Positions 1-64,000 of a stretch of 64,000 nucleotides of DNA are shown in pieces. Both the position numbers and the translations under genes were made by a program. The notes below the pieces were generated by a model. That model saw only the letters and a list, made by a program, of their open reading frames with translations. It searched no databases and was not told the origin of the DNA. The DNA is from Halolamina sediminis. GTDB taxonomy: Archaea; Halobacteriota; Halobacteria; Halobacteriales; Haloferacaceae. The first letter of the stretch is position 1; every line of letters begins with the position of its first letter. Location of the stretch: NCBI RefSeq assembly GCF_001282785.1, contig NZ_CVUA01000001.1:2108001-2172000 (forward strand), in the 5' to 3' direction.

Positions 1-783
1 GCCGGTCTCGTCGCGGAGCTCGAACACGGTCGGGCCGCCGGTCTGTCGCGCGCTGACGACCTCGCCCTCGATCCGGACTTCCTCGCCGACGCGGTCGGAA
101 AGCTCGCCGATGTCGCGGCGGGTCGGCTCCTCGGGCTCGGCGCCCGCGGGGGTCTCCTCGGTGTCGGCTTCCGCCGGATCGGCGTCGACGGGCTCGCTCT
201 CCGAAGATTCGTCTTCGGCGTAGTCGGCCTCGTCAGGCTCGGTCTCGGAATCGGCGGACTCCGCCGCCGCTTCGTCGACGGCCTGCGTCGCCGCCTCGGC
301 ACCGCTGCCGTCGGTCTCGGCCGGAGCGGACTCCTCGTCCTCCCCGGTCGTCGCTTCTACGTCCCGCTCACGCCCGTTTCCCTCTTCGACCTCCTCCTCG
401 TCATCCTCGGGGAGCAGCTCCTCGGTCCCGTCCTGAATCAGCGTCCCGCGGAACTCGCGATCGGCCTGTCGGATCGAGGAGGTCAGGTCGACGTTCCCGT
501 TGTCACGAACGTTCTTCACCTGTACGAAGACGGTGTCGCCGGCCTCCCAGTCGAGGCTCTCGAGGCGGCCGTCCAGCTCGGAGCGGTGGAGCAGCCCCGT
601 GACGTTCGACGAGAGGTCGACGAACACGCCGAAGTCGGCGTAGCCGTCGACGACGCCGCGGTAGAAGCGGTTCTCGACGAGCTGGTCCGGGCTGTTGCCG
701 CGGAACTCGAAAACGACGTCCTCTTCGTGTGACTGGCAGATGTGGCCCTCGGTGTCGGCGCCACAGATGATACAGTTGCCCAT
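1..783 (-). CDS. S1/OB-fold nucleic-acid-binding protein, probably DHH (RecJ-like) family; C-terminus outside window
   Basis: Only the first 261 codons are present; the frame is open to the left edge. The protein starts MGNCIICG with a small Cys/His zinc-binding motif (CIIC, then C and H near residues 16-19), followed by an S1 RNA-binding domain at about residues 35-105 (YRGVVDGYADFGVFVDLSS). Next comes a long Asp/Glu/Ala-rich linker (about 125-220), then the start of a second OB-fold (VRIEGEVVSARQTGGPTVFEL). This order is known from haloarchaeal proteins in which a DHH phosphoesterase domain follows the OB-fold; that domain would lie outside the window, so the DHH assignment is inference. 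The ATG at 781-783 is the natural start because the zinc motif follows directly. Confidence 0.75.
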   Translation of the reverse strand, partial: MGNCIICGADTEGHICQSHEEDVVFEFRGNSPDQLVENRFYRGVVDGYADFGVFVDLSSNVTGLLHRSELDGRLESLDWEAGDTVFVQVKNVRDNGNVDLTSSIRQADREFRGTLIQDGTEELLPEDDEEEVEEGNGRERDVEATTGEDEESAPAETDGSGAEAATQAVDEAAAESADSETEPDEADYAEDESSESEPVDADPAEADTEETPAGAEPEEPTRRDIGELSDRVGEEVRIEGEVVSARQTGGPTVFELRDETG

Positions 784-855
784 TTGTGAGGACAAACTCG
801 GTCCGCCCTAAAGGCGTTGTCGAAAACAACTGCGATCGACCGGAACGGCCCCGAC

Positions 856-1455
856 TCAGAGCCCCGCGGCCGCGAATCCCCCGTAGCCGTAGCCGAACAG
901 GATGACCGCCGGCAGCGCCGCCGCGACCGCCGCCCGCGGGATCGAGGTCTGGTGCCGGACCGCGGTGCCGACGACGAGCAACGCCGCCCCGTACAGACAG
1001 CAGCCCACCCGCAGCGGCGCCCACGGCACGGCGGTCAGCAGACAGGGTGCGGTCGCGTACGCGATGACCTGTACCGTCTCGCTCACGCCGCCGCGGTCCG
1101 GCGCTAGCAGCGACAGCCCCACCGTCTCGATCGCCGCCGAGAGGTGAAACGCCGCCGGCGCGAGGAACAGTCCGACCCCAAGCAGCACCAGCACGGCGCC
1201 CAGCCCGCTCCCGAGCCCGAACGGGGGTGTCACGCCGCCGGTCTCGAAGGTGGGCATGTCGCCGGTCGCCAGTCGGCCGGCGACGGCACCCAGCGCCACG
1301 AGTACGCCGAAGACCAGCCCCGGCGCCTGATCCGCGGGCGCGATCCCGTTTCGGAAGAACCGTCGCGGCCGGACGAGTACCTCCGCCCACGCGCGAGCGA
1401 GCGCTCGTGGCCCGCGGTCGCGGCCACCCTCCGGGCTCCCGATCCACTGGGTCAT
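856..1455 (-). CDS. Yip1-family integral membrane protein
   Basis: About 199 residues with a short hydrophilic N-terminus containing RPRRFFRN, a motif typical of Yip1-domain proteins just before the membrane region. About five hydrophobic helices follow (for example LVFGVLVALGAVAG, LGAVLVLLGVGLFLAP, CLLTAVPWAPLRVG, AVAAALPAVILFGYGYG). The start at 1455 (MTQWIGSP) is preferred over longer in-frame starts because the upstream extension reads into the 3' end of thymidine kinase. The specific function of prokaryotic Yip1 proteins is not established; the family call rests on hydropathy pattern and the RRFF motif. Confidence 0.7.
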   Translation of the reverse strand: MTQWIGSPEGGRDRGPRALARAWAEVLVRPRRFFRNGIAPADQAPGLVFGVLVALGAVAGRLATGDMPTFETGGVTPPFGLGSGLGAVLVLLGVGLFLAPAAFHLSAAIETVGLSLLAPDRGGVSETVQVIAYATAPCLLTAVPWAPLRVGCCLYGAALLVVGTAVRHQTSIPRAAVAAALPAVILFGYGYGGFAAAGL

Positions 1456-1483
1456 CCGTGTGTTCCCGTTCGGTCGGTCATTC

Positions 1484-2071
1484 TCAGTCGGTCCTGAGCG
1501 TGTGGCAACTCCGACACCGTGCCTCGTAGGACTCCTCGGCGCCGACGACGATCGTGTCGTCGTCGACGTGTGCGGGCTCACCGTCGACCAGCCGCTGGTT
1601 CCGGGTCGCCGGCTCGCCACAGACGGTACAGATTGCCTGTAGCTTGTCGACGTACTCCGCGATCGCCATTAGCTCCGGCAGTGGTGTGAACGGCTCGCCC
1701 CGGAACGTGATGTCGGTCCCGGAGACGATCACCCGCCGGCCGTCGTTGGCGAGCACGTTACAGACGTTGACGAGGTCGCGGTCGAAGAAGTTCGCCTCGT
1801 CGATCGCGACCACCTCCTCGCCGTTGAGGTACTCCTGCAGTTCCCACACCCCGTCGCCGACGTTGTCGATCACCCGCGCGTCCCACTGGCGCCCCTCGTG
1901 GGAGCCGATGGTGGTCTCGCCGTACCGATCGTCGATGGCCGGAGTGAACGCCGCCACGTCCTGCCCGGCGATCTCCGCGCGTCGCAGGCGCCGCAGCAGC
2001 TCCTCGGTCTTCCCCGAGAACATCGACCCGGCGATCACCTCGACGAAGCCGCTCCCGGTGATCTCGTGCAT
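1484..2071 (-). CDS. tdk: Thymidine kinase (type II, TK1-like)
   Basis: Phosphorylates thymidine to dTMP with ATP in nucleoside salvage. The 195-residue product has the P-loop GSMFSGKT at residues 15-22, the Walker B-like VAIDEANFFD around residue 85, and paired cysteines CTVC and CRSC in the C-terminal part that form the zinc-binding lasso of TK1-type enzymes. Length matches the family. The ATG at 2071 is chosen because the P-loop begins 15 residues later, as usual. It precedes the Yip1-like gene by under 30 bases and is probably co-transcribed with it. Downstream of ipk many haloarchaea carry other genes, so this may mark a synteny break (inference). Confidence 0.92.
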   Translation of the reverse strand: MHEITGSGFVEVIAGSMFSGKTEELLRRLRRAEIAGQDVAAFTPAIDDRYGETTIGSHEGRQWDARVIDNVGDGVWELQEYLNGEEVVAIDEANFFDRDLVNVCNVLANDGRRVIVSGTDITFRGEPFTPLPELMAIAEYVDKLQAICTVCGEPATRNQRLVDGEPAHVDDDTIVVGAEESYEARCRSCHTLRTD

Positions 2072-2118
2072 GGTCGAAGCCGGGCATGGGAGGGGTAAAG
2101 GGTTGCCGAACGACTCCC

Positions 2119-2198
2119 GCCCGCGGATCGTCGTCCCGGGGCGGTTGTCCGTCACCGCCCGCGGATCGTCGCACCGGGCCTACTGCCGCCCGCAGATC
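2119..2198. repeat. Left cluster of ipk 3'-end repeat units
   Basis: A motif close to gcccgcggatcgtcgtcccg occurs at 2119-2140 and 2157-2178, with a truncated copy from 2188. From 2157 the period is 31 bases and each unit contains the complement of an ipk-like stop codon context. The 50 bases 2149-2198 match 2975-3024 at 43 of 50 positions by manual alignment. The cluster lies just beyond the stop codon of the PIN-domain gene, so together with the right cluster it brackets the toxin-antitoxin pair. Confidence 0.85.
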
Positions 2199-2203
2199 AC
2201 CGG

Positions 2204-2683
2204 CTACTCGCTCGACCTGTCCCGGAGCATCTCGATCCCGTGGTCCACGACCGCGTCGGTGACGAACAGACTCGTCTCCGTCTGCAGCGATCGCATCGAC
2301 TCGACCGCCTGCTCCTCGGTCAGTTCGCCACGGTTGAACGCGAGTGCGACGACGCCGATCGAACCGTGTACGCCGACGCCTGATTCCTTCGCTGCCTCCC
2401 TCGCCGTCAGATCGTCGGTCAGGAGAACGGCGTCACGACCCGTCGCGACCGCCAGTGCGGCCGTTTCACCCTCGTCTAGCCCAGTGCCGAACTTCCGTTC
2501 GTCCGTTTCGGCGACGACCAGTTCGAACTCGAGTTTCTCGAACCCTTGTGGAACGCCTCCGGCTTCCAGTTCGCCTCGAACGGTCTCCGGGACGTACAGT
2601 TCGTCGACGGTTCCCAGAAGCTCTATCGCGTCGATCTCGGCCAAGTGGATGATGGGGCCGGCGTCGGCGACGGCGACGATCAC
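2204..2683 (-). CDS. PIN-domain nuclease, VapC-like toxin (DUF3368 type)
   Basis: 159 residues. The first strand carries the PIN acidic residue in VAVADAGPIIHLAEI (Asp7); further conserved acids are in LDEGETAALA (around 70) and VLLTDDLTAREAA (around 90), the pattern of the Mg-dependent PIN ribonuclease site. The C-terminal region resembles the DUF3368 subgroup. Its start overlaps the stop of the upstream small gene by four bases, the usual antitoxin-toxin arrangement. The role as toxin is inferred from family and pairing; RNA target unknown. The pair is bracketed by copies of the ipk 3' end, suggesting insertion or duplication at that site. Confidence 0.8.
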   Translation of the reverse strand: MIVAVADAGPIIHLAEIDAIELLGTVDELYVPETVRGELEAGGVPQGFEKLEFELVVAETDERKFGTGLDEGETAALAVATGRDAVLLTDDLTAREAAKESGVGVHGSIGVVALAFNRGELTEEQAVESMRSLQTETSLFVTDAVVDHGIEMLRDRSSE

Positions 2684-2931
2684 GCCGTCGAGCCCCAGCG
2701 CACGTCCTCTTCGACCGCTTCTGCCTCCCGCTCGACCCGTCGGAGTCGTTCCTCACCGACAGCTTCGAGCGCTTCGGCTCGCGGTATCTCCCCACTCAGG
2801 TACCGGGAGACGACGAGGTCGAACCACATGTCCTCGACCCCGCGCTCCAGCGCCTGCTCGAAGACTTCCGACTCGGGAACGCCGCGCTCGTCGGCGATCT
2901 CCCGAACGCGCTCGGTGAGGTCCGCAGCCAT
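2680..2931 (-). CDS. Small antitoxin-like protein partnering the PIN toxin
   Basis: 83 residues, acidic, predicted mostly helical: MAADLTERVREIADERGV then SEVFEQALERGVEDMWFDLVVSRYLSGEI and an AEALEAVG segment. This layout (short N-terminal DNA-binding-like segment, then a segment ending in a Leu-Ser-Gly-Glu-Ile turn and Arg-Ala-Glu-Ala) is common in VapB/UPF0175-like partners of DUF3368 PIN proteins. It is the first gene of the pair and overlaps the toxin by four bases. A TATA-like cacttaac element lies at about 2954-2961, roughly 25 bases upstream of the ATG. Family assignment is by pattern and context only. Confidence 0.7.
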   Translation of the reverse strand: MAADLTERVREIADERGVPESEVFEQALERGVEDMWFDLVVSRYLSGEIPRAEALEAVGEERLRRVEREAEAVEEDVRWGSTA

Positions 2932-2974
2932 GGGGACAGATTCGTCGCTAAGACACTTAACTGTCCGGCCGTGG

Positions 2975-3035
2975 CCGTCACCGTCCGCAGATCGTCGTCC
3001 CAGGCCTACTGCCGCCCGCGGACCGTCGTCCCCGG
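2975..3035. repeat. Right cluster of ipk 3'-end repeat units
   Basis: Two units with 31-base spacing, at 2983-3004 and 3014-3035. The second overlaps the coding 3' end of ipk, encoding its last residues GTTVRGRQ and stop. The coding copy is therefore the probable source of the family, and the other copies lie outside ipk on both sides of the toxin-antitoxin genes. Confidence 0.85.
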
Positions 3036-3767
3036 CTGCTCGCCCGCGAGGAACGCCCCGATGCTCTCGGGGCCGAACACCGACGCCGGCGCGCCGAGAT
3101 CGAGCAGTTGCCGCACCTTCGCGGCCATCCCGCCGGTCACGTCGGCGTCGGCGTCACTCCCGCCCAGCGCGTCGGCGGCGTCATCGAACGCGGTGATCTC
3201 GGGGATCACCTCGTCCTCCACGTCGAGCACGCCCGGCACCGTCGAACAGAGGCCGATGCGCTCGGCGGCGAGGTGCGCCGCGGCGGTCGTGACGATCTCG
3301 TCGCCGGAGAGCACCGTCACGCCCTCTCCCGCCGTCGCGATCACGTCGCCGTGGAGGACGGGGACGAACCCCTCCTCCAGCATCGTCGCCGCTTGGTTCA
3401 TCGGCAGGTCGAGCTCGCCGCCGGCGTCCCGAGCCCCCGCGGAGAGCGGGTGGACCGGAAGCGCGGGCACCCCGCGCTCGTGGAGTCGGGAGAGCACGAA
3501 CTGATTGAGCGTCTTCATCGCGCTGTGAATCGCGATCGCGTCCGTGGCGTCGCCGCTCCCGTCGGTCGTGGTGACGCCCGCCTCGCTGGCGTGGTGGTGG
3601 CCGAAGCTCCCGCCGCCGTGGACGAGCACCAGTTCGGACACATCGCCGTTCTCAATCGCATCCGCGACCGCGTCGGCCGCCGCGTCGAGCGCTTCGCCGT
3701 CCAGCGTCTCCGCGCGGTCCTTCTCGGTGATCACCGAGCCGCCGAGCTTGAGGATCGTCGGGCTCAT
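3006..3767 (-). CDS. ipk: Isopentenyl phosphate kinase
   Basis: Phosphorylates isopentenyl phosphate to isopentenyl diphosphate in the archaeal mevalonate pathway, feeding isoprenoid lipid synthesis. The 253-residue protein has the amino-acid-kinase fold signatures: KLGGSVITEKD at residues 7-17 (ATP-binding Lys and Gly-Gly) and HGGGSFGHHHA around 50-60, including the His that distinguishes IPK from other kinases of the superfamily, and VLSGDEIVTTAA further on. Its ATG overlaps the stop of mevalonate kinase by four bases, so the two act in one transcription unit. The last codons form one copy of the 31-base repeat found around the adjacent PIN gene pair. Confidence 0.95.
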   Translation of the reverse strand: MSPTILKLGGSVITEKDRAETLDGEALDAAADAVADAIENGDVSELVLVHGGGSFGHHHASEAGVTTTDGSGDATDAIAIHSAMKTLNQFVLSRLHERGVPALPVHPLSAGARDAGGELDLPMNQAATMLEEGFVPVLHGDVIATAGEGVTVLSGDEIVTTAAAHLAAERIGLCSTVPGVLDVEDEVIPEITAFDDAADALGGSDADADVTGGMAAKVRQLLDLGAPASVFGPESIGAFLAGEQPGTTVRGRQ

Positions 3768-4777
3768 TCCTCCGCACGCACCCCCTCGGTCGCGAGTTCG
3801 GCGCGGAACGCCTGCTCACAGCCCGGCGAGTACTCCAGCGCCCGCCGGGTGGCCTGCGTGCGATCGAGAGCGACGATGCAGCCGCCGCCGCCCGCACCCG
3901 TCAGTTTCGCGCCCTCCGCTTCTGCCTCGCGGGCGGACCAGACCATCCGGTCCAGCGAGCGCGAGGAGACGCCCAGCGCCGACAGCAGCCCGTGGTTGAA
4001 GTCCATCAGGTTGCCGAGTTCGTCGAGCAACACGGGGCTGGGCTCCTCGCCGGGCTCGGCCTCGGCCAGTAGCTGCTCGCCCTCGCGGGTCAGGTCGCCG
4101 ATCGTCTCGACGGTGTCGGCGGCGAACTCGTACTCCTCCTTGAGCGCGCGAACGCCGGCCACCAGTTCGCCCGTGTCGCCCGCGCCGCCGTCGTAGCCGA
4201 TGACGAGGGGGAGTTCGGGCGCCTCGATCGGGCGCGTGTCGTCGCCCTCGACGCGGACCGCGCCGCCCATCGCCGAGCAGTACGTGTCCGCACGGGAGGC
4301 TTCCCCGCCTTGCACGGTCGATTCGGCCTGATACGCGCGGTCGGCGAGCTCCTCGGGGTCGATCGACTCGCCACGCGAGCGCACCGCGGCGTCGATCGCG
4401 GCGACGACAACCGCGGCGGAAGAGCCCAGCCCGCCGCCCAGCGGGATGTCGCTCTCGATGGTCACGTCGAACCCCGCCTCGGGGTCGTCCAGCGCGTCGC
4501 GGGCCTGCCCCAACGCCTCGTCGACGTAGCCGGTCGCGGCTTCGACCAGCGTCGAGGGGACGTCTACGTCGGGCTGCTCGTCGGCGTCGTTTCCCCACTC
4601 CACGGTGAACCCGTCGAGGGTGAGCTCGTCGGCCTCGACGCGGACGCGGTGGTCGTCGCGTGGCTCGACGCTCACCCGTGCCCGGCGCTCGATCGCGCAG
4701 GGCACCGCAGGCTCGCCGTACACCACGGCGTGCTCCCCGAACAGGTACACCTTGCCGGGGGCGCTCGAAGTCGTCAT
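3764..4777 (-). CDS. mvk: Mevalonate kinase
   Basis: ATP-dependent phosphorylation of mevalonate, the entry to the lower isoprenoid pathway. The 337-residue product is a GHMP kinase: N-terminal SAPGKVYLFGEHAVVYGEPA, the ATP loop PLGGGLGSSAAVVVA near residue 110, and the C-terminal KLTGAGGGGCIVAL. The start at 4777 (MTTSSAPGK) places the first motif at the expected distance; longer readings enter the cupin gene. It overlaps ipk by four bases. In many haloarchaea it directly follows rps2; here the cupin gene and a non-coding repeat element separate the two. Confidence 0.95.
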   Translation of the reverse strand: MTTSSAPGKVYLFGEHAVVYGEPAVPCAIERRARVSVEPRDDHRVRVEADELTLDGFTVEWGNDADEQPDVDVPSTLVEAATGYVDEALGQARDALDDPEAGFDVTIESDIPLGGGLGSSAAVVVAAIDAAVRSRGESIDPEELADRAYQAESTVQGGEASRADTYCSAMGGAVRVEGDDTRPIEAPELPLVIGYDGGAGDTGELVAGVRALKEEYEFAADTVETIGDLTREGEQLLAEAEPGEEPSPVLLDELGNLMDFNHGLLSALGVSSRSLDRMVWSAREAEAEGAKLTGAGGGGCIVALDRTQATRRALEYSPGCEQAFRAELATEGVRAEE

Positions 4778-4818
4778 GTCCGAACGCTCGCTCTCGATCG
4801 TTACAGTCGTTCCGACTG

Positions 4819-5196
4819 CTACTCGTCGGGCTCGTAGGCGTGCACGTCGCCGTCGGCCTGCGGCGCGCCGACGGCCAGCACCTCCGCGGCCCCCTCGGCG
4901 TCGTCGGAGCAGTACGTCCGGTGGGGGCTCTCGGGCTCGGCCGCGAACAGCTCGTCGGCGCCCACTTCGAACGTCCCCTCGGGTGTCTCGACCTCGATCG
5001 CCCCCGAGAGCACGTAGAACGCCTCCTCCTGCTCGTCGTGGTAGTGGTACGCCAGCGGAATCTCCTCGCCCGGCTCGACGCTGTAGCGGTTGAGAGCTAC
5101 CTGCGTCAGTCCCGCGGCCTCGGTCAGCCGTCGGAGTTCGCACGGTCGGTCGGGGGCCGGCTCCACGTCTTGTGTTCGCACGGTTCGATAGCCCAT
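4819..5196 (-). CDS. Cupin-domain protein
   Basis: 125 residues forming one cupin barrel. Motif 1 is visible as YHYHDEQEEAFYVLSGAIEV (metal-binding His-x-His, then Glu and the conserved Gly), and motif 2 as ADELFAAEPESPHRTYC with a His in the usual place. Such small cupins bind a divalent metal, but substrate cannot be read from the sequence. Starts MGYRTVRTQDVE at 5196. It sits 41 bases before mevalonate kinase on the same strand but is preceded by the non-coding element, so it probably has its own promoter. Confidence 0.82.
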   Translation of the reverse strand: MGYRTVRTQDVEPAPDRPCELRRLTEAAGLTQVALNRYSVEPGEEIPLAYHYHDEQEEAFYVLSGAIEVETPEGTFEVGADELFAAEPESPHRTYCSDDAEGAAEVLAVGAPQADGDVHAYEPDE

Positions 5197-5857
5197 GGGT
5201 GTACCTGTATGAGAGTCAGGAAAAGCCCGTCGTCGGCGTGGTTGGACGGTACGGTAGCCTGATTGTTGGGTGCTGAGACAGCAACCACACGGCAGCAGCA
5301 ACTCGAGGCTAGACCACTTGTAACCGCCCCGCCCCGCACAGCCCACAGACCTCCCCAGCCGACTCCTTCCCTCGCTTCGCTCGGTCACTCGTCCTCCGAG
5401 GGAGCGGAGCTCCCTCGTGCCCTCGTTCGGTTCACTCACGAGGACCTCGCGCGCTCGTTCGCGCACGGAGGCGTCGTGCGGGCGATCCACGCGTCGCCCG
5501 CACTGCCAGCGAGACCGCCGGTCTCGCCCTGCTCACGTCGCGCGCCGACAGCCACAGCGGTAGCGGTGGACGCCTCGCGCTCGCCAGCGGTCGGCGAGCG
5601 CGGGGGGAGGGGTGGGGACTCGGTGCTGCGCCGAACCTCGTGTTCGGCGCACTGCGGTCGCAAGTGGTCGACGATCGAGTTGCTGTTGCGGTTGCTGTCT
5701 CAGTCGCCAACAATCGAGTTGCTGTCTCAGTTCCCAATGAACGAGGAGCTACCCACACGAACGAGTGCGATTCACGAAACCCAGCCGAGACCTCGGCAGA
5801 CGACACGGCGCCGCCGCTACCCGGACAGAACTGAACGCAGAAAGGATCTCGACGGGC
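5197..5857. other. 661-base gene-free interval holding repeat element A
   Basis: No convincing gene. Open frames across this stretch on both strands are shadow frames with unnatural Arg/Ser/Pro-rich composition, and one extends the cupin frame upstream without need. Most of the interval is the inverted-repeat element at 5273-5730. The remainder, 5197-5272 and 5731-5857, is the cupin upstream region and the region just 3' of rps2. Confidence 0.7.
5273..5730. mobile_element. Non-coding inverted-repeat element, copy A (MITE-like)
   Basis: The left end begins ctgagacagcaac and continues to gcagcagcaactcga and gaccacttg; the right end read on the other strand begins ctgagacagcaac (twice, ending at 5730 and at 5703) and continues gcaacagcaactcga and gaccacttg. 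That gives an imperfect terminal inverted repeat of roughly 45 bases. The interior holds hairpins, including a 9-bp stem with a 3-base loop at 5397-5417 and a 9-bp stem at 5577-5601. A core (about 5440-5560) with tcacgaggacctcgcgcgct and gctcacgtcgcgcgccgac is shared with copy B at 17.4-18.0 kb. No transposase is encoded. Whether it moves is unknown. Confidence 0.7.
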
Positions 5858-6616
5858 CTACAGCCCGGCCTCGAAGTCTTCGAGGGCGTAGCTGGGCTCG
5901 GCGCCGCGGCGGTCCAGCGTCTCGTTGGCCAGCAGCCAGTAGACCACCGACAGCGCGCGTCGACCCTTGTTGTTGGTCGGGATGACCAGGTCGACGTTCG
6001 AGACGGCGTTGTTCGAGTCACACATGGCGATGACGGGGATGCCGACCGTGATGGCCTCCTTCACCGCCTGCGCGTCGCCGATCGGGTCCGTGACGACCAC
6101 GACGTCCGGCTCGATGTAGCCGTCGTACTTCGGGTTGGTCAGCGTGCCCGGGATGAACCGGCCCGTGCGGGCGCGGGCGCCGATGGCGTCCGCGAACTTC
6201 TCCGCCGGGAACCGACCGTACTGCCGCGAGGAGGTGACGAGCACCTGCTCGGGGTCGTAGTTGGAAAGGAACTCCGCCGCGGTCCGGATGCGGCCGTCGG
6301 TCTGGCTCACGTCGAGGACGTACAGCCCGTCGTCCCGGACGCGGTGGATGAACCGCTCCATGTCCTTGGTCTTCTGCTGGGTCCCGATGTGGACCCCAGC
6401 GGAGAGGTAGTCCTCGACGGGAATGAGGAGGTCTGCTTCCTCCTCGTCCGGCATGACGTTCTCGTCGAACCGGGACTCCTCTTCCTCGGCCTCGTCGGCC
6501 TGTGCTGTTTCTGCCTCGGCGTCCGAGGCGGGCTCTGCCGCCGCGTCGGAGTCGGCGACCTCGTCGGCCACGTCCTCCTCGGCGGGTTCTGTGTCGTCGT
6601 TCTCGCTTTCGCTCAT
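5858..6616 (-). CDS. rps2: Small ribosomal subunit protein uS2
   Basis: 252 residues. An acidic, alanine-rich N-terminal extension of about 60 residues, typical of haloarchaeal S2, precedes the conserved body: [52 protein letters not shown], and the C-terminal IVIPTN-like [20 protein letters not shown]. Part of the 30S subunit. It overlaps the stop of enolase's frame region by four bases at its start, so it belongs to the rpl18e-rpl13-rps9-rpoN-rpoK-eno-rps2 operon. Confidence 0.96.
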
Positions 6617-7860
6617 ACAGCGTCCTCCGCGATGCGGATGAGTTCGTTGAGTTTGGCGGTTCGCTCGCCCCCGACGGTGCCCGTCTTGATGAACGGCGCG
6701 CCGGTCGCGACGGCGAGGTGTGCGATCGTCGTGTCCTCGGTCTCCCCCGAACGGTGGGAGATCACGGGCGTGAACCCGTTGCGGCTCGCGGTCTCGATGG
6801 CGTCGACCGCCAGCGAGAGCGTCCCGATCTGGTTCGGCTTGATCAGGATGCTGTTGCCCGCGCCCCGCTCGATACCCTGCTGGAGTCGCTCGGTGTTAGT
6901 GACGAACAGGTCGTCCCCACACAGGAGCGTCTCCTCTGCTCGCGGGCTTCGCCCGCTCGCGTTCGAGGCGCTCCGCGCCTCGCTACCGACTCGGTCGGTG
7001 AGTTCGGCGAACCCCTCGAAGTCGTTCTCCTCTACGGGGTCCTCGACGTACGCGAGGTCGTACTCCGCGACCAGTTCGGCCACGTAGTCGACCTGCTCTG
7101 CGGGGCTTCGGCTCCGGTCGCCGTACTGGTAGGCGTCGCCGTCCCAGAGCTCCGAGGCCGCGATGTCGAGACCGAACTCGATCTCGAACCCGACGTCCTC
7201 GGCGACCTGCTCACAGGCCGTCGCGACGATCTCGAACGCCTCGCTGTCGTCGATCGACGGCGCCCACGCGCCCTCGTCACCTTTCGCGGCGGGGATGCCG
7301 CGCTCGGTGAGGAGCTCGCCCACGGTCTCGTGGACCGCGGCGTTTGCGAAGGCCGCCTCCGCGACGGAGGGAGCCCCGACCGGCGCCGCGAGGAACTCCT
7401 GGATGTGGGTCGCGTCGGCGGCGTGCTCGCCGCCGCCCACGACGTTGCCCAGCGGCACCGGGAAGTTGTCCCCCCGGAACGTGCCGCCGAGATGTTGGTA
7501 CAGCGGCGCCCCGAGCACGTCGGCGCCGGCCTTGGCGGCCGCCATCGAGATGGCGACCGCGCTGTTGGCGCCGATCTCCGAGAAGTCCTCGGTGCCGTCG
7601 GCGCCGCGCAGCGCGGCGTCGACCTCGCGCTGGTTCCCCGCGTGGACCTCCTCCACGAGTCGGGGGACTGCGTGCTTCCGGGCCGCGGCGATCGCCTCGC
7701 CGGGCGGGAGCTCGACGGCCTCGTGCTCGCCGGTGCTGGCCCCGGATGGGGCGGCCGCGCGGCCGAAGCCGCCCGACCGCGTCAGCACGTCGGCCTCGAC
7801 CGTGGGGTTGCCACGGGAGTCGAGCACGCGCCGGAGCGAGACGCCGCTGATGCGCGTCAT
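6613..7860 (-). CDS. eno: Enolase (phosphopyruvate hydratase) carrying an in-frame palindromic insert
   Basis: Interconverts 2-phosphoglycerate and phosphoenolpyruvate in glycolysis/gluconeogenesis. 415 residues. Recognisable: [15 protein letters not shown] near the N-terminus, the catalytic loop [27 protein letters not shown], metal ligand regions [14 protein letters not shown] and CGDDLFVTN, catalytic Lys in [10 protein letters not shown] and [16 protein letters not shown]. Between the second and third metal-ligand strands the protein contains an extra hydrophilic Ser/Ala/Arg stretch ([18 protein letters not shown]) encoded by DNA that is almost entirely hairpins. That segment is an apparent in-frame insertion in a surface turn; flanking catalytic residues are intact, so activity is probably kept. 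Confidence 0.95.
6942..6982. repeat. Paired hairpins inside eno
   Basis: Two perfect stem-loops inside the coding sequence: gcgggc-ttc-gcccgc at 6942-6956 and cgaggcgc-tcc-gcgcctcg at 6964-6982, separated by seven bases, both with three-base loops. They encode the extra Ser/Ala/Arg-rich loop of enolase. The architecture is the same as the hairpin pairs at 17.83-17.90, 36.48-36.53 and 54.52-54.55 kb. Confidence 0.8.
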
Positions 7861-8033
7861 TTGCCCTCCCGTCGAACGGTGAACGGCAGGACACCGGCGT
7901 CGTACTCCTGTGCCGCGATGAGGTACGGTTCGGTGCGATCAGTCTCCACGAGTACCGGCGCGCCGTAGGACAACTGCAGCGCTCGGGCGCCGATGATGCG
8001 GGCTTTCTCGTACCGATTGAACTCCGTGCTCAT
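7857..8033 (-). CDS. rpoK: DNA-directed RNA polymerase subunit Rpo6 (K)
   Basis: 58 residues, short but unmistakable: [20 protein letters not shown] then [10 protein letters not shown], and the closing [20 protein letters not shown]. This is the archaeal homologue of Rpb6, which helps assemble and stabilise the RNA polymerase clamp. It overlaps the eno start by four bases and the rpoN stop by four bases, so the three genes are tightly coupled. Confidence 0.95.
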
Positions 8034-8224
8034 TGGTAGGGGGAGACGACGTCCACCAGATCGCGGTGGCTCACCATCATGCGCCGGCAGCAGTGCCGAT
8101 CGACGCCGAGGTCGTCGAGCACCGCCGCGGGGTCCTCGTCGCCGTCACGCGCTCGTTCCTCGAACTCCTCCCAGTGTTCCCCGATGACCTTGCCACACGA
8201 GAAACACCGGACGGGTATCATCAT
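8030..8224 (-). CDS. rpoN: DNA-directed RNA polymerase subunit Rpo10 (N)
   Basis: 64 residues with the zinc-binding pattern of Rpb10: CFSCGK near residue 7-12 and CCRRMMVSH near residues 45-53. Structural subunit joining the Rpo3/Rpo11 platform to the catalytic core. Two adjacent ATG codons could start it (8224 or 8221). It lies between rps9 and rpoK in the conserved archaeal order. Confidence 0.95.
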
Positions 8225-8236
8225 GGTTTGATCACC

Positions 8237-8635
8237 TCAGCGGTAGGACTTCTGGTAACGGGCACGCGCGCCGGGCCCGCCCCACTTCTTCGGTTCGGAC
8301 TGCCGGGAGTCGTTCACCAGCAGCGAGCGGTCGAACTCCATATAGGCGTCGCGGAGTTCGGCGTCCTGCAGGTGCTGGACGAGCCCGCGGGCGATCGCGG
8401 TGCGGGCCGCGTCGGCCTGCCCCGCGAAGCCGCCGCCGGAGACCGACACGTCGATGTCGATCTCCGAGCGGAGGTCGTCACCGGCGATGCGGAACGGCTC
8501 CAGCATCTTGAGACGGGAGAGCTCCGGTTCGACCAGCTCGACGGGCTGGGAGTTGATGCGAACGCGACCCTCGCCCTCGCTCACCGTGGCGCGGGCGACG
8601 GCCGTCTTCTTCTTGCCGGACGTGTTCGTTACCAT
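8237..8635 (-). CDS. rps9: Small ribosomal subunit protein uS9
   Basis: 132 residues: [20 protein letters not shown] at the start, the [20 protein letters not shown] core, and the characteristic basic tail [20 protein letters not shown] whose final residues reach the P-site tRNA in the ribosome. Its start overlaps the rpl13 stop by seven bases. Full length for the archaeal family. Confidence 0.97.
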
Positions 8636-9066
8636 GTCTTGTTGGCGCCGAGGGTCTCGGAGATCTCACCGAGCGTGGTGAACTTGATGTTCGAGAGCCG
8701 GTCGAGCGAGGTGCCCTCGAGCACCTCACCGTCGCGGTCGTGGGGGTTGCCCACGTAGATGCGGATACTCTCGAAGGCCTCACGGCCGCGATCCTGCTTG
8801 TACGGCAGCATCCCGCGCACCGAGCGCTTGAAGATGCGGTCCGGGCGCTTGGGGTAGTACGGCCCCGAGTCCGAACCGAGGTTCGCTCGCGTGCGGTAGG
8901 TGTCCATCGTGGCCTCCTCGTTGCCAGTGATCACGGCCTGCTCGGCGTTGATCACGGCGACACGGTCGCCGTCGAGGGCGCGCTGGGCGACCTCGCTGGC
9001 GACGCGGCCCATGATAGCGTCGCGGGCGTCGACGACGAGGTCGGCCTCCCACTCGGCGACGCTCAT
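8629..9066 (-). CDS. rpl13: Large ribosomal subunit protein uL13
   Basis: 145 residues: [36 protein letters not shown] and [19 protein letters not shown] are the classic L13 blocks (the RGMLP motif). Overlaps rpl18e by four bases at its start and rps9 at its end. Component of the 50S subunit. Confidence 0.97.
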
Positions 9067-9419
9067 CGGATCACCCGCACGTTGCTGCCTTCGGGGTTGT
9101 TTTCGAGTTCCTGTTCGAGCTGTACTGCCTCGCCGACCTGGTCGATCTTCTTCCGGGCGGTGCCGGAGAACTCGACCGCGGCGACGGTAACGTCTTTCTG
9201 GAGCACACCGCTACCGAGCACCTTGCCGGGCACGACGACTGTCTCGTCTTCCTGGGCGTATCGCTCGATGCGACCCAGGTTGACCTCTGCGTGCGTGCGG
9301 CGCGGCTTCTCAAGTCGTTCGGCGACGTCGGCCCACACGTTGGCACCGACGTCGCGGGAGACCGACTTGAGCTCGGCGATGAGGCTCCCTAGTCTCGGGT
9401 TCGTCTTGTTGCTACTCAT
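9063..9419 (-). CDS. rpl18e: Large ribosomal subunit protein eL18 (L18e)
   Basis: 118 residues, first protein gene of the downstream part of the operon: [40 protein letters not shown] and the FSGTARKKI motif typical of L18e/L15-type proteins. The gene begins 42 bases downstream of the tRNA-Leu gene on the same strand. Confidence 0.96.
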
Positions 9420-9461
9420 GGATTGACCTCTGAAGTGGAGTTGCCTCCGAAAAACTGAGAG

Positions 9462-9546
9462 TGCAGGGAGCAGGATTTGAACCTGCGGACCTCTACAGGA
9501 CAGCGCCCTGAACGCTGCGCCGTTGGCCTGACTTGGCTATCCCTGC
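9462..9546 (-). tRNA. tRNA-Leu (anticodon CAG)
   Basis: 85-nucleotide class II tRNA. Acceptor stem GCAGGGA pairs with TCCCTGC followed by discriminator A; the anticodon stem CAGCG/CGCTG encloses the loop TTCAGGG with anticodon CAG; a variable arm follows; T arm GCAGGTTCAAATCCTGC is intact. CCA is not encoded. Located between rpoD and rpl18e on the same strand, the usual haloarchaeal position. Confidence 0.97.
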
Positions 9547-9663
9547 CTGCACTCTCGTGTACTCGATGTCCCTTGAAAGCGGTTTCGGTCCGCAGCCACG
9601 ACGCGCCGGCGCCGGGGCTCCCGGATCGGGGGCTGGCGTCGGGGTGTCGTGGACTTTGGAACA

Positions 9664-10425
9664 TTAGACTGCGACTTTCTCTTGCAGTTCGTCCGCGCGT
9701 GACTCGATCGACTCGATCCCGCGGAGCACCAGTTCTTCGACCGTCATCGAGCCGTCCGTCTCCACGTGGAAGACGAAGGCCCCGGGCACGTCCTCGACTT
9801 CGAGTTCCTTTCCGGGGTAGCGCTCGGTCAGGTCGTGATCGAACTCGTCGGTCGGGACCAGCTCACCCTCCTCGGTCTCGATGACCCCGCGGAGGATGTT
9901 GGTCTCTTCCTCGTCGAACTCGCCGCGGTCGCCGACGACCGACACCGTCCGCAGGTGACGGTAGCCGACCGCGACGCCCCCCGACTGCTTGGCGTGGCTC
10001 TTGCCGTCGTCAAGGACGGCCTCGGCCTCCAGCTCGATGCGCTGGTTCTCGCCGCTGGGGTTCTCGTTGAGTTGGATGATCGGGATGTCCTCGTCGGCGG
10101 GCTGGACGTCGGGGTCCGAGGACTCGATATCCCCGGAGTACGCCGTGTCCGGCCCCTCGACGTCGAGCGCGAGGGTGACGGTGTCACCGTACTCGAAGTC
10201 GTCGGGCGTCGTCAGCGGGACGAGCCCGAGCCGGAGCCCGATCATCTCGTCGAACATCACCGAGGAGTTCTCCACGACGTGGAGGGTGTCGATGCTCAGC
10301 GTGGGCACGTCCGCGATCATCGCCCGGCGGAGCCCGTTGGCGAAGGCCGGGGTGAGACCGCGCACGAGGATCCGCGCCTCGCGATCGTCGCCTCGGATGT
10401 ACTCGACGTCGAATTCGTCTGCCAT
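9664..10425 (-). CDS. rpoD: DNA-directed RNA polymerase subunit Rpo3 (D)
   Basis: 253 residues, homologue of Rpb3/alpha: starts [20 protein letters not shown] then [19 protein letters not shown], the alpha-subunit dimerisation signature, and [13 protein letters not shown]. The insertion domain of some archaeal Rpo3 proteins binds an iron-sulphur cluster; here the protein contains no cysteine at all, so no cluster can form. Platform subunit for polymerase assembly. Lies three bases after rps11. Confidence 0.96.
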
Positions 10426-10428
10426 GTG

Positions 10429-10833
10429 TTACAGTCGGTTCTTCTTGGGTGCGCGCGTCCCGTCGTGGGGAAGCGGGGTCACGTCCTCGATGCGGCCGAT
10501 CTCCAGGCCCGCGCGGGCGAGCGCTCGGATCGTCGCCTGTGCACCGGGGCCGGGCGACTTGGTGTCGTTGCCACCCGGACCGCGGACACGGACGTGGACG
10601 CCGCCGATACCGGCGGCCTTCACGTCGTCGACGACCGCCTCGGCCATCTGCATGGCCGCGTACGGCGACGCCTCGTCGCGGTTCTGCTTCACGACCGTCC
10701 CACCGGAGGACTTCGCGACTGTCTCGGCGCCGGTGGCGTCGGTCACCGTGATCAGCGTGTTGTTGAACGACGCGAACACGTGTGCGATGCCCCACTTCTC
10801 GTCGTCGTCGGCTGTGGACTCGCTCTGGCTCAT
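10429..10833 (-). CDS. rps11: Small ribosomal subunit protein uS11
   Basis: 134 residues: [20 protein letters not shown], the [20 protein letters not shown] segment and [20 protein letters not shown], with the basic tail PKKNRL. Full-length uS11 of the 30S platform. Four-base overlap with rps4. Confidence 0.97.
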
Positions 10834-11360
10834 TCGTCTTGACCCTCCGCGCGTGCGGGGTGGAGTTCGTCCGCGAGAACGGAGTTCTCGTCGAACTCGA
10901 TGTCGTCCTCCTCCGAGACGGTCACGAACTTCGAGGGCTCGGTGACCCGAGCGCCGTCGACGGTGACGTGGCCGTGGACGAGGAACTGCCGAGCCTGCTG
11001 GGGCGTCGACGCCAGCCCCTGTCGGTAGACGACGGTCTGGAGACGGCGCTCCAGCACGTCGGTCTCGTCGAGACCCAGCACCTCGGTGATGTCGTCGTTC
11101 TCGTTGAGGATGCCGATCTTCCGGAGCCGAGCGACGAACTCGTCGCCCTGCTCGTTGGCGGCCTCGACGTCGCCCTGTGCGGCGCCGAGCAGCCGTCGGG
11201 CCTCGCGGCGGAAGTCACGCAGGCGCGACTGTGCGCGCCAGAGCTCTTCCTTGCTCTCGAGCCCGTAGCGGTCGACCAGCCCGGCCTCCTCGGCGATACG
11301 CTCGCCCTGGAACGGGTGGTTCGGCGTCTCGTAGCGTTTGGTGGCGTTACCTGTCGTCAT
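10830..11360 (-). CDS. rps4: Small ribosomal subunit protein uS4
   Basis: 176 residues: [20 protein letters not shown] at the start, [19 protein letters not shown], then an S4 RNA-binding domain around 105-155 ([20 protein letters not shown] and [14 protein letters not shown]). Acidic C-terminus typical of halophiles. Overlaps rps13 and rps11 by four bases each. Confidence 0.97.
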
Positions 11361-11869
11361 TCTGCCTCATCCTCCTCCATCTCCTCGCGGATCTCCTCGA
11401 TGTTGACCCCGATGGTCCCCTCGGTTCGACCCGTGGACTTGGTCCGCTGTCCGCGGACCTTCTGCCCGCGCTCGTGGCGGACGCCCTTGTAGGAGCTGAT
11501 CATCTTCATGCGGTTGATGTCGTGGCGCCGGGACTCCTCGAGATCGCCCCCGGTCTCGTGGGTGGTCTCGCCGGAGAAGAAGTCCTTCTGCCGGTTGGCC
11601 ATCCACTCGGGGACGTGATCGCCGAGGTTCTCGACGACCTCGACGACGCTGTCGATCTCGTCGTCCTCGAGGCGTCCGATCGTCGCCTGCCGATCTACGT
11701 CGGCCTCGTCGGCGACGATGCGCGCCATGCGCTTGCCGATGCCTTTGAGTTCGCTGAGGGACCGCTCGACGGATTTGGTCCCGTCCAGGTCGGACTGCCC
11801 GATCCGGACGAAGTACTGGAGGTCCTCGTCCCCCTCCGCCTCGCCGTCCGTTGGTTCTTCTGCACTCAT
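11357..11869 (-). CDS. rps13: Small ribosomal subunit protein uS13
   Basis: 170 residues: an acidic start, then [39 protein letters not shown] (helix-two-turn-helix-type core), and the basic C-terminal blocks [20 protein letters not shown] and [10 protein letters not shown] that contact the tRNA region of the 30S head. First protein gene of the rps13-rps4-rps11-rpoD block. Confidence 0.97.
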
Positions 11870-11891
11870 ATCTGGTTGGTGTCGGTGCGAG

Positions 11892-11976
11892 CGTTGCGGC
11901 GGGGATTTGAACCCCGGAGGCTGTGCGCCACAGAGTTAGCAACCCTGCGCCTTGGGCCAGGCTAGGCTACCGCAAC
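11892..11976 (-). tRNA. tRNA-Ser (anticodon GCT)
   Basis: 85-nucleotide class II tRNA. Acceptor stem GTTGCGG pairs with CCGCAAC, discriminator G as expected for serine; anticodon stem CAGGG/CTCTG encloses TTGCTAA with anticodon GCT; variable arm and T arm CGGGGTTCAAATCCCCG are intact. Located directly upstream of rps13 and probably co-transcribed. Confidence 0.97.
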
Positions 11977-12064
11977 CCGCGTTGTCTTCTATCGTCGCCC
12001 GATTCCTCGGACTCGGGACGCCGTGCCCCTACAGTTCACTACACCCATCGCTTCCGGGAGTACA

Positions 12065-12073
12065 CACTTAAAC
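12065..12073 (-). promoter_or_regulatory. TATA-like element upstream of tRNA-Ser and the rps13 operon
   Basis: On the minus strand the sequence reads GTTTAAGTG, a typical haloarchaeal TATA box, about 90 bases before the tRNA-Ser gene. It is the nearest such element upstream of the operon and the 12-kb region has no other minus-strand gene start between it and the tRNA. Functional assignment is by similarity to the consensus only. Confidence 0.5.
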
Positions 12074-12160
12074 ATCACGGAACGGGGGTGGGTGTGTGAG
12101 ACGGAAACACCGCCGACAGCGGCGGGCCGATCGCCCGACGTGGCTGCCACGCGCCGTCGA

Positions 12161-12997
12161 CTACAGATCCAAAATCTCTCGGGCCTCCGCCGTCGACGCC
12201 ACCGGGCGACCCAACTCCTCGGCGATCCGGACGGTCCGCTCGACCAACTGCGCGTTGCTCTCGGCCTGCTCGCCTTTCGCGTAGTAGAGGTTGTCCTCCA
12301 GCCCCACGCGGACGTGCCCGCCCAGCAGGATCCCCATCGTCGTCAGCGGGAGCTGGTGGGGGCCGAACGCGAGGACGTTGAACTCCGCGCCGTCGGGCAC
12401 GTTCTCCACCATGTTCAGCAGATTTCGGGGGCTGGGGATCGTCGTCGTCCCGCCGCCGAATACGAGGTTCACGTACGGCGGCTCGGCGAGTTCGTCCCAG
12501 ATCCGCAGCGACTCGTTGAGGTGGCCGCCGTTGAACACCTCCAGTTCGGGCTTGATACCGCGGGCTTGCATCTCCTCGTGGAGCGCGTCGACGAGCGCCC
12601 GGGTGTTCTCGCTGGTGAGGTGCTGGTAGCGGTTGAGCGGCCCCATGTCCAGCGACGCCATCTCCGGCGCAGGATCGGTCCGCAGCGGCTCGGCCCGGAG
12701 CGCGTCGGGCGCAGCCGTCCCGCCGGTGGAGTGCTGGATCACCACGTCGTCGGTCGCATCACGGACCGCCTCGGTCAGCGCCTGAAACCGCTCGGTCGAG
12801 AACGCCCGTTCCCCGGAGTCCTCGCGGGCGTGGAGGTGAAGGATGCTCGCCCCCGCCTCCTCCGCGGCCGCCGCCGCGTCGGCCACTTCGGCGGGGCTCT
12901 CGGGGACGTTCGGGTTGGCCTCCTTCCCGTGGACGCCGCCGGTGAGCGCGGCGGTGACGATCAGCGGCTTCCCGTCGCGGTAGTCGTCGTAGCTCAC
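12161..12997 (-). CDS. BKACE-family beta-keto acid cleavage enzyme (DUF849)
   Basis: 278 residues. Family members condense a beta-keto acid with acetyl-CoA and split it to acetoacetate plus a CoA ester. Family blocks are visible: LIVTAALTGGVHGKEANPNV, GASILHLHARE (metal-binding His-x-His), the VIQHSTGG segment, MASLDMGPLNRY, and LEVFNGGHL and LPLTTMGILLGGHVRVGLED near the C-terminus with the catalytic-site Glu/Asp. Substrate cannot be predicted: BKACE subfamilies differ at a few pocket residues. The gene follows an 86-residue four-cysteine protein with a four-base overlap, so they are co-expressed. Confidence 0.88.
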   Translation of the reverse strand: MSYDDYRDGKPLIVTAALTGGVHGKEANPNVPESPAEVADAAAAAEEAGASILHLHAREDSGERAFSTERFQALTEAVRDATDDVVIQHSTGGTAAPDALRAEPLRTDPAPEMASLDMGPLNRYQHLTSENTRALVDALHEEMQARGIKPELEVFNGGHLNESLRIWDELAEPPYVNLVFGGGTTTIPSPRNLLNMVENVPDGAEFNVLAFGPHQLPLTTMGILLGGHVRVGLEDNLYYAKGEQAESNAQLVERTVRIAEELGRPVASTAEAREILDL

Positions 12998-13254
12998 GAG
13001 CCGGCCTCCTCCGTCTCCGACTCGCCATCCGCCGTCGTTTCCCCACCGTCGAACCCGGTAATCGAGCCGAGCCCCGTCGCCTCGCGGTAGAACTCGCAGG
13101 CGGTCTCCGGGTCGAGCCCGTAGCGCTTCGCGCAGACGTCGGCCCGCATCGGCTGGACGAACGCGTCGACGGCGGTGCAGTACGGTCGCTCGCCGTCGAA
13201 CTCGGCGCCGTCGCCGGCGCGCCGCCGTTCGAGGAACTCACAGCTGTCGGACAT
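12994..13254 (-). CDS. Small four-cysteine protein, function unknown
   Basis: 86 residues; not recognised. Four cysteines at about residues 5, 26, 41 and 53 (SCEFLE, PYCTAVDAF, ADVCAKRYGL, TACEFY) are spread so that a metal or Fe-S site is possible, followed by a low-complexity acidic tail. It overlaps the BKACE gene by four bases, implying joint translation and probably a shared pathway. The start at 13254 is the first ATG; the divergent flippase begins 104 bases away. Confidence 0.7.
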   Translation of the reverse strand: MSDSCEFLERRRAGDGAEFDGERPYCTAVDAFVQPMRADVCAKRYGLDPETACEFYREATGLGSITGFDGGETTADGESETEEAGS

Positions 13255-13357
13255 ACCCGAGCGTGGCGCCGCCGACCAATCAAGCTACCTTCGGTGGCAC
13301 ACCACACGGCTCCGACGGACCGCCGGATTTTTTCGGGCGTTCCGGGTAGCCGGCAGC

Positions 13358-14893
13358 GTGTCCACCGACGGGTCTCCCGAACAGACTGACGACGTGGCTC
13401 GTCGGCTCGACGACGCCTTGGAGCGGGTCGCCCACGGCGCCGCCGTCTCGGTGCCGAGTATCCTGCTCCAGCGCGGGCTCACCGTCGTCTTCACCGCCGC
13501 GCTCACGAACGGCCTCGGCGCGGCGCCGTACGGGCTGTTCGCACTGGCCCGCCGCATCCAACGATTTCTTTCCCGGATCGTACTCGGGTTCCGGAGCGGG
13601 CTGAGCCGCTTCCTCCCGACCGCCGATCAGGCGGAGCGGAACGCGCTGGCGACGTTCGCGTCGCTGCTGTTGCTCGGTGTCTCGACCGTCTTCGGCGCCG
13701 GATTGTTCCTCACGGCGCCGCGGCTCACGGCGATGGCCGGCCAGAGCGAGCAGTTCGCGACGCTGCTCCGGGTGTTCGCGCTGGGGATGCCGGCGAGCGT
13801 CTGGCTGTTCACCGTGACCGAGGTGCTCCGCGGGATCGAGGCAGTCGCGCCGCTGAACCTCACACTCCGGCTGGCGTTCCCCGCCGCCCAGCTGATCGTG
13901 GGCATCGTGGGCGCGTTCGTCCTCGGCGACATCCTGTTCGTCGCCGGGGGCGTGCTGGCGGTGATGGGGCTCACCGGCGTCGGCGCCGCAGTTTGGATCG
14001 TCCGCGCCCGCGGGTTCCGCCCGCGCCTGCGCGGCCCAGACCTCCCGGCGCTGCGCCGGCGCTACCTCGACTACACGATCCCGCTGTTCCTCGGCGGGAT
14101 CGCGACCACGACCCAGCGGCTGGGGTTCTACCCGCTGATCGCGGTGTTTCTCACGGGCGTCGCGGGCGGCGTGTTCTCCGTCGGGGTGCTGGTCTCCCAG
14201 CTCGTCCGCCTGCCGCTGATGGCGATCAATCAGTTCATCCCGCCGGTCGCGGCCGCACTCAACGAGCAGGGCCACGAGGAGGCGCTATCCCGGCTCTACC
14301 ACGTCACCAGCCGGCTCGTCCTCGTCGGCGTCGTCGCCGCCGCGGTGCCCGTGGTGATCTACCGCGAGACGGTGATGGCGGCGTTCGGCCCGACGTTCAC
14401 CGCGTACGCGCCGCTGCTGACGCTGTTCATTCTCGCACAGGTCGCCGCCTGCGCCGCGGGCAGCGTGGGCATCCTGCTGCGGATGACCGACCATCAGCGC
14501 GCGCTGCTGGTGACGAACGTCGCGATCACGACCGTGCTCGCGGTCGTCGCGATCCCGCTCACGATCGAGTTCGGGCTTGCGGGCGTCGTCTGGACGTACC
14601 TCCTGATGCTCACGCTCAACAACGGGATCGAAGTGGCGGTGCTCTACCGTCTCGAAGGGCTCCAGCCGTTCACGAAGCGCCACAGCTTCCCGCTGCTCGC
14701 CGCCGTCCCGTTCGCCGGAATCGCGTTCGCGGCCCGGATGGTCGCCCCCGGCCTCGTCGGCGCGGTCGTGGGGACGGTCACCGGGCTCGCGGCGTTCGCG
14801 GCGACGCTCAAGCTGCTGGGGTTCACGCCCGTCGAACGACGGCTGGCGGGGACGCTCGTGGAGCGGTACGGGGAGTTCCTTCCGGGTCGGTGA
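13358..14893 (+). CDS. Polysaccharide-type flippase (MATE/MVF-like, oligosaccharide exporter family)
   Basis: About 511 residues with roughly a dozen transmembrane helices. The N-terminal region SVPSILLQRGLTVVFTAALT then LGAAPYGLFALARRI and FLSRIVLGFRSGLSRFLPT resembles RfbX/Wzx-type exporters, which flip lipid-linked glycans across the membrane. The GTG at 13358 is chosen as start because the upstream in-frame extension is Arg/Ser-rich and overlaps the divergent cysteine-rich gene antisense. No glycosyltransferase genes lie beside it, so its glycan (perhaps for S-layer or archaellin glycosylation) is unknown. Confidence 0.85.
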   Translation: MSTDGSPEQTDDVARRLDDALERVAHGAAVSVPSILLQRGLTVVFTAALTNGLGAAPYGLFALARRIQRFLSRIVLGFRSGLSRFLPTADQAERNALATFASLLLLGVSTVFGAGLFLTAPRLTAMAGQSEQFATLLRVFALGMPASVWLFTVTEVLRGIEAVAPLNLTLRLAFPAAQLIVGIVGAFVLGDILFVAGGVLAVMGLTGVGAAVWIVRARGFRPRLRGPDLPALRRRYLDYTIPLFLGGIATTTQRLGFYPLIAVFLTGVAGGVFSVGVLVSQLVRLPLMAINQFIPPVAAALNEQGHEEALSRLYHVTSRLVLVGVVAAAVPVVIYRETVMAAFGPTFTAYAPLLTLFILAQVAACAAGSVGILLRMTDHQRALLVTNVAITTVLAVVAIPLTIEFGLAGVVWTYLLMLTLNNGIEVAVLYRLEGLQPFTKRHSFPLLAAVPFAGIAFAARMVAPGLVGAVVGTVTGLAAFAATLKLLGFTPVERRLAGTLVERYGEFLPGR

Positions 14894-14902
14894 GGAGGAG
14901 AC

Positions 14903-15931
14903 TCAGTCGGCGGCCGAGATGTACTTCTCGTTGATCTCGTACTCGCCGCGCTCGTTCTCGACGAGGTACTCGCCGTAGTAGGGGACGCGCTCGGCGACCA
15001 CCTGCTCGAACGTCTCGCGGATCTCTTCGCGGCTCATCTCGCCCATCGACTGTAGGTCGTCGTTCCGGTTGAGACAGCCCTTCAGGTACCCCTCGTGGGT
15101 CACCCGGACTCGGCCGCAGTTGGCACAGAAATCGGCGTTTTCGACGGGGTCGACGATCTCGACCATCCCCCCCTGGAACTCGTCGAGTTCGGAGGGCTGG
15201 GGGGCGGCGGCGACCGACTCCGCCGTCTCGGGGTTGACGAAGTAGCGCTTGCGGTAGTGCATCTCGCGGTGTTCGACGTGTTCGGCGATGTCGTCGAGCC
15301 AGTCGTGGACGCGGTCGATGTCGATGTTCCACTCGGGCCGGCCCGTGAGTTCGGGCATGTACTCGATCAGCTGGAGCTGGAGCCCCTCGTTCTCGGCGAC
15401 GTGTTCGACCATCCCCTCGACGTAGCCGGCGGTGTGCTCGAACACGACCATGTTGAGCTTCACGGGCGCGAGGTCGGCGTCGACGGCGGCCTGCACCCCC
15501 TCCATCACCTTCTCGTAGGCGCCGGACTTCGTGATCTCGGCGAACTCGTCGGGGTCGAGCGCGTCCTGCGAGACGTTCACGCGGTCGAGCCCGGCTTCTT
15601 TCAGGTCCTCGGCGCGGCCCGGGAGGAACGTGCCGTTGGTCGTCATCGACACCTCCATCTCGTCGGGCGCGCGGCGGATGATCTCCTCTAAGTCCTGGCG
15701 GAGCATCGGCTCGCCGCCGGTCAGCTTCACCGAGTCGACGCCGTACTCCGAGACCACGTCGAGGAAGCGCACCACGTCGTCGGTGTCCATCTCGTCGTCG
15801 CCGGGCTCCATCGGCCCGCGGGTGTCCCCCAGCCCCTCGTTGTGGCAGTAGACGCAGTCGAAGTTACACCGGTCGGTGAGGGAGACCCGGACCCCGGTCA
15901 CCTCGCGGCCGAACTCGTCCGAGAGCGGCAT
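14903..15931 (-). CDS. moaA: GTP 3',8-cyclase (molybdenum cofactor biosynthesis)
   Basis: 342-residue radical SAM enzyme that makes the first pterin intermediate of molybdopterin from GTP. The N-terminal cluster motif CNFDCVYCH gives Cys22, Cys26 and Cys29; SAM-binding [12 protein letters not shown] follows. The second, GTP-binding cluster is supplied by [18 protein letters not shown] about residues 265-290. Length and both clusters match MoaA. A TATA-like cttaag sequence at about 15955-15960 lies some 25 bases before the ATG. It is convergent with the flippase gene, nine bases apart. Confidence 0.95.
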
Positions 15932-16100
15932 TGGCTTAGGGTTCGTCCGGACGGGCTTAAGCCTCCGGGTGGTGACACCGAAAATGTAACTACTTGTGGT
16001 TTCGCTACCCCCACGACGGCGGTGTCGAGGGGTACAAAACCGACCTCGCGCCGGGACCCGGCTTCAAAACCCTCATTAGCCGAACGCGCCACCGCTCACT

Positions 16101-17144
16101 ATGGACGAAGCCGCCGTACGCGACCTGCTCGCGGAGGTCGAGGACCCCTCCCTCGGCGACGACCTGGTGTCGCTGGGACTGGTCAACGCCATCGAAGTCG
16201 AGGACGGGACCGCGAAAGTGTCGCTCGCGCTCGGGGCGCCGTACGCCCCCCACGAGTCGGCGATCGCCGCCGATGTCCGGGAGAAACTGCAGGCCGCCGG
16301 ACTGGAGGTCGAACTCTCGGCCAACATCCCCGACGATCAGGAGGGCGAGGATCAGGTGCTGCCGGGCGTGAAGAACATCATCGCCGTCGCCTCCGGGAAG
16401 GGCGGCGTCGGCAAGTCGACGATGGCGGTGAACATCGCCGCCGGCCTCTCGAAACTCGGCGCCGAGGTGGGGCTGTTCGACGCCGACGTGTACGGGCCGA
16501 ACGTGCCCCGGATGCTCGACGCCGACGAGGCGCCGCGAGCCACCGACGAAGACACCATCATCCCGCCGGAGAAGTTCGGCGTGAAGCTGATGTCGATGGC
16601 CTTCCTCTCCGGCGAGGACGACCCCGTCATCTGGCGGGGTCCGATGGTCCACAAGCTCCTGACCCAACTGGTCGAGGACGTGGAGTGGGGCGAACTGGAC
16701 TACATGGTGCTCGACCTCCCGCCGGGGACCGGTGACACGCAGCTGACCATCCTCCAGACGCTGCCGCTGACGGGGGCGGTCGTCGTGACGACGCCGCAGG
16801 ACGTGGCAGTCGACGACGCCCGCAAGGGGCTGCGGATGTTCGGTAAGCACGAGACGCCGGTGCTGGGGATCGCGGAGAACATGGCCTCGTTCCGCTGTCC
16901 GGACTGTGGCAACGAGCACGAGATCTTCGGCGAGGGCGGCGGCCGGACGCTGGCCGACGAGAACGACCTGCCGTTCCTCGGCGGCATCCCGATCGACCCC
17001 GAGATCCGGCAGGGCGGCGACGAGGGGAAGCCGGTCGTGCTCCGGGAGGGCGAGACCGCCGACGCGTTCCGCGTGCTGACCGAGAACGTCGCCAACAACG
17101 TCGGCGTGATCCGCCGGCAGAGCGTCCAGCAGCATGGCTGGTGA
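16101..17144 (+). CDS. Mrp/ApbC-family Fe-S cluster carrier ATPase with N-terminal MIP18 domain
   Basis: 347 residues. Residues 1-75 form a DUF59/MIP18 domain (VRDLLAEVEDPSLGDDLVSL). The ParA-like NTPase domain has the deviant Walker A GKGGVGKS at 99-106, LFDADVYGPNVPRM, and LDLPPGTGD around 206-213; the CPDC pair at 267-270 can hold a bridging iron-sulphur cluster in the dimer. Members carry or transfer Fe-S clusters to apoproteins. It overlaps the next gene by 11 bases, so they are translationally linked. Confidence 0.93.
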   Translation: MDEAAVRDLLAEVEDPSLGDDLVSLGLVNAIEVEDGTAKVSLALGAPYAPHESAIAADVREKLQAAGLEVELSANIPDDQEGEDQVLPGVKNIIAVASGKGGVGKSTMAVNIAAGLSKLGAEVGLFDADVYGPNVPRMLDADEAPRATDEDTIIPPEKFGVKLMSMAFLSGEDDPVIWRGPMVHKLLTQLVEDVEWGELDYMVLDLPPGTGDTQLTILQTLPLTGAVVVTTPQDVAVDDARKGLRMFGKHETPVLGIAENMASFRCPDCGNEHEIFGEGGGRTLADENDLPFLGGIPIDPEIRQGGDEGKPVVLREGETADAFRVLTENVANNVGVIRRQSVQQHGW

Positions 17145-17412
17145 GAACGGCGACGACCCGGACTGGGAGATGGCGCCCGAGGGCGACGCGACGTTCCCCG
17201 AGAACGAGGAGAAGCGCGAGGCGCTGCGGGAAGTCGCCGACGAAATCCGCGCCCGCGACGACTCCTCGGAGGCGTCGCAGATCGGGGCGTTCCTCTACCG
17301 CGTGTCGGACCTGTACAAGGCGGGCGAGGAGACGTCGATTCCGGAGATCTATATGAACATGCGGCACATCTTGGAGGTCCGGGAGCAGGGCGGTCTGGAT
17401 CCGGACGAGTAG
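17134..17412 (+). CDS. Small acidic conserved haloarchaeal protein, function unknown
   Basis: 92 residues, not assigned. Acidic N-terminus, then a predicted helical body: EEKREALREVADEIRARDDS, ASQIGAFLYRVSDLYKAGEE and IYMNMRHILEVREQGG. No catalytic motif or cysteine. The 11-base overlap with the Mrp/ApbC ATPase gene suggests a role together with Fe-S cluster handling, but this is inference from position only. Confidence 0.75.
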   Translation: MAGENGDDPDWEMAPEGDATFPENEEKREALREVADEIRARDDSSEASQIGAFLYRVSDLYKAGEETSIPEIYMNMRHILEVREQGGLDPDE

Positions 17413-18011
17413 GCGTTTTCGTGTTTCTGGGTTGGGTTCGGTAACGCCGGAGCAGTGTACAGCGACAGCAACTCGATCGTTGACCACTTGTGACTGCACC
17501 GCCCCGCACAGCCCTCACTGCTCGCGGGTCGCTCCGCTCGTGGGAACTTCGGCGAGTTTTCCCGCCTCGCTCCCTCCCCGGCCGACTCACTCGCTCACGT
17601 CCGTTCGCTCGTTCGTCCGCCGAGAGAGCGAAGCGCTCTCTCGTCTCCTCGTTCGCTTCGGTCACGAGGACCGCGCGTGCTCGTTCGCACACGGGGCGTC
17701 GTGCGGGCGACCCGCGCATCGCCGGTACTGCCAGCGGGATCCCGGTCCCGCCCTGCTCACGTCGCGCGCCGACCGCCACAGCGGTGCGGTCGCGGTAGAC
17801 ACCGCGGGCCGGCAGTTGTCGCCGTCACCAGAACGCGAAGCGTTCTGGTTGGCTAACGGGAGCCGCAGGCTCTCGTCTGCCAATCAGAAATCTTCGATTT
17901 CTGATGACGGACCCTGTGTCCGGCGCCCTGCGGTCGCAGGCGGTCTAGCATCGAGATGCTGTCACAGTCGCTGTTACCGACAAACGGAGAGAAACCGGTA
18001 AGAGAAACGAA
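17413..18011. other. 599-base gene-free interval between convergent genes
   Basis: Nothing here looks like a gene; frames running through it are shadows of repeat DNA. Almost all of it is repeat element B (17439-17980). It separates the plus-strand 92-residue gene from the convergent flavin oxidoreductase gene. Confidence 0.75.
17439..17980. mobile_element. Non-coding inverted-repeat element, copy B (MITE-like)
   Basis: The left end reads gacagcaactcgatcgttga then ccacttgtgactgc; the right end on the opposite strand reads cggtaacagcgactgtgaca then gcatctcgatgctagacc. Both ends carry cggtaac near the border. The ends match those of copy A, and the central block around 17662-17782, with tcacgaggaccgcgcgtgct and gctcacgtcgcgcgccgacc, matches copy A closely. 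Unlike A it contains a run of three small hairpins at 17831-17902: agaacgc-gaa-gcgttct, gagcc-gca-ggctc and atcagaaatc-ttc-gatttctgat, all with three-base loops. No transposase. Confidence 0.7.
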
Positions 18012-19328
18012 TCAGTCCGCCTTTCGGTCGATCCGCTTTGCACACTCGAAACCGGCGACGATGCCGCCGTCGAGGCTGCGCTCGGGGTACTGGGCCTCGC
18101 TGGCCATCCCGGCGTAGTAGAGCCCGTCGGCCACGTCAGCTTCCAGATCGTACGGCACCACCGTATCCAGATACCCCTGCTCGTAGATCGGCGCGGCCCG
18201 CGGCGCCTTGGCCAGCCGGAACTGTTCGACGTGCTCGCGGCCGAACTCGGGGTACATCCCCCCGATCGCGTCGAGCCACTCCTGCTCGATCTCCTCGTCG
18301 TCGGCCGTCGCGAGCCACTCGTCCTCGCTCTGGACGTAGGAGGCGACGTAGAGGAGGTGTTGGCCGCCGTAGCGCGCCGGCGGCACGAAGTTCGTGTGCT
18401 CGATCAGCGCGCCGAAGGGGGCGTCGTCGGCGATGTTGAGCCAGTACGTGTCGGTCAGCGGGCGATCCATCGTCACGACCGCACACACCGCGCCTTGGAA
18501 GTCGATCTCGCAGGTGTAGCCCGCCAATTCCTCCAGCACGTTCGGCATCGTCGCGACGACGACGCCCTCGGTGTCGTGGGTCGTCGTTTCGCCGCCGGAC
18601 TCGGTCGTCACCGTCTCGACGGTCCCGTCCTCGATCCCGAGGTCCGTGACCCGAGTATCGGTCCGGACGGTATCGCAGCCGACAGCGTCGATCAGTGGGT
18701 CCAGTAGCGCCTCGAACCCGCCCTCGGGGTAGCCGAGGATCTCGCCCCGGAGCAGGTCGCGCTCGCCGCGGAACTTGATGCGGGCGAGCAGCCACGCCGC
18801 GCTCACGTCGCCCTTCCGGTCGCCGAACTTCGCGTCGAGTAGCGGCTCGAAGAACGTCTCGTAGACGTTCTCGGTCGTGTGCTCCTTGGCGAACTCGACG
18901 GCCGACTGGTCCTCGAACGCTTCGAGCCGCTCGTAGGTGTCGAAGGCGGGGATGCCGCCCCGGACGTCGACGTCGAGGGTCAGCATCCCCAGCCGGAACT
19001 TATCGTAGACGCTCCAGTGGGGGAACGCGAGGATCTGCCACGGGGTGTCCATCGGGTAGGTCTCGCCCTCGATGCGGTAGGCATTCTTCCCGACCAGCCA
19101 CTCGATGCGGTCGCCGACGCCAAGCTCGTCGGCGAGCCTGACGATCGTCTCCTCGGACTTCGAGAGGTGATGGTAGAACTTCTCGATCGGGTCGCCCGCA
19201 GTCTCGTAGCTGGCCGCGAGCCCGCCGAGCTCGTCGCTTCCCTCGAAGATCCGGACCTCGTGGCCGCGCTGCTGGAGGCTGTACGCGGCCGCGAGGCCGG
19301 CGATCCCGCCGCCGACGACGTGGTACAT
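18012..19328 (-). CDS. FAD-dependent amine-oxidase/protoporphyrinogen-oxidase-like oxidoreductase
   Basis: 438 residues. The N-terminal dinucleotide fold HVVGGGIAGLAAAYSLQQRG is followed by VRIFEGSDELGGLAASYE, and the C-terminal FAD-binding block reads LYYAGMASEAQYPERSLDGG. Overall pattern fits the NAD(P)-binding Rossmann/UDP-galactopyranose mutase-like group often found near sugar and lipid genes. Substrate is unknown. Start at 19328 (MYHVVGGG) puts the flavin fold at residue 4, as usual. Converges on repeat element B. Confidence 0.85.
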   Translation of the reverse strand: MYHVVGGGIAGLAAAYSLQQRGHEVRIFEGSDELGGLAASYETAGDPIEKFYHHLSKSEETIVRLADELGVGDRIEWLVGKNAYRIEGETYPMDTPWQILAFPHWSVYDKFRLGMLTLDVDVRGGIPAFDTYERLEAFEDQSAVEFAKEHTTENVYETFFEPLLDAKFGDRKGDVSAAWLLARIKFRGERDLLRGEILGYPEGGFEALLDPLIDAVGCDTVRTDTRVTDLGIEDGTVETVTTESGGETTTHDTEGVVVATMPNVLEELAGYTCEIDFQGAVCAVVTMDRPLTDTYWLNIADDAPFGALIEHTNFVPPARYGGQHLLYVASYVQSEDEWLATADDEEIEQEWLDAIGGMYPEFGREHVEQFRLAKAPRAAPIYEQGYLDTVVPYDLEADVADGLYYAGMASEAQYPERSLDGGIVAGFECAKRIDRKAD

Positions 19329-19477
19329 GGGTAGGGGAACGACGGCTGCACAGGAAAACCCTCCCGGTCTGCGGGCGACGGTCGCCGGCGGCGACCGCAG
19401 GGGATACTTTTTGCCGCCAGCGCCGGACAGTCCAGTATGGACTCGTTGCAGACGACCGCCGCTGGCTTGAGGGGGCG

Positions 19478-20827
19478 ATGGTAGACGTCGCCCTCTCGGT
19501 CGGCCGGCTGCTCGTCGCGCTGGTGCTCGTCGCGTTGAACGGCCTGTTCGTCGCCGCGGAGTTCGCGTTCGTACGGGTGCGAGCCACCTCGGTCGAGCAG
19601 TTGGTCGATGAGGGACGCACCGGCGCGGGCGCGCTCCAGGACGTGATGACCGACCTCGACAACTACCTCGCCGTGACGCAGTTGGGGATCACTCTCGCCT
19701 CACTGGGGCTGGGGTGGGCCGGCGAGCCCGCGATCGCGTCGCTGCTGGAGCCCGTGCTGGGATCGGTGCTGCCGCCGACGTTCGTCCACCTCGTCGCGCT
19801 GGCTATCGGCTTCTCGATCATCACGTTCCTCCACGTCGTGTTCGGCGAGCTCGCACCCAAGACGTTCGCGATCGCCCGGACCGAGCGGATCTCGCTGCTG
19901 CTCGCGCCGCCGATGAAACTGTTCTACCTACTGTTCTACCCGGGGATCGTCGTGTTCAACGGCGCCGCCAACGCGTTCACGGGGCTGCTCGGCGTCGCGC
20001 CGGCGTCGGAGTCCGACGAGACGCTGGGCGAACGGGAGATCCGACGCGTGCTCGCACGCTCCGGGGAGGAGGGCGACGTCGACGTGGCCGAGGTCGCGAT
20101 GATCGAGCGCGTGTTCGAACTCGACGACACCACGGTCCGGGAAGTGATGGTACCGCTGCCGGACGTGGTGAGCGTGCCGGCCGACGCGTCGCTCGACGAC
20201 CTCCGGGAGGCCGTCGCGGCGTCGGGCCACACGCGCTACCCGGTCGTGGAGACCGACGAGCCGACACAGGTGGTCGGCTTCGTCGACGTGAAGGACGTGC
20301 TGAGTGCAGTCGGCGACGGCGAGTCGGCGGTCACAGCCGGCGATCTCGCCCACGAGGTCATCGTCGTGCCGGAGACCACGTCGATCGACGACCTGCTCGT
20401 GCAGTTCCGAGACGACAGCCAGCAGATGGCCGCGGTGATCGACGAGTGGGGCTCGTTCGAGGGGATCGCTACGGTCGAGGACATCGTGGAGGCCGTCGTC
20501 GGCGACCTCACGGACACGTTCGACGAGGCCGAACCGGCGATCCACCGGCGGAGCGACGGTGGGATCGACGTAGACGGCGGCGTCGCGATCGGCGCGGTGA
20601 ACGACGTGCTCGGGACCGAGTTCGGCCACGAGGGCGTCGAGACGGTCGGTGGACTCGTGCTCAGCCGATTGGACCGCGCGCCCGAACACGGCGACAGCGT
20701 CGAGATCGACGGGCACGTCGCCGAAGTGACCGGCGTCGACGGGACGCGGATCGCGACGCTACGGGTCCGTGAGCGTGAGGATTCGGACGAGACTCCGGAG
20801 TCGGAGGAGCCCTCGGAGTCCGAGTAG
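19478..20827 (+). CDS. CNNM/CorC-type transporter: DUF21 plus CBS pair plus CorC_HlyC domain
   Basis: 449 residues. Four-helix DUF21 domain at about 1-190 (LVALVLVALNGLFVAAEFAF, VTQLGITLASLGLGWAGEP, FGELAPKTFAIART), then two CBS domains (REVMVPLPDVVSVPADA and VQFRDDSQQMAAVIDEWG) and a C-terminal CorC_HlyC domain (IDGHVAEVTGVDGTRIATLR). Such proteins are linked to magnesium or divalent-cation efflux. The tail is acidic low complexity. No partner gene is evident. Confidence 0.9.
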   Translation: MVDVALSVGRLLVALVLVALNGLFVAAEFAFVRVRATSVEQLVDEGRTGAGALQDVMTDLDNYLAVTQLGITLASLGLGWAGEPAIASLLEPVLGSVLPPTFVHLVALAIGFSIITFLHVVFGELAPKTFAIARTERISLLLAPPMKLFYLLFYPGIVVFNGAANAFTGLLGVAPASESDETLGEREIRRVLARSGEEGDVDVAEVAMIERVFELDDTTVREVMVPLPDVVSVPADASLDDLREAVAASGHTRYPVVETDEPTQVVGFVDVKDVLSAVGDGESAVTAGDLAHEVIVVPETTSIDDLLVQFRDDSQQMAAVIDEWGSFEGIATVEDIVEAVVGDLTDTFDEAEPAIHRRSDGGIDVDGGVAIGAVNDVLGTEFGHEGVETVGGLVLSRLDRAPEHGDSVEIDGHVAEVTGVDGTRIATLRVREREDSDETPESEEPSESE

Positions 20828-20883
20828 TCACGCGACGACCCCTGCGAGACTGTTTTCAGAATTTCGCGACAGAAAACCGATCT

Positions 20884-21645
20884 TCAGGCTCGAGCGACCA
20901 ACAGCGTCGTCCCCGAGCCGTCGACGAGGCGGACGTCCTGCAGTCCGGCGCCTTCCGCCGCCGCTCGGAGCGACTCGGCGTCGTGGACCGGGACCGCGAT
21001 CGTCTCGCTGGTCGTCGCGGTGTCGCCGCTGTCCTCGTCGGTCGCACGGTAGCCCATCCGGAGGTCGATTCCGCCGCTGCTCGGGAGATCGGTCACCGAG
21101 CGCTCCATCCGGTAGCCGCTGCCGGTCAGCACGCCCAGCGACTCGACAGCATCGCGGACAGCGTCGGCGTCGGTGACCGCCCGCAGGAGGAGCGTTCCCT
21201 CGGGCGCGAGTCGGTCGGCCGCGGCCTCGATCAGGTCGGCGGGGTCGTCGACCGCCGGCGGCGCCGCGGGGCCGGCCATCGCGACCACGAGATCGAACGT
21301 CGCGTCCGTCGGCGGGTCGAGGGGGTTGCCGACGGCCACATCCGTGTCTGGGGCGCGGTGAGCCGTGAAGCGGAGCAGGTCGTGGTGGGCGTCGACGCCG
21401 AATGTGCGGTCGAAGCGGTCGTTCAGGTGGGCGAGCAGCGCGCCGACGCCACAGCCGAGTTCGAGGGCGTCGCCGGACTCGGGCGCGAACGCTCGGACCG
21501 CCTCGAAGTCGCCGGCGACGCGTTCCGCGTCGGTCAGGCGGTCGAAGACGGGCGCAAGCGTGGTGTGCAGCGAGTGCTCGCCGTCGGGGTCGCGGAGTAG
21601 GCGCTCGCAAGCGTCCGGGAACGTCGGTGCCGCGGGCCGGGGCAT
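20884..21645 (-). CDS. Class I SAM-dependent methyltransferase
   Basis: 253 residues. SAM motif I ALELGCGVGALLAHLNDRFD near residue 58, motif II acid GVDAHHDLLRF, and FDLVVAMAGPAAPPAVDDP as the post-motif region. Substrate not deducible. Its ATG directly abuts the stop codon of hisD (21646), so it is the distal gene of a hisD transcription unit. The region between motifs is typical of small-molecule methyltransferases. Confidence 0.82.
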   Translation of the reverse strand: MPRPAAPTFPDACERLLRDPDGEHSLHTTLAPVFDRLTDAERVAGDFEAVRAFAPESGDALELGCGVGALLAHLNDRFDRTFGVDAHHDLLRFTAHRAPDTDVAVGNPLDPPTDATFDLVVAMAGPAAPPAVDDPADLIEAAADRLAPEGTLLLRAVTDADAVRDAVESLGVLTGSGYRMERSVTDLPSSGGIDLRMGYRATDEDSGDTATTSETIAVPVHDAESLRAAAEGAGLQDVRLVDGSGTTLLVARA

Positions 21646-23196
21646 CTATGCGTCGTCCCCGGCGCGGCCGGCATCGTCGGTGTTGTCGCCGGACGCGTCC
21701 CCGGCGCGGCCGGCATCGTCGGTGTTGTCGCCGGACGCGTCCCCGGCGCGGCCGGCATCGTCGGTGTTGTCGCCGGACGCGTCCCCGGCGCGGCCGGCAT
21801 CGTCGGTGTTGTCGCCGGACGCGTCCCCGGCGCGGCCGGCATCGTCGGTGTTGTCGCCGGACGCGTCCCCGGCGCGGCCGGCATCGTCGGTGTTGTCGCC
21901 GGACGCGTCCCCGTCGCCGGTCGTGCCGTCCCGTAGCCGAACGCGGACGCTCTCGGCGTGGGCTTCCAGCCCCTCCGCCTCGGCCAGCGTGGTGATGGTG
22001 TCCGAGAGGTCGGCCAACGCGTCACGGTCGAGGCGCTGGACCGTCGACGAACGCAGGAACTCGTCGACGGAGAGGCCGCCGTGGACCTTCGCGCCGCCGC
22101 CGGTCGGGAGCACGTGGTTCGTGCCGGTAGCGTAGTCGCCGGCCGCGACGGGCGCGTACGGACCGAGGAACACGCTGCCCGCGTTGTCGATGCGGTCGAG
22201 CAGCGCCTCGTCGTTCTCGGCCTGGATCGAGAGGTGTTCGGCGGCGTACTCCTCGGCGAACAGCACCGCCTCGGGCATCGAACGCGCGGCGAGCACGCCC
22301 GAAGCGTCGGAATCGAGCACCTCGCGGATCGTCTCCGCACGTTCGCGGTCGGCGAGCTGTCGCTCGGTCTCCTCCACAATCTCCTCGGCGAACGCGGCGT
22401 CGTCGGTGACGGCGACGACGCTGGCCTCCGGATCGTGTTCGGCCTGTGCGAGCAGATCGGCGGCGACGAACTCCGGGTCGGCAGTGTCGTCAGCCAGCAC
22501 GAGGATCTCGCTCGGGCCCGCGAGGAAGTCGATCTCGACCTCGCCGCGGACCTCAGCCTTCGCGGCGGTGACCCAAGGGTTGCCCGGGCCGACGATCTTC
22601 TGGACCGCGTCGACGGTCTCGGTGCCGTAGGCCAGCGCGCCGATCGCCTGTGCGCCGCCCACCGAGTACACCGCGTCAGCGCCGGCCTCGTGGATCGCGG
22701 CCAGCGTGACGGGGTTGATCTCCTCCGCGGGCGGCGTCGCGACGGCGACGTGCTCGACGCCCGCGACTTTCGCTGGCACGACGCCCATGATCGCGCTGGA
22801 GGGGTAGGCGGCGGTGCCGCCGGGGACGTAGACGCCGACGCGCTCGATCGGTCGGAAACGCCGGCCGAGCTCGCGGTCCTCGAACTGTTCGCGCCAGCCG
22901 TCGGGGCGCTGGCGCTCGTGGAACGCCCGGACGTTCGCGACGGCGTCGCGGATCGCCGCCAGCGTGTCGTCGTCGACGTCCTCGGCCGCGCGCTCGGCCT
23001 CGGCGGTCACGTCGATGTTCGCGACGTCGACGCCGTCGAACTCCTTTGAGAGCTCCCGGACCGCCACGTCACCCTCCTCGCGTACCCGCGGGAGAATCTC
23101 CCGGACGTCTTCGCGGGCGCTCTCGACCCCCGAGTCCCGGTCGAAGAAGGCCCGGCGCTCGGCGGTCGAGAGCTCCGCGATCGCTCGTGGTTGCAT
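21646..23196 (-). CDS. hisD: Histidinol dehydrogenase with a C-terminal repeat tail
   Basis: Oxidises L-histidinol to histidine in two NAD-dependent steps, last enzyme of histidine synthesis. The body (about 420 residues) shows RVGVYVPGGTAAYPSSAIMG, KIVGPGNPWVTAAKAEVRG, FLAGPSEILVLADD, and the catalytic region TNHVLPTGGGAKVHGGLSVD. After the normal C-terminus the frame continues for roughly 90 residues made of six copies of a 14-residue acidic unit (GDASGDNTDDAGRA). HisD proteins are normally 420-440 residues, so the 516-residue length is due to this tail. Confidence 0.95.
   Translation of the reverse strand: MQPRAIAELSTAERRAFFDRDSGVESAREDVREILPRVREEGDVAVRELSKEFDGVDVANIDVTAEAERAAEDVDDDTLAAIRDAVANVRAFHERQRPDGWREQFEDRELGRRFRPIERVGVYVPGGTAAYPSSAIMGVVPAKVAGVEHVAVATPPAEEINPVTLAAIHEAGADAVYSVGGAQAIGALAYGTETVDAVQKIVGPGNPWVTAAKAEVRGEVEIDFLAGPSEILVLADDTADPEFVAADLLAQAEHDPEASVVAVTDDAAFAEEIVEETERQLADRERAETIREVLDSDASGVLAARSMPEAVLFAEEYAAEHLSIQAENDEALLDRIDNAGSVFLGPYAPVAAGDYATGTNHVLPTGGGAKVHGGLSVDEFLRSSTVQRLDRDALADLSDTITTLAEAEGLEAHAESVRVRLRDGTTGDGDASGDNTDDAGRAGDASGDNTDDAGRAGDASGDNTDDAGRAGDASGDNTDDAGRAGDASGDNTDDAGRAGDASGDNTDDAGRAGDDA
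21656..21911. repeat. 42-bp tandem repeat (six copies) at the 3' end of hisD
   Basis: A 42-base unit is repeated without spacers, six near-perfect times, in frame with hisD. A representative internal part is gcggccggcatcgtcggtgt. Each unit encodes GDASGDNTDDAGRA. The near identity of the copies implies recent expansion by slippage or unequal exchange and predicts copy-number polymorphism between strains. Confidence 0.95.
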
Positions 23197-23358
23197 AGTT
23201 CGCGTTCCACGCCGACGGCCTAAGGCGGTTGCGGATAGCCGTCGCTCGGTGGTGTGAACACACTGGGCGGCGAGTAGCCGCCGCTGGAACGTGTGAGTTC
23301 AGGGGTCCGCAACGCGGACGCCCGAATAGTTACTGCGTCGCGAAAACGCTGAGCCGAG

Positions 23359-23553
23359 TTACAGGCGGGTCAGGTTCGTCGCGCGCGGGCCCTTGTCGGC
23401 CTGTTCGATGTCGAACTCGACCTCCTGGCCCTCTTCGAGGTCGGGACCGCCGACGTCTTCCATGTGGAAGAACACGTCGTCGTCCGCGTCCTCAGTCTCG
23501 ATGAAACCGTAACCGCCCGTGTCGTTGAAGAAATCAACCGTACCAGTCGCCAT
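23359..23553 (-). CDS. cspA: Cold-shock domain protein
   Basis: 64 residues, a single cold-shock domain: TGTVDFFNDTGGYGFIET with the RNP1-like GGYGFI, DVFFHMEDVGG with RNP2-like VFFH, and EVEFDIEQADKGPRATNL. Binds single-stranded RNA/DNA. The ATG at 23553 gives the standard length; the longer in-frame reading upstream overlaps the divergent methyltransferase. A ggttaac sequence about 30 bases upstream is a plausible TATA element. Confidence 0.95.
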   Translation of the reverse strand: MATGTVDFFNDTGGYGFIETEDADDDVFFHMEDVGGPDLEEGQEVEFDIEQADKGPRATNLTRL

Positions 23554-23679
23554 TACGTACCGACAAACTCGCGGCTGACTGTTAACCCCTTCGGTCCGGC
23601 CGGGACAGTGTCGAACCGCCGGCAGCCGCCCGTCCACAGGCCGACGGGCCTTTACTCGCCGGCGCCCCAACCCCACACA

Positions 23680-24303
23680 GTGAATCCAGAGGACGTGCGC
23701 GAGGAGTGGGCCGAGCGGACCGGCGAGTTCTCGCCGACGTACTACGCCCACAAGGGGCCGAACGAGGCCAGCGAGCAGGTGCGCGATCTCGTCTCGCACT
23801 TCCTCGACCGCGAGGCGCGCGTGCTGGAGATCGGCTGTAGCTCCGGCCGCCACCTCGCCCACCTCCACGACGGCGGCTTCGAGAACCTCCACGGGATCGA
23901 GATCAACGCGGACGCCATCAGCGTGCTCCGCGAGGAGTACCCCGACCTCGCGGCCGACGCGACGTTCCACGTCGGCGACGCCGGCGAGATCCTGCCTGAG
24001 TTCGACGACGGCGCGTTCGACGCCGTCTACTCCGTCGAGACGCTCCAGCACATCCACCCCGACGAGGCCGAGACGGTGTTCGACGAGGTCGGCCGGGTGA
24101 CCGGGGACCTACTGCTGACCGTCGAGAACGAGTCCGCCCGCGGCGCGGGCGCCCGCGGGGAGACAGACGTCTCCTACGTCAACGACGAGTTCCCGCTGTA
24201 CCACCGCGACTGGAAGGCGATCTTCGAAAAGCGGGGGTTCGCACAGCTGCTCTCGGAGTCGAGCAAGCGCCGGGACACGCTGCGAGCGTTCCGTCGGCCC
24301 TGA
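23680..24303 (+). CDS. Class I SAM-dependent methyltransferase
   Basis: 207 residues. Motif I is VLEIGCSSGRHLAHL, motif II GIEINADAISVLREE, motif III DAVYSVETLQHIHPDE. The GTG at 23680 begins MNPEDVREEWAERTGEFSP and keeps the usual short N-terminus before motif I; earlier in-frame starts run into the cspA promoter. Substrate not determinable. Unrelated in sequence to the methyltransferase next to hisD. Confidence 0.85.
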   Translation: MNPEDVREEWAERTGEFSPTYYAHKGPNEASEQVRDLVSHFLDREARVLEIGCSSGRHLAHLHDGGFENLHGIEINADAISVLREEYPDLAADATFHVGDAGEILPEFDDGAFDAVYSVETLQHIHPDEAETVFDEVGRVTGDLLLTVENESARGAGARGETDVSYVNDEFPLYHRDWKAIFEKRGFAQLLSESSKRRDTLRAFRRP

Positions 24304-24316
24304 AGCGTCGGGGTGA

Positions 24317-24727
24317 CTACTCCTCGTGCGGCACCGAGAGCACGACCGCCTCGCCGTCGATCACCGTCGTCGGCTCGTCGCCGTCGACGACTTCGGCGAC
24401 AGTCTCGACGCGCACGCGGTCGTCGCCCAGCTCCGCGACGACCTCGACGCTCGCCCGAACCGTGTCGCCGGGACGAACCGGCGCCTCGAAATCGAGGTCC
24501 TGCGAGAGGTAGACAATATCCCCCGGGAGCGCGGCCAGCGCGGCGCTGATCAGTCCCGCACCGAGCATCCCGTGGGCGACGACGCCGCCGAAGAACCCCT
24601 CGGCGGCGTAGTCGGGGTCGGTGTGGAGGCGGTTCTCGTCGCCGGTGAGCTCGGAGTACGCCTCGATGGTCTCCTCGGTCACCTCGCGCTGTACTTCGGC
24701 GTCGTCGCCGACGGTCGCGACAGGCAT
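24317..24727 (-). CDS. MaoC-like hydratase
   Basis: 136 residues forming a hot-dog fold. The hydratase motif is visible as ENRLHTDPDYAAEGFFGGVV followed by AHGML, with the conserved Asp/His pair, so activity as an enoyl-CoA hydratase is plausible. Start at 24727 (MPVATVGDD) is preferred to the longer MPPGLDWG reading. Divergent from the alpha/beta hydrolase and acyl-CoA synthetase genes, which together suggest acyl-CoA metabolism. Confidence 0.88.
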   Translation of the reverse strand: MPVATVGDDAEVQREVTEETIEAYSELTGDENRLHTDPDYAAEGFFGGVVAHGMLGAGLISAALAALPGDIVYLSQDLDFEAPVRPGDTVRASVEVVAELGDDRVRVETVAEVVDGDEPTTVIDGEAVVLSVPHEE

Positions 24728-24815
24728 ACCCCAATCGAGTCCCGGCGGCACCGTAGCTACCCCGGTTCACATGTGAATACGGACCTTGATAGCCCGCGGG
24801 CGACAGTTCGAGGGT

Positions 24816-25625
24816 ATGCCGACCGCACACAACGGCGACGTGGCCCTCTCCTACGATCGAGAGGGGCCGAGCGACGCGCCGACGGTAATCTTCGTCGAGG
24901 GCCTTGGCTACGGGAAGTGGATGTGGCAGTTCCAGCGCGACCCCCTCGCCGACTCCTACGACACGATCGTGTTCGACAACCGCGGGACGGGAGCCTCGGA
25001 CTGCCCGGAAGGCCCCTACACGATCGACGAGATGGCCGAGGATCTGGGGGCGGTGCTCGACGACGCCGGCGTCGAGTCGGCCCACGTCGTCGGCGCGAGT
25101 ATGGGGGGAATGATCGCCCAGCGCTTCGCGCTCGAGGACGACCGCGCCGCGTCGCTCGCGCTGCTCTGTACCTCCCACGGCGGCGAGGACGCCGTGCCGG
25201 TCCCGCCGGAGACACAGGCGTTCATGTTCGACGTGCCCGAGGACGCCGACGAGCGCGAAGCGATCCGGTACAAGATGACGCCCGCGATCTCCGACGGCTT
25301 CGCCGGATCGCACCCCGACCTGATCGAAGATATCGTCGACTGGCGGCTCGACTCCGACGCCAGCGAGGCCGGACGGAACGCACAGGCCGCTGCCGTACAG
25401 GCGTTCGACGCCGCCGACGAACTCGGCGGACTCTCGCTGCCGACGCTGCTCATGCACGGCACCGACGACGAGGTGCTGCCAGTCGAGAACGCCCACGCGC
25501 TGGCCGAGCGGCTCCCCCACGCGGAACTCGAACTGTTCGAGGGTGGCCCGCACCTCTTCTTCGTCGAGCAGGCCGAGAGCGTGACCGACCGACTTCGCGA
25601 GTTCCTCGACGACCATGCCCGGTAA
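24816..25625 (+). CDS. Alpha/beta hydrolase
   Basis: 269 residues. Oxyanion-hole region IFVEGLGYGKWMWQFQ, nucleophile elbow VGASMGGMIAQRF with Ser near residue 97, catalytic acid MHGTDDEVLP and catalytic His in GPHLFFVEQ. Substrate unknown. Its 3' end overlaps the next gene by 11 bases, so hydrolase and acyl-CoA synthetase are coupled. Confidence 0.9.
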   Translation: MPTAHNGDVALSYDREGPSDAPTVIFVEGLGYGKWMWQFQRDPLADSYDTIVFDNRGTGASDCPEGPYTIDEMAEDLGAVLDDAGVESAHVVGASMGGMIAQRFALEDDRAASLALLCTSHGGEDAVPVPPETQAFMFDVPEDADEREAIRYKMTPAISDGFAGSHPDLIEDIVDWRLDSDASEAGRNAQAAAVQAFDAADELGGLSLPTLLMHGTDDEVLPVENAHALAERLPHAELELFEGGPHLFFVEQAESVTDRLREFLDDHAR

Positions 25626-27204
25626 CGGAACCAATCCCGTCCACGGCCACAGCGCCCGGCCGTACGACTGGGTGGGCGCCTGGAGCGAGAAGCGCGCCGA
25701 ACTCTCGCCGGACCGCGTCGGCCTCGTCGACGACACCACGGGGCGGGAGTTCACGTACGCCGACCTCGACGCGCGGGCGAACCGGACCGCGCGCCTGCTC
25801 TGCGACCACGGCGTCGCCGACGGCGAACGCGTCGCCGTCGTCTCCCGGAACCGCCCCGCGTTGGTCGACCTCTTTTTCGCCTGCGGGAAGACCGGCGGCG
25901 TGCTCGCCCCGCTCTCACACCGCCTCGCCGCACGGGAACTCGGTGAACTGCTCGCGAACGTCGAACCGGAACTGCTCGTGGTCGAAGCACCCTTCGCCGC
26001 AGCCGTCGAGGACGCGCTCGACCACGTCGATCTGGAGACGACCGTCCGCGCGCTGCCCGCCGAGGGGGAGCCGACGGTCGATCACCCCTCCCTGCTCGAC
26101 GAGCGACCCGCGGACGACGCGCCGGTCGAGACCGCCGACCTCTCGATGGACGACCCAGCCCTCTTTCTCCACACCGGCGGCTCGACCGGGACGCCGAAGG
26201 AGACCGTGCTGACCCACGGGGGGCTGCTCTGGAACTCGTTCAACACCATCACGGCGTGGGGACTGCGCGAGGACGACACCACGCCGATGGTGTTCCCGAT
26301 GTTCCACACCGGCGGCTGGAACGTGCTCACGCTCCCGCTGTTCCACATGGGCGGCGAGGTCCTCATCGCCCGGGAGTTCGACCCCGGCGAGGTGCTGGGG
26401 CTGGTCGAGCAGACGAACGCGTCGGTGCTCGTCGCGGTCCCCGCGGTGCTGCGGATGATGACCGAACACGACGATTGGGAGAGTACCGACCTCTCGACGC
26501 TGCGGTTCGCCAAATCCGGCGGCGGCCCGTGTCGCGACGCCGTCCTCCGCGAGTGGTGGGGCCGCGGCGTCGACCTCTCGCAGGGGTACGGGCTGACCGA
26601 GTGCGGCCCGAACAACTTCACGATGCCCGACGGCTGGCCCCGCGAGAAGGCCGACAGCGTCGGCGTGCCGGCGATGCACGTCGATGCCCGCGTCGTGGAT
26701 GACGCCGGCGAGGAAGTCGAGCAGGGCGAAGTCGGCGAGCTCGAACTCGCCTCTCCCCACGCGGCGGACCGCTACTGGGGGAACGAGAGCGAAAGCCGCG
26801 GGACGTTCGGCGCCACGGGCGACGCCGAGCACGGCTGGGTCTCCACGGGCGACCTCGTCAGCGTGGACGAGGAGGGGTACTACTACGTCGAGGGTCGGAA
26901 GAAGAACATGTTCGTCTCCGGCGGGGAGAACGTCTACCCCGCCGCCGTCGAGAACGCGCTGACCGACCACCCGAAAGTCGACGAGGCGGTCGTCGTCCCG
27001 ATCCCGGACGAGACGTGGGGCGAGGTGGGGAAGGCGGTCGTCGTCGGCGACGAGTCGCTCGGACTCGACGAACTGACCGCGTTCCTCGACGGGCGGCTGG
27101 CGTCGTTCAAACACCCGAAAGCGCTGGTGTTCGTCGACGAGATGCCGACCTCGGGACCGTCGAAGATCGACCGGACGTCCCTCAAAGAAGAGTTCGGGGA
27201 GTAG
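25615..27204 (+). CDS. Acyl-CoA synthetase (AMP-forming, class I adenylate-forming enzyme)
   Basis: 529 residues. Core motifs: LFLHTGGSTGTPKETVLTHG (phosphate-binding loop), GYGLTECGPNNF, STGDLVSVDEEGYYYVEGRK, then KNMFVSGGENVYP, and the C-terminal catalytic Lys in SGPSKIDR. Activates a carboxylic acid to its CoA thioester via an acyl-adenylate. Chain-length preference cannot be read. Neighbouring MaoC hydratase and hydrolase suggest fatty or aromatic acid breakdown. Confidence 0.93.
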   Translation: MPGNGTNPVHGHSARPYDWVGAWSEKRAELSPDRVGLVDDTTGREFTYADLDARANRTARLLCDHGVADGERVAVVSRNRPALVDLFFACGKTGGVLAPLSHRLAARELGELLANVEPELLVVEAPFAAAVEDALDHVDLETTVRALPAEGEPTVDHPSLLDERPADDAPVETADLSMDDPALFLHTGGSTGTPKETVLTHGGLLWNSFNTITAWGLREDDTTPMVFPMFHTGGWNVLTLPLFHMGGEVLIAREFDPGEVLGLVEQTNASVLVAVPAVLRMMTEHDDWESTDLSTLRFAKSGGGPCRDAVLREWWGRGVDLSQGYGLTECGPNNFTMPDGWPREKADSVGVPAMHVDARVVDDAGEEVEQGEVGELELASPHAADRYWGNESESRGTFGATGDAEHGWVSTGDLVSVDEEGYYYVEGRKKNMFVSGGENVYPAAVENALTDHPKVDEAVVVPIPDETWGEVGKAVVVGDESLGLDELTAFLDGRLASFKHPKALVFVDEMPTSGPSKIDRTSLKEEFGE

Positions 27205-27291
27205 CTGTCGGGAGCCCAAAACCGGTGTTCGTCACCGCGGTCTCCCGGAACGCCCCGGGCGAGACTGCCCGACGCCGGCGGCAGCCCCCGT

Positions 27292-27711
27292 TCACCGGGC
27301 CACGATGACGGGGACCGGCGACCGGCGGAACACTTTCTGGGTGACGTTCCCGACGACCAGTCGGTCGGCCATCGAGCCACCGTGGGTGCCGATAACGACC
27401 GCGTCGAACTCGTCGGCCCTGTTCAAAATCGCCCGAGCCGGATGGCCCAGTTCGATGATGGTGGAGATCTCGACGTCGTACTCGGCGGCGAGGTCCCGGG
27501 CGTCGTCGAACAGCTCCTCCGCCTGTTCTTCGGCGGCCGCTTCGAGGTCATCCGCGAGCGCGAGCGACGTCGCTGCCGTCCCCCACGGCGACGGTCCGCC
27601 CAAGACGTGTATGACGGTGATGTCCGCGTCCGGATGGTTCTCGAGGGCGTACTCGAGCGCTCGCCGGGCCATCTCCGAGTCGTCCATCGGAACGAGAACC
27701 TGAGAGATCAC
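27292..27711 (-). CDS. Universal stress protein (UspA family)
   Basis: 139 residues. Begins MISQVLVPMDDSEMARRALE and ends with the ATP-binding motif VIGTHGGSMADRLVVGNVTQ and VFRRSPVPVIVAR, so it belongs to the nucleotide-binding Usp class. Stand-alone gene between the convergent acyl-CoA synthetase and an upstream SDR gene on the same strand. Confidence 0.94.
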   Translation of the reverse strand: MISQVLVPMDDSEMARRALEYALENHPDADITVIHVLGGPSPWGTAATSLALADDLEAAAEEQAEELFDDARDLAAEYDVEISTIIELGHPARAILNRADEFDAVVIGTHGGSMADRLVVGNVTQKVFRRSPVPVIVAR

Positions 27712-27855
27712 GTGTCGAGTAGGGCAGGCTACGCATAAAGTGGTACTCCCGCGCCGCCGCGTCGTCGACGCCGACGGGGAGGGACTCCGAGACGCCGTAC
27801 GGAACGCATCGGCGCTCGTTGAACAGTTCCCGTCCCGGTTACCGACCGGCTGCTC

Positions 27856-28716
27856 TCACTCGTACGTCCCCGTCATCCCGCCGTCGAACAGCAGATCCCC
27901 GCCGTTGAGGTGTTTCGCGTGCTTCGAGAAGCCGAACACGAACAAGTTCGCGACCTCGACAGGGCTCATCATTCGCTTCGTCCGCGACTGTCCGAGCATC
28001 ACGTCCTCGACCACTTCCTGCTCGGTCAGACCGCGCTGTTCAGCGGTGTCCGGAATCTGCCCGGTCACAAGCGGCGTCGAGACGTACCCCGTCGACACCG
28101 AGAACGCCCGCACGTCGCCGTCACCCTCGGCCGCTAAGGACTGCGTGAGCCCCCGAATGCCGAACTTACAGACGTTGTACGCCACTTTGTCGCTCGTCGT
28201 GTAGTGGCCGTGGACCGACGCCATGTTCCCGACCGCGCCGCCGCCGGCCTCGCGCATGTGCGGGAACGCATGCTTGGACAGCAGCGTGGGCGCGCGGAGC
28301 ATCACCCGCTGCATCAGGTCGTACTTTTCGGCAGGGAACTCCTCGATCGGCGCGACGTGCTGGAGCCCCGCGACGTTCGCGAGGAAGCGCAGATCGCCGT
28401 ACTCCGCCGCGGTGTCGACGACCCGCTCGATGTCGTCGTCCTCGGTCAGATCCCCTTCGATCGTGTGGATCGCGCCCGGCGCGTCAAGGTCGGCTCCGCG
28501 GTCGGTGGTGTCGGCGAGGCCGTCGGCGTCCACGTCGGCCGCGGCGACGGTGCAGCCGTTGGCCGCCAGCGCGACCGCGACCGCGCGGCCGATTCCCGAG
28601 GCCGCGCCGGTGACCAGTGCGACCGAATCGGCGGCGTAGCGGTCGTCGTCGGCCTCGAGAACGTTCGCGGCGGTGAGGTCCGGGCCGTCGGCGCCCGGGG
28701 TGGGGTCGTCGGTCAT
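27856..28716 (-). CDS. Short-chain dehydrogenase/reductase
   Basis: 286 residues. Cofactor motif VALVTGAASGIGRAVAVALA, NAG-equivalent FLANVAGLQHVAP, catalytic Tyr and Lys in AYNVCKFGIRGL preceded by the Ser region NMASVHGHYTT, and the C-terminal LFDGGMTGTYE. Probably NAD(H)-dependent; resembles 3-hydroxybutyrate-type dehydrogenases in layout but substrate is not provable. The start at 28716 (MTDDPTPG) is preferred to the longer reading. It diverges from the HTH-10 regulator with which it shares a 129-base control region. Confidence 0.88.
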   Translation of the reverse strand: MTDDPTPGADGPDLTAANVLEADDDRYAADSVALVTGAASGIGRAVAVALAANGCTVAAADVDADGLADTTDRGADLDAPGAIHTIEGDLTEDDDIERVVDTAAEYGDLRFLANVAGLQHVAPIEEFPAEKYDLMQRVMLRAPTLLSKHAFPHMREAGGGAVGNMASVHGHYTTSDKVAYNVCKFGIRGLTQSLAAEGDGDVRAFSVSTGYVSTPLVTGQIPDTAEQRGLTEQEVVEDVMLGQSRTKRMMSPVEVANLFVFGFSKHAKHLNGGDLLFDGGMTGTYE

Positions 28717-28845
28717 GGGGAAGGACAGTCCCCGAACCATCCAATAAGGGAGGGTTCAGGTATGAACCCGGTCCCACGGAAGGATCCGCCCACGGAAACC
28801 CTTAACACGGAACCAGAGAATCGTTCATGATAGTACAGCTCCCCC

Positions 28846-29547
28846 ATGATCGACATCGCACTCGATATGCGGCAGTACGACTGCCCGTTCATCGACACGA
28901 CGGACGACGCCGAACTGAGCTTCGCCGCCTCCTACTGGGAGTTCAACCCCGCGGCCGGGGAGCTCGAGACCCGGATGGTCGTCGAGGCGCCGGACCGCCA
29001 CGAGCTCGATCAGGGGCTGTCGATGCTCCGCGAGCACCGGGGGATGGAAGGGTTCGACCTGCTCGCCAAGCGCGACGGGGCGGCCCGCATCCGGACCACG
29101 ATCCAGGAGACCAGTGCGATGAGCACGATCCGGCAGAACGATGGCTACGTCACCGGCCCGTTCTACATCGAGGACGGCCGCGAGACGTGGCACGTCGGCT
29201 TCGACAACGACGGGCTCGCCGACGGCGCGCTCGCGGGGCTGGAGCGCAACAACGACTTCTCGGTGCTCTCCCGGGAGGACACTAGCATCCCGGAGATCTC
29301 CGAGCTGATGAGCAACGCCGGCGCGGCGATGACGCTGATAAACGGCTGTCGGGAGCTCTCCGAGACGGAGCGCGAGACGCTCGAAACCGCGGTCGAGGGG
29401 GGGTACTTCGAGAGCCCGCGCGGCGCGACGCTGGGCGATCTGGCCGACGAGTTCGACGTCTCCAAGCCCGCGGCGTCGAAGAACCTCCGTCGCGCCGAGC
29501 GGAAGCTGATCGATCGGGTGGTCGACGCACTGGGAGAGCTGGAGTAG
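28846..29547 (+). CDS. HTH-10 (bacterio-opsin-activator-type) transcription regulator
   Basis: 233 residues. The N-terminal sensor-like half begins MIDIALDMRQYDCPFIDTT; the C-terminal helix-turn-helix of the HTH-10 family is visible as LSETERETLETAVEGGYFES followed by LGDLADEFDVSKPAASKNLR. Haloarchaeal proteins of this type control nearby metabolic genes. Placed between the divergent SDR gene and the Liv-type transporter operon, so both are candidate targets. Confidence 0.9.
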   Translation: MIDIALDMRQYDCPFIDTTDDAELSFAASYWEFNPAAGELETRMVVEAPDRHELDQGLSMLREHRGMEGFDLLAKRDGAARIRTTIQETSAMSTIRQNDGYVTGPFYIEDGRETWHVGFDNDGLADGALAGLERNNDFSVLSREDTSIPEISELMSNAGAAMTLINGCRELSETERETLETAVEGGYFESPRGATLGDLADEFDVSKPAASKNLRRAERKLIDRVVDALGELE

Positions 29548-29563
29548 CGGCCCGAACGCCGGC

Positions 29564-29582
29564 GATATTTACATGTTAACCC
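29564..29582 (+). promoter_or_regulatory. TATA-like element upstream of the Liv operon
   Basis: The AT-rich tatttacatgttaacc sequence lies in the short gap between the HTH-10 gene and the substrate-binding protein gene, some 40-55 bases before its ATG. It is the only AT-rich stretch in the gap and so the likely operon promoter. Confidence 0.45.
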
Positions 29583-29619
29583 GCCCATCCATGGTGGGAG
29601 AGAACCTCACACTGAGGAT

Positions 29620-30960
29620 ATGGCGCGAAAGCTATCGCGGCGAGGCATGCTTCGAGCGACCGGCGTTGCCGGCGTCGCCGGGCTCGCAGGCTGTACAGGC
29701 GCACTGAGTGGCGGCAGCGGCATGAGCATCGGCGTGCTCCAGCCGGTCTCCGGTGACCTCGGCTACTACGGGAAGCAGGCGCTCTGGGGGTTCTTCTCCG
29801 GAATGGCCTACAAGGGCGACACCGACCCGATCGAGGAGTCGACCACGGGGAGCTACACCGTGACCGCCGGCGACACCGAGTACGAACTGATCGTCCGTGA
29901 CACGCAGTTCAGCGCGGACACCGCCCAGTCGGCGGCGACCGACCTCGTGGAGAACGAGGACGTGGACATGCTCTTTGGCACCGCGTCCTCCGGCGCGGCG
30001 ACCCGCGTGATCGACACGGTCGTCGACACCGCGGAGGTGCCGTTCATGGCCGGTCCCGCGGCGTCGGCCGGCATCACCTCGAACGAGGGCACGTGTTCCG
30101 ATCTCGTATTCCGGGCCTCCGAGAACACGGCGATGGACGCCCGCTCCGGCGGGAAGTACGTCGCGACCGAGACCGACATCTCGTCGGTGTACCTGTTCGG
30201 CGCCGACTACTCGTTCGGTCGCGCGGTCGTCAACAACTACGAGCAGGTGCTCGCGAACAACGGCGTGGAGATCCTCGACAAGCGCTTCGTCCCGCAGGGG
30301 TACAGCGAGTGGGACGGGCTGCTCCAGAACGCCGAGGACGCTGGCGCCGACGGCGTCGTCGGCGGGTTCACCGTCTCGACGCTCCCGCAGATGTTCACGG
30401 CCTACCTCCAGGGCGACTACAGCTACTCCGTCTTCGGCGGGCTGGCGACACAGGTCACCAGTCAGGTCGTCGGGCAGACGCTCCAGCAGGCGCTCGGCGA
30501 GCCGCTCACACAGGAGAAGCTCGACAACTCCGGGCTCGGCCCGTTCACGACGCGCTACCACTGGAACCAGTACGACAACGAGATCAACAGCTCGTTCGTC
30601 GACTCCTACACGAGCGCCTACGGCGTCGTGCCGGACCTGTTCACGTCGGGGACGTTCACCGCGGCCTCCGCGATCGTCCAAGCCGTCGAGGAGTCCGGCT
30701 CCACGAGCGGCAGCGACGTGGCCGGCGCGCTCCGGGGGATGACGGTCACGGACACGCCCAAAGGCGAGAACGGCTACACGTTCCAGGAGTACAACAACCA
30801 GGCCCGCTCGGCCATGACGGTCGCGAACCTCGCACCCACGAGCGACGAGTGGGCCGAGAACTGGGACGCCGCGATCCAGCCCGGCGAGCCCCTCGCGACG
30901 ATCGGCAAGGGCGAGACCACGATCCCCGCCGACGCGCCGGGGATGAACTGCTCGCTGTAG
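29620..30960 (+). CDS. ABC transporter substrate-binding lipoprotein (LivK/amide type)
   Basis: 446 residues. Tat-type lipoprotein signal: KLSRRGMLRATG followed by the lipobox LAGC near residue 25, so it is predicted to be exported folded and lipid-anchored outside. The mature part is a periplasmic-binding type I fold: SIGVLQPVSGDLGYYGKQA, LIVRDTQFSADTAQSAATDL and FMAGPAASAGITS. The family binds branched-chain amino acids, urea or short amides. First gene of a five-gene operon ending in a KAS III-like enzyme. Ligand unknown. Confidence 0.92.
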   Translation: MARKLSRRGMLRATGVAGVAGLAGCTGALSGGSGMSIGVLQPVSGDLGYYGKQALWGFFSGMAYKGDTDPIEESTTGSYTVTAGDTEYELIVRDTQFSADTAQSAATDLVENEDVDMLFGTASSGAATRVIDTVVDTAEVPFMAGPAASAGITSNEGTCSDLVFRASENTAMDARSGGKYVATETDISSVYLFGADYSFGRAVVNNYEQVLANNGVEILDKRFVPQGYSEWDGLLQNAEDAGADGVVGGFTVSTLPQMFTAYLQGDYSYSVFGGLATQVTSQVVGQTLQQALGEPLTQEKLDNSGLGPFTTRYHWNQYDNEINSSFVDSYTSAYGVVPDLFTSGTFTAASAIVQAVEESGSTSGSDVAGALRGMTVTDTPKGENGYTFQEYNNQARSAMTVANLAPTSDEWAENWDAAIQPGEPLATIGKGETTIPADAPGMNCSL

Positions 30961-31791
30961 ATGCTCCGCACCGCCGGACTGACCAAGAACTTCGGCGGCC
31001 TCACCGCCGTCGATGACGTCGACTTTCGGCTCCGGGAAGGCGAGCTCTGTTCGCTGATCGGCCCCAACGGCGCCGGGAAGACGACGTTCTTCGACCTGCT
31101 GACGGGCGCGCTCGAACCCACGGCCGGCAGCATCGAACTCCGCCGGGACGGCGAGTGGGAGTCGCTCACCGACGCTGATCCCGCGGCGGTCGCGCAGGCG
31201 GGAGTCCACCGATCGTACCAGATTACGAACGTGTTCCCCGAACGGACCGTGCTTGAGAACGTCCGGGTGGCCGCACAGGCCGCCGGCGAGAACGCCTGGA
31301 AGGGGTGGCGAAACGCCAACACGTTCGAGGAGCACATCGAGGAAGCCCACAGGATCCTCGACCGCGTGGGCCTCGACGCGCTGGCGGACCGTCCGGCGAG
31401 CGCGCTCGCCCACGGCGAGAAGCGCCAACTGGAGGTCGGCATCGCGCTCGCGGGCGACCCCGACGTGCTGTTGCTCGACGAGCCCAACGCCGGCGTCTCC
31501 AGCGAGAGCGTCGACGACATCATCGACCTGATCGCCGACGTGGCGACGGATCACGCGGTGTTGCTCGTCGAGCACAACATGGACATCGTGATGAACGTCT
31601 CCGACCGCATCGTCGTGCTGAACCAGGGCGCAGTCATCGCCGACGACGAGCCCGCGGCCGTGCGGGACGACCCCGCGGTGCAGCGGGCGTACCTCGGCGG
31701 CTACGGGGTGGACGACGAGGCGGCCCCCACGACCAGTGGAGCGACGAGCGATACTGAGACCGACGACGACGAGGAGGTGGCCGGCGCGTGA
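30961..31791 (+). CDS. ABC transporter ATPase, LivG type
   Basis: 276 residues. Walker A LIGPNGAGKTTFFDLLTG, the QSSR-equivalent RSYQITNVFPERTVLENVRV, signature ALAHGEKRQLEVGIALA and Walker B VLLLDEPNAGVS. Pairs with the LivF-type ATPase. The gene starts directly at the stop of the binding-protein gene, and its own stop overlaps the next start. A low-complexity acidic tail follows the ATPase domain. Confidence 0.93.
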   Translation: MLRTAGLTKNFGGLTAVDDVDFRLREGELCSLIGPNGAGKTTFFDLLTGALEPTAGSIELRRDGEWESLTDADPAAVAQAGVHRSYQITNVFPERTVLENVRVAAQAAGENAWKGWRNANTFEEHIEEAHRILDRVGLDALADRPASALAHGEKRQLEVGIALAGDPDVLLLDEPNAGVSSESVDDIIDLIADVATDHAVLLVEHNMDIVMNVSDRIVVLNQGAVIADDEPAAVRDDPAVQRAYLGGYGVDDEAAPTTSGATSDTETDDDEEVAGA

Positions 31792-32486
31792 GCCTGCTCG
31801 AACTCGACGGCGTCGAGACGTACTACGGCGAGAGCCACATCCTCGAAGGCGTCGACCTCGAAGTCGAGGAGGGCGAGGTGGTCGCGCTGATGGGTCGCAA
31901 CGGCGTCGGCAAGACGACGACGCTGCGGAGCATCCTCCAGCTCACCCCGCCCCGCGAGGGGTCGATCCGCTACCGGGGCGAGGAGCTGGTCGGGAAGGAG
32001 ACCCACGAGGTCGCCGACGCCGGCGTTGGGTGGATCCCCGAGGACCGCCGGATGTTCAGCCAGCTCACCGTCGAGGAGAACGTCCGCATCGCCGTGCCGA
32101 AAGGGTCAGACGTGCAGGCGGGGCTGGAGCTCGCGTGGGACGCGTTCCCCGACCTCGAAGAGATTCGTGACCGCGACGCCGGCGACCTCTCCGGCGGGCA
32201 GCAGCAGATGCTCGCGATCGCTCGCGGGCTGGTCGGCGGGAACGACCTACTGCTGGTCGACGAGCCCAGCGAGGGGCTGGCGCCGCTGATCGTCGAGGCC
32301 GTCCACGACGCGCTCGAAGCAGTGGCCGGCGAGACGACGATCCTGCTGGTCGAGCAGAACCTCCCGATGGCGCTCGACCTCGCGGACCGTTTCTACGTAC
32401 TGGACCACGGCGTCGTCGTCGACAGCGGCGACGCCGACGAGGTGTCGACCGACTCCGAACGGCTCAGGAGGCATCTCTCGGCATGA
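31788..32486 (+). CDS. ABC transporter ATPase, LivF type
   Basis: 232 residues. GTG start overlaps the LivG stop. Walker A LMGRNGVGKTTTLRSILQL, signature LSGGQQQMLAIARGLVGG and Walker B LLVDEPSEGLAPLIVEAV. Second nucleotide-binding subunit of the transporter. Confidence 0.93.
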   Translation: MSLLELDGVETYYGESHILEGVDLEVEEGEVVALMGRNGVGKTTTLRSILQLTPPREGSIRYRGEELVGKETHEVADAGVGWIPEDRRMFSQLTVEENVRIAVPKGSDVQAGLELAWDAFPDLEEIRDRDAGDLSGGQQQMLAIARGLVGGNDLLLVDEPSEGLAPLIVEAVHDALEAVAGETTILLVEQNLPMALDLADRFYVLDHGVVVDSGDADEVSTDSERLRRHLSA

Positions 32487-33496
32487 CGGGGGCCGTACTC
32501 ACACCCCTGATCGTCGACGCGCTGGGGGAGTTCCTCCGGCTCGGGACGCTGTCGGAGGTGTTCGTGAACGGGCTGTCGAAGGCCGCGCTGTACGCGATGA
32601 TCGCGAGCGGGCTGACGCTGGTGTTCGGGCTGCTGGGCGTGCTCAACTTCGCCCACGGCTCCTTTACGATGCTCGGCGCCTACCTCGGCGGGCTGGTGAT
32701 GGTGGTGCTGGTCGGGAGCGCGACGGGCGACCTCGCCCGCGTGCTGTTCTTCCTCGTCGGCACGCTGTTCGTGTTCGCCGCCATCGGCGCGCTGGGCGGC
32801 GCCGTCGAGGTGGGGCTGATCCGCCAGCTGTACGACCGCCCGCCGATCTACCAGATCCTGCTGACGTTCGGGCTGGCGCTCGTGCTCGACGAGGCGGCCC
32901 GCATCGTCGTCTCGTTCTACGGCATCCAGCCGATCACCGACTGGCGTGACGCGCTGGGGACGAAGCCGGCGTTCATGGTCGAGAACCTCTCGTTCGCCGG
33001 GCTCTCGGTGTCGCCGCTGGCGCTGTTCCAGATCGCCTTCGGCACGGTCACGATCGGCGCCGTCTGGGTGTTCCTGACCCAGACGCGCTACGGGATGGTG
33101 GTCCGGGCCGGCAGCGAGGACGACGAGATGACCGCCGCACTGGGGATCGACGTGAACCGCGTGTTCACCACCGTGTTCGCGCTCGGCTCCGCGATCGCCG
33201 GCGTCGCCGGCATGCTGCTGATGTGGGACCCCGTCTGGGGGGCGAGCCTGCCGCTGGCACACGAGACGCTGCTGCCCGCGTTCGTCGTCGTGATCGTCGG
33301 CGGCCTCGGCACGTTCCGGGGCACCGTCGTCGCGGCCGGGCTCGTGGGTATGGTCGACGCGACGATGACGTGGTGGTTCCAGAACGCGATCACCTTCACC
33401 GGTCTCCCCGAGATGATGATCTTCCTCGTACTCGTGCTGACGCTGATCGTGCGGCCACAGGGACTGTTCGGCGTCGAGGAGGTGGGCGGCCATTAG
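32483..33496 (+). CDS. ABC transporter permease, LivH type
   Basis: 337 residues with about eight transmembrane helices. Family features include NGLSKAALYAMIASGLTLVF, GLLGVLNFAHGSFTMLGAYL (the conserved Asn-Phe-Ala-His-Gly) and AGVAGMLLMWDPVWGASLPL. Overlaps LivF by four bases. Confidence 0.93.
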   Translation: MTGAVLTPLIVDALGEFLRLGTLSEVFVNGLSKAALYAMIASGLTLVFGLLGVLNFAHGSFTMLGAYLGGLVMVVLVGSATGDLARVLFFLVGTLFVFAAIGALGGAVEVGLIRQLYDRPPIYQILLTFGLALVLDEAARIVVSFYGIQPITDWRDALGTKPAFMVENLSFAGLSVSPLALFQIAFGTVTIGAVWVFLTQTRYGMVVRAGSEDDEMTAALGIDVNRVFTTVFALGSAIAGVAGMLLMWDPVWGASLPLAHETLLPAFVVVIVGGLGTFRGTVVAAGLVGMVDATMTWWFQNAITFTGLPEMMIFLVLVLTLIVRPQGLFGVEEVGGH

Positions 33497-34847
33497 CTCT
33501 CCCACCGAGGGCGGCAGCGCCGACGATCTCGGCGCCGATCCGCCAGACGAGGACGACCCGGCCGCACCCGAGGAGGGTACCATTGCGGCCGCCAGCGGGC
33601 GCGAGTGGTGGCGGCGCTACCTCCGGGAGCACACCGCCCACGCGCTGGTCGTGGCGGCGTTCGCGCTGTACCCGTTCCTCTACGCACTGCTGGCTGCCTC
33701 GCCGCTCGGTACGGAGGTCGAGACGCTGCTGCCCCGCGTCGAGACGATGGTCACGGTGTTCTACTTCGGCCTGTTCGCGATGTCGTTCGACTTCGTTTCG
33801 GGCTACACCGGCTACCTCTCCTTCGGCCACGCCATCTTCTACGGCACGGGCGCGTACTTCGTCGTGCTCGCGGCCAACGGGCAGATACCGCTGCTCGCGC
33901 CGGGGACGCCCTTCATGTTCCTACTGCTGCTGGCGGGGCTGCTCGCGGTCGTCATCGCGCTCGCGATCGGTGCGCTCTCCTTCCGACTCTCGGGAGTGTA
34001 CTTCGCGATGATCACACTCGGGTTCGCACAGGTCGCGTACGTGTTCGTCCGCGGCTGGGACTACGTGAGCGAGAACCCGCGGGACGGCGCCGCCGTCTCG
34101 ACCGATGTCCACCCCGACGGGTTCGACGTTGGGGTGCCCGGCGTCGACGCACTCAACCTCGAGATCGGTCGGCTGACCGGCGACAGCGTGGAGCTACTGT
34201 TCGTCGAACTCGGCGGCACCGAGGTGTCCTACTACATGGTCGGACTGGTGGTGCTCGTCTGCTACCTCGCGATGCAGCGGCTGATCCACTCGCCGTTCGG
34301 CACGGTGCTGCTGGCGATCCGCGAGAACGAGGAGCGCGCCGAGGCGGTGGGGTACGACCCGTTCCGGTTCAAGCTGGCGGCGTTCGCGATCAGTGGCTTC
34401 TTCGCCGCGATCGCGGGAGGCCTGATGGGCGGCTACGGCCGCTCGGTCGCCCCGGACAACTCGATGTACTTCCTCGTCACCGGCGACGCGCTGCTGGCGT
34501 CGATCATCGGCGGCTTCGGCACGCTCGCCGGCCCGCTGTACGGCCGGCTGTTCGACGAGACCGTCCGGGAGTTCCTCTCGAAGCGGGGCTCCGGCGGCGG
34601 GCTGCTGCCGTACCTCCGAGAGCACCTCCCGGCGAGCGTGATCGAGGCCGACCTCGTCGGCGGGCTCACCGTCGGCGGCGCCATCGAGACGTTCCTCAAC
34701 GGCCACGCCAGCCTCTACATCGGCGTGATCTTCGTGCTGTTCGTGCTGTACGTCCCGAACGGCCTGCTCGGCACCGTCCGTGACCGCCTCGGCGGCACGG
34801 TCGCGAAACGGCTCCCCGACTCCCTCGACCGCTACCGGCGCGGCTGA
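33492..34847 (+). CDS. ABC transporter permease, LivM type; start codon uncertain
   Basis: The conserved permease body is clear: MVTVFYFGLFAMSFDFVSGY, TGYLSFGHAIFYGTGAYFVV, FRLSGVYFAMITLGFAQVAY and AGGLMGGYGRSVAP. The first good start codon is GTG at 33651, but it lies inside the first hydrophobic helix (HALVVAAFALYPFLYALLAA). The open frame continues upstream 53 codons with an acidic, halophile-like sequence (EGGSADDLGADPPDEDDPAA) and reaches ATT at 33492, which overlaps the livH stop. No ATG, GTG or TTG lies between. Start is therefore either the rare ATT or the GTG at 33651. Confidence 0.88.
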   Translation: MSSPTEGGSADDLGADPPDEDDPAAPEEGTIAAASGREWWRRYLREHTAHALVVAAFALYPFLYALLAASPLGTEVETLLPRVETMVTVFYFGLFAMSFDFVSGYTGYLSFGHAIFYGTGAYFVVLAANGQIPLLAPGTPFMFLLLLAGLLAVVIALAIGALSFRLSGVYFAMITLGFAQVAYVFVRGWDYVSENPRDGAAVSTDVHPDGFDVGVPGVDALNLEIGRLTGDSVELLFVELGGTEVSYYMVGLVVLVCYLAMQRLIHSPFGTVLLAIRENEERAEAVGYDPFRFKLAAFAISGFFAAIAGGLMGGYGRSVAPDNSMYFLVTGDALLASIIGGFGTLAGPLYGRLFDETVREFLSKRGSGGGLLPYLREHLPASVIEADLVGGLTVGGAIETFLNGHASLYIGVIFVLFVLYVPNGLLGTVRDRLGGTVAKRLPDSLDRYRRG

Positions 34848-34868
34848 CCGGTGGCGACTCTCGACTCA

Positions 34869-35882
34869 ATGACCGTCTCACTCACTGGCTACGGCCGTTA
34901 CGTACCGCAGTCGACCATCACCGGCCCGGAGATCGCCGACCGCTCGGGCATCCCCGAGGACGTGGTCGTCGAGAAGATGGGCGTCGTCGAGAAACATGTC
35001 TGCCCGCCGGACGGCGACCACGCGACCGACATGGGCGTCACCGCGGCCCGCGAGGCACTTGACGACGCCGGCGTCGACGCCGCCGACGTGGATCTGGTGC
35101 TGTACCACGGCTCGGAGTACAAGGACCACGTCGTCTGGTCGGCCGCCGCGGATATCGCCGACCGCCTCGGCACCGAGAACGCCTACGCGACGGAGAGCTA
35201 CTCGCTCTGTGCCGGGCAGCCGATCGCGTTCCGGCAGGTCGCCGCCCAGATCGAGACGGGGGACGTGGACACCGCGCTGCTCGTCGGGGCCAGCCGCGAG
35301 GAGGATCTCGTCGACTACGGCGACGCCGACGCGTCGTTCATGTTCAACTTCGGCTCGGGCGCGTGTGCGACCGTACTCGAACGCGACGCCGGCGAGCGCG
35401 CGCTCGCGACGATCCACGGCCACGCTGCCAAGACCGACGGCTCGTTCTCCCGGGACGTGATCATGCCCGCCGGGGGCTCCGAGCGCCCGCCCAGCGCGGC
35501 GACCGTCGACGAGGGGCTGCACACGCTGACCGTCCCCGACCCCGACGGGATGAAGGAACGGCTGGGCGAGGTGAGCCTCCAGAACTTCCTCGCAGTCGCC
35601 GACGATGCGCTCGCGGCGTCGGGGCTGACCCGCGAGGAGATCGACTTCGTCGCGCTCACGCACATGAAGCGCTCGTTCCACGACTACCTCACCGACGAGT
35701 TGGGCGTCGGCGACGGCCACCACTACCTCGACGAGTACGGCCACGTCCAGAGCGTCGATCAGGTGCTCGCGCTCGACGAGGGGCTGGACCGTGGGCTCGT
35801 CGCGGACGGCGACGTGGTGCTGTTCCTCGCCGCGGGGACGGGGTACACGTGGGCGGCGAGCGTGCTGCGGTGGGTGGACTGA
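34869..35882 (+). CDS. KAS III-like (FabH/thiolase-fold) enzyme of the Liv operon
   Basis: 337 residues. Begins MTVSLTGYGRYVPQSTITG, the standard KAS III opening. Catalytic Cys114 is in YSLCAGQPIAF, catalytic His265 in VALTHMKRSFHDYL. The third catalytic residue, Asn in FabH, is replaced by His292 (EYGHVQSVDQVLAL). It is 21 bases after the LivM stop and co-directional, so it is part of the transporter operon. Could condense or hydrolyse an acyl-CoA made from the imported compound (inference). A GTG at 34851 would add six residues. Confidence 0.88.
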   Translation: MTVSLTGYGRYVPQSTITGPEIADRSGIPEDVVVEKMGVVEKHVCPPDGDHATDMGVTAAREALDDAGVDAADVDLVLYHGSEYKDHVVWSAAADIADRLGTENAYATESYSLCAGQPIAFRQVAAQIETGDVDTALLVGASREEDLVDYGDADASFMFNFGSGACATVLERDAGERALATIHGHAAKTDGSFSRDVIMPAGGSERPPSAATVDEGLHTLTVPDPDGMKERLGEVSLQNFLAVADDALAASGLTREEIDFVALTHMKRSFHDYLTDELGVGDGHHYLDEYGHVQSVDQVLALDEGLDRGLVADGDVVLFLAAGTGYTWAASVLRWVD

Positions 35883-36479
35883 GGGTCGATCGGCGGACGT
35901 TTTGTCGCTCGGAACGATCGAGAAACGGCTGGTGTGTAGTTCGTGCGAACTGATGAGAGAACGTTCTCGGGGCATTCCGAACGAGGCGGTGAGGGGGACC
36001 ACAACATCTGAAGTGGTGGACCGACGACAGACGTTGTTTCGGACACCTCACCACGTGTGAGTTCCGCAGTCAGTTCAACGATCGCGACCGCCGCCTGGAC
36101 TGCCTCCCGATCGAGAACCCACTACGACCCCTCCCAAGGTCGTTAAGGGGCATCCCTTCCCCCATGTATGGGTAGGGACCGATACACAATAATCTCCGTC
36201 TATTTTGAAGATTAAAATGTTTTTGACGATACAGAGCTTCGCTTGACGTCGCGCCAGTCCTCGCTAAACGAGTAGGAAGTAGAGGACTGTCGCCACTCCC
36301 GTCAACAACTGTCGATTTCTGACCATTTTCATCAAACACTTGATCGTTGACTGCCAGTTCCCCAGTACCGGCTTCGTCTCCCACACTTCACGTTCAGTTG
36401 TTTCTCAAAACGTCGCATCCGCGAGCGAAGCGAGCGGTTCGCCGGACCGGCCGAAGGGAGGTCCGGCATTTTGGCATCA

Positions 36480-36533
36480 CCAGAATCGCGATGCGATTCT
36501 GGGTAGCAGTCAGAACGCAAAACGTTCTGACGA
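36480..36533. repeat. Paired hairpins of the dispersed palindromic family
   Basis: Stem cagaatcgc with loop gat and stem gcgattctg, a short linker ggtagcagt, then cagaacg with a five-base loop and cgttctg, followed by acgac. The order hairpin-linker-hairpin-gatgac/acgac resembles the arrangements at 17.83-17.91 and 54.52-54.56 kb. Confidence 0.7.
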
Positions 36534-36542
36534 CATGAACGA

Positions 36543-36591
36543 GTTTTACCGGGGTTCGACCGAGCGAAGCGAGGGAGGACCCCGGTAAAAC
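36543..36591. terminator. Strong inverted repeat downstream of trmB-like gene
   Basis: gttttaccggggt at 36543-36555 is perfectly complementary to accccggtaaaac at 36579-36591, enclosing 23 bases with the cgagcgaagcgag motif. It begins four bases after the stop codon of the TrmB-family gene on the minus strand and faces the opposing operon, so bidirectional transcription termination is the simplest role. Confidence 0.6.
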
Positions 36592-36594
36592 CGT

Positions 36595-37344
36595 TCAGAC
36601 GAACGCCTGCCGGATCACCGCCGCCAGCACGCGCGCGAACCCGGTCCCCTCGCTCCAGAACGCCGACTCGTCGGCGACGGTCGGCATCTCCTCGGTCGGC
36701 CGCACGCTCAGCAGCACCGTGTCGCCGTCGATCAGCAATACCCGACCGACGCTGAGCTCCGGTGCTGCCTCCTCCACGTCGACGACCGACAGTCCGGCGT
36801 CGCTCGCGGCCTCGCGCACGGCCGCGTCGGCGCTGGCGACCGTCACGTCGGCGCCGCCGTTCGCCGCCTCGACGAGCGCGTCGGCCACGTCGCCGGTCAG
36901 CAGCGCCGGGTTGCTCGTCGCGAACAGCACCTGGCGATCGGCGCCCGGGACCAGCGACGTGATCCGGGCAGTCACGTTCTCCCGCCCCTCGGTGGTCCAG
37001 ATGGCCTCGCGGTCGTCGGAGGAGGCGTGCTGGCCCCGGACGCTCTCGAGGTGATCGAACGCCGCGTCAGCGGTCGACTGCAGCCGGTCGTACAGCAGTT
37101 CCTGGGCCTCGTCGACCGGGACCGCCCGGTAGCGCGTGGGCGACCCCTCCTGGACGTCGATCAGGCCCAGCTCCTCCAGCTCGTCGGTCGCACCGTACAC
37201 CTGCGATCGCGGCACTTCGGTTACCCCCGCGACCTGGCTCGCGCTGGCGACGCCGATCTTCTGAAGGCCGACGAACGTCCGGGCCGCGTACGTCGAGAGC
37301 CCGAGTTCTGTCAGCGCGTTCGCGGCGTCGGCGTCGTCCATCAC
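36595..37344 (-). CDS. TrmB-family transcription regulator
   Basis: 249 residues. The N-terminal winged helix is LTELGLSTYAARTFVGLQKI followed by SASQVAGVTEVPRSQVYGAT, the TrmB-type DNA-binding domain; a coiled segment leads to a C-terminal domain (VTARITSLVPGADRQVLFAT) related to the effector-binding half of these regulators. It overlaps the exporter gene stop by four bases and is transcribed after it, so regulator and exporter are one unit. Confidence 0.9.
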   Translation of the reverse strand: MMDDADAANALTELGLSTYAARTFVGLQKIGVASASQVAGVTEVPRSQVYGATDELEELGLIDVQEGSPTRYRAVPVDEAQELLYDRLQSTADAAFDHLESVRGQHASSDDREAIWTTEGRENVTARITSLVPGADRQVLFATSNPALLTGDVADALVEAANGGADVTVASADAAVREAASDAGLSVVDVEEAAPELSVGRVLLIDGDTVLLSVRPTEEMPTVADESAFWSEGTGFARVLAAVIRQAFV

Positions 37345-40300
37345 TCCTCCCCGCGGGTCCAGGCCTGGTTGATCCGGCTGAGCTGGGCCTCGGTGAGCTC
37401 CTCGCGCTCGAACCCGCCGTAGGCGTCCGCGAGATCCGCCGCCGACACCGTGCCGGAGGCGGTGACGCGCTCGAACACGTCGGAGACGACCGACACCTCG
37501 TACTCGCCGTCGGTCTTGTACACCTCGCCGCCGACGACGACGGCGCCGTCGAACGTGACCGTCTCGCCGTCCGTGGCGTCCTCGGGCACCGTCGTCGTGT
37601 ACCGCAGCGTCGGGTTCTCGCCCTCGAGCGCGACCGAGAGCACGCCGTCTGCTTCGACCTGCCGAACCGGCTCGGTCGTCGCAGACTCGATGGTCGGCGT
37701 CCCGTCCGTCCGCTCGTACACGACCGCGCGGCCGTCGACGCCCTCGGTCTCGATGGTCACCGTAACCGTGCCGTCGGGGCCGACGACCGAGCGGTCGAAG
37801 CAGCGTTCGGCGCGGGGTCCCTGCCGCGCGACCTCGGTGGCCGTGCCTGCGGACCCGCCGTCGTCGGTGTCGCCGCCGTCGCTGCCGTCGTCGTCACCGT
37901 CGGCCGGCGCGGGGAACACGCCGTCCGGGCCGACGAAGCGCGTCCAGACCGCGAGCAGCGAGGGCAGCACCAACACGCTCGCGAGGAACGCGTAGATGAT
38001 CGTCAGCCCCGTGATCTGGCCGAACTGCTGCAGCGGCGGTAGGATCGCGAAGATCAGCACGCCGAAGCCGCCGACCGTCGTGGCCGCCGAGCCCAGCAGC
38101 GCGCCGCCGGTGCCGGTGACCGCCCGCTCCATCGCAGTCCAGATCTCGCCGGTACGCTCCAGCTCCTGGTTGTACCGCTCGGAGAGGTGGATGCTGTAGG
38201 CCACCCCCAGTCCGACGGTGAGGCTGGTGATCATCCCCGTAATCACGTTGAACGGGATGTCGAGCAGATGCATCGTGCCGAGGATCCACGTCACGCTGAA
38301 CGCGACCGGGAGCAGCGTCACCGCGCCCAGAGTCGCGCTCCCCTCGGTCAGCCGGTAGGCGATCATCAGGAACACGAACGTCGCCACCAGCGTGATGAGC
38401 AGGCTCTCGACGACGGTCTGAAGCAGCTGGTCCTGGACAATCTTGTTCAGCACCGCGCTGCCGGTCGCGGTCGCGTCCAGCCCCTCGCCGTCGACCTGGT
38501 CGGCCACGTCGCGCATCGACTCGGTGACGGCGTCGCCGTTCGCACCGCCCTGGACGGAGACCACGATCCGCATCGCGGTGTACTCGCCGTCGTCGCGGTC
38601 GATGACGCTCGACGCGCGGTCGGGTGCGACCTCGAACAGGTCGTCGTACAGCGCGTCGAGGTTGCGGTCCGGAACCCCGTCGTCGTTCGTGTCCGCGGCC
38701 TCGAACGCCGCGCCGAAGGAGTCGTTCTCCTCGGCGACGGCCTCCATCACCGACAGCGGGCTCTCGATCCGCGGCTCGCCGTTCGAGAGCGTCTGTGTCA
38801 CGTCGTCCTGCTCGGCGGCCGTCGACTCCGCGTCGGCGATCCGCTGGAGCACGTCGTCGTCGGTGAGATCACCCCCGTCGGGCCGTATCAGGATCTGTGC
38901 TTGGGAGTCCTGTCGCAGGAAGTTGTCGTTGACGTACTCGAGGTTGGCTTTCGCCGTGTAGTCCCCGGGCGCGAACGGCTCGGGGAGATCCTTCATCCAA
39001 TCGTCGGGGTCCTCCGCGATGAAGTCCGACTGCTCGAAGGACGTGTCGACCTGTGTCGCGCCGTAGCCGCCGCCGGCGCTGAGCACCAGCGCCAGCACGA
39101 TCACGAGGTAGGGGCTCTTCCGTGCGGCGGTCGCGCCGACGGCGAGCACCGACGAGAACGCGCCGCCGCCGGTGCCAAACGCCCGCTTCTGTCGGTCGAT
39201 CCCGCGCCCTTCGAGGAACTCGTCGATCTCGGCCTTCATCGCCGGGATGAGGAGGCCGAACACCAGCAGCGCCGCGGTGATCCCCGCGGAGCTGACGATC
39301 CCGAACTCCCGGATCGGCGGCACGGGGCTGGTGAGGTTCGAGAGGAACCCGATCACGGTGGTCGCCGTGACGTAGATCAGCGCGATCCCGACGCCGACGA
39401 GGGCGGTCCGCATCGACCCCCGCGGGCCGCCCTCCCCGCCGTTACCGCGCTCCTCGCGGTGGCGCATGAAGATGTGGATCGCGTAGTCGATGCTCAGCCC
39501 GATCAACAGCACCGGCACCGCGATGAAGATCTGGTTGAACGCGATGTCCGCCCAGCCCATGAAGCCGAACGTCCACGCCAGCACCGCGCCGATACCGAAC
39601 AGCCCGAGCAGGATGTCGAGCACGTCGCGGTAAGCGACCGCGAGCGCGATCAGCACGAAGATGATCGCGAGCGGCCCGACGATCAGCAGACTGTCGGTCA
39701 TCGAGCTGGTGATCTCGTCGCTGATGATCCCCGCGCCGAAGACGAGGTACTCGCCGCCGTCGGCCTGCCCGCTCACCGTCTGCATCGCCAGCTGGGCGTC
39801 GATTATCTCCTCACCCGCGGAGCCCTGAGCCGCGGAACCGTCACCTTCCATCGTCACGATCAGCATCGTCGCGTCGGCCTCCGTCGAGCCGGGGTCGTAG
39901 TCGGTCGGCATCAGGGCGAACGTTCCGGGCCCGTCGCCGCCGTTCCCGCCGGCGTCCTCGCCGAGCACGGTCCCGATCGTGTCGTGGATCTCCGACTCGT
40001 TCATCGAGCGGAGCTGCTCCTGCTGCTCTTCGAGGGTGGCGTTGGAGGCGTTCTCGTACTGCTGGCGCTCGGTTTCGAGCTCGTCAGCGAGCGTCTGGAG
40101 TCGGTCGGCGTCCGCCTGTAGCGCCGTGGAGCGCTCCTGCAGGGCGGCGTACTGATCCGCCAGCACGCCCTGCGTCCCGAGCTGGTACGCTTCCTGGGCC
40201 TCGGCCTCGGAGGTGGCGTTCCGGAGCTGTCCGGCCGCACGCTCGAACGTCGCGGCGTCCTCCTCGTCGAGCTCGACGCTCGTGTTCGCGCGCACGTCGG

Positions 40301-40862
40301 CGAACGCGGCCTCGACGCTCGCGTCGGGGTTCTGCCGGAGCGTCGTCAGCGACTCGCGCAGCAGCCCCGCGGTCGTGGTCAGCGTCTCGTTGCGCTCCTG
40401 GATCGCCGCTCGCTCCTCGCTGACGCTCTCGTTGAGCGCCTGCAGTTCGGCGGCGGTCCGCTGGACGTCCTCGCCCTCCTCGGCGCTGATCGCCGCGATC
40501 GCGACCACGTTCGCGATGCTCGTGCTAGGCTGGTCGTCCGACAGCGTCGCGTTGATCGTCTCGTTGTCGTGGAGCGTCTGCTGGTACTCCAGCATCCCCA
40601 CGAGCGACGACCGGTCGAACACGTCGTCGTCACGTTGTATCACCTGTGCGGTCGTGGTGTCCTCGTCGCCGGTCGAGAAGTTCTCCTCGGCGTAGTCGAG
40701 CGCCTCACCCTCCGGGGAGTCCGTCTGGAACTGGTCGAGCGAGGACGTCTGCTCGACCATCGCCGCGCCGCTGCCGATTGCGACGGTCAACACCAACATC
40801 ACCGCGATCACCACTTTGCTGTGGTCCATCACGGCGTCGACGACGGTGTCGACTCCTCTCAT
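37341..40862 (-). CDS. RND/MMPL-superfamily exporter
   Basis: About 1173 residues. Twelve transmembrane helices in two sets; the first follows VVDAVMDHSKVVIAVMLVLT at the N-terminus, the MMPL-type blocks VPVLLIGLSIDYAIHIFMRH and MITSLTVGLGVAYSIHLSER lie in the two membrane halves. Large external loops, one with a long coiled-coil-like region (TLRQNP to EQQEQLRSM), sit between helices 1-2 and 7-8. An acidic cytoplasmic tail and a beta-rich domain follow. Predicted proton-driven exporter of lipids or hydrophobic compounds. ATG at 40862; a GTG at 40868 would add two residues. Confidence 0.9.
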   Translation of the reverse strand: MRGVDTVVDAVMDHSKVVIAVMLVLTVAIGSGAAMVEQTSSLDQFQTDSPEGEALDYAEENFSTGDEDTTTAQVIQRDDDVFDRSSLVGMLEYQQTLHDNETINATLSDDQPSTSIANVVAIAAISAEEGEDVQRTAAELQALNESVSEERAAIQERNETLTTTAGLLRESLTTLRQNPDASVEAAFADVRANTSVELDEEDAATFERAAGQLRNATSEAEAQEAYQLGTQGVLADQYAALQERSTALQADADRLQTLADELETERQQYENASNATLEEQQEQLRSMNESEIHDTIGTVLGEDAGGNGGDGPGTFALMPTDYDPGSTEADATMLIVTMEGDGSAAQGSAGEEIIDAQLAMQTVSGQADGGEYLVFGAGIISDEITSSMTDSLLIVGPLAIIFVLIALAVAYRDVLDILLGLFGIGAVLAWTFGFMGWADIAFNQIFIAVPVLLIGLSIDYAIHIFMRHREERGNGGEGGPRGSMRTALVGVGIALIYVTATTVIGFLSNLTSPVPPIREFGIVSSAGITAALLVFGLLIPAMKAEIDEFLEGRGIDRQKRAFGTGGGAFSSVLAVGATAARKSPYLVIVLALVLSAGGGYGATQVDTSFEQSDFIAEDPDDWMKDLPEPFAPGDYTAKANLEYVNDNFLRQDSQAQILIRPDGGDLTDDDVLQRIADAESTAAEQDDVTQTLSNGEPRIESPLSVMEAVAEENDSFGAAFEAADTNDDGVPDRNLDALYDDLFEVAPDRASSVIDRDDGEYTAMRIVVSVQGGANGDAVTESMRDVADQVDGEGLDATATGSAVLNKIVQDQLLQTVVESLLITLVATFVFLMIAYRLTEGSATLGAVTLLPVAFSVTWILGTMHLLDIPFNVITGMITSLTVGLGVAYSIHLSERYNQELERTGEIWTAMERAVTGTGGALLGSAATTVGGFGVLIFAILPPLQQFGQITGLTIIYAFLASVLVLPSLLAVWTRFVGPDGVFPAPADGDDDGSDGGDTDDGGSAGTATEVARQGPRAERCFDRSVVGPDGTVTVTIETEGVDGRAVVYERTDGTPTIESATTEPVRQVEADGVLSVALEGENPTLRYTTTVPEDATDGETVTFDGAVVVGGEVYKTDGEYEVSVVSDVFERVTASGTVSAADLADAYGGFEREELTEAQLSRINQAWTRGEE

Positions 40863-40950
40863 CCGCACCTCCGCTCGTCCGACGTACGCTGGCTAGTCAT
40901 CTGTCTGTACTCTCGTACTAACAGCTCGGCCATAACCCTTCCGACTTCGG

Positions 40951-40964
40951 TGAACGCTCGTTCA
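40951..40964. promoter_or_regulatory. Predicted TetR operator 1 (palindrome)
   Basis: tgaacgctcgttca, a palindrome with matching half-sites tgaacg and cgttca, in the divergent region between the exporter and the zinc-ribbon membrane protein. It lies 10-15 bases upstream of the likely exporter TATA sequence (ggttatggcc on the minus strand at about 40929-40938). Confidence 0.6.
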
Positions 40965-41023
40965 ACGTCGGAGGGGAACGGGCAGACGGAAGCGCTTTCC
41001 CCGACGGGCCGTTCAGGGGGCGT

Positions 41024-41452
41024 ATGTCGTTGGTTCCGGAGCGACTCCGGCCGTACCTGGCCGGGCTGTTGGGCACTATCGCGACCGGGTTCGGGCAGTT
41101 CTACCTGCGGCGCTGGCTACGCGGGTTCGGCTGGCTCGCGCTGGCGTTCGCGGTGACGTTCGCGTTCGTCCCCGAGGGGACGCTGGTGGCGATGAGCTCC
41201 GGCGAGGCGATCGCCGACAGCACCGCGCTGTACCCCACGATGGCCGTCCAGTTCGCCGGCGCGTTCGACGCGTTCCTGCTGGCCTACCGGCGCCAGACCG
41301 ATCGCAACGTGACGCCGGACGTCGACGTACCGGTCGTCTCCGAGGAGAACCCGGAGATGGTCACCTGCCCCAACTGCGGGAAGGAGGTCGACGCCGACCT
41401 CGAGTTCTGTCACTGGTGTACGACCGAGTTCACGTCGGCCGACTCCGAGTGA
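41024..41452 (+). CDS. Membrane protein with C-terminal zinc ribbon
   Basis: 142 residues. Two or three hydrophobic helices (YLAGLLGTIATGFGQFYLRR, GWLALAFAVTFAFVPEGTL) precede a cytosolic zinc ribbon with CPNCGKEVDADLEFCHWC (Cys-x2-Cys, Cys-x2-Cys). Function unknown. Lies between the exporter and tetR genes, transcribed toward tetR; operator 1 lies 60 bases upstream. Confidence 0.8.
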   Translation: MSLVPERLRPYLAGLLGTIATGFGQFYLRRWLRGFGWLALAFAVTFAFVPEGTLVAMSSGEAIADSTALYPTMAVQFAGAFDAFLLAYRRQTDRNVTPDVDVPVVSEENPEMVTCPNCGKEVDADLEFCHWCTTEFTSADSE

Positions 41453-41484
41453 GGCCCCACGACCGACACCCATATCCTCGCGAC

Positions 41485-41498
41485 TGAACATTCGTTCG
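41485..41498. promoter_or_regulatory. Predicted TetR operator 2
   Basis: tgaacattcgttcg, matching operator 1 (tgaacgctcgttca) in both half-sites, ends two bases before the tetR ATG. Binding there would block a leaderless tetR transcript, that is autoregulation. Confidence 0.6.
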
Positions 41499-41500
41499 AC

Positions 41501-42112
41501 ATGGGGGAGACACCACCGTTCCTCGCCGACCCCGGGACCACCCGGGAGTCGATCATGCGGGCGACGTATCTCGCGCTGTGTGAGCACGGCTACGCGGGGC
41601 TGACGATCCAGCGGATCGGCGAGTCCTTCGAGAAGAGCAAGTCGCTGCTGTACCACCACTACGACGACAAGGACGAACTGCTGCTGGCGTTCCTCCAGTT
41701 CATGCTGGAGGAGCACGAGGCGTCGGTACCCGAGACGGCCGACGGTGACGCCGTCGAACGGCTCGATGCGATCCTCGACGCGATGCTCACGCCCTCCCTC
41801 GCCGCGGAGCACGGGGAGTTCACCGCCGCGATGGTCGAACTCCGGGCGCAGGCCGCCCACGACGAGCGCTACCGCGAGCAGTTCGCCGAGCACGACCGGG
41901 CGTTCCGCGACCGGCTCGTCGACGTGATCGAGGACGGCGTCGAGTCCGGCGCCTTCCGGGAGGTCGACCCCGCGACCGTCGCGGAGTTTCTGAGTACGAC
42001 CGTCGCCGGCGCGATGACCCGCCGCGTGACCGGCGGCGACGACGTGGCGGCGACGGCCGCCCGCGACGAACTCGACGAGTACGTCGACCGCGTGCTGCTG
42101 GCCGAGGACTGA
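41501..42112 (+). CDS. TetR-family transcription regulator
   Basis: 203 residues. N-terminal DNA-binding domain with the TetR helix-turn-helix: GYAGLTIQRIGESFEKSKSL followed by LYHHYDDKDELLLAFL. The rest is helical ligand-binding domain. Matching palindromes occur directly before its ATG and in the exporter control region, so it most likely represses itself and the RND exporter; ligand unknown. Confidence 0.93.
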   Translation: MGETPPFLADPGTTRESIMRATYLALCEHGYAGLTIQRIGESFEKSKSLLYHHYDDKDELLLAFLQFMLEEHEASVPETADGDAVERLDAILDAMLTPSLAAEHGEFTAAMVELRAQAAHDERYREQFAEHDRAFRDRLVDVIEDGVESGAFREVDPATVAEFLSTTVAGAMTRRVTGGDDVAATAARDELDEYVDRVLLAED

Positions 42113-42169
42113 TCCGGCCGCCTGCTCCGGCGAGGGCGGGTTTAAGCGCCGTCCGGGCAAAGCGCGAGT

Positions 42170-42586
42170 ATGGCCTCGAACACGCGGCTGTACGGCGCCG
42201 CGATCGGTCTCGTCTCGGGTGGCTACTCGCTGTGGAGCGCGTCGACCGGCGCGATGGGGACGGGCGGATGGCTGATGCTCGTGCTGGGCGTCGTCGTGCT
42301 CGGCCACGGCGCGCTGTTGCTGACCGACGGCGCCGACCGCCTCGGCGACGCAAGCGGCCCGCTGATGATCGCGTACGCGGTCCTGATGCTGCTGAACCAG
42401 GCGCTGCTCGGCTCGGGGATGATGGACGGGTTGGGCAGCACCGGAATGGACGGCGGGATGCAGGGCGGCATGGCCGGGCCGAGTGCCGGGATGGGCTGGG
42501 ACGCCGGGATGGTCGCGCTCGCGGTGTTGATGCTGCTCAGCGGCGTCATCATGACGCAGGACGACTCGGCTGACGGGGGGATGTAG
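42170..42586 (+). CDS. Small integral membrane protein, function unknown
   Basis: 138 residues with about four hydrophobic helices (LYGAAIGLVSGGYSLWSAS, GGWLMLVLGVVVLGHGALLL, PLMIAYAVLMLLNQALLG, AGMVALAVLMLLSGVIMT) and a central Gly/Met-rich loop (MDGGMQGGMAGPSAGMG). Not recognised beyond that. Stands alone, same direction as tetR. Confidence 0.75.
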   Translation: MASNTRLYGAAIGLVSGGYSLWSASTGAMGTGGWLMLVLGVVVLGHGALLLTDGADRLGDASGPLMIAYAVLMLLNQALLGSGMMDGLGSTGMDGGMQGGMAGPSAGMGWDAGMVALAVLMLLSGVIMTQDDSADGGM

Positions 42587-42602
42587 ACGGGTCGGGCGAC
42601 GG

Positions 42603-43055
42603 CTACCCGAGCTCGTCGACGAACGGTGCGACCCGTTCGTGGCCGAACCGGGCCGCCTCGCGCCCGTCGACGCGGCGGACGAGCGTGCGGGCGGGGGCGT
42701 CCGGCTGGGACGCGTGCGGCCGCAGCGAGTCGTGGCCCACGCCGCCCGCGAGCAGGACGACCGGCGCCTCGGGCGCACGCACTTCGAGCACGAACAGCCG
42801 CGTTCCGTCCACGTCGACGTACTGCACCTCGGTCCGGTACGTCGCGTCGTCATCGACGGCCGCCGCCAGTTCGTCCGCAACGTCTCCCGTGACGGTGAAG
42901 CTCAGCGTCACCGTGTCGTCGGCCTCCCGCGCCGTCGCGTGGTCGGCCACGACTTCGACGACGTCACGACCGTCCTCGCGGTACGTCGCCGCGGTCGAAC
43001 TTACGACGTTCCGGACGCGCGTCCACGCCCTCGCGAGGGGGTGATCGCCCGGCAT
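42603..43055 (-). CDS. Conserved haloarchaeal protein, function unknown
   Basis: 150 residues starting MPGDHPLARAWTRVRNVVSS. The central part alternates short strands (TVTLSFTVTGDVADELAAAV, YVDVDGTRLFVLEVRAPEAP) with a conserved-looking VVLLAGGVGHDSLRPHA. No known catalytic motif. It lies two bases after the DppC-type permease stop, so it is co-transcribed with the peptide transporter; a role in that system is inference. Confidence 0.72.
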   Translation of the reverse strand: MPGDHPLARAWTRVRNVVSSTAATYREDGRDVVEVVADHATAREADDTVTLSFTVTGDVADELAAAVDDDATYRTEVQYVDVDGTRLFVLEVRAPEAPVVLLAGGVGHDSLRPHASQPDAPARTLVRRVDGREAARFGHERVAPFVDELG

Positions 43056-43057
43056 CG

Positions 43058-44473
43058 TTACCCCCCGGCCCCGCTGGCGGCCGCGCTGGCCTCCTCCTCG
43101 TTTTCGAGGTTGGTCTCGGAGTCGATCGCGTCGCGGATTCCGTCGCCGAGCGCGTTGAACCCCGTCACGACGATCACGATCAGCACGCCCGGCATCACCG
43201 CGATGTGCCACGAGACGGTCGTGAGCAGGGGCTGGCCGACGTTGACGAGCCGGCCCCACTCCGGCGTTGGCGCGGTGACGCCCAGGCCGAGGAAGGAGAG
43301 GCCGGCGGCGCCGATGATGATGCCGCCGAGGCTCATCGACGCGTACACCAGCAGGTAGCCGACGACGAACGGGAAGATGTGCCGCAGCATCGTCCGCGGC
43401 GAGTCGAGCCCGTAGCCGTCGGCGGCGTCGACCCACGTCCGCTCGGACACCTGCAGCGCCGGCCCACGGACCGCCCGCCACAGCGACGGCCAGCCCGTCA
43501 GCGCGAAGATCAGCGAGAGCAACACGGCGCCGTTGTACAGCCCGGCGATCCACGTCTGGGAGAGCACCACCGAGAGCATGATCACCACCAGCAGCTGGGG
43601 CAACGACTGGGTCGCGTCGCTGAGCAGGACGATCGCGAGGTCGACCAGCCCACCGTAGTACGCGCTGATCAGCGCGAGCGCCGCCGAGACGACCGCGCTG
43701 ACGGTGATCGCGACGAGCCCGATGAACAGCGACACCCGCGCCCCGAGCGCGACCGCGGTGAACAGGTCCTGCCCGGAGGGTAACGTCCCGAATGGGTGGT
43801 AGCGGTTGTACCGATCGTAGCTGAACAGCCCGACGTTGCGCTCCTCGATCCCCTGTGAGGTCGACTCGAGGTTCGCCTGCCCGACCGTCACCGTCCGCAC
43901 CTCACCGGCGTCCTCGTCGTAGTAGCTCACCTCGTAGCTGAACGGGTCCTCGACGTTGCGCTCCATCGTCGTCGGGCCGAGCGCGGGCGCGAAGATCGAG
44001 AGGATCAGGAACAGCACCACGACGACCAGCCCGAACTGGCCCCAGCGATGGCGGCCGAACCCGCGGACCGCGTCGTCGCGGGGCGTCCAGTCGGCGTCGC
44101 GGTACTTCCGGCGCCAGAGGCGGTAGCCGTACCACAGCCAGACACACCAGACGCCGCCGTAGAGGAACGCCACGGCTACTCGCAGCGCCCACGCCCCCGC
44201 CGGCGACAGCCCGAGGAACGTCCCCTGCCAGCCGGAGCCGGGGACGTTCGCCCCCTGGTTCGGGATCGTCTCCCGACTGATCAGGGTGGGGATCGAGTCG
44301 GCGAGGCTCGAGACGCCGGCGCCGAGCGGAAGGAGCTCGGTGGCGAACTGCAGCAGCGCGCCGAACTCCGGCAGCACCAGCAGGCCAGCGACTAGCGCCC
44401 AGCCGGCGGCGGAGTTCACGAGGACGGGGAGCCGGCGCCTGCCGGCGTCCCGCTGATAGACCTCCCCGCTCAT
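43058..44473 (-). CDS. ABC transporter permease, DppC/OppC type, extended N-terminus
   Basis: 471 residues, much longer than the usual about 300. The extra N-terminal 150 residues hold two additional hydrophobic helices (GWALVAGLLVLPEFGALL and AWALRVAVAFLYGGVWCVWL). The normal part shows HPFGTLPSGQDLFTAVALGA then RVSLFIGLVAITVSAVVSAA and DATQSLPQLLVVIMLSVVLS. Overlaps the DppB-type gene by four bases. Confidence 0.9.
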   Translation of the reverse strand: MSGEVYQRDAGRRRLPVLVNSAAGWALVAGLLVLPEFGALLQFATELLPLGAGVSSLADSIPTLISRETIPNQGANVPGSGWQGTFLGLSPAGAWALRVAVAFLYGGVWCVWLWYGYRLWRRKYRDADWTPRDDAVRGFGRHRWGQFGLVVVVLFLILSIFAPALGPTTMERNVEDPFSYEVSYYDEDAGEVRTVTVGQANLESTSQGIEERNVGLFSYDRYNRYHPFGTLPSGQDLFTAVALGARVSLFIGLVAITVSAVVSAALALISAYYGGLVDLAIVLLSDATQSLPQLLVVIMLSVVLSQTWIAGLYNGAVLLSLIFALTGWPSLWRAVRGPALQVSERTWVDAADGYGLDSPRTMLRHIFPFVVGYLLVYASMSLGGIIIGAAGLSFLGLGVTAPTPEWGRLVNVGQPLLTTVSWHIAVMPGVLIVIVVTGFNALGDGIRDAIDSETNLENEEEASAAASGAGG

Positions 44474-45495
44474 CGTCGCTCCTCGTAGCCGATCCGCGGG
44501 TCGATCACCGTGTACAGCAGGTCCTGTGCGATGTTGATGGAGACCGTGATGAGGATGAACACGAACATCAGCGAGCCCGCGAGCGGGAGGTCGCCGCTAG
44601 TCATCGCCTCGTAGAACAGCGTCCCGATCCCGTTGATGCCGAACACGACCTCGACGAGCACGCTCCCGCCGACGAGCAGGTACGCCTCGCTGGTGACGAT
44701 CGGGATCAGCGGGATCATCGCGTTCCGGAGCACGTGCTTGCCGACGATCCGGTGGTCGGGGACGCCGGTGGCTTTCGCCATGTCGACGAAGTCCTCCGTG
44801 ATGATCTCGAGGACCGCCGTCCGGGAGAGCCGGAGCTCGTTCCCCATCGACGCCGAGCCGAGCACGAACGCGGCGGGGAGGATCTGCTTGGTCGCCGTGA
44901 CGAACCCGTCGACGGTGCCGAGGTTCGAGAGGTCGGGCGCGCCGACGAGCTCGGTCTCGATCAGGAACGACTCCCAGCCGGCGCCGAAGAACAGCGACTC
45001 CGTCCGGGACAGCAGCGCGAGCAGGATCACCGCCAGCCAGAAGTTCGGCATCGCCCGCCAGACGATCCCGCCGATCGAGGCGGCGTAGTCCTCGGCGGAG
45101 TTGGCGTTGAGCCCGGCGTAGATCCCCAGCGGGATGCCCACGAAGATGGGGATGAGCACCGCCCAGAGCCCGAGCCAGATCGTCCGCGGGCCGAACTGCG
45201 CGAGCAGCGAGATCGTGCTCTGTCCCGGGTAGACGACCCACGACTGGCCGAGGTCGAACGTGATCAGAGCCGTCATATACTCCACGTACTGCACGCCGAT
45301 GGGATCGGTGAGCCCGAGCTGTTGCCGGATGCGCTCCAGCTGTTCCTGTGCCTGTGCGCTGTTGATCGGGCCGACGATCGCGGCCGCCGGGCTGAGCGGG
45401 CCAACCCGGATGATCAGGAACGTCGCCGTCGTCCCCAGCCACAGCACGGGGATCGACATCAGGATCCGCCGGAACAGATAGGTGAGCCGATTCAT
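44470..45495 (-). CDS. ABC transporter permease, DppB/OppB type
   Basis: 341 residues. N-terminal LFRRILMSIPVLWLGTTATF, then a large external loop, LIRVG-like LIIRVGPLSPAA, and the membrane core GIPLGIYAGLNANSAEDYAA with the EAA-like segment DFVDMAKATGVPDHRIVGKH. Six predicted helices. Confidence 0.91.
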   Translation of the reverse strand: MNRLTYLFRRILMSIPVLWLGTTATFLIIRVGPLSPAAAIVGPINSAQAQEQLERIRQQLGLTDPIGVQYVEYMTALITFDLGQSWVVYPGQSTISLLAQFGPRTIWLGLWAVLIPIFVGIPLGIYAGLNANSAEDYAASIGGIVWRAMPNFWLAVILLALLSRTESLFFGAGWESFLIETELVGAPDLSNLGTVDGFVTATKQILPAAFVLGSASMGNELRLSRTAVLEIITEDFVDMAKATGVPDHRIVGKHVLRNAMIPLIPIVTSEAYLLVGGSVLVEVVFGINGIGTLFYEAMTSGDLPLAGSLMFVFILITVSINIAQDLLYTVIDPRIGYEERR

Positions 45496-45550
45496 GAGGC
45501 GTGGTCGAGTCGAACAGTTATCATGTGGGAAGAAAGATCCGCCGGCGGGC

Positions 45551-47395
45551 TCAGAACGTCACGTCGTCGTACAGTCGGTCGTGGAAGCCGCTGCTCTGGA
45601 TCGGCACGTCGACGTCGTCGTACCACCACTGCTGGCCGCGCGGGTGGTAGTTCGTCAGGTAGATCGCGTCCTCCCAGATCGCCTCCTCCATGGTGATGAA
45701 CGCCTCGTTGCGGGCCTGCTGTGCCGACTCGCCCGGGCCGAGGTTGTTCTGGATCTGCTCCCACGCCGCGGCCGCGCGCTCGGAGGCGTCGGAGGGGTCC
45801 TCGCGCCAGCGGACGAGGTTCCCCTCGTACGGGCGGCCGAACTTGAGCATGTCCATGGGCGAGGGGTACTCCAGCCCGTTCCCGAGGGTGTACATGTCGA
45901 GGTTGCCGCTGACGGCCTCGCTGATGATGGTGTTGAACGGCGCGCGCTCGATCGTGAGGTCGACGTGGATCGCCGACGCCTTCGACCGGAGGATGTCCGC
46001 GATCCGGGAGTAGGCGTCCGGGTTCCGGTCGTTGTACAGCGAGAGCGTGATCGAGGCGGGGTTGTCCGGGCCGTAGCCCGCGTCCTCCATCGTCGTCCGT
46101 GCCTCCTCCATCAGCGCCTCGTTGTAGCCGTACGGGAAGTTCTCCTCGGCGTGCTGGTCGTACGCCTCCTTCCCGCCGGGGTACACCGACGGCGGGCTCT
46201 GGTGGTAGGCCGGCTCGCCGACGCCGCGGAACCCCTGCTCGACGAAGTTCTCCTGGTTGACCGCGTAGTTCAGCGCCTGCCGGATCGGCTTCTCGACGCG
46301 CGAGCAGTCGAAGATGAAGTACGCGGTGTAGGCGTCGTCCCACGTCGCGTAGTTCACGGTCTCGTCGTTCGACAGCGGCCCGTACGTGCCGATCCGCTGG
46401 CCCAGCTCGCGGCTCTCCTCGAAGGAGACCTTGCTCGGGTCGAACCGGGAGTTGGGGAGCTCGAACGCCTGCACGCTCTCGTTGACCGCGCGCTGGTAGC
46501 GCGCCTGCGTGTTCTGGACCACCTGCATCCGGATCTCCTCCGGGCCGGGCTCCTCGCCGTGGTACTCCTCGTCGGCGGCGAGGACGACCTCCGTCCCCGT
46601 CTCGACGCTCTCCGTGCGGAACGGGCCCGTCCCGATCGGCGACTGCGAGGCGAACTCCGAGTACTCCATCTCCCCGTCGTACCCCTCGATGTCGCCGACG
46701 ATACCCTCCGGCACCGGGCTCAGCGAGCCGTACGCGAACCAGAACAGCGCGTCGAAGAAGGGGCTGGCGAGCGTCACCTCCAGCGTGGTTTCGTCGACCG
46801 CCTCGACCGCCAGACTCCCGGGCTCGTACACCTCCTGCTCCTCGCCGTCGACCGTCTCCGTGGTGGTCTCGTGCTCGATCTGGAACCCGCCATCGAGGAT
46901 CACCCCGCCTTCCTGACTGTTCTCGGAGGCGGCGAGGCGCTCCCAGGAGTACACCACGTCCGAGGCGGTCAGCTGGTCGCCGTTGTGGAACGTCACGTCC
47001 TCCCGGAGCTGGAACGTGTACGTCCGCCCGTCGTCGGAGACCGAGTAGTCCGAGACCAGCTGTGCCTCCGGCTCCAGGCTCCCGCGGGGGAGGCTGAACA
47101 GCTCACTGAACACGTGGTCGGAGACGAGCTGTGAGCCGTCGCCCTTGATCTGTACCGGGTCGAAGTTCGCCGCGTTCGGGATCGAGAGCGACAGCGTGTT
47201 CCCGGTCGGCGTCCCCTCGTCGGCGCTCCCCGGCGTCTCGCTCTCGGTCTCGGTCTCCCCGCCCCCGCCGCCGGTCGTCGGGGAGTCGGTCTCGTTCCCG
47301 CCACCGCTACAGCCCGCGAGCCCCGCGGTGGCGACGACCCCAGCCGTCTTCAGAAACGTCCGCCGTGGACGACCGCCCTCGTTGGAATCTTGCAC
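45551..47395 (-). CDS. ABC transporter substrate-binding lipoprotein, DppA/OppA type
   Basis: 614 residues from the GTG at 47395. Twin-arginine signal PRRTFLKTAGVVATAGLAGC with lipobox LAGC, then an acidic Thr/Ser/Glu linker and the large family-5 binding fold (LVSDYSVSDDGRTYTFQLRE, VVYSWERLAASENSQEGGVI, RQALNYAVNQENFV). Binds peptides, nickel chelates or sugars in other members; ligand unknown. Order here: binding protein, DppB, DppC, 150-residue protein; no ATPase genes in this window. Confidence 0.92.
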   Translation of the reverse strand: MQDSNEGGRPRRTFLKTAGVVATAGLAGCSGGGNETDSPTTGGGGGETETESETPGSADEGTPTGNTLSLSIPNAANFDPVQIKGDGSQLVSDHVFSELFSLPRGSLEPEAQLVSDYSVSDDGRTYTFQLREDVTFHNGDQLTASDVVYSWERLAASENSQEGGVILDGGFQIEHETTTETVDGEEQEVYEPGSLAVEAVDETTLEVTLASPFFDALFWFAYGSLSPVPEGIVGDIEGYDGEMEYSEFASQSPIGTGPFRTESVETGTEVVLAADEEYHGEEPGPEEIRMQVVQNTQARYQRAVNESVQAFELPNSRFDPSKVSFEESRELGQRIGTYGPLSNDETVNYATWDDAYTAYFIFDCSRVEKPIRQALNYAVNQENFVEQGFRGVGEPAYHQSPPSVYPGGKEAYDQHAEENFPYGYNEALMEEARTTMEDAGYGPDNPASITLSLYNDRNPDAYSRIADILRSKASAIHVDLTIERAPFNTIISEAVSGNLDMYTLGNGLEYPSPMDMLKFGRPYEGNLVRWREDPSDASERAAAAWEQIQNNLGPGESAQQARNEAFITMEEAIWEDAIYLTNYHPRGQQWWYDDVDVPIQSSGFHDRLYDDVTF

Positions 47396-47418
47396 ACGAG
47401 CGAGATGCTTTCTGGGAC

Positions 47419-47482
47419 GAAATAACGGATGGGATACAGGAAATACCACAGGGGTATGAATATTTTAAAGTCGTATAAGCCC
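47419..47482 (-). promoter_or_regulatory. AT-rich promoter region of the peptide transporter operon
   Basis: On the minus strand a TTATTTC element lies about 25-30 bases before the GTG start of the binding protein (around 47419-47426); a second, stronger AT block (about 47458-47482, containing tattttaaagtcgtataag) lies further upstream and could direct expression either way. Confidence 0.45.
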
Positions 47483-47555
47483 GTGAATACACATCTATAC
47501 GGGTCACTTCGGTCGCATCCGGAGGGCTATATAGCCGCCTCCCGCTCGACCCGAA

Positions 47556-47566
47556 GCTTTATTTCT
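47556..47566 (+). promoter_or_regulatory. TATA-like element for the 50-residue gene
   Basis: ctttatttctt about 27-34 bases before the ATG at 47590, the expected spacing for a leaderless haloarchaeal transcript. Confidence 0.5.
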
Positions 47567-47589
47567 TTAGGTACCCCTAAATCGAGTTG

Positions 47590-47742
47590 ATGCCGACGAA
47601 CGAGCCGGTCGAGGAGGCTGATCGGACGGAGCTGCCCGCCGTGAACGCCCACTGTCTCTCGACCGAGCGAACCGTGTTCACCGAAGAGGGGAACGAGGAC
47701 GGCTGGATCTCGACGGATCTGACCGTCGACGTCCGCCGCTAG
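47590..47742 (+). CDS. 50-residue haloarchaeal small protein (DUF7331-like)
   Basis: Encodes 50 residues beginning MPTNEPVEEADRTELPAVNA and ending with GWISTDLTVDVRR. Short, acidic, with one Cys in the middle (AHCLST). It has a TATA-like element at the right distance and codon usage like neighbouring genes. Its stop overlaps by four bases the convergent stop of the first Dps gene. Resembles a small protein family conserved in haloarchaea, of unknown function; assignment is from memory of the family, not a search. Confidence 0.65.
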   Translation: MPTNEPVEEADRTELPAVNAHCLSTERTVFTEEGNEDGWISTDLTVDVRR

Positions 47743-48284
47743 AGGCTGTCGTCGCCGAGGTAGCGCTCGATGGTGTGTGCGTCCTGCTCGATCGTAAGGA
47801 GTCCTTCTTCCAGCGCCTCGGCCGTGCGCTCGTCGCCGACCGATCGGGCCGTCTCGATCGCCTCGCGGACCGTCACCGCGAGCGTCGCGTAGCCGTCGAG
47901 GTCGCTCGCGAGCGCGTCGCGCAGCGCGTAGACGTCGCCGCCCTCGATCCGCATCGGCGCGTGCTCGCGGATCCCCATCGGACCGTTGACGGGGACGCCG
48001 CCCAGCGCGTGGACGCGGATCGCGAGCTCGTCAGTGAACTCGCTGAGGCGGTCGGCCTGTTCCTCGAGCCGTTCTTCGATCTGGTGGGACTCGACGCCCG
48101 CGACGGTCCAGTAGTGTTTGCGGAGCTGATTGAACAGGACGTACAGCCCCGAGAGACAACGGTTCACGTCGTCGATCACCGCGGCGGCCGCCTCGGGATC
48201 GAGCCGGATCTCGTTGTCGCCGACGCTCCCCCACTCGCGGCGCAGCTCCTCGTCGGCCGGGTGGCGGAGGTGTGGCGCACTCAT
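47739..48284 (-). CDS. Dps-family ferritin-like protein, paralogue 1 (degenerate ferroxidase site)
   Basis: 181 residues. Four-helix ferritin-like fold: DDVNRCLSGLYVLFNQLRKH, then YWTVAGVESHQIEERLEEQA, FTDELAIRVHALGGVPVNG, and a C-terminal helix ending IERYLGDDS. Compared with the full paralogue at 48858-49391, the first site His is kept (HYW), but the second His is Glu, one Asp is Glu, and the final Glu is Ile. DNA protection or iron storage activity is therefore doubtful. Overlaps the next Dps gene by four bases. Confidence 0.88.
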   Translation of the reverse strand: MSAPHLRHPADEELRREWGSVGDNEIRLDPEAAAAVIDDVNRCLSGLYVLFNQLRKHYWTVAGVESHQIEERLEEQADRLSEFTDELAIRVHALGGVPVNGPMGIREHAPMRIEGGDVYALRDALASDLDGYATLAVTVREAIETARSVGDERTAEALEEGLLTIEQDAHTIERYLGDDSL

Positions 48285-48853
48285 CGGTCCACCTCCACGA
48301 GCGCGTCGTCCTCGAGGTAGCGCTCGATCGTGTGGGCGTCGTCCTCGATCGTCTCGAGGCGGTCCGAGAGCAGTTCGTAGCTGGCCCCGTCGCCGATCTC
48401 GTCGGCGGTGTCGATCCCCTCCCGGAAGCTGACCGCCAGCGTGGCGTACGCGTCCAGATCGCCCGCCAGCGAGGCACGCAGGCTGTAGAGGTGCTCGGCC
48501 TCGAGGTGGACGGGCGCGTACTCCTGGATCTCCGGCGGCGTGCTCACGGGGACGCCGCCGATCTCCGTGATCCGCTCGGCGACCGCGTCGTCGATCTCGC
48601 GGAGCCGAGTGTAGGCGTCACCGAGGAACTCCGCGACTGCGCCGGACTCGGCGCCCTCGGCGCTCCAGTAGTGTTTCCGCACGAGGTAGAAGAGGTTGAA
48701 CGCCCCCGCGTGGGCGACGTTCAGCGCCTCCACCATCTCGGCGGCCTCGTCGGGGTCGAGCCGGACCGCGTTCTCGTCGACGGTTCCCCGTTCCTGTCGG
48801 ACGGTCCCGCCCGGCAGGTCGCGGACGAGCCGTCCGCGTTTGGGCTCGGACAC
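48281..48853 (-). CDS. Dps-family ferritin-like protein, paralogue 2 (ferroxidase site incomplete)
   Basis: 190 residues: LNVAHAGAFNLFYLVRKHYW, SAEGAESGAVAEFLGDAYTR, IDDAVAERITEIGGVPVST. The His of HYW and the distal Asp/Glu pair (DAVAE) remain, but the second His is Ala and its Asp partner is Gly. Middle gene of the tandem cluster, four bases after paralogue 3. Confidence 0.88.
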   Translation of the reverse strand: MSEPKRGRLVRDLPGGTVRQERGTVDENAVRLDPDEAAEMVEALNVAHAGAFNLFYLVRKHYWSAEGAESGAVAEFLGDAYTRLREIDDAVAERITEIGGVPVSTPPEIQEYAPVHLEAEHLYSLRASLAGDLDAYATLAVSFREGIDTADEIGDGASYELLSDRLETIEDDAHTIERYLEDDALVEVDR

Positions 48854-48857
48854 GGTT

Positions 48858-49391
48858 CTACTCCTGGACGAGCGTGTCGTTCTCGAGGTAGTGGTCGATG
48901 TCGTGGGCGTCGTCCTCCAGATCCTCCAGCACCTCGCGGAGGAGCTCGGCCGTCGCGTAGTCGCCGAGGTCGGTCGCGAGGCCGACGTGTTCGCGCACGT
49001 TCTCGATCACGTCGCCGTACGCCTCGAGGTCGGCCTCTAGCGAGTCGCGGATCGCGTACACGTCCTCGCCCTCGAACTCGACGTAGGCGTGCTCCTCCTG
49101 TGCGGCGGGGCCCGCGACGGGGACGCCGCCAAGCGCCTGCGCGCGCTCGGCGATCGCGTCGGCGTGGCCCTCGAGCGTCCCCGCGGCGGCGTCGAGGAAC
49201 TCGTGGAGGTCGCCGGACTCCGCGCCCTCGACGTTCCAGTGGTGCTTTCGCACCTGGTGGTAGAGCACGTACGCCGACGCGAGATCGCGGTTCAAGGCGT
49301 CGACGATCTGTTCGGCCTTCTCGGTGTCGATGCGAACGGCGTTCTCCTCGACGGTGCCGGCACGCTGTCGGGCAGTCTTCTGAGTACTCAT
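48858..49391 (-). CDS. dpsA: DpsA: DNA-protecting ferritin-like protein with complete ferroxidase centre
   Basis: 177 residues closely resembling haloarchaeal DpsA: LASAYVLYHQVRKHHWNVEG, AESGDLHEFLDAAAGTLEGH and ADAIAERAQALGGVPVAGPA. The inter-subunit iron site residues are all present: His of HHW, His in DLHEF, Asp in FLD, Asp of HAD and Glu of AIAE. Stores iron and limits oxidative damage. First gene of the three-gene cluster and nearest the promoter. Confidence 0.95.
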   Translation of the reverse strand: MSTQKTARQRAGTVEENAVRIDTEKAEQIVDALNRDLASAYVLYHQVRKHHWNVEGAESGDLHEFLDAAAGTLEGHADAIAERAQALGGVPVAGPAAQEEHAYVEFEGEDVYAIRDSLEADLEAYGDVIENVREHVGLATDLGDYATAELLREVLEDLEDDAHDIDHYLENDTLVQE

Positions 49392-49418
49392 AGTCGGTTA
49401 CAAGTAGGGACGGGAGAC

Positions 49419-49427
49419 GGATAAATC
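49419..49427 (-). promoter_or_regulatory. TATA-like element of the dps cluster
   Basis: Minus-strand GATTTATCC about 30 bases before the dpsA ATG; typical spacing for a leaderless haloarchaeal promoter. The only AT-rich block in the 122-base gap. Confidence 0.55.
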
Positions 49428-49513
49428 TTGCAGCCGATACCGCCCGATTTCGAGCGTTTCGGGCGGCCTAAACGCCCGATATAGGGGTTTTGGAACGCCG
49501 GCGTATCGGGCGG

Positions 49514-49987
49514 CTACTCCTCTCGGTCCCCGTATATGTCCTCGCCCCAGCCCTCGCCGTCGGCCGTGTCGTTCCGGTCGATGTAGTCCTCAAGCACCTC
49601 GTAGACGGTCCGGGCGAGGTCCGTCAGCGCGGTGTCGATCGTCGCGAGGTCGTCCGAGTCGAGCGACACGCTCACGTCCTGCTCCTGCCAGTCCTCGGGT
49701 ATCTCCGGCACGTCGAACCGGAGTCGGTCCTCGGTCGGATCCCAGTAGAAGTCGATCGCGTGGAACAGCCCGAGATCGCTGACGGCGCGGGCTTGCCGCT
49801 CGTCGAGGTCGGTGTACTCCTCCCACTCGTTGAACCCTTCCCTCCACGCGCCCGCCTGCAGCAGGTCCTCGAGGTCCTCACGGTAGAAATCTTCCGAGCC
49901 GAGCGTGTCGTCGTCCCACTCGAACTCCCGCGGCATCCCACGGTTCGAGAGGTCCGGCGGATCTGGTACTGCGATATCGAGTGACAT
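49514..49987 (-). CDS. Conserved acidic haloarchaeal protein, function unknown
   Basis: 157 residues: MSLDIAVPDPPDLSNRGMPR, FEWDDDTLGSEDFYREDLED, VSDLGLFHAIDFYWDPTEDR. No recognised domain, no cysteine, no membrane segment. A tttatcatt TATA-like sequence on the minus strand at 50008-50016 lies about 25 bases before the ATG at 49987, supporting this start over the longer reading. Confidence 0.72.
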   Translation of the reverse strand: MSLDIAVPDPPDLSNRGMPREFEWDDDTLGSEDFYREDLEDLLQAGAWREGFNEWEEYTDLDERQARAVSDLGLFHAIDFYWDPTEDRLRFDVPEIPEDWQEQDVSVSLDSDDLATIDTALTDLARTVYEVLEDYIDRNDTADGEGWGEDIYGDREE

Positions 49988-50322
49988 GCTAGATAGTTCG
50001 CCCGGACAATGATAAAGCCCGCCCTCGGGACGAACGCGCCGCTGGCCGTGAAGTGTCGCCCGGAACACTAACTGCCAGCCTCATCCCGGGGCTGCGTGCC
50101 GCGTCGGCTGGCTAACCCTCGTGCCGGGCGACCGGGTACGCCCCGGCGGGCGGTCGCTCTCACGACGGATGTTCCGCGCCCGGGTTCGCCACGCTGTCAT
50201 CGCTCCCATGCGGGAGTGCTCGGGTGGGGACTGAAGGCGCGGACTCGATCTACCTCCCGAAGCTGTTTAAAAGGTGCGTCGGAGCGGTTAGTCGTCGCCG
50301 GCTGCCCGCGGCGGCGACACCC
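49988..50322. other. 335-base intergenic stretch with nested inverted repeats
   Basis: Holds the promoter of the 157-residue gene at its left edge and an otherwise gene-free GC-rich sequence. Inverted repeats: gccagcc/ggctggc (50074-50080 and 50106-50112), agtgt/acact (50052-50069), ctccc-atgc-gggag (50203-50216), cgaccg/cggtcg (50129-50156). A TATA-like tgtttaaaagg lies at 50263-50273. The pattern could be a structured RNA on the minus strand, but no known RNA family was recognised. Confidence 0.5.
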
Positions 50323-51912
50323 TTACTCGTCCGACTCTGGGGCCTCCTGTGGCGTGTCGGTGGCGACCGGCTCGATCCCCTTGCGGTCCGCATCGAGCTC
50401 CGAAAGCCCGTAGACGAGCCCGACGAGCGCGAGGACGCCCACCGGTAGCAGCGCGACCGGGGTGATCCGGGTGACGCCCCAGACGAGCAGCAGCACGATC
50501 GCGACGAGCGCCACGGTGAGCGCGTAGTACAGCTGCGTGCGGACGTGGTCGACGAGGTCGGCGCCGGTGAACGTCGCCGAGAGCACCGTCGTGTCCGAGA
50601 TCGGGGAGCTGTGGTCGCCGAAGATGGCGCCGGAGAAGATCACGCCGACCATCGCCGCGATGATCGTGTGGTCGCCGGTGAGGTTCCAGGCGACGGGGAT
50701 CACGATCGGCGTCAGGATCCCCATCGTCCCCCAGGAGGTGCCCGTCGAGAACGCGATAAACGCCGCGAGCACCAGCACCAGCGCGGGCAGCACCGCGATC
50801 GGGAACTGGTCGCCGACGATCCCGGCGACGTACTCGCCGGTCTGCAACGCGCTCACGACCTCGCCGATCCCCCACGCGAGCACGAGGATCGACACCGCAG
50901 TGAGCATGAGGCCGAACCCGTCGATCACCGTGTCCGTCGACTCACCCAGCGTGAGGATGCCGTAGAACTTCCCGAGCGCGAACCCCGTGGCGACCATCGC
51001 GAACGAGCCGTAGATCAGTGCCGACGCGAAGTCGGCGTTGGTCACCATGTCCATCACGCTCGCGCCGGGGGAGTAGCCGGTCCACAGCGCGCTTCCGATC
51101 GTGACGGCGATGAGCACGGCGATCGGCGCGAAGAAGCTCACGAGGCGGGGGTTCGTCGCGCTCGGTTCGCCGAGGTCGGACTTCACGTCCTGCATCGGGC
51201 GGGCGTCCTCGCGACTCACCGCACCCGTACTCCAAGATCGGTGCTCCGCGTCGAGCATCTCGCCGAAGTCACGCCCGGAGAACACGATGATCGCGACCAT
51301 CACGACCGCGAGGATGGAGTACATGTTGAACGGGATGGAGCTGAGGAACACCTCGAACGCCGCCGGATGGTCGGCGACGCCCGCGGCCTCGTACCCGTCG
51401 GTGATGAGCGAGAGCTGGAACGCGACCCACGAGGAGATGCCCAGCGTCGCCACCGGCGCCGCCGTCGAGTCGACGATGTACGACAGCTTCTCTCGGGAGA
51501 TGCGCAAGTGGTCGGAGACGTCCTTCATCGCGGAGCCGACGATCGCCGTGTTGGCGTAGTCGTCGAAGAAGAGCACGACCCCGAGCAGCCACGCCACGGC
51601 GCCGACTTTCCGCTGGCTGTCGAGCTTCGCGATCGCCCAGTCGCGGACGGCGTAGGAGCCGCCGAGGTTCCAGATCATCGCGACGCCGGAGCCCAACAGG
51701 AGCGTGAAGACGAGGATGCGGACGTGGAAATCCCCGGCGACCGCGGCGACGATCCACTCGAACGTCTGGACGATCCCGAGCCCGCCCGTGTAGATCACCG
51801 CCCCGGCCCAGATGCCGAGAAACAGCGACAACACCGCCTTCCGGGTCGCGATCGCCAGCACGATCGCGAGCAGCGGCGGGAGCACTGACAGCGCGCCGAA
51901 CTCTGATGGCAT
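50323..51912 (-). CDS. nhaC: Na+/H+ antiporter, NhaC family
   Basis: 529 residues with about eleven or twelve hydrophobic helices: GALSVLPPLLAIVLAIATRK at the N-terminus, VGAVAWLLGVVLFFDDYANT (conserved FFDDYANT), FEVFLSSIPFNMYSILAVV and AAFIAFSTGTSWGTMGILTP. Exchanges cytoplasmic Na+ for protons, essential at high salt. A TATA-like gtataaaag lies at 51938-51946, 26 bases upstream of the ATG. Confidence 0.93.
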   Translation of the reverse strand: MPSEFGALSVLPPLLAIVLAIATRKAVLSLFLGIWAGAVIYTGGLGIVQTFEWIVAAVAGDFHVRILVFTLLLGSGVAMIWNLGGSYAVRDWAIAKLDSQRKVGAVAWLLGVVLFFDDYANTAIVGSAMKDVSDHLRISREKLSYIVDSTAAPVATLGISSWVAFQLSLITDGYEAAGVADHPAAFEVFLSSIPFNMYSILAVVMVAIIVFSGRDFGEMLDAEHRSWSTGAVSREDARPMQDVKSDLGEPSATNPRLVSFFAPIAVLIAVTIGSALWTGYSPGASVMDMVTNADFASALIYGSFAMVATGFALGKFYGILTLGESTDTVIDGFGLMLTAVSILVLAWGIGEVVSALQTGEYVAGIVGDQFPIAVLPALVLVLAAFIAFSTGTSWGTMGILTPIVIPVAWNLTGDHTIIAAMVGVIFSGAIFGDHSSPISDTTVLSATFTGADLVDHVRTQLYYALTVALVAIVLLLVWGVTRITPVALLPVGVLALVGLVYGLSELDADRKGIEPVATDTPQEAPESDE

Positions 51913-51937
51913 ATTCGTGGGGATATAGCCCGAGACC

Positions 51938-51946
51938 GTATAAAAG
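51938..51946 (-). promoter_or_regulatory. TATA-like element of nhaC
   Basis: Minus-strand CTTTTATAC, 26 bases before the nhaC ATG at 51912, the usual spacing for a leaderless transcript. Confidence 0.55.
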
Positions 51947-52188
51947 TAGCCGGCAGTTAGGTCCGCCGTGGGAGGAATTCACGCGCTGCTCGGTACGTCT
52001 ACGGCGTCGACCCCGACAGAGTCCAGCAGGCCAGACAGTCCGCCAACGATTCGTCGGCGCCGCCGGAAACGTGCTGACAGTTCGCAGCCGAACCGGAACT
52101 GGGAGCACGAAACTCTCGAAATCAGCAGTTAGCCGGGCTCTCTCCCGCTACCCGAACGCACTTAGGCACGCCACCCCCACAGCGGGTA

Positions 52189-53223
52189 ATGTCCGTTCGT
52201 GTCGGCCTGCTCGGCGCCACCGGCGCCGTGGGCCAACGGTTCGTCCAGTTGCTCGACGACCACCCGACGTTCGAGATCGCCGCGGTGACCGCCAGCCCCG
52301 AGAGCGCCGGGAGCCCCTATCGCGACGCCGCCAAGTGGCGCGTCGACACGCCGATCCCCGACCACGTCGCCGAAATGACCGTCCGGGAGACCAGCCCCGA
52401 GGCGCTGCCGGACGATCTGGACCTGCTGTTCTCCTCGCTGCCCTCCGGCGTCGGCGCCGAGATCGAGCCCGAACTCTGCCGGGCGGGCTACGTCGTCTCC
52501 TCGAACTCCTCGAACGAGCGCATGGCCGAGGACGTGCCGCTGACGATCCCGGAGGTCAACCCCGACCACCTCGACCTGCTCGAGACTCAGCGCGAGGAGC
52601 GCGGCTGGGACGGCGCGCTCGTCAAGAACCCCAACTGCTCGACGATCACGATGGTCCCGACACTCGCCGCGCTGGATCGGTTCGGCCTCGAACGCGTCCA
52701 CGTCGCGACGCTGCAGGCCGTCTCCGGGGCGGGCTACTCCGGGGTCACGTCGATGGAGATCATCGACAACGTCCTCCCCCACATCGGCGGCGAGGAGGCC
52801 AAGATGGAGACCGAGTCCCGGAAGCTGCTGGGCGACGTGGAGAACGGCGAGCTCTCGCTGCACGACGTGGACGTGTCCGCGTCCTGTAACCGCGTCCCGT
52901 CGCTCGACGGCCACCTGGAGAACGTGTTCGCCGAGCTCGAAGCGAACCCCGAGCCCGAAGCCGTCCACGAGGCGCTGGAGAGCCTCGACAGCGTGGACCT
53001 GCCGTCGGCGCCCGAGCAGCCGATCCACGTGTTCGCCGACCCGGATCGCCCGCAGCCGCGGCTGGATCGGATGCGCGGCAAGGGGATGCAGATCTCGGCG
53101 GGCGGGCTCCGTGAGACCGCCGAGGGGGTCCAGTACAACTGTCTCGCACACAACACCATCCGCGGCGCCGCCGGCGCCTCGGTGCTCAACGGCGAACTGC
53201 TCGTCGAGGAAGGCTGGGTCTAG
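52189..53223 (+). CDS. asd: Aspartate-semialdehyde dehydrogenase
   Basis: 344 residues. NADP-binding VGLLGATGAVGQRFVQLLDD, phosphate-binding SSNSSNERMAEDVPLTIPEV, catalytic Cys in KNPNCSTITMVPTL, and VSGAGYSGVTSMEIIDNVLP with HNTIRGAAGASVLNGELLV near the end. Reduces aspartyl phosphate to aspartate semialdehyde for Lys, Thr and Met synthesis. A cacttagg element lies 25-30 bases before the ATG. Confidence 0.95.
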   Translation: MSVRVGLLGATGAVGQRFVQLLDDHPTFEIAAVTASPESAGSPYRDAAKWRVDTPIPDHVAEMTVRETSPEALPDDLDLLFSSLPSGVGAEIEPELCRAGYVVSSNSSNERMAEDVPLTIPEVNPDHLDLLETQREERGWDGALVKNPNCSTITMVPTLAALDRFGLERVHVATLQAVSGAGYSGVTSMEIIDNVLPHIGGEEAKMETESRKLLGDVENGELSLHDVDVSASCNRVPSLDGHLENVFAELEANPEPEAVHEALESLDSVDLPSAPEQPIHVFADPDRPQPRLDRMRGKGMQISAGGLRETAEGVQYNCLAHNTIRGAAGASVLNGELLVEEGWV

Positions 53224-53236
53224 GCAGTCGGCCGAA

Positions 53237-54184
53237 TCAGACGACGCGGTTCTCGATCTCGCCGCCCGCTTCGAGCGCCTCGTAGTTCCCGGCCACGATG
53301 TCGGCCAGCCGCTCGAAGTACACCGGGGAGTGGCCCGCGTTGTGGGGCGTTATCCGGACGTTGTCGAACCCCCAGAGCGCGTGGTCCGCCGGCAGCGGCT
53401 CGGGGTCGGTCACGTCGAGGAACGCGGCGCCGATGGCGTTACCCCGGAGCGCGCGGACCAGCGCCTCGGTGTCGACGACGCCACCGCGGGCGATGTTGAC
53501 GAGGTTGGCGTCCGCCGGCATCGTCTTGAACGCCTCGTCGTCGAGCAGGCTCCGGGTCGCGTCCGTGAGCGGGCACGCGAGCACGACCGAGTCGCTGCGC
53601 CGGAGCGCGTCGTGGATCTCGTCGAAGCCGAGCACCTCGTCGGTCGGCCCGCCCTTCTCGGGGGTGTAGCGCACGCCGATCGTGTCGACGCCGAACGGCT
53701 CCAGCCGCTCGACGACCGCCTGCCCGATCGCGCCCATCCCGACGACGGTGACCGTCGAGTCGTAGAGCTCCTGACTCCCGAAGGACTGCCAGACGCGCTC
53801 CTCCTGCTGGCGGGCCGCGCGGGGGAAATCCCGCGCTAGCGAGATCAGCGCGCCGATCACGTACTCCGAGATGTTCGGCCCGTGGACGCCGGAGGCGTTG
53901 GTGACGGCGACGCCGGCCTCCTCCAGCGCCTCCATCGGGAGGTGGCCCGTGCCGGCGTAGGAGCAGGCGAACAGCTCGAGGTTTGCCGCTCGGTCGAGCA
54001 TCTCGGGGTCGACGTTGAAGCCGGCGACGACGCGGGCGCTCTCGATCAGCTCCCGCTCCGCCTCGGGCGTCCGGGCAACGGCGATGTCGGCGTCGGGGAG
54101 GCGCTCGCGCATCGCATCGGCGTACTCGTCGACGGATAGTCCGTGGATCTTCTGGCGCAGCAGTAGCACGTCTGGCTCGGTCAT
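53237..54184 (-). CDS. D-2-hydroxyacid dehydrogenase family protein
   Basis: 315 residues. NAD motif VVGMGAIGQAVVERLEPFGV, catalytic Arg in NIARGGVVDTEALVRALRGN, Glu in DVTDPEPLPADHALW and catalytic His in RITPHNAGHS. Convergent with asd. Substrate unresolved (phosphoglycerate-like or lactate-type). Confidence 0.9.
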   Translation of the reverse strand: MTEPDVLLLRQKIHGLSVDEYADAMRERLPDADIAVARTPEAERELIESARVVAGFNVDPEMLDRAANLELFACSYAGTGHLPMEALEEAGVAVTNASGVHGPNISEYVIGALISLARDFPRAARQQEERVWQSFGSQELYDSTVTVVGMGAIGQAVVERLEPFGVDTIGVRYTPEKGGPTDEVLGFDEIHDALRRSDSVVLACPLTDATRSLLDDEAFKTMPADANLVNIARGGVVDTEALVRALRGNAIGAAFLDVTDPEPLPADHALWGFDNVRITPHNAGHSPVYFERLADIVAGNYEALEAGGEIENRVV

Positions 54185-54305
54185 ACTCGCGGCGTCGACC
54201 TGCGGCGAAAAGAGTGTACCCTTCTCGGCAGGTCGCGGTCGTCGTCGGCCCCGCTAGCCATCGGTCCGGGGAAACGCTCAACCGACTCGCCCACGCAGTA
54301 CCGAC

Positions 54306-54698
54306 ATGTCACGAGAATCAGTCGTACGGCGGTACTACGCGCTGGTCGACGCCGGGGAGTACGACGCGCTGGTCGAACTGTTCACCGAGGACGTCGTCTA
54401 CGAGCGCCCGGGACAGGCGACCATCGAGGGACGGGAAGCACTTCGGGAGTTCTACGAGACGGGCCGGCCGCTCTCGAACGGCGAGCACGAACTCCACGCC
54501 GTCGTCGCCGACAGCGTGGAGCAACGCTCCGCTGGCAATCGGACGCAGTCCGATGACGGGGACACCGTCGCGGTCCGCGGGACGTTTCGCGGGGAGCAGG
54601 ACGGCGACGCCGTCGAACTCGGGTTCGCCGACTTCCACGAGTTCGACGGGGAGTCGATCGCGCGCCGGTACACGTACACCGACCGGGACACCGTCTGA
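54306..54698 (+). CDS. SnoaL-like (NTF2-fold) protein with a palindromic insert
   Basis: 130 residues. The fold is recognisable from VVRRYYALVDAGEYDALVEL, FTEDVVYERPGQATIEGREA, LREFYETG and the C-terminal FADFHEFDGESIARRYTYTD. Between the third and fourth strands the coding DNA contains two adjacent hairpins, giving extra residues VEQRSAGNRTQSDD before GDTVAVRGTFRG. Family members of this size lack the insert, so it appears to be an in-frame insertion in a turn. Confidence 0.88.
   Translation: MSRESVVRRYYALVDAGEYDALVELFTEDVVYERPGQATIEGREALREFYETGRPLSNGEHELHAVVADSVEQRSAGNRTQSDDGDTVAVRGTFRGEQDGDAVELGFADFHEFDGESIARRYTYTDRDTV
54518..54554. repeat. Paired hairpins inside the SnoaL-like gene
   Basis: ggagc-aac-gctcc at 54518-54530, linker gctggca, then atcggac-gca-gtccgat at 54538-54554, followed by gatgacgg-type sequence. 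Same order as hairpin-ctgccaatc-hairpin-gatgacgg in element B near 17.87-17.91 kb. Both loops are three bases. Confidence 0.85.
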
Positions 54699-54710
54699 GC
54701 CGGCCGGCGT

Positions 54711-55271
54711 TCACACCACCGGCGGCGCCGTCGGGTCCGTCACGACCGGGATCACGCTCGCCGGCACCTCGTCGAACCACCGGACTTCGAGCACCTCTTC
54801 GCCGTCGTCCAGCCGTGCCTGGTCGACGCCAGCCTCCCCACCCACGGCGTCGGCGGTGAAGAACACTTCCAGCAGGTACCCCCGCCGCTGGGGGTCGTCC
54901 CGACGGACGAACCGCTTCCTGACCGCGCGCCACACGCCCGTTATCTCGCAGTCGACGCCCGCCTCCTCCCGGACCTCGCGCCGGGCGGTCTCGGGGAACG
55001 TCTCGCCCGGCTCGTGACCGCCGCCGGGGAGCACCCACATCTCCGGATCACGGTCGTCGCGGAGCAGGAGGACGCAGCCGTCGTCGTCGGTGACGCGGGC
55101 ACCCGCGGCGCCGCGCTGGCCGCGATCGAACATCTCGACGCCGTGCTCGAAGAACTCGGGATCGTTGAGGCGGGTGACGTCGACGACGGGGAACTGTCCG
55201 AACCGCTCGCGGAGACCGTCGAGGCGGTCGTCGATCGCACGGCGCGTGCGGAGCGAGAGCGGCGCGGGCAT
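54711..55271 (-). CDS. Nudix hydrolase
   Basis: 186 residues. Nudix box complete: GGGHEPGETFPETARREVRE followed by EAGV, with the metal-binding Glu pair. Flanked by VWRAVRKRFVRRDDPQRRGY. Hydrolyses a nucleoside diphosphate derivative; substrate unknown. Seven bases separate it from the eIF2B-like gene on the same strand. Confidence 0.92.
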   Translation of the reverse strand: MPAPLSLRTRRAIDDRLDGLRERFGQFPVVDVTRLNDPEFFEHGVEMFDRGQRGAAGARVTDDDGCVLLLRDDRDPEMWVLPGGGHEPGETFPETARREVREEAGVDCEITGVWRAVRKRFVRRDDPQRRGYLLEVFFTADAVGGEAGVDQARLDDGEEVLEVRWFDEVPASVIPVVTDPTAPPVV

Positions 55272-55277
55272 CGCGGG

Positions 55278-56123
55278 TCAGGGCTCGCCGACGCCCTCGT
55301 CGGTGATCAGCGTGTCTACGAGCTCGACCGGCGTCGCGTCGTAGGCGGGGTTCTCGATCTCCACCCCCTCGACGGGCTCGCGCATCACCTCGCTGCCCGG
55401 GCGGAACTCGTTCTCGAAGCGGAACTCGTCGATCACCTTGGTCGAGGAGCCGACGACCGTGACGGGCACGTCCTCGCGGTCGGCGACCGCGGCGATCGGG
55501 TAGGTGCCGATGCGGTTGTACAGCGTCCCCTCGACGATGCAGTCCATCCCGACGATCACGCGGTCGACCTCGTCCATCACGTAGCCGGCGGCGCTGTCGA
55601 CCAGCAGGTGGGGCTCGACGCGATCGATCCCCGCGAGCATCCGGGCGGTCTTCCGGCCGAGGTAGCGCGGTCGGGCCTCGGTGACGTACGCCGTCAGGTG
55701 GGTGCCGTCGGCGCAGGCGGTCTCGACGGCTTCGAGGACAGTCGAGGAGTAGTCGTGGGTCAGGATCGTCTCGCCGTCCTCGAACGTGTCCGCCGCGTGG
55801 GCGGCCGCGCGGCGCTTGCCCGACTCGACGCGCTCGACGGCGTCCTCGATGGCCTGTTCGAGCAGTGCCTTGGCCTCCTCGGGCGTGTCGCCCTCGTCCA
55901 CCACCGCGTCGGTGATGCTGCGCATCGCGGCGTGGAGCGACGCGTGGGAGGGATTCGCCCGCCGGAGCGCGCCGGCGTTGTGTTCGAGGTCCCGATCGAA
56001 CGCGTCCGCGGAGACGTACTCCCGATCCAGTAGCTCCCGGAGTGCGGTGGCGGCTTTCACCGCGACTGCCGAGGAGGAGTGGCTCCGCATCTCCCGGATC
56101 TCGGCGACCGTCTCGTCGATCAT
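55278..56123 (-). CDS. eIF2B/ribose-1,5-bisphosphate isomerase-family protein
   Basis: 281 residues. The family core is visible: RVEPHLLVDSAAGYVMDEVD, VIVGMDCIVEGTLYNRIGTY with the conserved Asp194, and PVTVVGSSTKVIDEFRFENE. In true ribose-1,5-bisphosphate isomerases a Cys is the catalytic base in the position here filled by Asp124 (ILTHDYSSTVLEAV). It may therefore be a regulatory or differently active homologue. Followed closely by a Nudix gene. Start at 56123; the longer in-frame reading has an unusual Met-rich leader. Confidence 0.85.
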   Translation of the reverse strand: MIDETVAEIREMRSHSSSAVAVKAATALRELLDREYVSADAFDRDLEHNAGALRRANPSHASLHAAMRSITDAVVDEGDTPEEAKALLEQAIEDAVERVESGKRRAAAHAADTFEDGETILTHDYSSTVLEAVETACADGTHLTAYVTEARPRYLGRKTARMLAGIDRVEPHLLVDSAAGYVMDEVDRVIVGMDCIVEGTLYNRIGTYPIAAVADREDVPVTVVGSSTKVIDEFRFENEFRPGSEVMREPVEGVEIENPAYDATPVELVDTLITDEGVGEP

Positions 56124-56240
56124 GCTCGCCGCTGGGGTCGCTCGCCCGATAGGTGTTGCTACTCGGCCGGCCACGGCGATCGCGCTACCGGCGCCCGCGA
56201 CCGGCGAAAGTCACGTGGTCGTGCCACACCAACGTCCACC

Positions 56241-56642
56241 ATGGCCTACCCCGTCACCTACTACTGCCCGCGCTGTGGCGCCGTCCACGAACTGGAGCGC
56301 GAGGGGTATCTCGCGGACAAAACCGTGACGCCCTACCCTCTCGAAGGGTGGGAGTACGTCGCCCCCGACGAGCCGTTCGAGGACGAGGACGACGTCGACG
56401 GCGTCCGGTTCGTCTGTGGTGCGGACGAGGAACTGTTACTCACGGGCGAAGAGCTGCCCGACGCCGCAGAGGCGCCCGACTCGGGCTGCGGCGAGCCGTT
56501 CTACCTCTCGTTCGTCCGGTTCGAGGACGGGGAGGAGATCCAGCCCGAGCGCGGCGACGACCGCGTCACCATCGGCGTCGGCCCGCAGCGACCCCGCGGG
56601 CCGGACAGTCCCGGCGGCCCGAACGGCCCGACGGGGGAGTGA
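56241..56642 (+). CDS. Small zinc-ribbon protein, function unknown
   Basis: 133 residues. N-terminal YYCPRCGAVHELEREGYLA, then a second Cys pair (VCGADE and SGCGEPFYL) completing a zinc site, and a Gly/Pro/Arg-rich C-terminus. Haloarchaeal proteins of this type are common but uncharacterised. Divergent from the M3 peptidase gene by two bases at its 3' end. Confidence 0.75.
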   Translation: MAYPVTYYCPRCGAVHELEREGYLADKTVTPYPLEGWEYVAPDEPFEDEDDVDGVRFVCGADEELLLTGEELPDAAEAPDSGCGEPFYLSFVRFEDGEEIQPERGDDRVTIGVGPQRPRGPDSPGGPNGPTGE

Positions 56643-56643
56643 C

Positions 56644-58440
56644 TCAGAGCGCGTCGAGTAACGCGTCGACGCGGTCGGCGTAGGCGTCGATCCCGCGCTC
56701 GACGGTCGCCTCGTCGGTGAAGTCGAGCGTCGGCCGGAACGCCTCGTTCGAGCGGACGCTCCGGCCGCGGGCGAGCATCTCGCGGTACTGTTCCGGCGCG
56801 AGATCACCCTCGCGGAGCGCCCGCACCAGCGCGAGCGCGCCGACCGAGCCGGTGGCGTAGAGGTAGGCGTGGTACGGCTCCCGAGCGAGGTCGATCTCCT
56901 GCCAGCCCGCACCGGCGTGCTCGCCCAGCTCCACGGGCGCTTTGAACTCGCTGAGCAGGTCGCGGTGGCGCTCGTCTAACGCGTCCGGGCCGGGGTCGGC
57001 GCCGTCGGCGACCGCGTCGTGTAGTTCGTGGACGAACGTCGCTCCGCGAGCGGCGCGGTAGAGCGGCAGCTTGTCGAGGAACACCGAGCGGGCGTGGAGC
57101 GCCTCGGCCCCCGACCACACCTCGGCGAGGTGGTCGACCAGCAGCGTCTCGTGGGCGAACGACGCCACCTCGCCGGTGTGCTCGGGGACGCCCTGATCGA
57201 TCGGCCACTGCTCGTCGGCCGCGAGTTCGCGGTTCGCCGCGTGGCCGAGCTCGTGGGTGAACAGCAGCAGCGCCCGCAGGCTGCCGTCGTAGTTCAGCGC
57301 GAGAAACGGCCCCTCGGCGACGGCGGTGTTCTGGATCGCCTTCGGCCCGCGGCGCTTGTTCGCCGTCTCGCGAACGTCGACACGGCGCTCGTCGAGGATC
57401 CCGGCCACGCGATCGACGTACGCCTCGCCGAGCGGGGAGAGCGAGTCGAGGATCAGCTCCCGCGCTCGATCGTAGGGAACTTCGGGCGCCTCGCCCGGCG
57501 GCAGTGGGGCGAGGAGGTCCCACTCCCGGAACTGGTCGCCGTCGGTCGCCTCGCGGCGGGCCTCGAGCAGGTCGTGGTGCGGGCCGAGTCGGTCGGCGAT
57601 CCCCTCAATCACGGTCTCGTAGGCGTCGGTCGGGTACGTGCCGCCGAGGCTGGCGTCGCGGCCGGCGAGCCGGCGCGCCAGCGCGGAGTCGTAGTCGCGA
57701 ACGTCGGCCCGGCGACAGTCCGCGCGGATCCGCCCGACGTACGCCGACGCCATCCCGTGGCGGTGACGCCGAAGCTCCTCGCGGAACCGCTCGTGGGTGA
57801 CACGGCGGACCTCCCGATCCCGAGCGCGCAGCAACGCCGACTTCGCGGCCGGCGTCACCCGGCGCTCGCCGTCGGTGGTCTCAACTGTCGGCGGGGCGAC
57901 GTCACCGTCGACGATGGACCTGCCCACGTCGCTCCCGCTCTCGAGGGCGGGGTCGAGCTCCGCCAGCACGGACTCGGTCTCGCGAGAGAGCGCGTGGTCG
58001 GCGCTCGAAAGCAGGCGGTCGAGGTGTGCCCCGTGTCGGTCGAGTCCCGGCGTCGACGCGCGGAGTTCCTCGACGTGCTCCCGGCCGGCCTCGCGGAGTT
58101 CCGGGACCAGAGACCCCATCGCCGACGCCATCTCGGCCGCGAGATCGCGGTAGCGGGCGAAGCGTTCACGGGCCGCCGTGTCGGTCGTGTCGACGTAGCT
58201 GGTGAGGAAGGCGTAGAGGTGGAGTCTCCCGAGCCGGCGCACTTTGAGCTCCTCGACCAGATCCAACAGTTCGAGCAGCGTCTCGCCGTCCTCGGCGGCA
58301 CGGCCCTCGTAGGCACGGAGGTCGTCGAGCCGGGCCTCGAACGCGTCGGCGGCGCTCGCCCAGTCGTCGGGGGAGTCGAACACGAGTGACGGGTCCCACT
58401 TCTCGTCGGCAGGCACCTCGTCACGTGTTGGCAGGGACAT
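56644..58440 (-). CDS. M3-family metallopeptidase (oligoendopeptidase-like)
   Basis: 598 residues. Zinc site HELGH in LLLFTHELGHAANREL with the downstream Glu region VASFAHETLLVDHLAEV, and the long helical scaffold of M3 enzymes. Cleaves small peptides in the cytoplasm. ATG at 58440 (MSLPTRDEVPADEKWD) gives the usual length. Convergent with the zinc-ribbon gene. Confidence 0.92.
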   Translation of the reverse strand: MSLPTRDEVPADEKWDPSLVFDSPDDWASAADAFEARLDDLRAYEGRAAEDGETLLELLDLVEELKVRRLGRLHLYAFLTSYVDTTDTAARERFARYRDLAAEMASAMGSLVPELREAGREHVEELRASTPGLDRHGAHLDRLLSSADHALSRETESVLAELDPALESGSDVGRSIVDGDVAPPTVETTDGERRVTPAAKSALLRARDREVRRVTHERFREELRRHRHGMASAYVGRIRADCRRADVRDYDSALARRLAGRDASLGGTYPTDAYETVIEGIADRLGPHHDLLEARREATDGDQFREWDLLAPLPPGEAPEVPYDRARELILDSLSPLGEAYVDRVAGILDERRVDVRETANKRRGPKAIQNTAVAEGPFLALNYDGSLRALLLFTHELGHAANRELAADEQWPIDQGVPEHTGEVASFAHETLLVDHLAEVWSGAEALHARSVFLDKLPLYRAARGATFVHELHDAVADGADPGPDALDERHRDLLSEFKAPVELGEHAGAGWQEIDLAREPYHAYLYATGSVGALALVRALREGDLAPEQYREMLARGRSVRSNEAFRPTLDFTDEATVERGIDAYADRVDALLDAL

Positions 58441-58507
58441 GTCCGAGTAGTGGTGGATACGGACCAAAAGTGTTCGCCGAAACGAGGAACAGTAAGTTAC
58501 CTGATTT

Positions 58508-58705
58508 TTACTGCTCGCGCAGCCGCTCGTACACCGTCGGGTGGCTGAGGAGGTTCGCCGCCGTCAGCGCGAACAGCACCACACCCGCGAGGACGACCAC
58601 CTGCGTGTACGGGTCCGGCGGGATCAGGAGCGCCGACAGCGGGACGGCGACGACGAGGATGGCGAGCGCGATACCGACGAACCGGCCGCGCCGCGTTTCG
58701 AGCAT
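58508..58705 (-). CDS. Small two-helix membrane protein, function unknown
   Basis: 65 residues: GRFVGIALAILVVAVPLSAL, a short loop PPDPYTQ, then VVVLAGVVLFALTAANLLSH. Basic N-terminus, so both ends are probably cytoplasmic. Located between the peptidase gene and rtcB on the same strand. Confidence 0.75.
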   Translation of the reverse strand: MLETRRGRFVGIALAILVVAVPLSALLIPPDPYTQVVVLAGVVLFALTAANLLSHPTVYERLREQ

Positions 58706-58735
58706 ACCCCACGTACGCTCGCCCCGACGTAAAGC

Positions 58736-61621
58736 TCAGCCCTTGATGTTGCAGACCGGGAACGTCCGCGCCACCTTGTCGCCGATGTCCAGTTCGTCGC
58801 TGACGCGGACCACCTCGTCGACGTCCTTGTACACGCCGGGCGCCTCCTCGGCGATGGTGGCACCGGAGTTGGCCTTCACGTAGATGTGCTCCTGCTCGGC
58901 GAGATCGTCCTGCACGTCGCCGCCCCAGAACTCCCCTTTGGCCTGCGTCCGGGACATCAGCCGCCCCGCGCCGTGGGCGGTCGAGCCGAACGTCTCCGCG
59001 AGCGAGCGGTCGCCGCCCTTGAGAACGTAGCTGCCGGCGCCCATCGATCCCGGGATGATGACGGGCTGGCCCACGTCGCGGTACGCCGGCGGTACCTCCT
59101 CGCGGCCCGGCGGGAACGCACGGGTCGCGCCCTTGCGGTGGACGAACAGGTCGCGCTCCTCGCCGTCGACCTCGTGGGTCTCGCGCTTGGCGATGTTGTG
59201 GGCCACGTCGTACAGCAGCTCCACGTCCGCCGTCTCGACGGCGTCGAACACGTCGGCGAGGGTCTCCCGGGTCCGGTGGGTGATCAGTTGGCGGTTCACC
59301 CACGCGAAGTTCACCGCCGCACACATCGCGCCGTAGTACTCCTCGGCCAGTTTGGAGTCCGCCGGCGCCGCCGCGAGATCCTTGTCCGGTAGCTCGTCGA
59401 GCAGATCGCCATGCTCCTGCTCGATCCGGCGCACGTAGTTCGAGCAGATCTGGTGGCCCAGCCCGCGGCTGCCACAGTGGATCAGCACGACGATCTCCCC
59501 CTCGGTGAGCCCGTAGGCGTCGGCGACCGCGTCGTCGAACGTGTCGGTGACACGCTGGACTTCGAGGAAGTGGTTGCCCGAGCCGAGACTCCCCATCTGG
59601 TTCATCCCGCGGTCCTTGGCCTTCTTCGAGACGTACTCGGGCTTGGCGTCCGGCCGTCGCCCCTCGTCCTCACAGTGTTCGAGGTCGGCCTCGGTCGCGT
59701 ACCCCTCCTCGACGGCCCACTCGACGCCACGTTCCAGCGCACCCTCGACGGCGTCACGACTCCCGCCGACGACGCCGCCGCCGCCGAGGCCGGAGGGGAC
59801 CGCGTCGAACAGCGCGTCGACGAGCTCCTCCTCGCGGCCGCGCACGTCGTCGTACGTGAGCGGCGTGCGGAGCATCCGGACGCCGCAGTTCGAGACGACC
59901 ACGCCGTTGGCGACGAAGTTGTGGGCGTCGTGAGAGACGCCGATGTCGTAGACTGGCTTCTTCCCGATCCGTTTGATGGATTCGATTTCGACCGGGACCG
60001 TCAGGTCGTCGGCGACAGTCGTGTTCTCACAGAACTCCTCGTAGTCCGGGAACGACATCGGCGGGCGCGGCCGCCCTTTCCGTTGCTTGTAGATGCTCCG
60101 ATCGATGAACCGATCGTTCACGGCGTCGAACCGCTCCTTGATCTCCCGAGTCGCGACCCCACCGTCCGCGAGGGCCTGTGCCTTCTCGGCGATCCGAACG
60201 CGCTCGTCGATCGTCCGCTCTTTGAGCTTGAGGTACTGTGCCGCGAGGACTGCTTTCCGCCGCTTCTCCTCGTTGTAGCGGTAGCCGACGGTCGTGAAGA
60301 ACTCGGTGAGTGTCTCGGAGTCGTTCTTGATCCCGAACCTGAACCGCTCGGTGTCGTGTTCCTCGTACTCCTCGACGTGTTCGAGGCTGTTCGTCCGAAC
60401 CCCGATCTCGTTGAGGTGGCGCATGAGGTCCTGCATGAACTCCTCTCCGGCCTGGGAAACGTCGCTGCGGCGGTTGTGGGACACCGACGGACAGTAGAGG
60501 TTCTTGGCCGTCATCGCTGCGGGGGCGCTCATCTCCGCCCCGAAGAACGTCGAGAGGTACAGCGCACGCTGCCAGTCGGGGAGACGGTCGAGGTAGTCGG
60601 GCGCCGTGAACTCGGAGTCGACCTTCGGGCTGTCCGGGGCACCGAGACGCAGGAGTAGCTCCCGCAGCGACTTCGCGCCGACCTTCACGCTGTGTTCGGT
60701 GTGGTCGAAGCGGTTCCCGCGGACCTCGTGCTCCCGATCGCGTTCGTATACCGGCGACGGCGAGAAGCCCAGCGCGGCGATGTCCTCCCGGATCGTCCGG
60801 AGGTCCTCCTCCTCACCGTAGAACCACGTCTGGTCGTCACGGAACGCCCCGTCTCCGGTGTGGAACCCCACGAGCTTCAGGAGCCGCGGGAACGTGTCGT
60901 CCGTCGGACGGAGTGGCAGCAGCCCCCGTTCATTCAGTGCTTCCACGAGTTGGGGGTCCTCGTCCTCGAAGTCGTCTTCCGTGAGCAGGTCGAACTCCGG
61001 CGGCTGTTCGTCCTGGAGTCCCTCGAACGGATGCGCGAGGATTTGGTCACCGTCATCGAGATCGTCGATTTCGACCATCCCGTTCGGCGTGCGGACTGGA
61101 TGGTCGGCAGTCGCTTCGATCGTCTTGCCCGTCTCCGTCGTCAGTTCGTGGACAGTCTTCGGCGCTGACTGAGTGAACAACCGGATAGAGGACGACACCT
61201 CGCCGTCGTCACCTGCTGCAACGACCGCGTCCTGCTCGTCGAAGTCCCGCCAGAGGTTCTCGATCTTCCGTTTCCGCCCGTGCGAGAGGGACACCTCCGA
61301 TCCCCCCGTAAGGCAATTAATGTCGAAGCCGACCGCGCCGGGCGAGATGCAGCCGTCCTCGGCGTCGATCGCGCCGACGCCGCCGACCGGGAAGCCGTAC
61401 CCTTGGTGGGCGTCGGGCATCGCGAGGGCGTACTTCGTCATCCCGGGCAGTGCCGCGGCGTTTTTCAGTTGTTGGAGGCTGTCGTCGTCGCCGATGTCCT
61501 CGAGCAGCGCCTCGCTCGCGAGCACGCGGCCGGGGACTTCCATCCCCTCCTCCTGTGGGATCTCCCAGACGTGCTCCCGGACGCGCTCGAGCGTCACGTC
61601 GCCGAACTCCATCGTGGTCAT
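58736..61621 (-). CDS. rtcB: RNA ligase RtcB interrupted by an intein
   Basis: 961-residue precursor. Extein parts: residues 1-102 and 579-961. Catalytic His and metal sites are present in HCGSRGLGHQICSNYVRR, YDVAHNIAKRETHEVDG and HRKGATRAFPPGREEVP (the guanylylated His), with SMGAGSYVLKGGDRSLAETF near the end. Joins 2',3'-cyclic phosphate or 3'-phosphate RNA ends to 5'-OH ends using GTP, notably in tRNA splicing. Archease, its cofactor, is 1.6 kb away. Confidence 0.95.
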   Translation of the reverse strand: MTTMEFGDVTLERVREHVWEIPQEEGMEVPGRVLASEALLEDIGDDDSLQQLKNAAALPGMTKYALAMPDAHQGYGFPVGGVGAIDAEDGCISPGAVGFDINCLTGGSEVSLSHGRKRKIENLWRDFDEQDAVVAAGDDGEVSSSIRLFTQSAPKTVHELTTETGKTIEATADHPVRTPNGMVEIDDLDDGDQILAHPFEGLQDEQPPEFDLLTEDDFEDEDPQLVEALNERGLLPLRPTDDTFPRLLKLVGFHTGDGAFRDDQTWFYGEEEDLRTIREDIAALGFSPSPVYERDREHEVRGNRFDHTEHSVKVGAKSLRELLLRLGAPDSPKVDSEFTAPDYLDRLPDWQRALYLSTFFGAEMSAPAAMTAKNLYCPSVSHNRRSDVSQAGEEFMQDLMRHLNEIGVRTNSLEHVEEYEEHDTERFRFGIKNDSETLTEFFTTVGYRYNEEKRRKAVLAAQYLKLKERTIDERVRIAEKAQALADGGVATREIKERFDAVNDRFIDRSIYKQRKGRPRPPMSFPDYEEFCENTTVADDLTVPVEIESIKRIGKKPVYDIGVSHDAHNFVANGVVVSNCGVRMLRTPLTYDDVRGREEELVDALFDAVPSGLGGGGVVGGSRDAVEGALERGVEWAVEEGYATEADLEHCEDEGRRPDAKPEYVSKKAKDRGMNQMGSLGSGNHFLEVQRVTDTFDDAVADAYGLTEGEIVVLIHCGSRGLGHQICSNYVRRIEQEHGDLLDELPDKDLAAAPADSKLAEEYYGAMCAAVNFAWVNRQLITHRTRETLADVFDAVETADVELLYDVAHNIAKRETHEVDGEERDLFVHRKGATRAFPPGREEVPPAYRDVGQPVIIPGSMGAGSYVLKGGDRSLAETFGSTAHGAGRLMSRTQAKGEFWGGDVQDDLAEQEHIYVKANSGATIAEEAPGVYKDVDEVVRVSDELDIGDKVARTFPVCNIKG
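59888..61315 (-). other. RtcB intein (residues 103-578 of the precursor)
   Basis: Begins with Cys (CLTGGSEVSL), has an N-terminal splicing domain with ATADHPVRTPNG, a homing-endonuclease-like middle with LVGFHTGDGAFRD and LYLSTFFGAEMS as two LAGLIDADG-type motifs, and a C-terminal block VYDIGVSHDAHNFVANGVVV followed by the Ser-Asn end and extein Cys (SNC). The insertion is inside the metal-binding GFDIN/CGVRM junction, the active-site motif of RtcB. Excision should restore a 485-residue ligase. Confidence 0.94.
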
Positions 61622-61660
61622 GCTCGGGCGTCGGGGCCGGAAGAGAAAGACCGTTGCGTG

Positions 61661-62779
61661 TCAGTCGGCGGTCGCCGTCGGCTCGTCGGTTCGCTGCTGT
61701 CGCCCCGACTCGTCACCCAACCGCTCGGCCAGCCAGCGGTCGAGCGAGTAGGCGCCGCCGCCCGTGATCACCAGCACCGACACCAGCCCGAACAGCGAGA
61801 CGTGGGCCATCACGGGGTCGTCGGGCAGGCCGAACAGCGTGGTCGTGAACATCAGGATCGCGACCCCGCAGCCGGCGCGGGTGAACAGCCCGAACGCGAG
61901 CGCGATCCCCAGCGCCGCCTCCGTCAGCGCGGCGCCGACGACCCACAGCTCCGGCGAGACGGGGACGACCGCGGTGAGGTCGTACTTCGCGACGACGCCC
62001 AGGGCCTGCCCGGGCATGAGCAGCTTCTGGACGACCCCGAGGTAGACGAACGAGAACCCCAGCCCGACGCGGACGATCACCGGGACGAGCTCGTCGCGGG
62101 CGGCGAGTCGCTCACCGATCGGCGCGAGCGTCTCCCGGATCGGGTCGATGCGCTGGTACACCGTTCCCCCGACGGCCGACATTCGCGAGAAGACGTGGTC
62201 CGCGCTCGGGCGCCCGCCGCCGAGCAGTAGGATCGCCAGCAGCCCCGGGAGGAACTCGAACGCCAGCAGCAACGCCGGACTCAGCAGGAGGCCCACGAGG
62301 TAGCCGAACAGCCCGATCGCAGCCGCGAGCCGCGTCGCGAAACCGAACACGAGCAGGAAGCCGACGCCGATGCCGAACAGCCGGACGAGCGCGCCCGGAA
62401 GCCCGAGAAAGTCGGCGGTCGCCGCCGGCGAGAACAGGTAGCCCGTGAAGCCGGCGCCGACCATCGGCAGGCCGATCGCGAGGCGGGCGAGCCACGGCAG
62501 GAGGTCGTCGTAGCTCCGGAGCGTCCGCCGGAGGACGGCGAGGTCCAGCCGGAACGGCCGGAGCCGGAGCCAGCCCGCGCCCGCGACGACAGCGCCGGCA
62601 CCGCCGCCGAACAGCAGTGCCAGCGCGAGCGGGTCCGCCGCGACCGCGGCGAGCAGTTCCGCGGCCCGTTCCCCGCCGTCGCCCGGCGTGACGTACCGGA
62701 CGTGTGCCAGCGCCCGATCCGGAACGACGGCGAGCAGCACCCCGACTGCGGCCGCCGCGGGAGCGATGTGGCGCGTCAT
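61661..62779 (-). CDS. DoxX-like integral membrane protein with signal peptide
   Basis: 372 residues. Starts with an export signal (VGVLLAVVPDRALAHVRYVT), then about eight hydrophobic helices in two halves, for example LARLAIGLPMVGAGFTGYLF and RVGLGFSFVYLGVVQKLLMP with ALTEAALGIALAFGLFTRAG. Resembles DoxX/DoxD-type proteins. Function uncertain. Lies between rtcB and the archease region on the minus strand. Confidence 0.82.
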   Translation of the reverse strand: MTRHIAPAAAAVGVLLAVVPDRALAHVRYVTPGDGGERAAELLAAVAADPLALALLFGGGAGAVVAGAGWLRLRPFRLDLAVLRRTLRSYDDLLPWLARLAIGLPMVGAGFTGYLFSPAATADFLGLPGALVRLFGIGVGFLLVFGFATRLAAAIGLFGYLVGLLLSPALLLAFEFLPGLLAILLLGGGRPSADHVFSRMSAVGGTVYQRIDPIRETLAPIGERLAARDELVPVIVRVGLGFSFVYLGVVQKLLMPGQALGVVAKYDLTAVVPVSPELWVVGAALTEAALGIALAFGLFTRAGCGVAILMFTTTLFGLPDDPVMAHVSLFGLVSVLVITGGGAYSLDRWLAERLGDESGRQQRTDEPTATAD

Positions 62780-62853
62780 ACCCCCAACTGTGTCCGGAGG
62801 GGCAAAGGCGTTCGCCCGGGGGAACTACGTCGATCGGGGACGGAGGCGCCAGC

Positions 62854-63057
62854 ATGGCGACGACGAGACGCTGTCCCGACTGTGGCGTCACACTCGAAGA
62901 GATGACAATGCGCACCTCCGACGGGTTCGAACTCCACCTCGTCACTGACGAGCCCAAGGAAGGAATTCTGGGGAGCCTCGGCGCGAAGGAGAAGGTGAAG
63001 CCGACGACGTACGCCTGCCCGGAGTGCGGGCTCGTCCGGCAGTACGTCGAGGAGTGA
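62854..63057 (+). CDS. Small zinc-ribbon protein
   Basis: 67 residues: CPDCGVTLEEMTMRTSDGFE at the N-terminus and CPECGLVRQYVEE at the C-terminus, two Cys-x2-Cys pairs forming one zinc ribbon. Short, cytoplasmic, function unknown. Starts at the ATG at 62854; longer in-frame readings upstream are Arg/Pro-rich shadows. Confidence 0.75.
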   Translation: MATTRRCPDCGVTLEEMTMRTSDGFELHLVTDEPKEGILGSLGAKEKVKPTTYACPECGLVRQYVEE

Positions 63058-63072
63058 GCCGGCAGCGAGGTT

Positions 63073-63208
63073 GGCTACACACAGCCGCGGCAGCACGCTC
63101 CTCGCGAGCGATCGAACGTCGCTCGCCGATCGCGAGGCGAGATCGGTTACACACAGCCGCGGCAACACGCTCCTCGCGAGCGACCAAGCGTCGCTCGCCG
63201 GTCGCGAG
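63073..63208. repeat. Duplicated 64-base segment next to archease
   Basis: Copies at 63073-63136 and 63145-63208 differ by only about five bases; each begins with the complement of a TAG-type stop context (ggctacac, ggttacac) and contains ctcctcgcgagcga and the palindromic cgctcgccgatcgcgag. A third partial start (ggctacac at 63217) is the archease stop region itself, so the copies look like reiterations of the archease 3' end. Confidence 0.85.
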
Positions 63209-63218
63209 CCGCGGCTGG

Positions 63219-63644
63219 CTACACGTCGAAGACGACGTACGCCTCCCACTCCCCGTCGATGCGCTCGAGTCGCATCTCGGAGTACGTCACCGCCTTCACA
63301 TCCCGAGCGGTCACCGCCGAGAGCGGGACACCCCGGTAGCTGGCGTCGACGGTCCACGCCTCCCCGTCGGCCACCTCGGCCGCGTTGTCGACGGGCAGCA
63401 CCGACCGAACGTCGCGCTCGTAGATGAGCTGGTCGAGGTAGTCGTACAGCGCCGCCTCGCGGCTCTCGGCGGTCAGCCGGAGTTCGGCACGCTCCCCGCC
63501 GTCGGGGGCGTCCGCCGGCGGCCACTCCTCGCACATCGCCGCCGCGAGCCCGTCGGCGACGGCGGCGAACGTCGCCCCGAGCGTCGCGCCGCGGGCCGCG
63601 ACCGCCACGTCGGCCGTGTGCTCGCGGAGTTCGAACGCCGCCAT
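63219..63644 (-). CDS. Archease (RtcB cofactor)
   Basis: 141 residues: FELREHTADVAVAARGATLG, ATFAAVADGLAAAMCEEWPP, the conserved DVKAVTYSEMRLERIDGEWE and end VVFDV. Archease promotes guanylylation of RtcB. Found 1.6 kb from rtcB on the same strand, consistent with a shared RNA-ligation function. Overlaps the upstream truncated gene by one base. Confidence 0.94.
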   Translation of the reverse strand: MAAFELREHTADVAVAARGATLGATFAAVADGLAAAMCEEWPPADAPDGGERAELRLTAESREAALYDYLDQLIYERDVRSVLPVDNAAEVADGEAWTVDASYRGVPLSAVTARDVKAVTYSEMRLERIDGEWEAYVVFDV

Positions 63645-64000
63645 CAGCCCCGGCCACCCCGGTCCTCGTTCGCCTCGTCCTCGGGCTCGCCCTCGGTGGC
63701 GTCGCGCTGTTCGTCCGCGCGATCGGCCGCCGTCGCCGGGCGTTCCTCAGTCGATTCGCGATCGGCGGCGTCACGGCCGGCCGCCTCCGCCGGAGGCTCG
63801 TCGGTTTCCCCACGCTGCTCGGCGTCGCGGCCGGCCGCCTCCGCCGGCGGCTCGTCGGTCCCCTCGCGGTGGGCGGCGTCCCGGCCGGCCATCTCCGCGG
63901 GCGGCCGATCGGTCGCGTCGGCCTCGGTGGCGTAGCGTCCCGACTCTTCCGCGGGGGTGACGTTCGCGTCGCCCGTGTCGACGCCGTGGGCTCGCTCCGC
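63644..64000 (-). CDS. C-terminal tail of a larger protein, N-terminus outside window
   Basis: The frame is open to the right edge; 118 codons plus stop are present. Highly acidic and repetitive, with three variants of PPAEAAGRDA (TDRPPAEMAGRDA, TDEPPAEAAGRDA twice) and ending EDEANEDRGGRG. No domain can be identified from this tail; it may belong to a membrane or channel protein. An ATG at 63892 is inside the repeats and is unlikely to be the real start. Confidence 0.65.
   Translation of the reverse strand, partial: AERAHGVDTGDANVTPAEESGRYATEADATDRPPAEMAGRDAAHREGTDEPPAEAAGRDAEQRGETDEPPAEAAGRDAADRESTEERPATAADRADEQRDATEGEPEDEANEDRGGRG

Follow-up and report, generated by a model that had tools for sequence, protein, structure and literature searches.

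The SnoaL-like gene at positions 54306–54698 of the window (the whole 64,000-nt stretch of Halolamina sediminis DNA analysed here) carries a 45-bp in-frame insert. With a probability of roughly 0.8, this insert is one copy of a palindromic mobile DNA element that is non-autonomous and specific to haloarchaea. The element comprises two hairpins and an NGSCA joint, ends in GACG and exists as both empty and filled alleles within a single genus, from which we infer that it moves.

A 45-bp insert in a SnoaL-like gene

The source genome (G000) consists of one contig of 2.84 Mb. The locus is organized as follows:

54306..54698, +: host gene, SnoaL-like/NTF2-fold protein of 130 aa (Pfam SnoaL_2, E=6.8e-19)
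54510..54554, +: in-frame insert of 45 bp, residues 69-83, DSVEQRSAGNRTQSD (orthologue gap comparison)
54510..54515, +: left flank GACAGC, forming a degenerate direct repeat with the right flank (empty sites; flank correlation)
54516..54532, +: hairpin 1, GTGGAGC-AAC-GCTCCGC, 7 bp including one G.T pair (model alignment; DNA fold)
54533..54537, +: conserved linker TGGCA, NG[G/C]CA across the family (copy alignment)
54538..54554, +: hairpin 2, ATCGGAC-GCA-GTCCGAT, 7 bp with a 3-nt loop (model alignment; DNA fold)
54555..54560, +: right flank GACGGG, GACG conserved (empty-site alignment; family copies)

The last five features run without interruption from 54510 to 54560, and the two hairpins together (54516–54554) gave a DNA fold z of −2.87. 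The insert adds 15 residues and leaves the reading frame unbroken. Among close relatives it was found in G000 and the congener G005 (87% identical) alone, with a clean 15-codon gap in congeners G002, G003, G004 and G006 as well as in other genera; empty sites show GACGGC where the filled gene has its left flank GACAGC.

A preliminary description of this DNA had rightly recognized the hairpins and an in-frame insertion, but gave hairpin 1 a 5-bp stem instead of 7 bp, and set the insertion at 54518–54562, while 54510–54554 is the best placement; its estimate of about 14 added residues becomes 15 by the orthologue gap. The orthologue comparison it had proposed returned same-genus and other-genus orthologues without exactly these residues. 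Its placement of the site between two NTF2-fold strands also agrees with the nearest solved homologue, the haloarchaeal protein 4kvh (Hmuk_0747; aligned via orthologues), which itself has no insert and in which the corresponding position is a turn joining two strands. A single-sequence AlphaFold model drew residues 68–87 as a loop, at a pLDDT (47) too low for use, and a search for solved structures containing the insert peptide found none. The 15 residues probably lengthen the turn between the two beta strands with a near-neutral effect on function.

Copies in the genome, the genus and other haloarchaea

Seven intergenic copies, and none of the SnoaL ones, went into a covariance model (R1), which recovered the SnoaL copy at 38.8 bits (E=1.8e-8, filters off), and the pattern CTGNCAATC...GATGACGG matched 8 places in G000 vs. 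0 for its reversed control. At E≤0.01, R1 matched 68 times in G000, 113 times in G003 and 75 times in G005 (range per congener, 4 to 113), counts that include some palindromic sites twice, once per strand. Around 50 separate copies were read out in G000, mostly intergenic. Stems are longer in intergenic copies (often 9+10 bp), which form arrays and inverted pairs and, in many cases, are embedded in a larger GC-rich repeat. This composite repeat surrounds the copies at G000 188386, 280474, 705419, 1507751 and 2418405 (L087–L090, L057) in both orientations, its conserved text including gcggtggcggtggacgcc...gcggccgtc and gcggggggaggggtggggactcgg. Within the window, R1 also matched these intergenic stretches:

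17855..17910, +: double hairpin of the same family with longer stems (63.3 bits, E=6e-15)
17822..17877, −: inverted partner, with the central hairpin in common (38.4 bits; DNA fold z=−8.5)
36474..36531, −: weaker relative with a TAGCA linker variant (18 bits, E=0.006)

Taken together, the first two read CCGTC[hairpin]TGGC..[hairpin]..GCCA[hairpin]GACGG, and the former is the matching intergenic copy that the preliminary description had located near 17870–17910. That description had also argued that the copies, some coding and some not, form a dispersed family and are not chance palindromes. Both views stand, given the E-value of the SnoaL copy under R1 and a strict pattern that matched 54 times across 392 haloarchaeal genomes vs. 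0 times in a reversed-pattern control; the second in-frame coding copy it had reported in the 64-kb window was not confirmed. The next-best matches of model R2 there were weak (E of at least 0.0019), and double hairpins occur at 36474 and at 5470 without a convincing gene around either. Copies resembling 36474..36531 are found at G000 975357, 2414297 and 2678859; this TTAGCA/TAGCA-linker subclass is intergenic, positioned between aaaagct-like and GACAAAAG-like sequence.

Long ORFs of G000 harbor at least 15 in-frame copies, in unrelated genes belonging to unrelated Pfam families, i.e. SnoaL, UvrC, MFS, YfcE-like, DapF, DapA, S9 peptidase, glyoxalase-like, aconitase family (LeuC), leucyl-tRNA synthetase (LeuRS), PMT_2, PCC, GNAT and two histidine kinases. 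For 11 of these genes, both histidine kinases being excluded, empty sites could be aligned in congeners, the missing stretch being 45, 51 or 57 bp long, in each case a multiple of three. Lengths suggest empty sites for PMT_2 and GNAT as well, where the alignment covers the filled G005 copy alone. Sharing among congeners is in conflict between genes (UvrC with G002, DapA and LeuC with G003, SnoaL with G005), which suggests recombination, loss through direct repeats, or repeated insertion.

At the UvrC site (L154, L167, L189, L191), empty congeners encode D-G-V or D-N-V and filled ones DGV on the left and DNV on the right; the DNV form at empty sites could be a scar of loss through direct repeats. 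In histidine kinases of several genera (L249, L258, L269, L276, L286; G000 1299042 and 1457208), the position of the element coincides precisely with the N-box (RN[A/S]VEHG), and some of these genes carry it in tandem. There, the apparent duplication reaches up to 18 bp because the native VEHG codons resemble the left arm and loop of the element.

Beyond the genus, a short-type model of 51 positions, applied at E≤1e-4, had matches in 168 of 197 haloarchaeal genomes; as the best 30 candidates were scored per genome, copy numbers per genome are lower bounds. Among 84,980 species (GTDB), the strict pattern yielded 42 stretches, 41 of them in named haloarchaea and one in a metagenome-assembled genome titled 'Euryarchaeota archaeon' (unclassified); named records outside the haloarchaea contained none. 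Viral contigs, considered as a vehicle, gave 0 pattern matches. One site in Halorubrum acetyl-CoA synthetase is common to several species and another, in a HerA-like protein, to Natrinema and Halovivax, pointing to some insertions being old and others recent.

Stem pairing, reading frame and flanks

Stem pairs covary strongly. Across 46 distinct copies, pairing was preserved in 98.8% of cells, compared to 84.3% after shuffling and 25–41% with slid partners. Changes on both sides of a pair (compensatory) were seen in nine of 14 stem pairs (102 cells vs. 35), the outer pairs constituting the fair evidence, as the copies were gathered partly by a structure model or by a pattern fixing the inner stem bases. 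It is these outer pairs that vary most, yet remain paired.

In most copies, five of the six frames are free of stop codons, yet one alone is used: all 42 strict-pattern stretches lay in frame 0, on the same strand, of long ORFs, and so did the top short-type model loci in terms of frame (30 of 30, likewise in long ORFs). Frame 0 alone combines acidity (−2.0) with strong hydrophilicity (GRAVY −1.55). Such a peptide suits haloarchaeal proteins, and selection for this sole acidic, hydrophilic frame would account for the bias.

The bases flanking the element are usually GAC on either side. Left and right hexamers matched at 4.41 of 6 positions vs. 4.05 of 6 in shuffled pairs, with positions 5 and 6 significant, and an inverted relation between the flank hexamers was absent. 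This similarity above the shuffled level, together with GAC on both sides, points to a target duplication of probably 3 to 6 bp; left and right flanks are often unlike and a fixed length is unproven.

Mode of propagation and related elements

The element inserts beside GAC (often GACGTC or GACRRC) with a direct repeat of 3–6 bp, and adds 45 bp in its short form or, in longer ones, 51 or 57 bp. Insertions out of frame or in other frames would be lost, and selection would tolerate the one frame encoding a surface-loop peptide that is acidic and very hydrophilic (about AERSSAGSRTQSDD). Because stems of different copies differ in sequence yet stay paired, propagation may proceed via a single-stranded, hairpin-folded form, recognized by an enzyme supplied in trans. 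More tentatively, and at somewhat less than even odds, the family could be minimal mobile DNA, present throughout the haloarchaea and conserved mainly in its shape of two hairpins with unpaired feet, the stems being rewritten between copies but kept paired; it would be moved by an enzyme reading single-stranded hairpins and would supply ready-made acidic loops to haloarchaeal proteins, housekeeping enzymes included.

An alternative is a REP/REPIN- or IS200-IS605-type (PATE-like) element, whose hairpins a Y1 HUH tyrosine transposase moves by single-strand insertion at a short target. In its favor, the feet of the hairpins are conserved and unpaired, and the units form pairs, inverted arrangements and arrays. 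Haloquadratum has PATEs that derive from IS605-type elements (PMC3119063), and in genome G038 an R1-like double hairpin (20.7 bits; L126 2000–2052) lies upstream of the start of an IS200-like transposase gene. However, G001 and G002 carry copies without any Y1 gene, and the Y1 genes of G000 are all broken. Among the 29 Y1 loci searched, which contained almost no copies, a convincing link to a Y1 (IS200-type) transposase was absent outside G038, the one further convincing match lying ~1.2 kb away in that same genome, and inspection by eye of the ORFs beside two arrays revealed no obvious transposase. The insert is, moreover, flanked by direct repeats, which IS605-type elements do not make on insertion. 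We consider this origin unlikely, if worth keeping in view.

Quite improbable, in our estimation, is that the hairpins are kept by selection for a role in host-gene mRNA or DNA (regulation, pausing or a chromosome-binding site). Such a role would fit the low divergence of the insert between G000 and G005 (2 of 45 sites vs. 56 of 345 in the remainder of the gene) and the hairpin arms left unchanged in six of seven Halorubrum acetyl-CoA synthetase copies, but 9% of the 45-bp stretches of the SnoaL-like gene are equally conserved between the two genomes, presence is patchy inside one genus, positions within genes vary and Rfam returned no match to the element (the sole match was a tRNA). The strikingly uniform peptide and its single frame might instead reflect an acidic linker arising repeatedly for a protein-level reason, with the palindromes a by-product of codon use. 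Yet tens of intergenic copies of the same hairpin family already disfavor this, compensatory changes (coding ones included) maintain pairing, and the inserts match as DNA, together with their flanking repeats; we give the idea very little credence.

The best reading is a family of mobile palindromes that code for protein in haloarchaea, analogous to the Rickettsia palindromic elements (RPEs) and the coding palindromes of Methanocaldococcus. Because the family is spread through the haloarchaea and tractable genera hold both empty and filled alleles, several open questions become testable: the agent that moves elements this short, the way in which coding genes put up with them, and their possible contribution to protein evolution. 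For annotation, the lesson is that 15-residue 'insertions' recurring among haloarchaeal proteins are probably mobile DNA.

Protein-coding palindromes are known in Rickettsia, Wolbachia and M. jannaschii (PMC10969869, PMC2996958). RPEs (Ogata et al. 2000, as described in PMC10969869 and PMC3733652) are bacterial and ~150 bp long. Like these, the haloarchaeal repeats are palindromic, lie in frame in unrelated functional protein genes while being absent from orthologues, have non-coding copies and conserve their palindrome structure between copies; in contrast to RPEs, the inserts measure 45–57 bp and comprise two short hairpins with an NGSCA linker. The strict matches across the 84,980 species included no bacterial record, and so none in Rickettsia. 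The M. jannaschii repeats (Suyama, Lathe, Bork 2005; cited in PMC2996958), from one methanogen species, are by description likewise archaeal, palindromic and of coding potential. Small mobile repeats (SMRs) of Haloquadratum walsbyi span ~80–110 bp with long inverted repeats; these and the PATEs are, similar to the present family, small mobile haloarchaeal repeats with palindromes and no transposase, and the consulted text of PMC3119063 mentions no in-frame coding insertions for them. Our literature search, mostly without subscription journals, retrieved no description of the haloarchaeal family, and a peptide search found nothing relevant.

GTAG REPs and REPINs are characterized by a GTAG foot and a linked RAYT transposase, whereas the haloarchaeal family has no GTAG foot and no Y1 linkage in the genus. 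CGTC-tagged REPs, reported in bacterial phyla only, have an unpaired CGTC tag at one end of each hairpin, 8–9 bp stems starting with AT, 4–5 nt loops and a CCA tail (Di Nocera et al. 2013, PMC3733652). Short hairpins, pairs in opposite orientation, some intragenic copies and no known transposase are common to both. A CGTC/GACG foot may be a further resemblance: in the haloarchaeal family, GACG follows hairpin 2 almost always, while CGTC ahead of hairpin 1 is confined to a single subclass. Haloarchaeal stems, in contrast, are 7 bp, start with GN or RY and enclose 3-nt loops.
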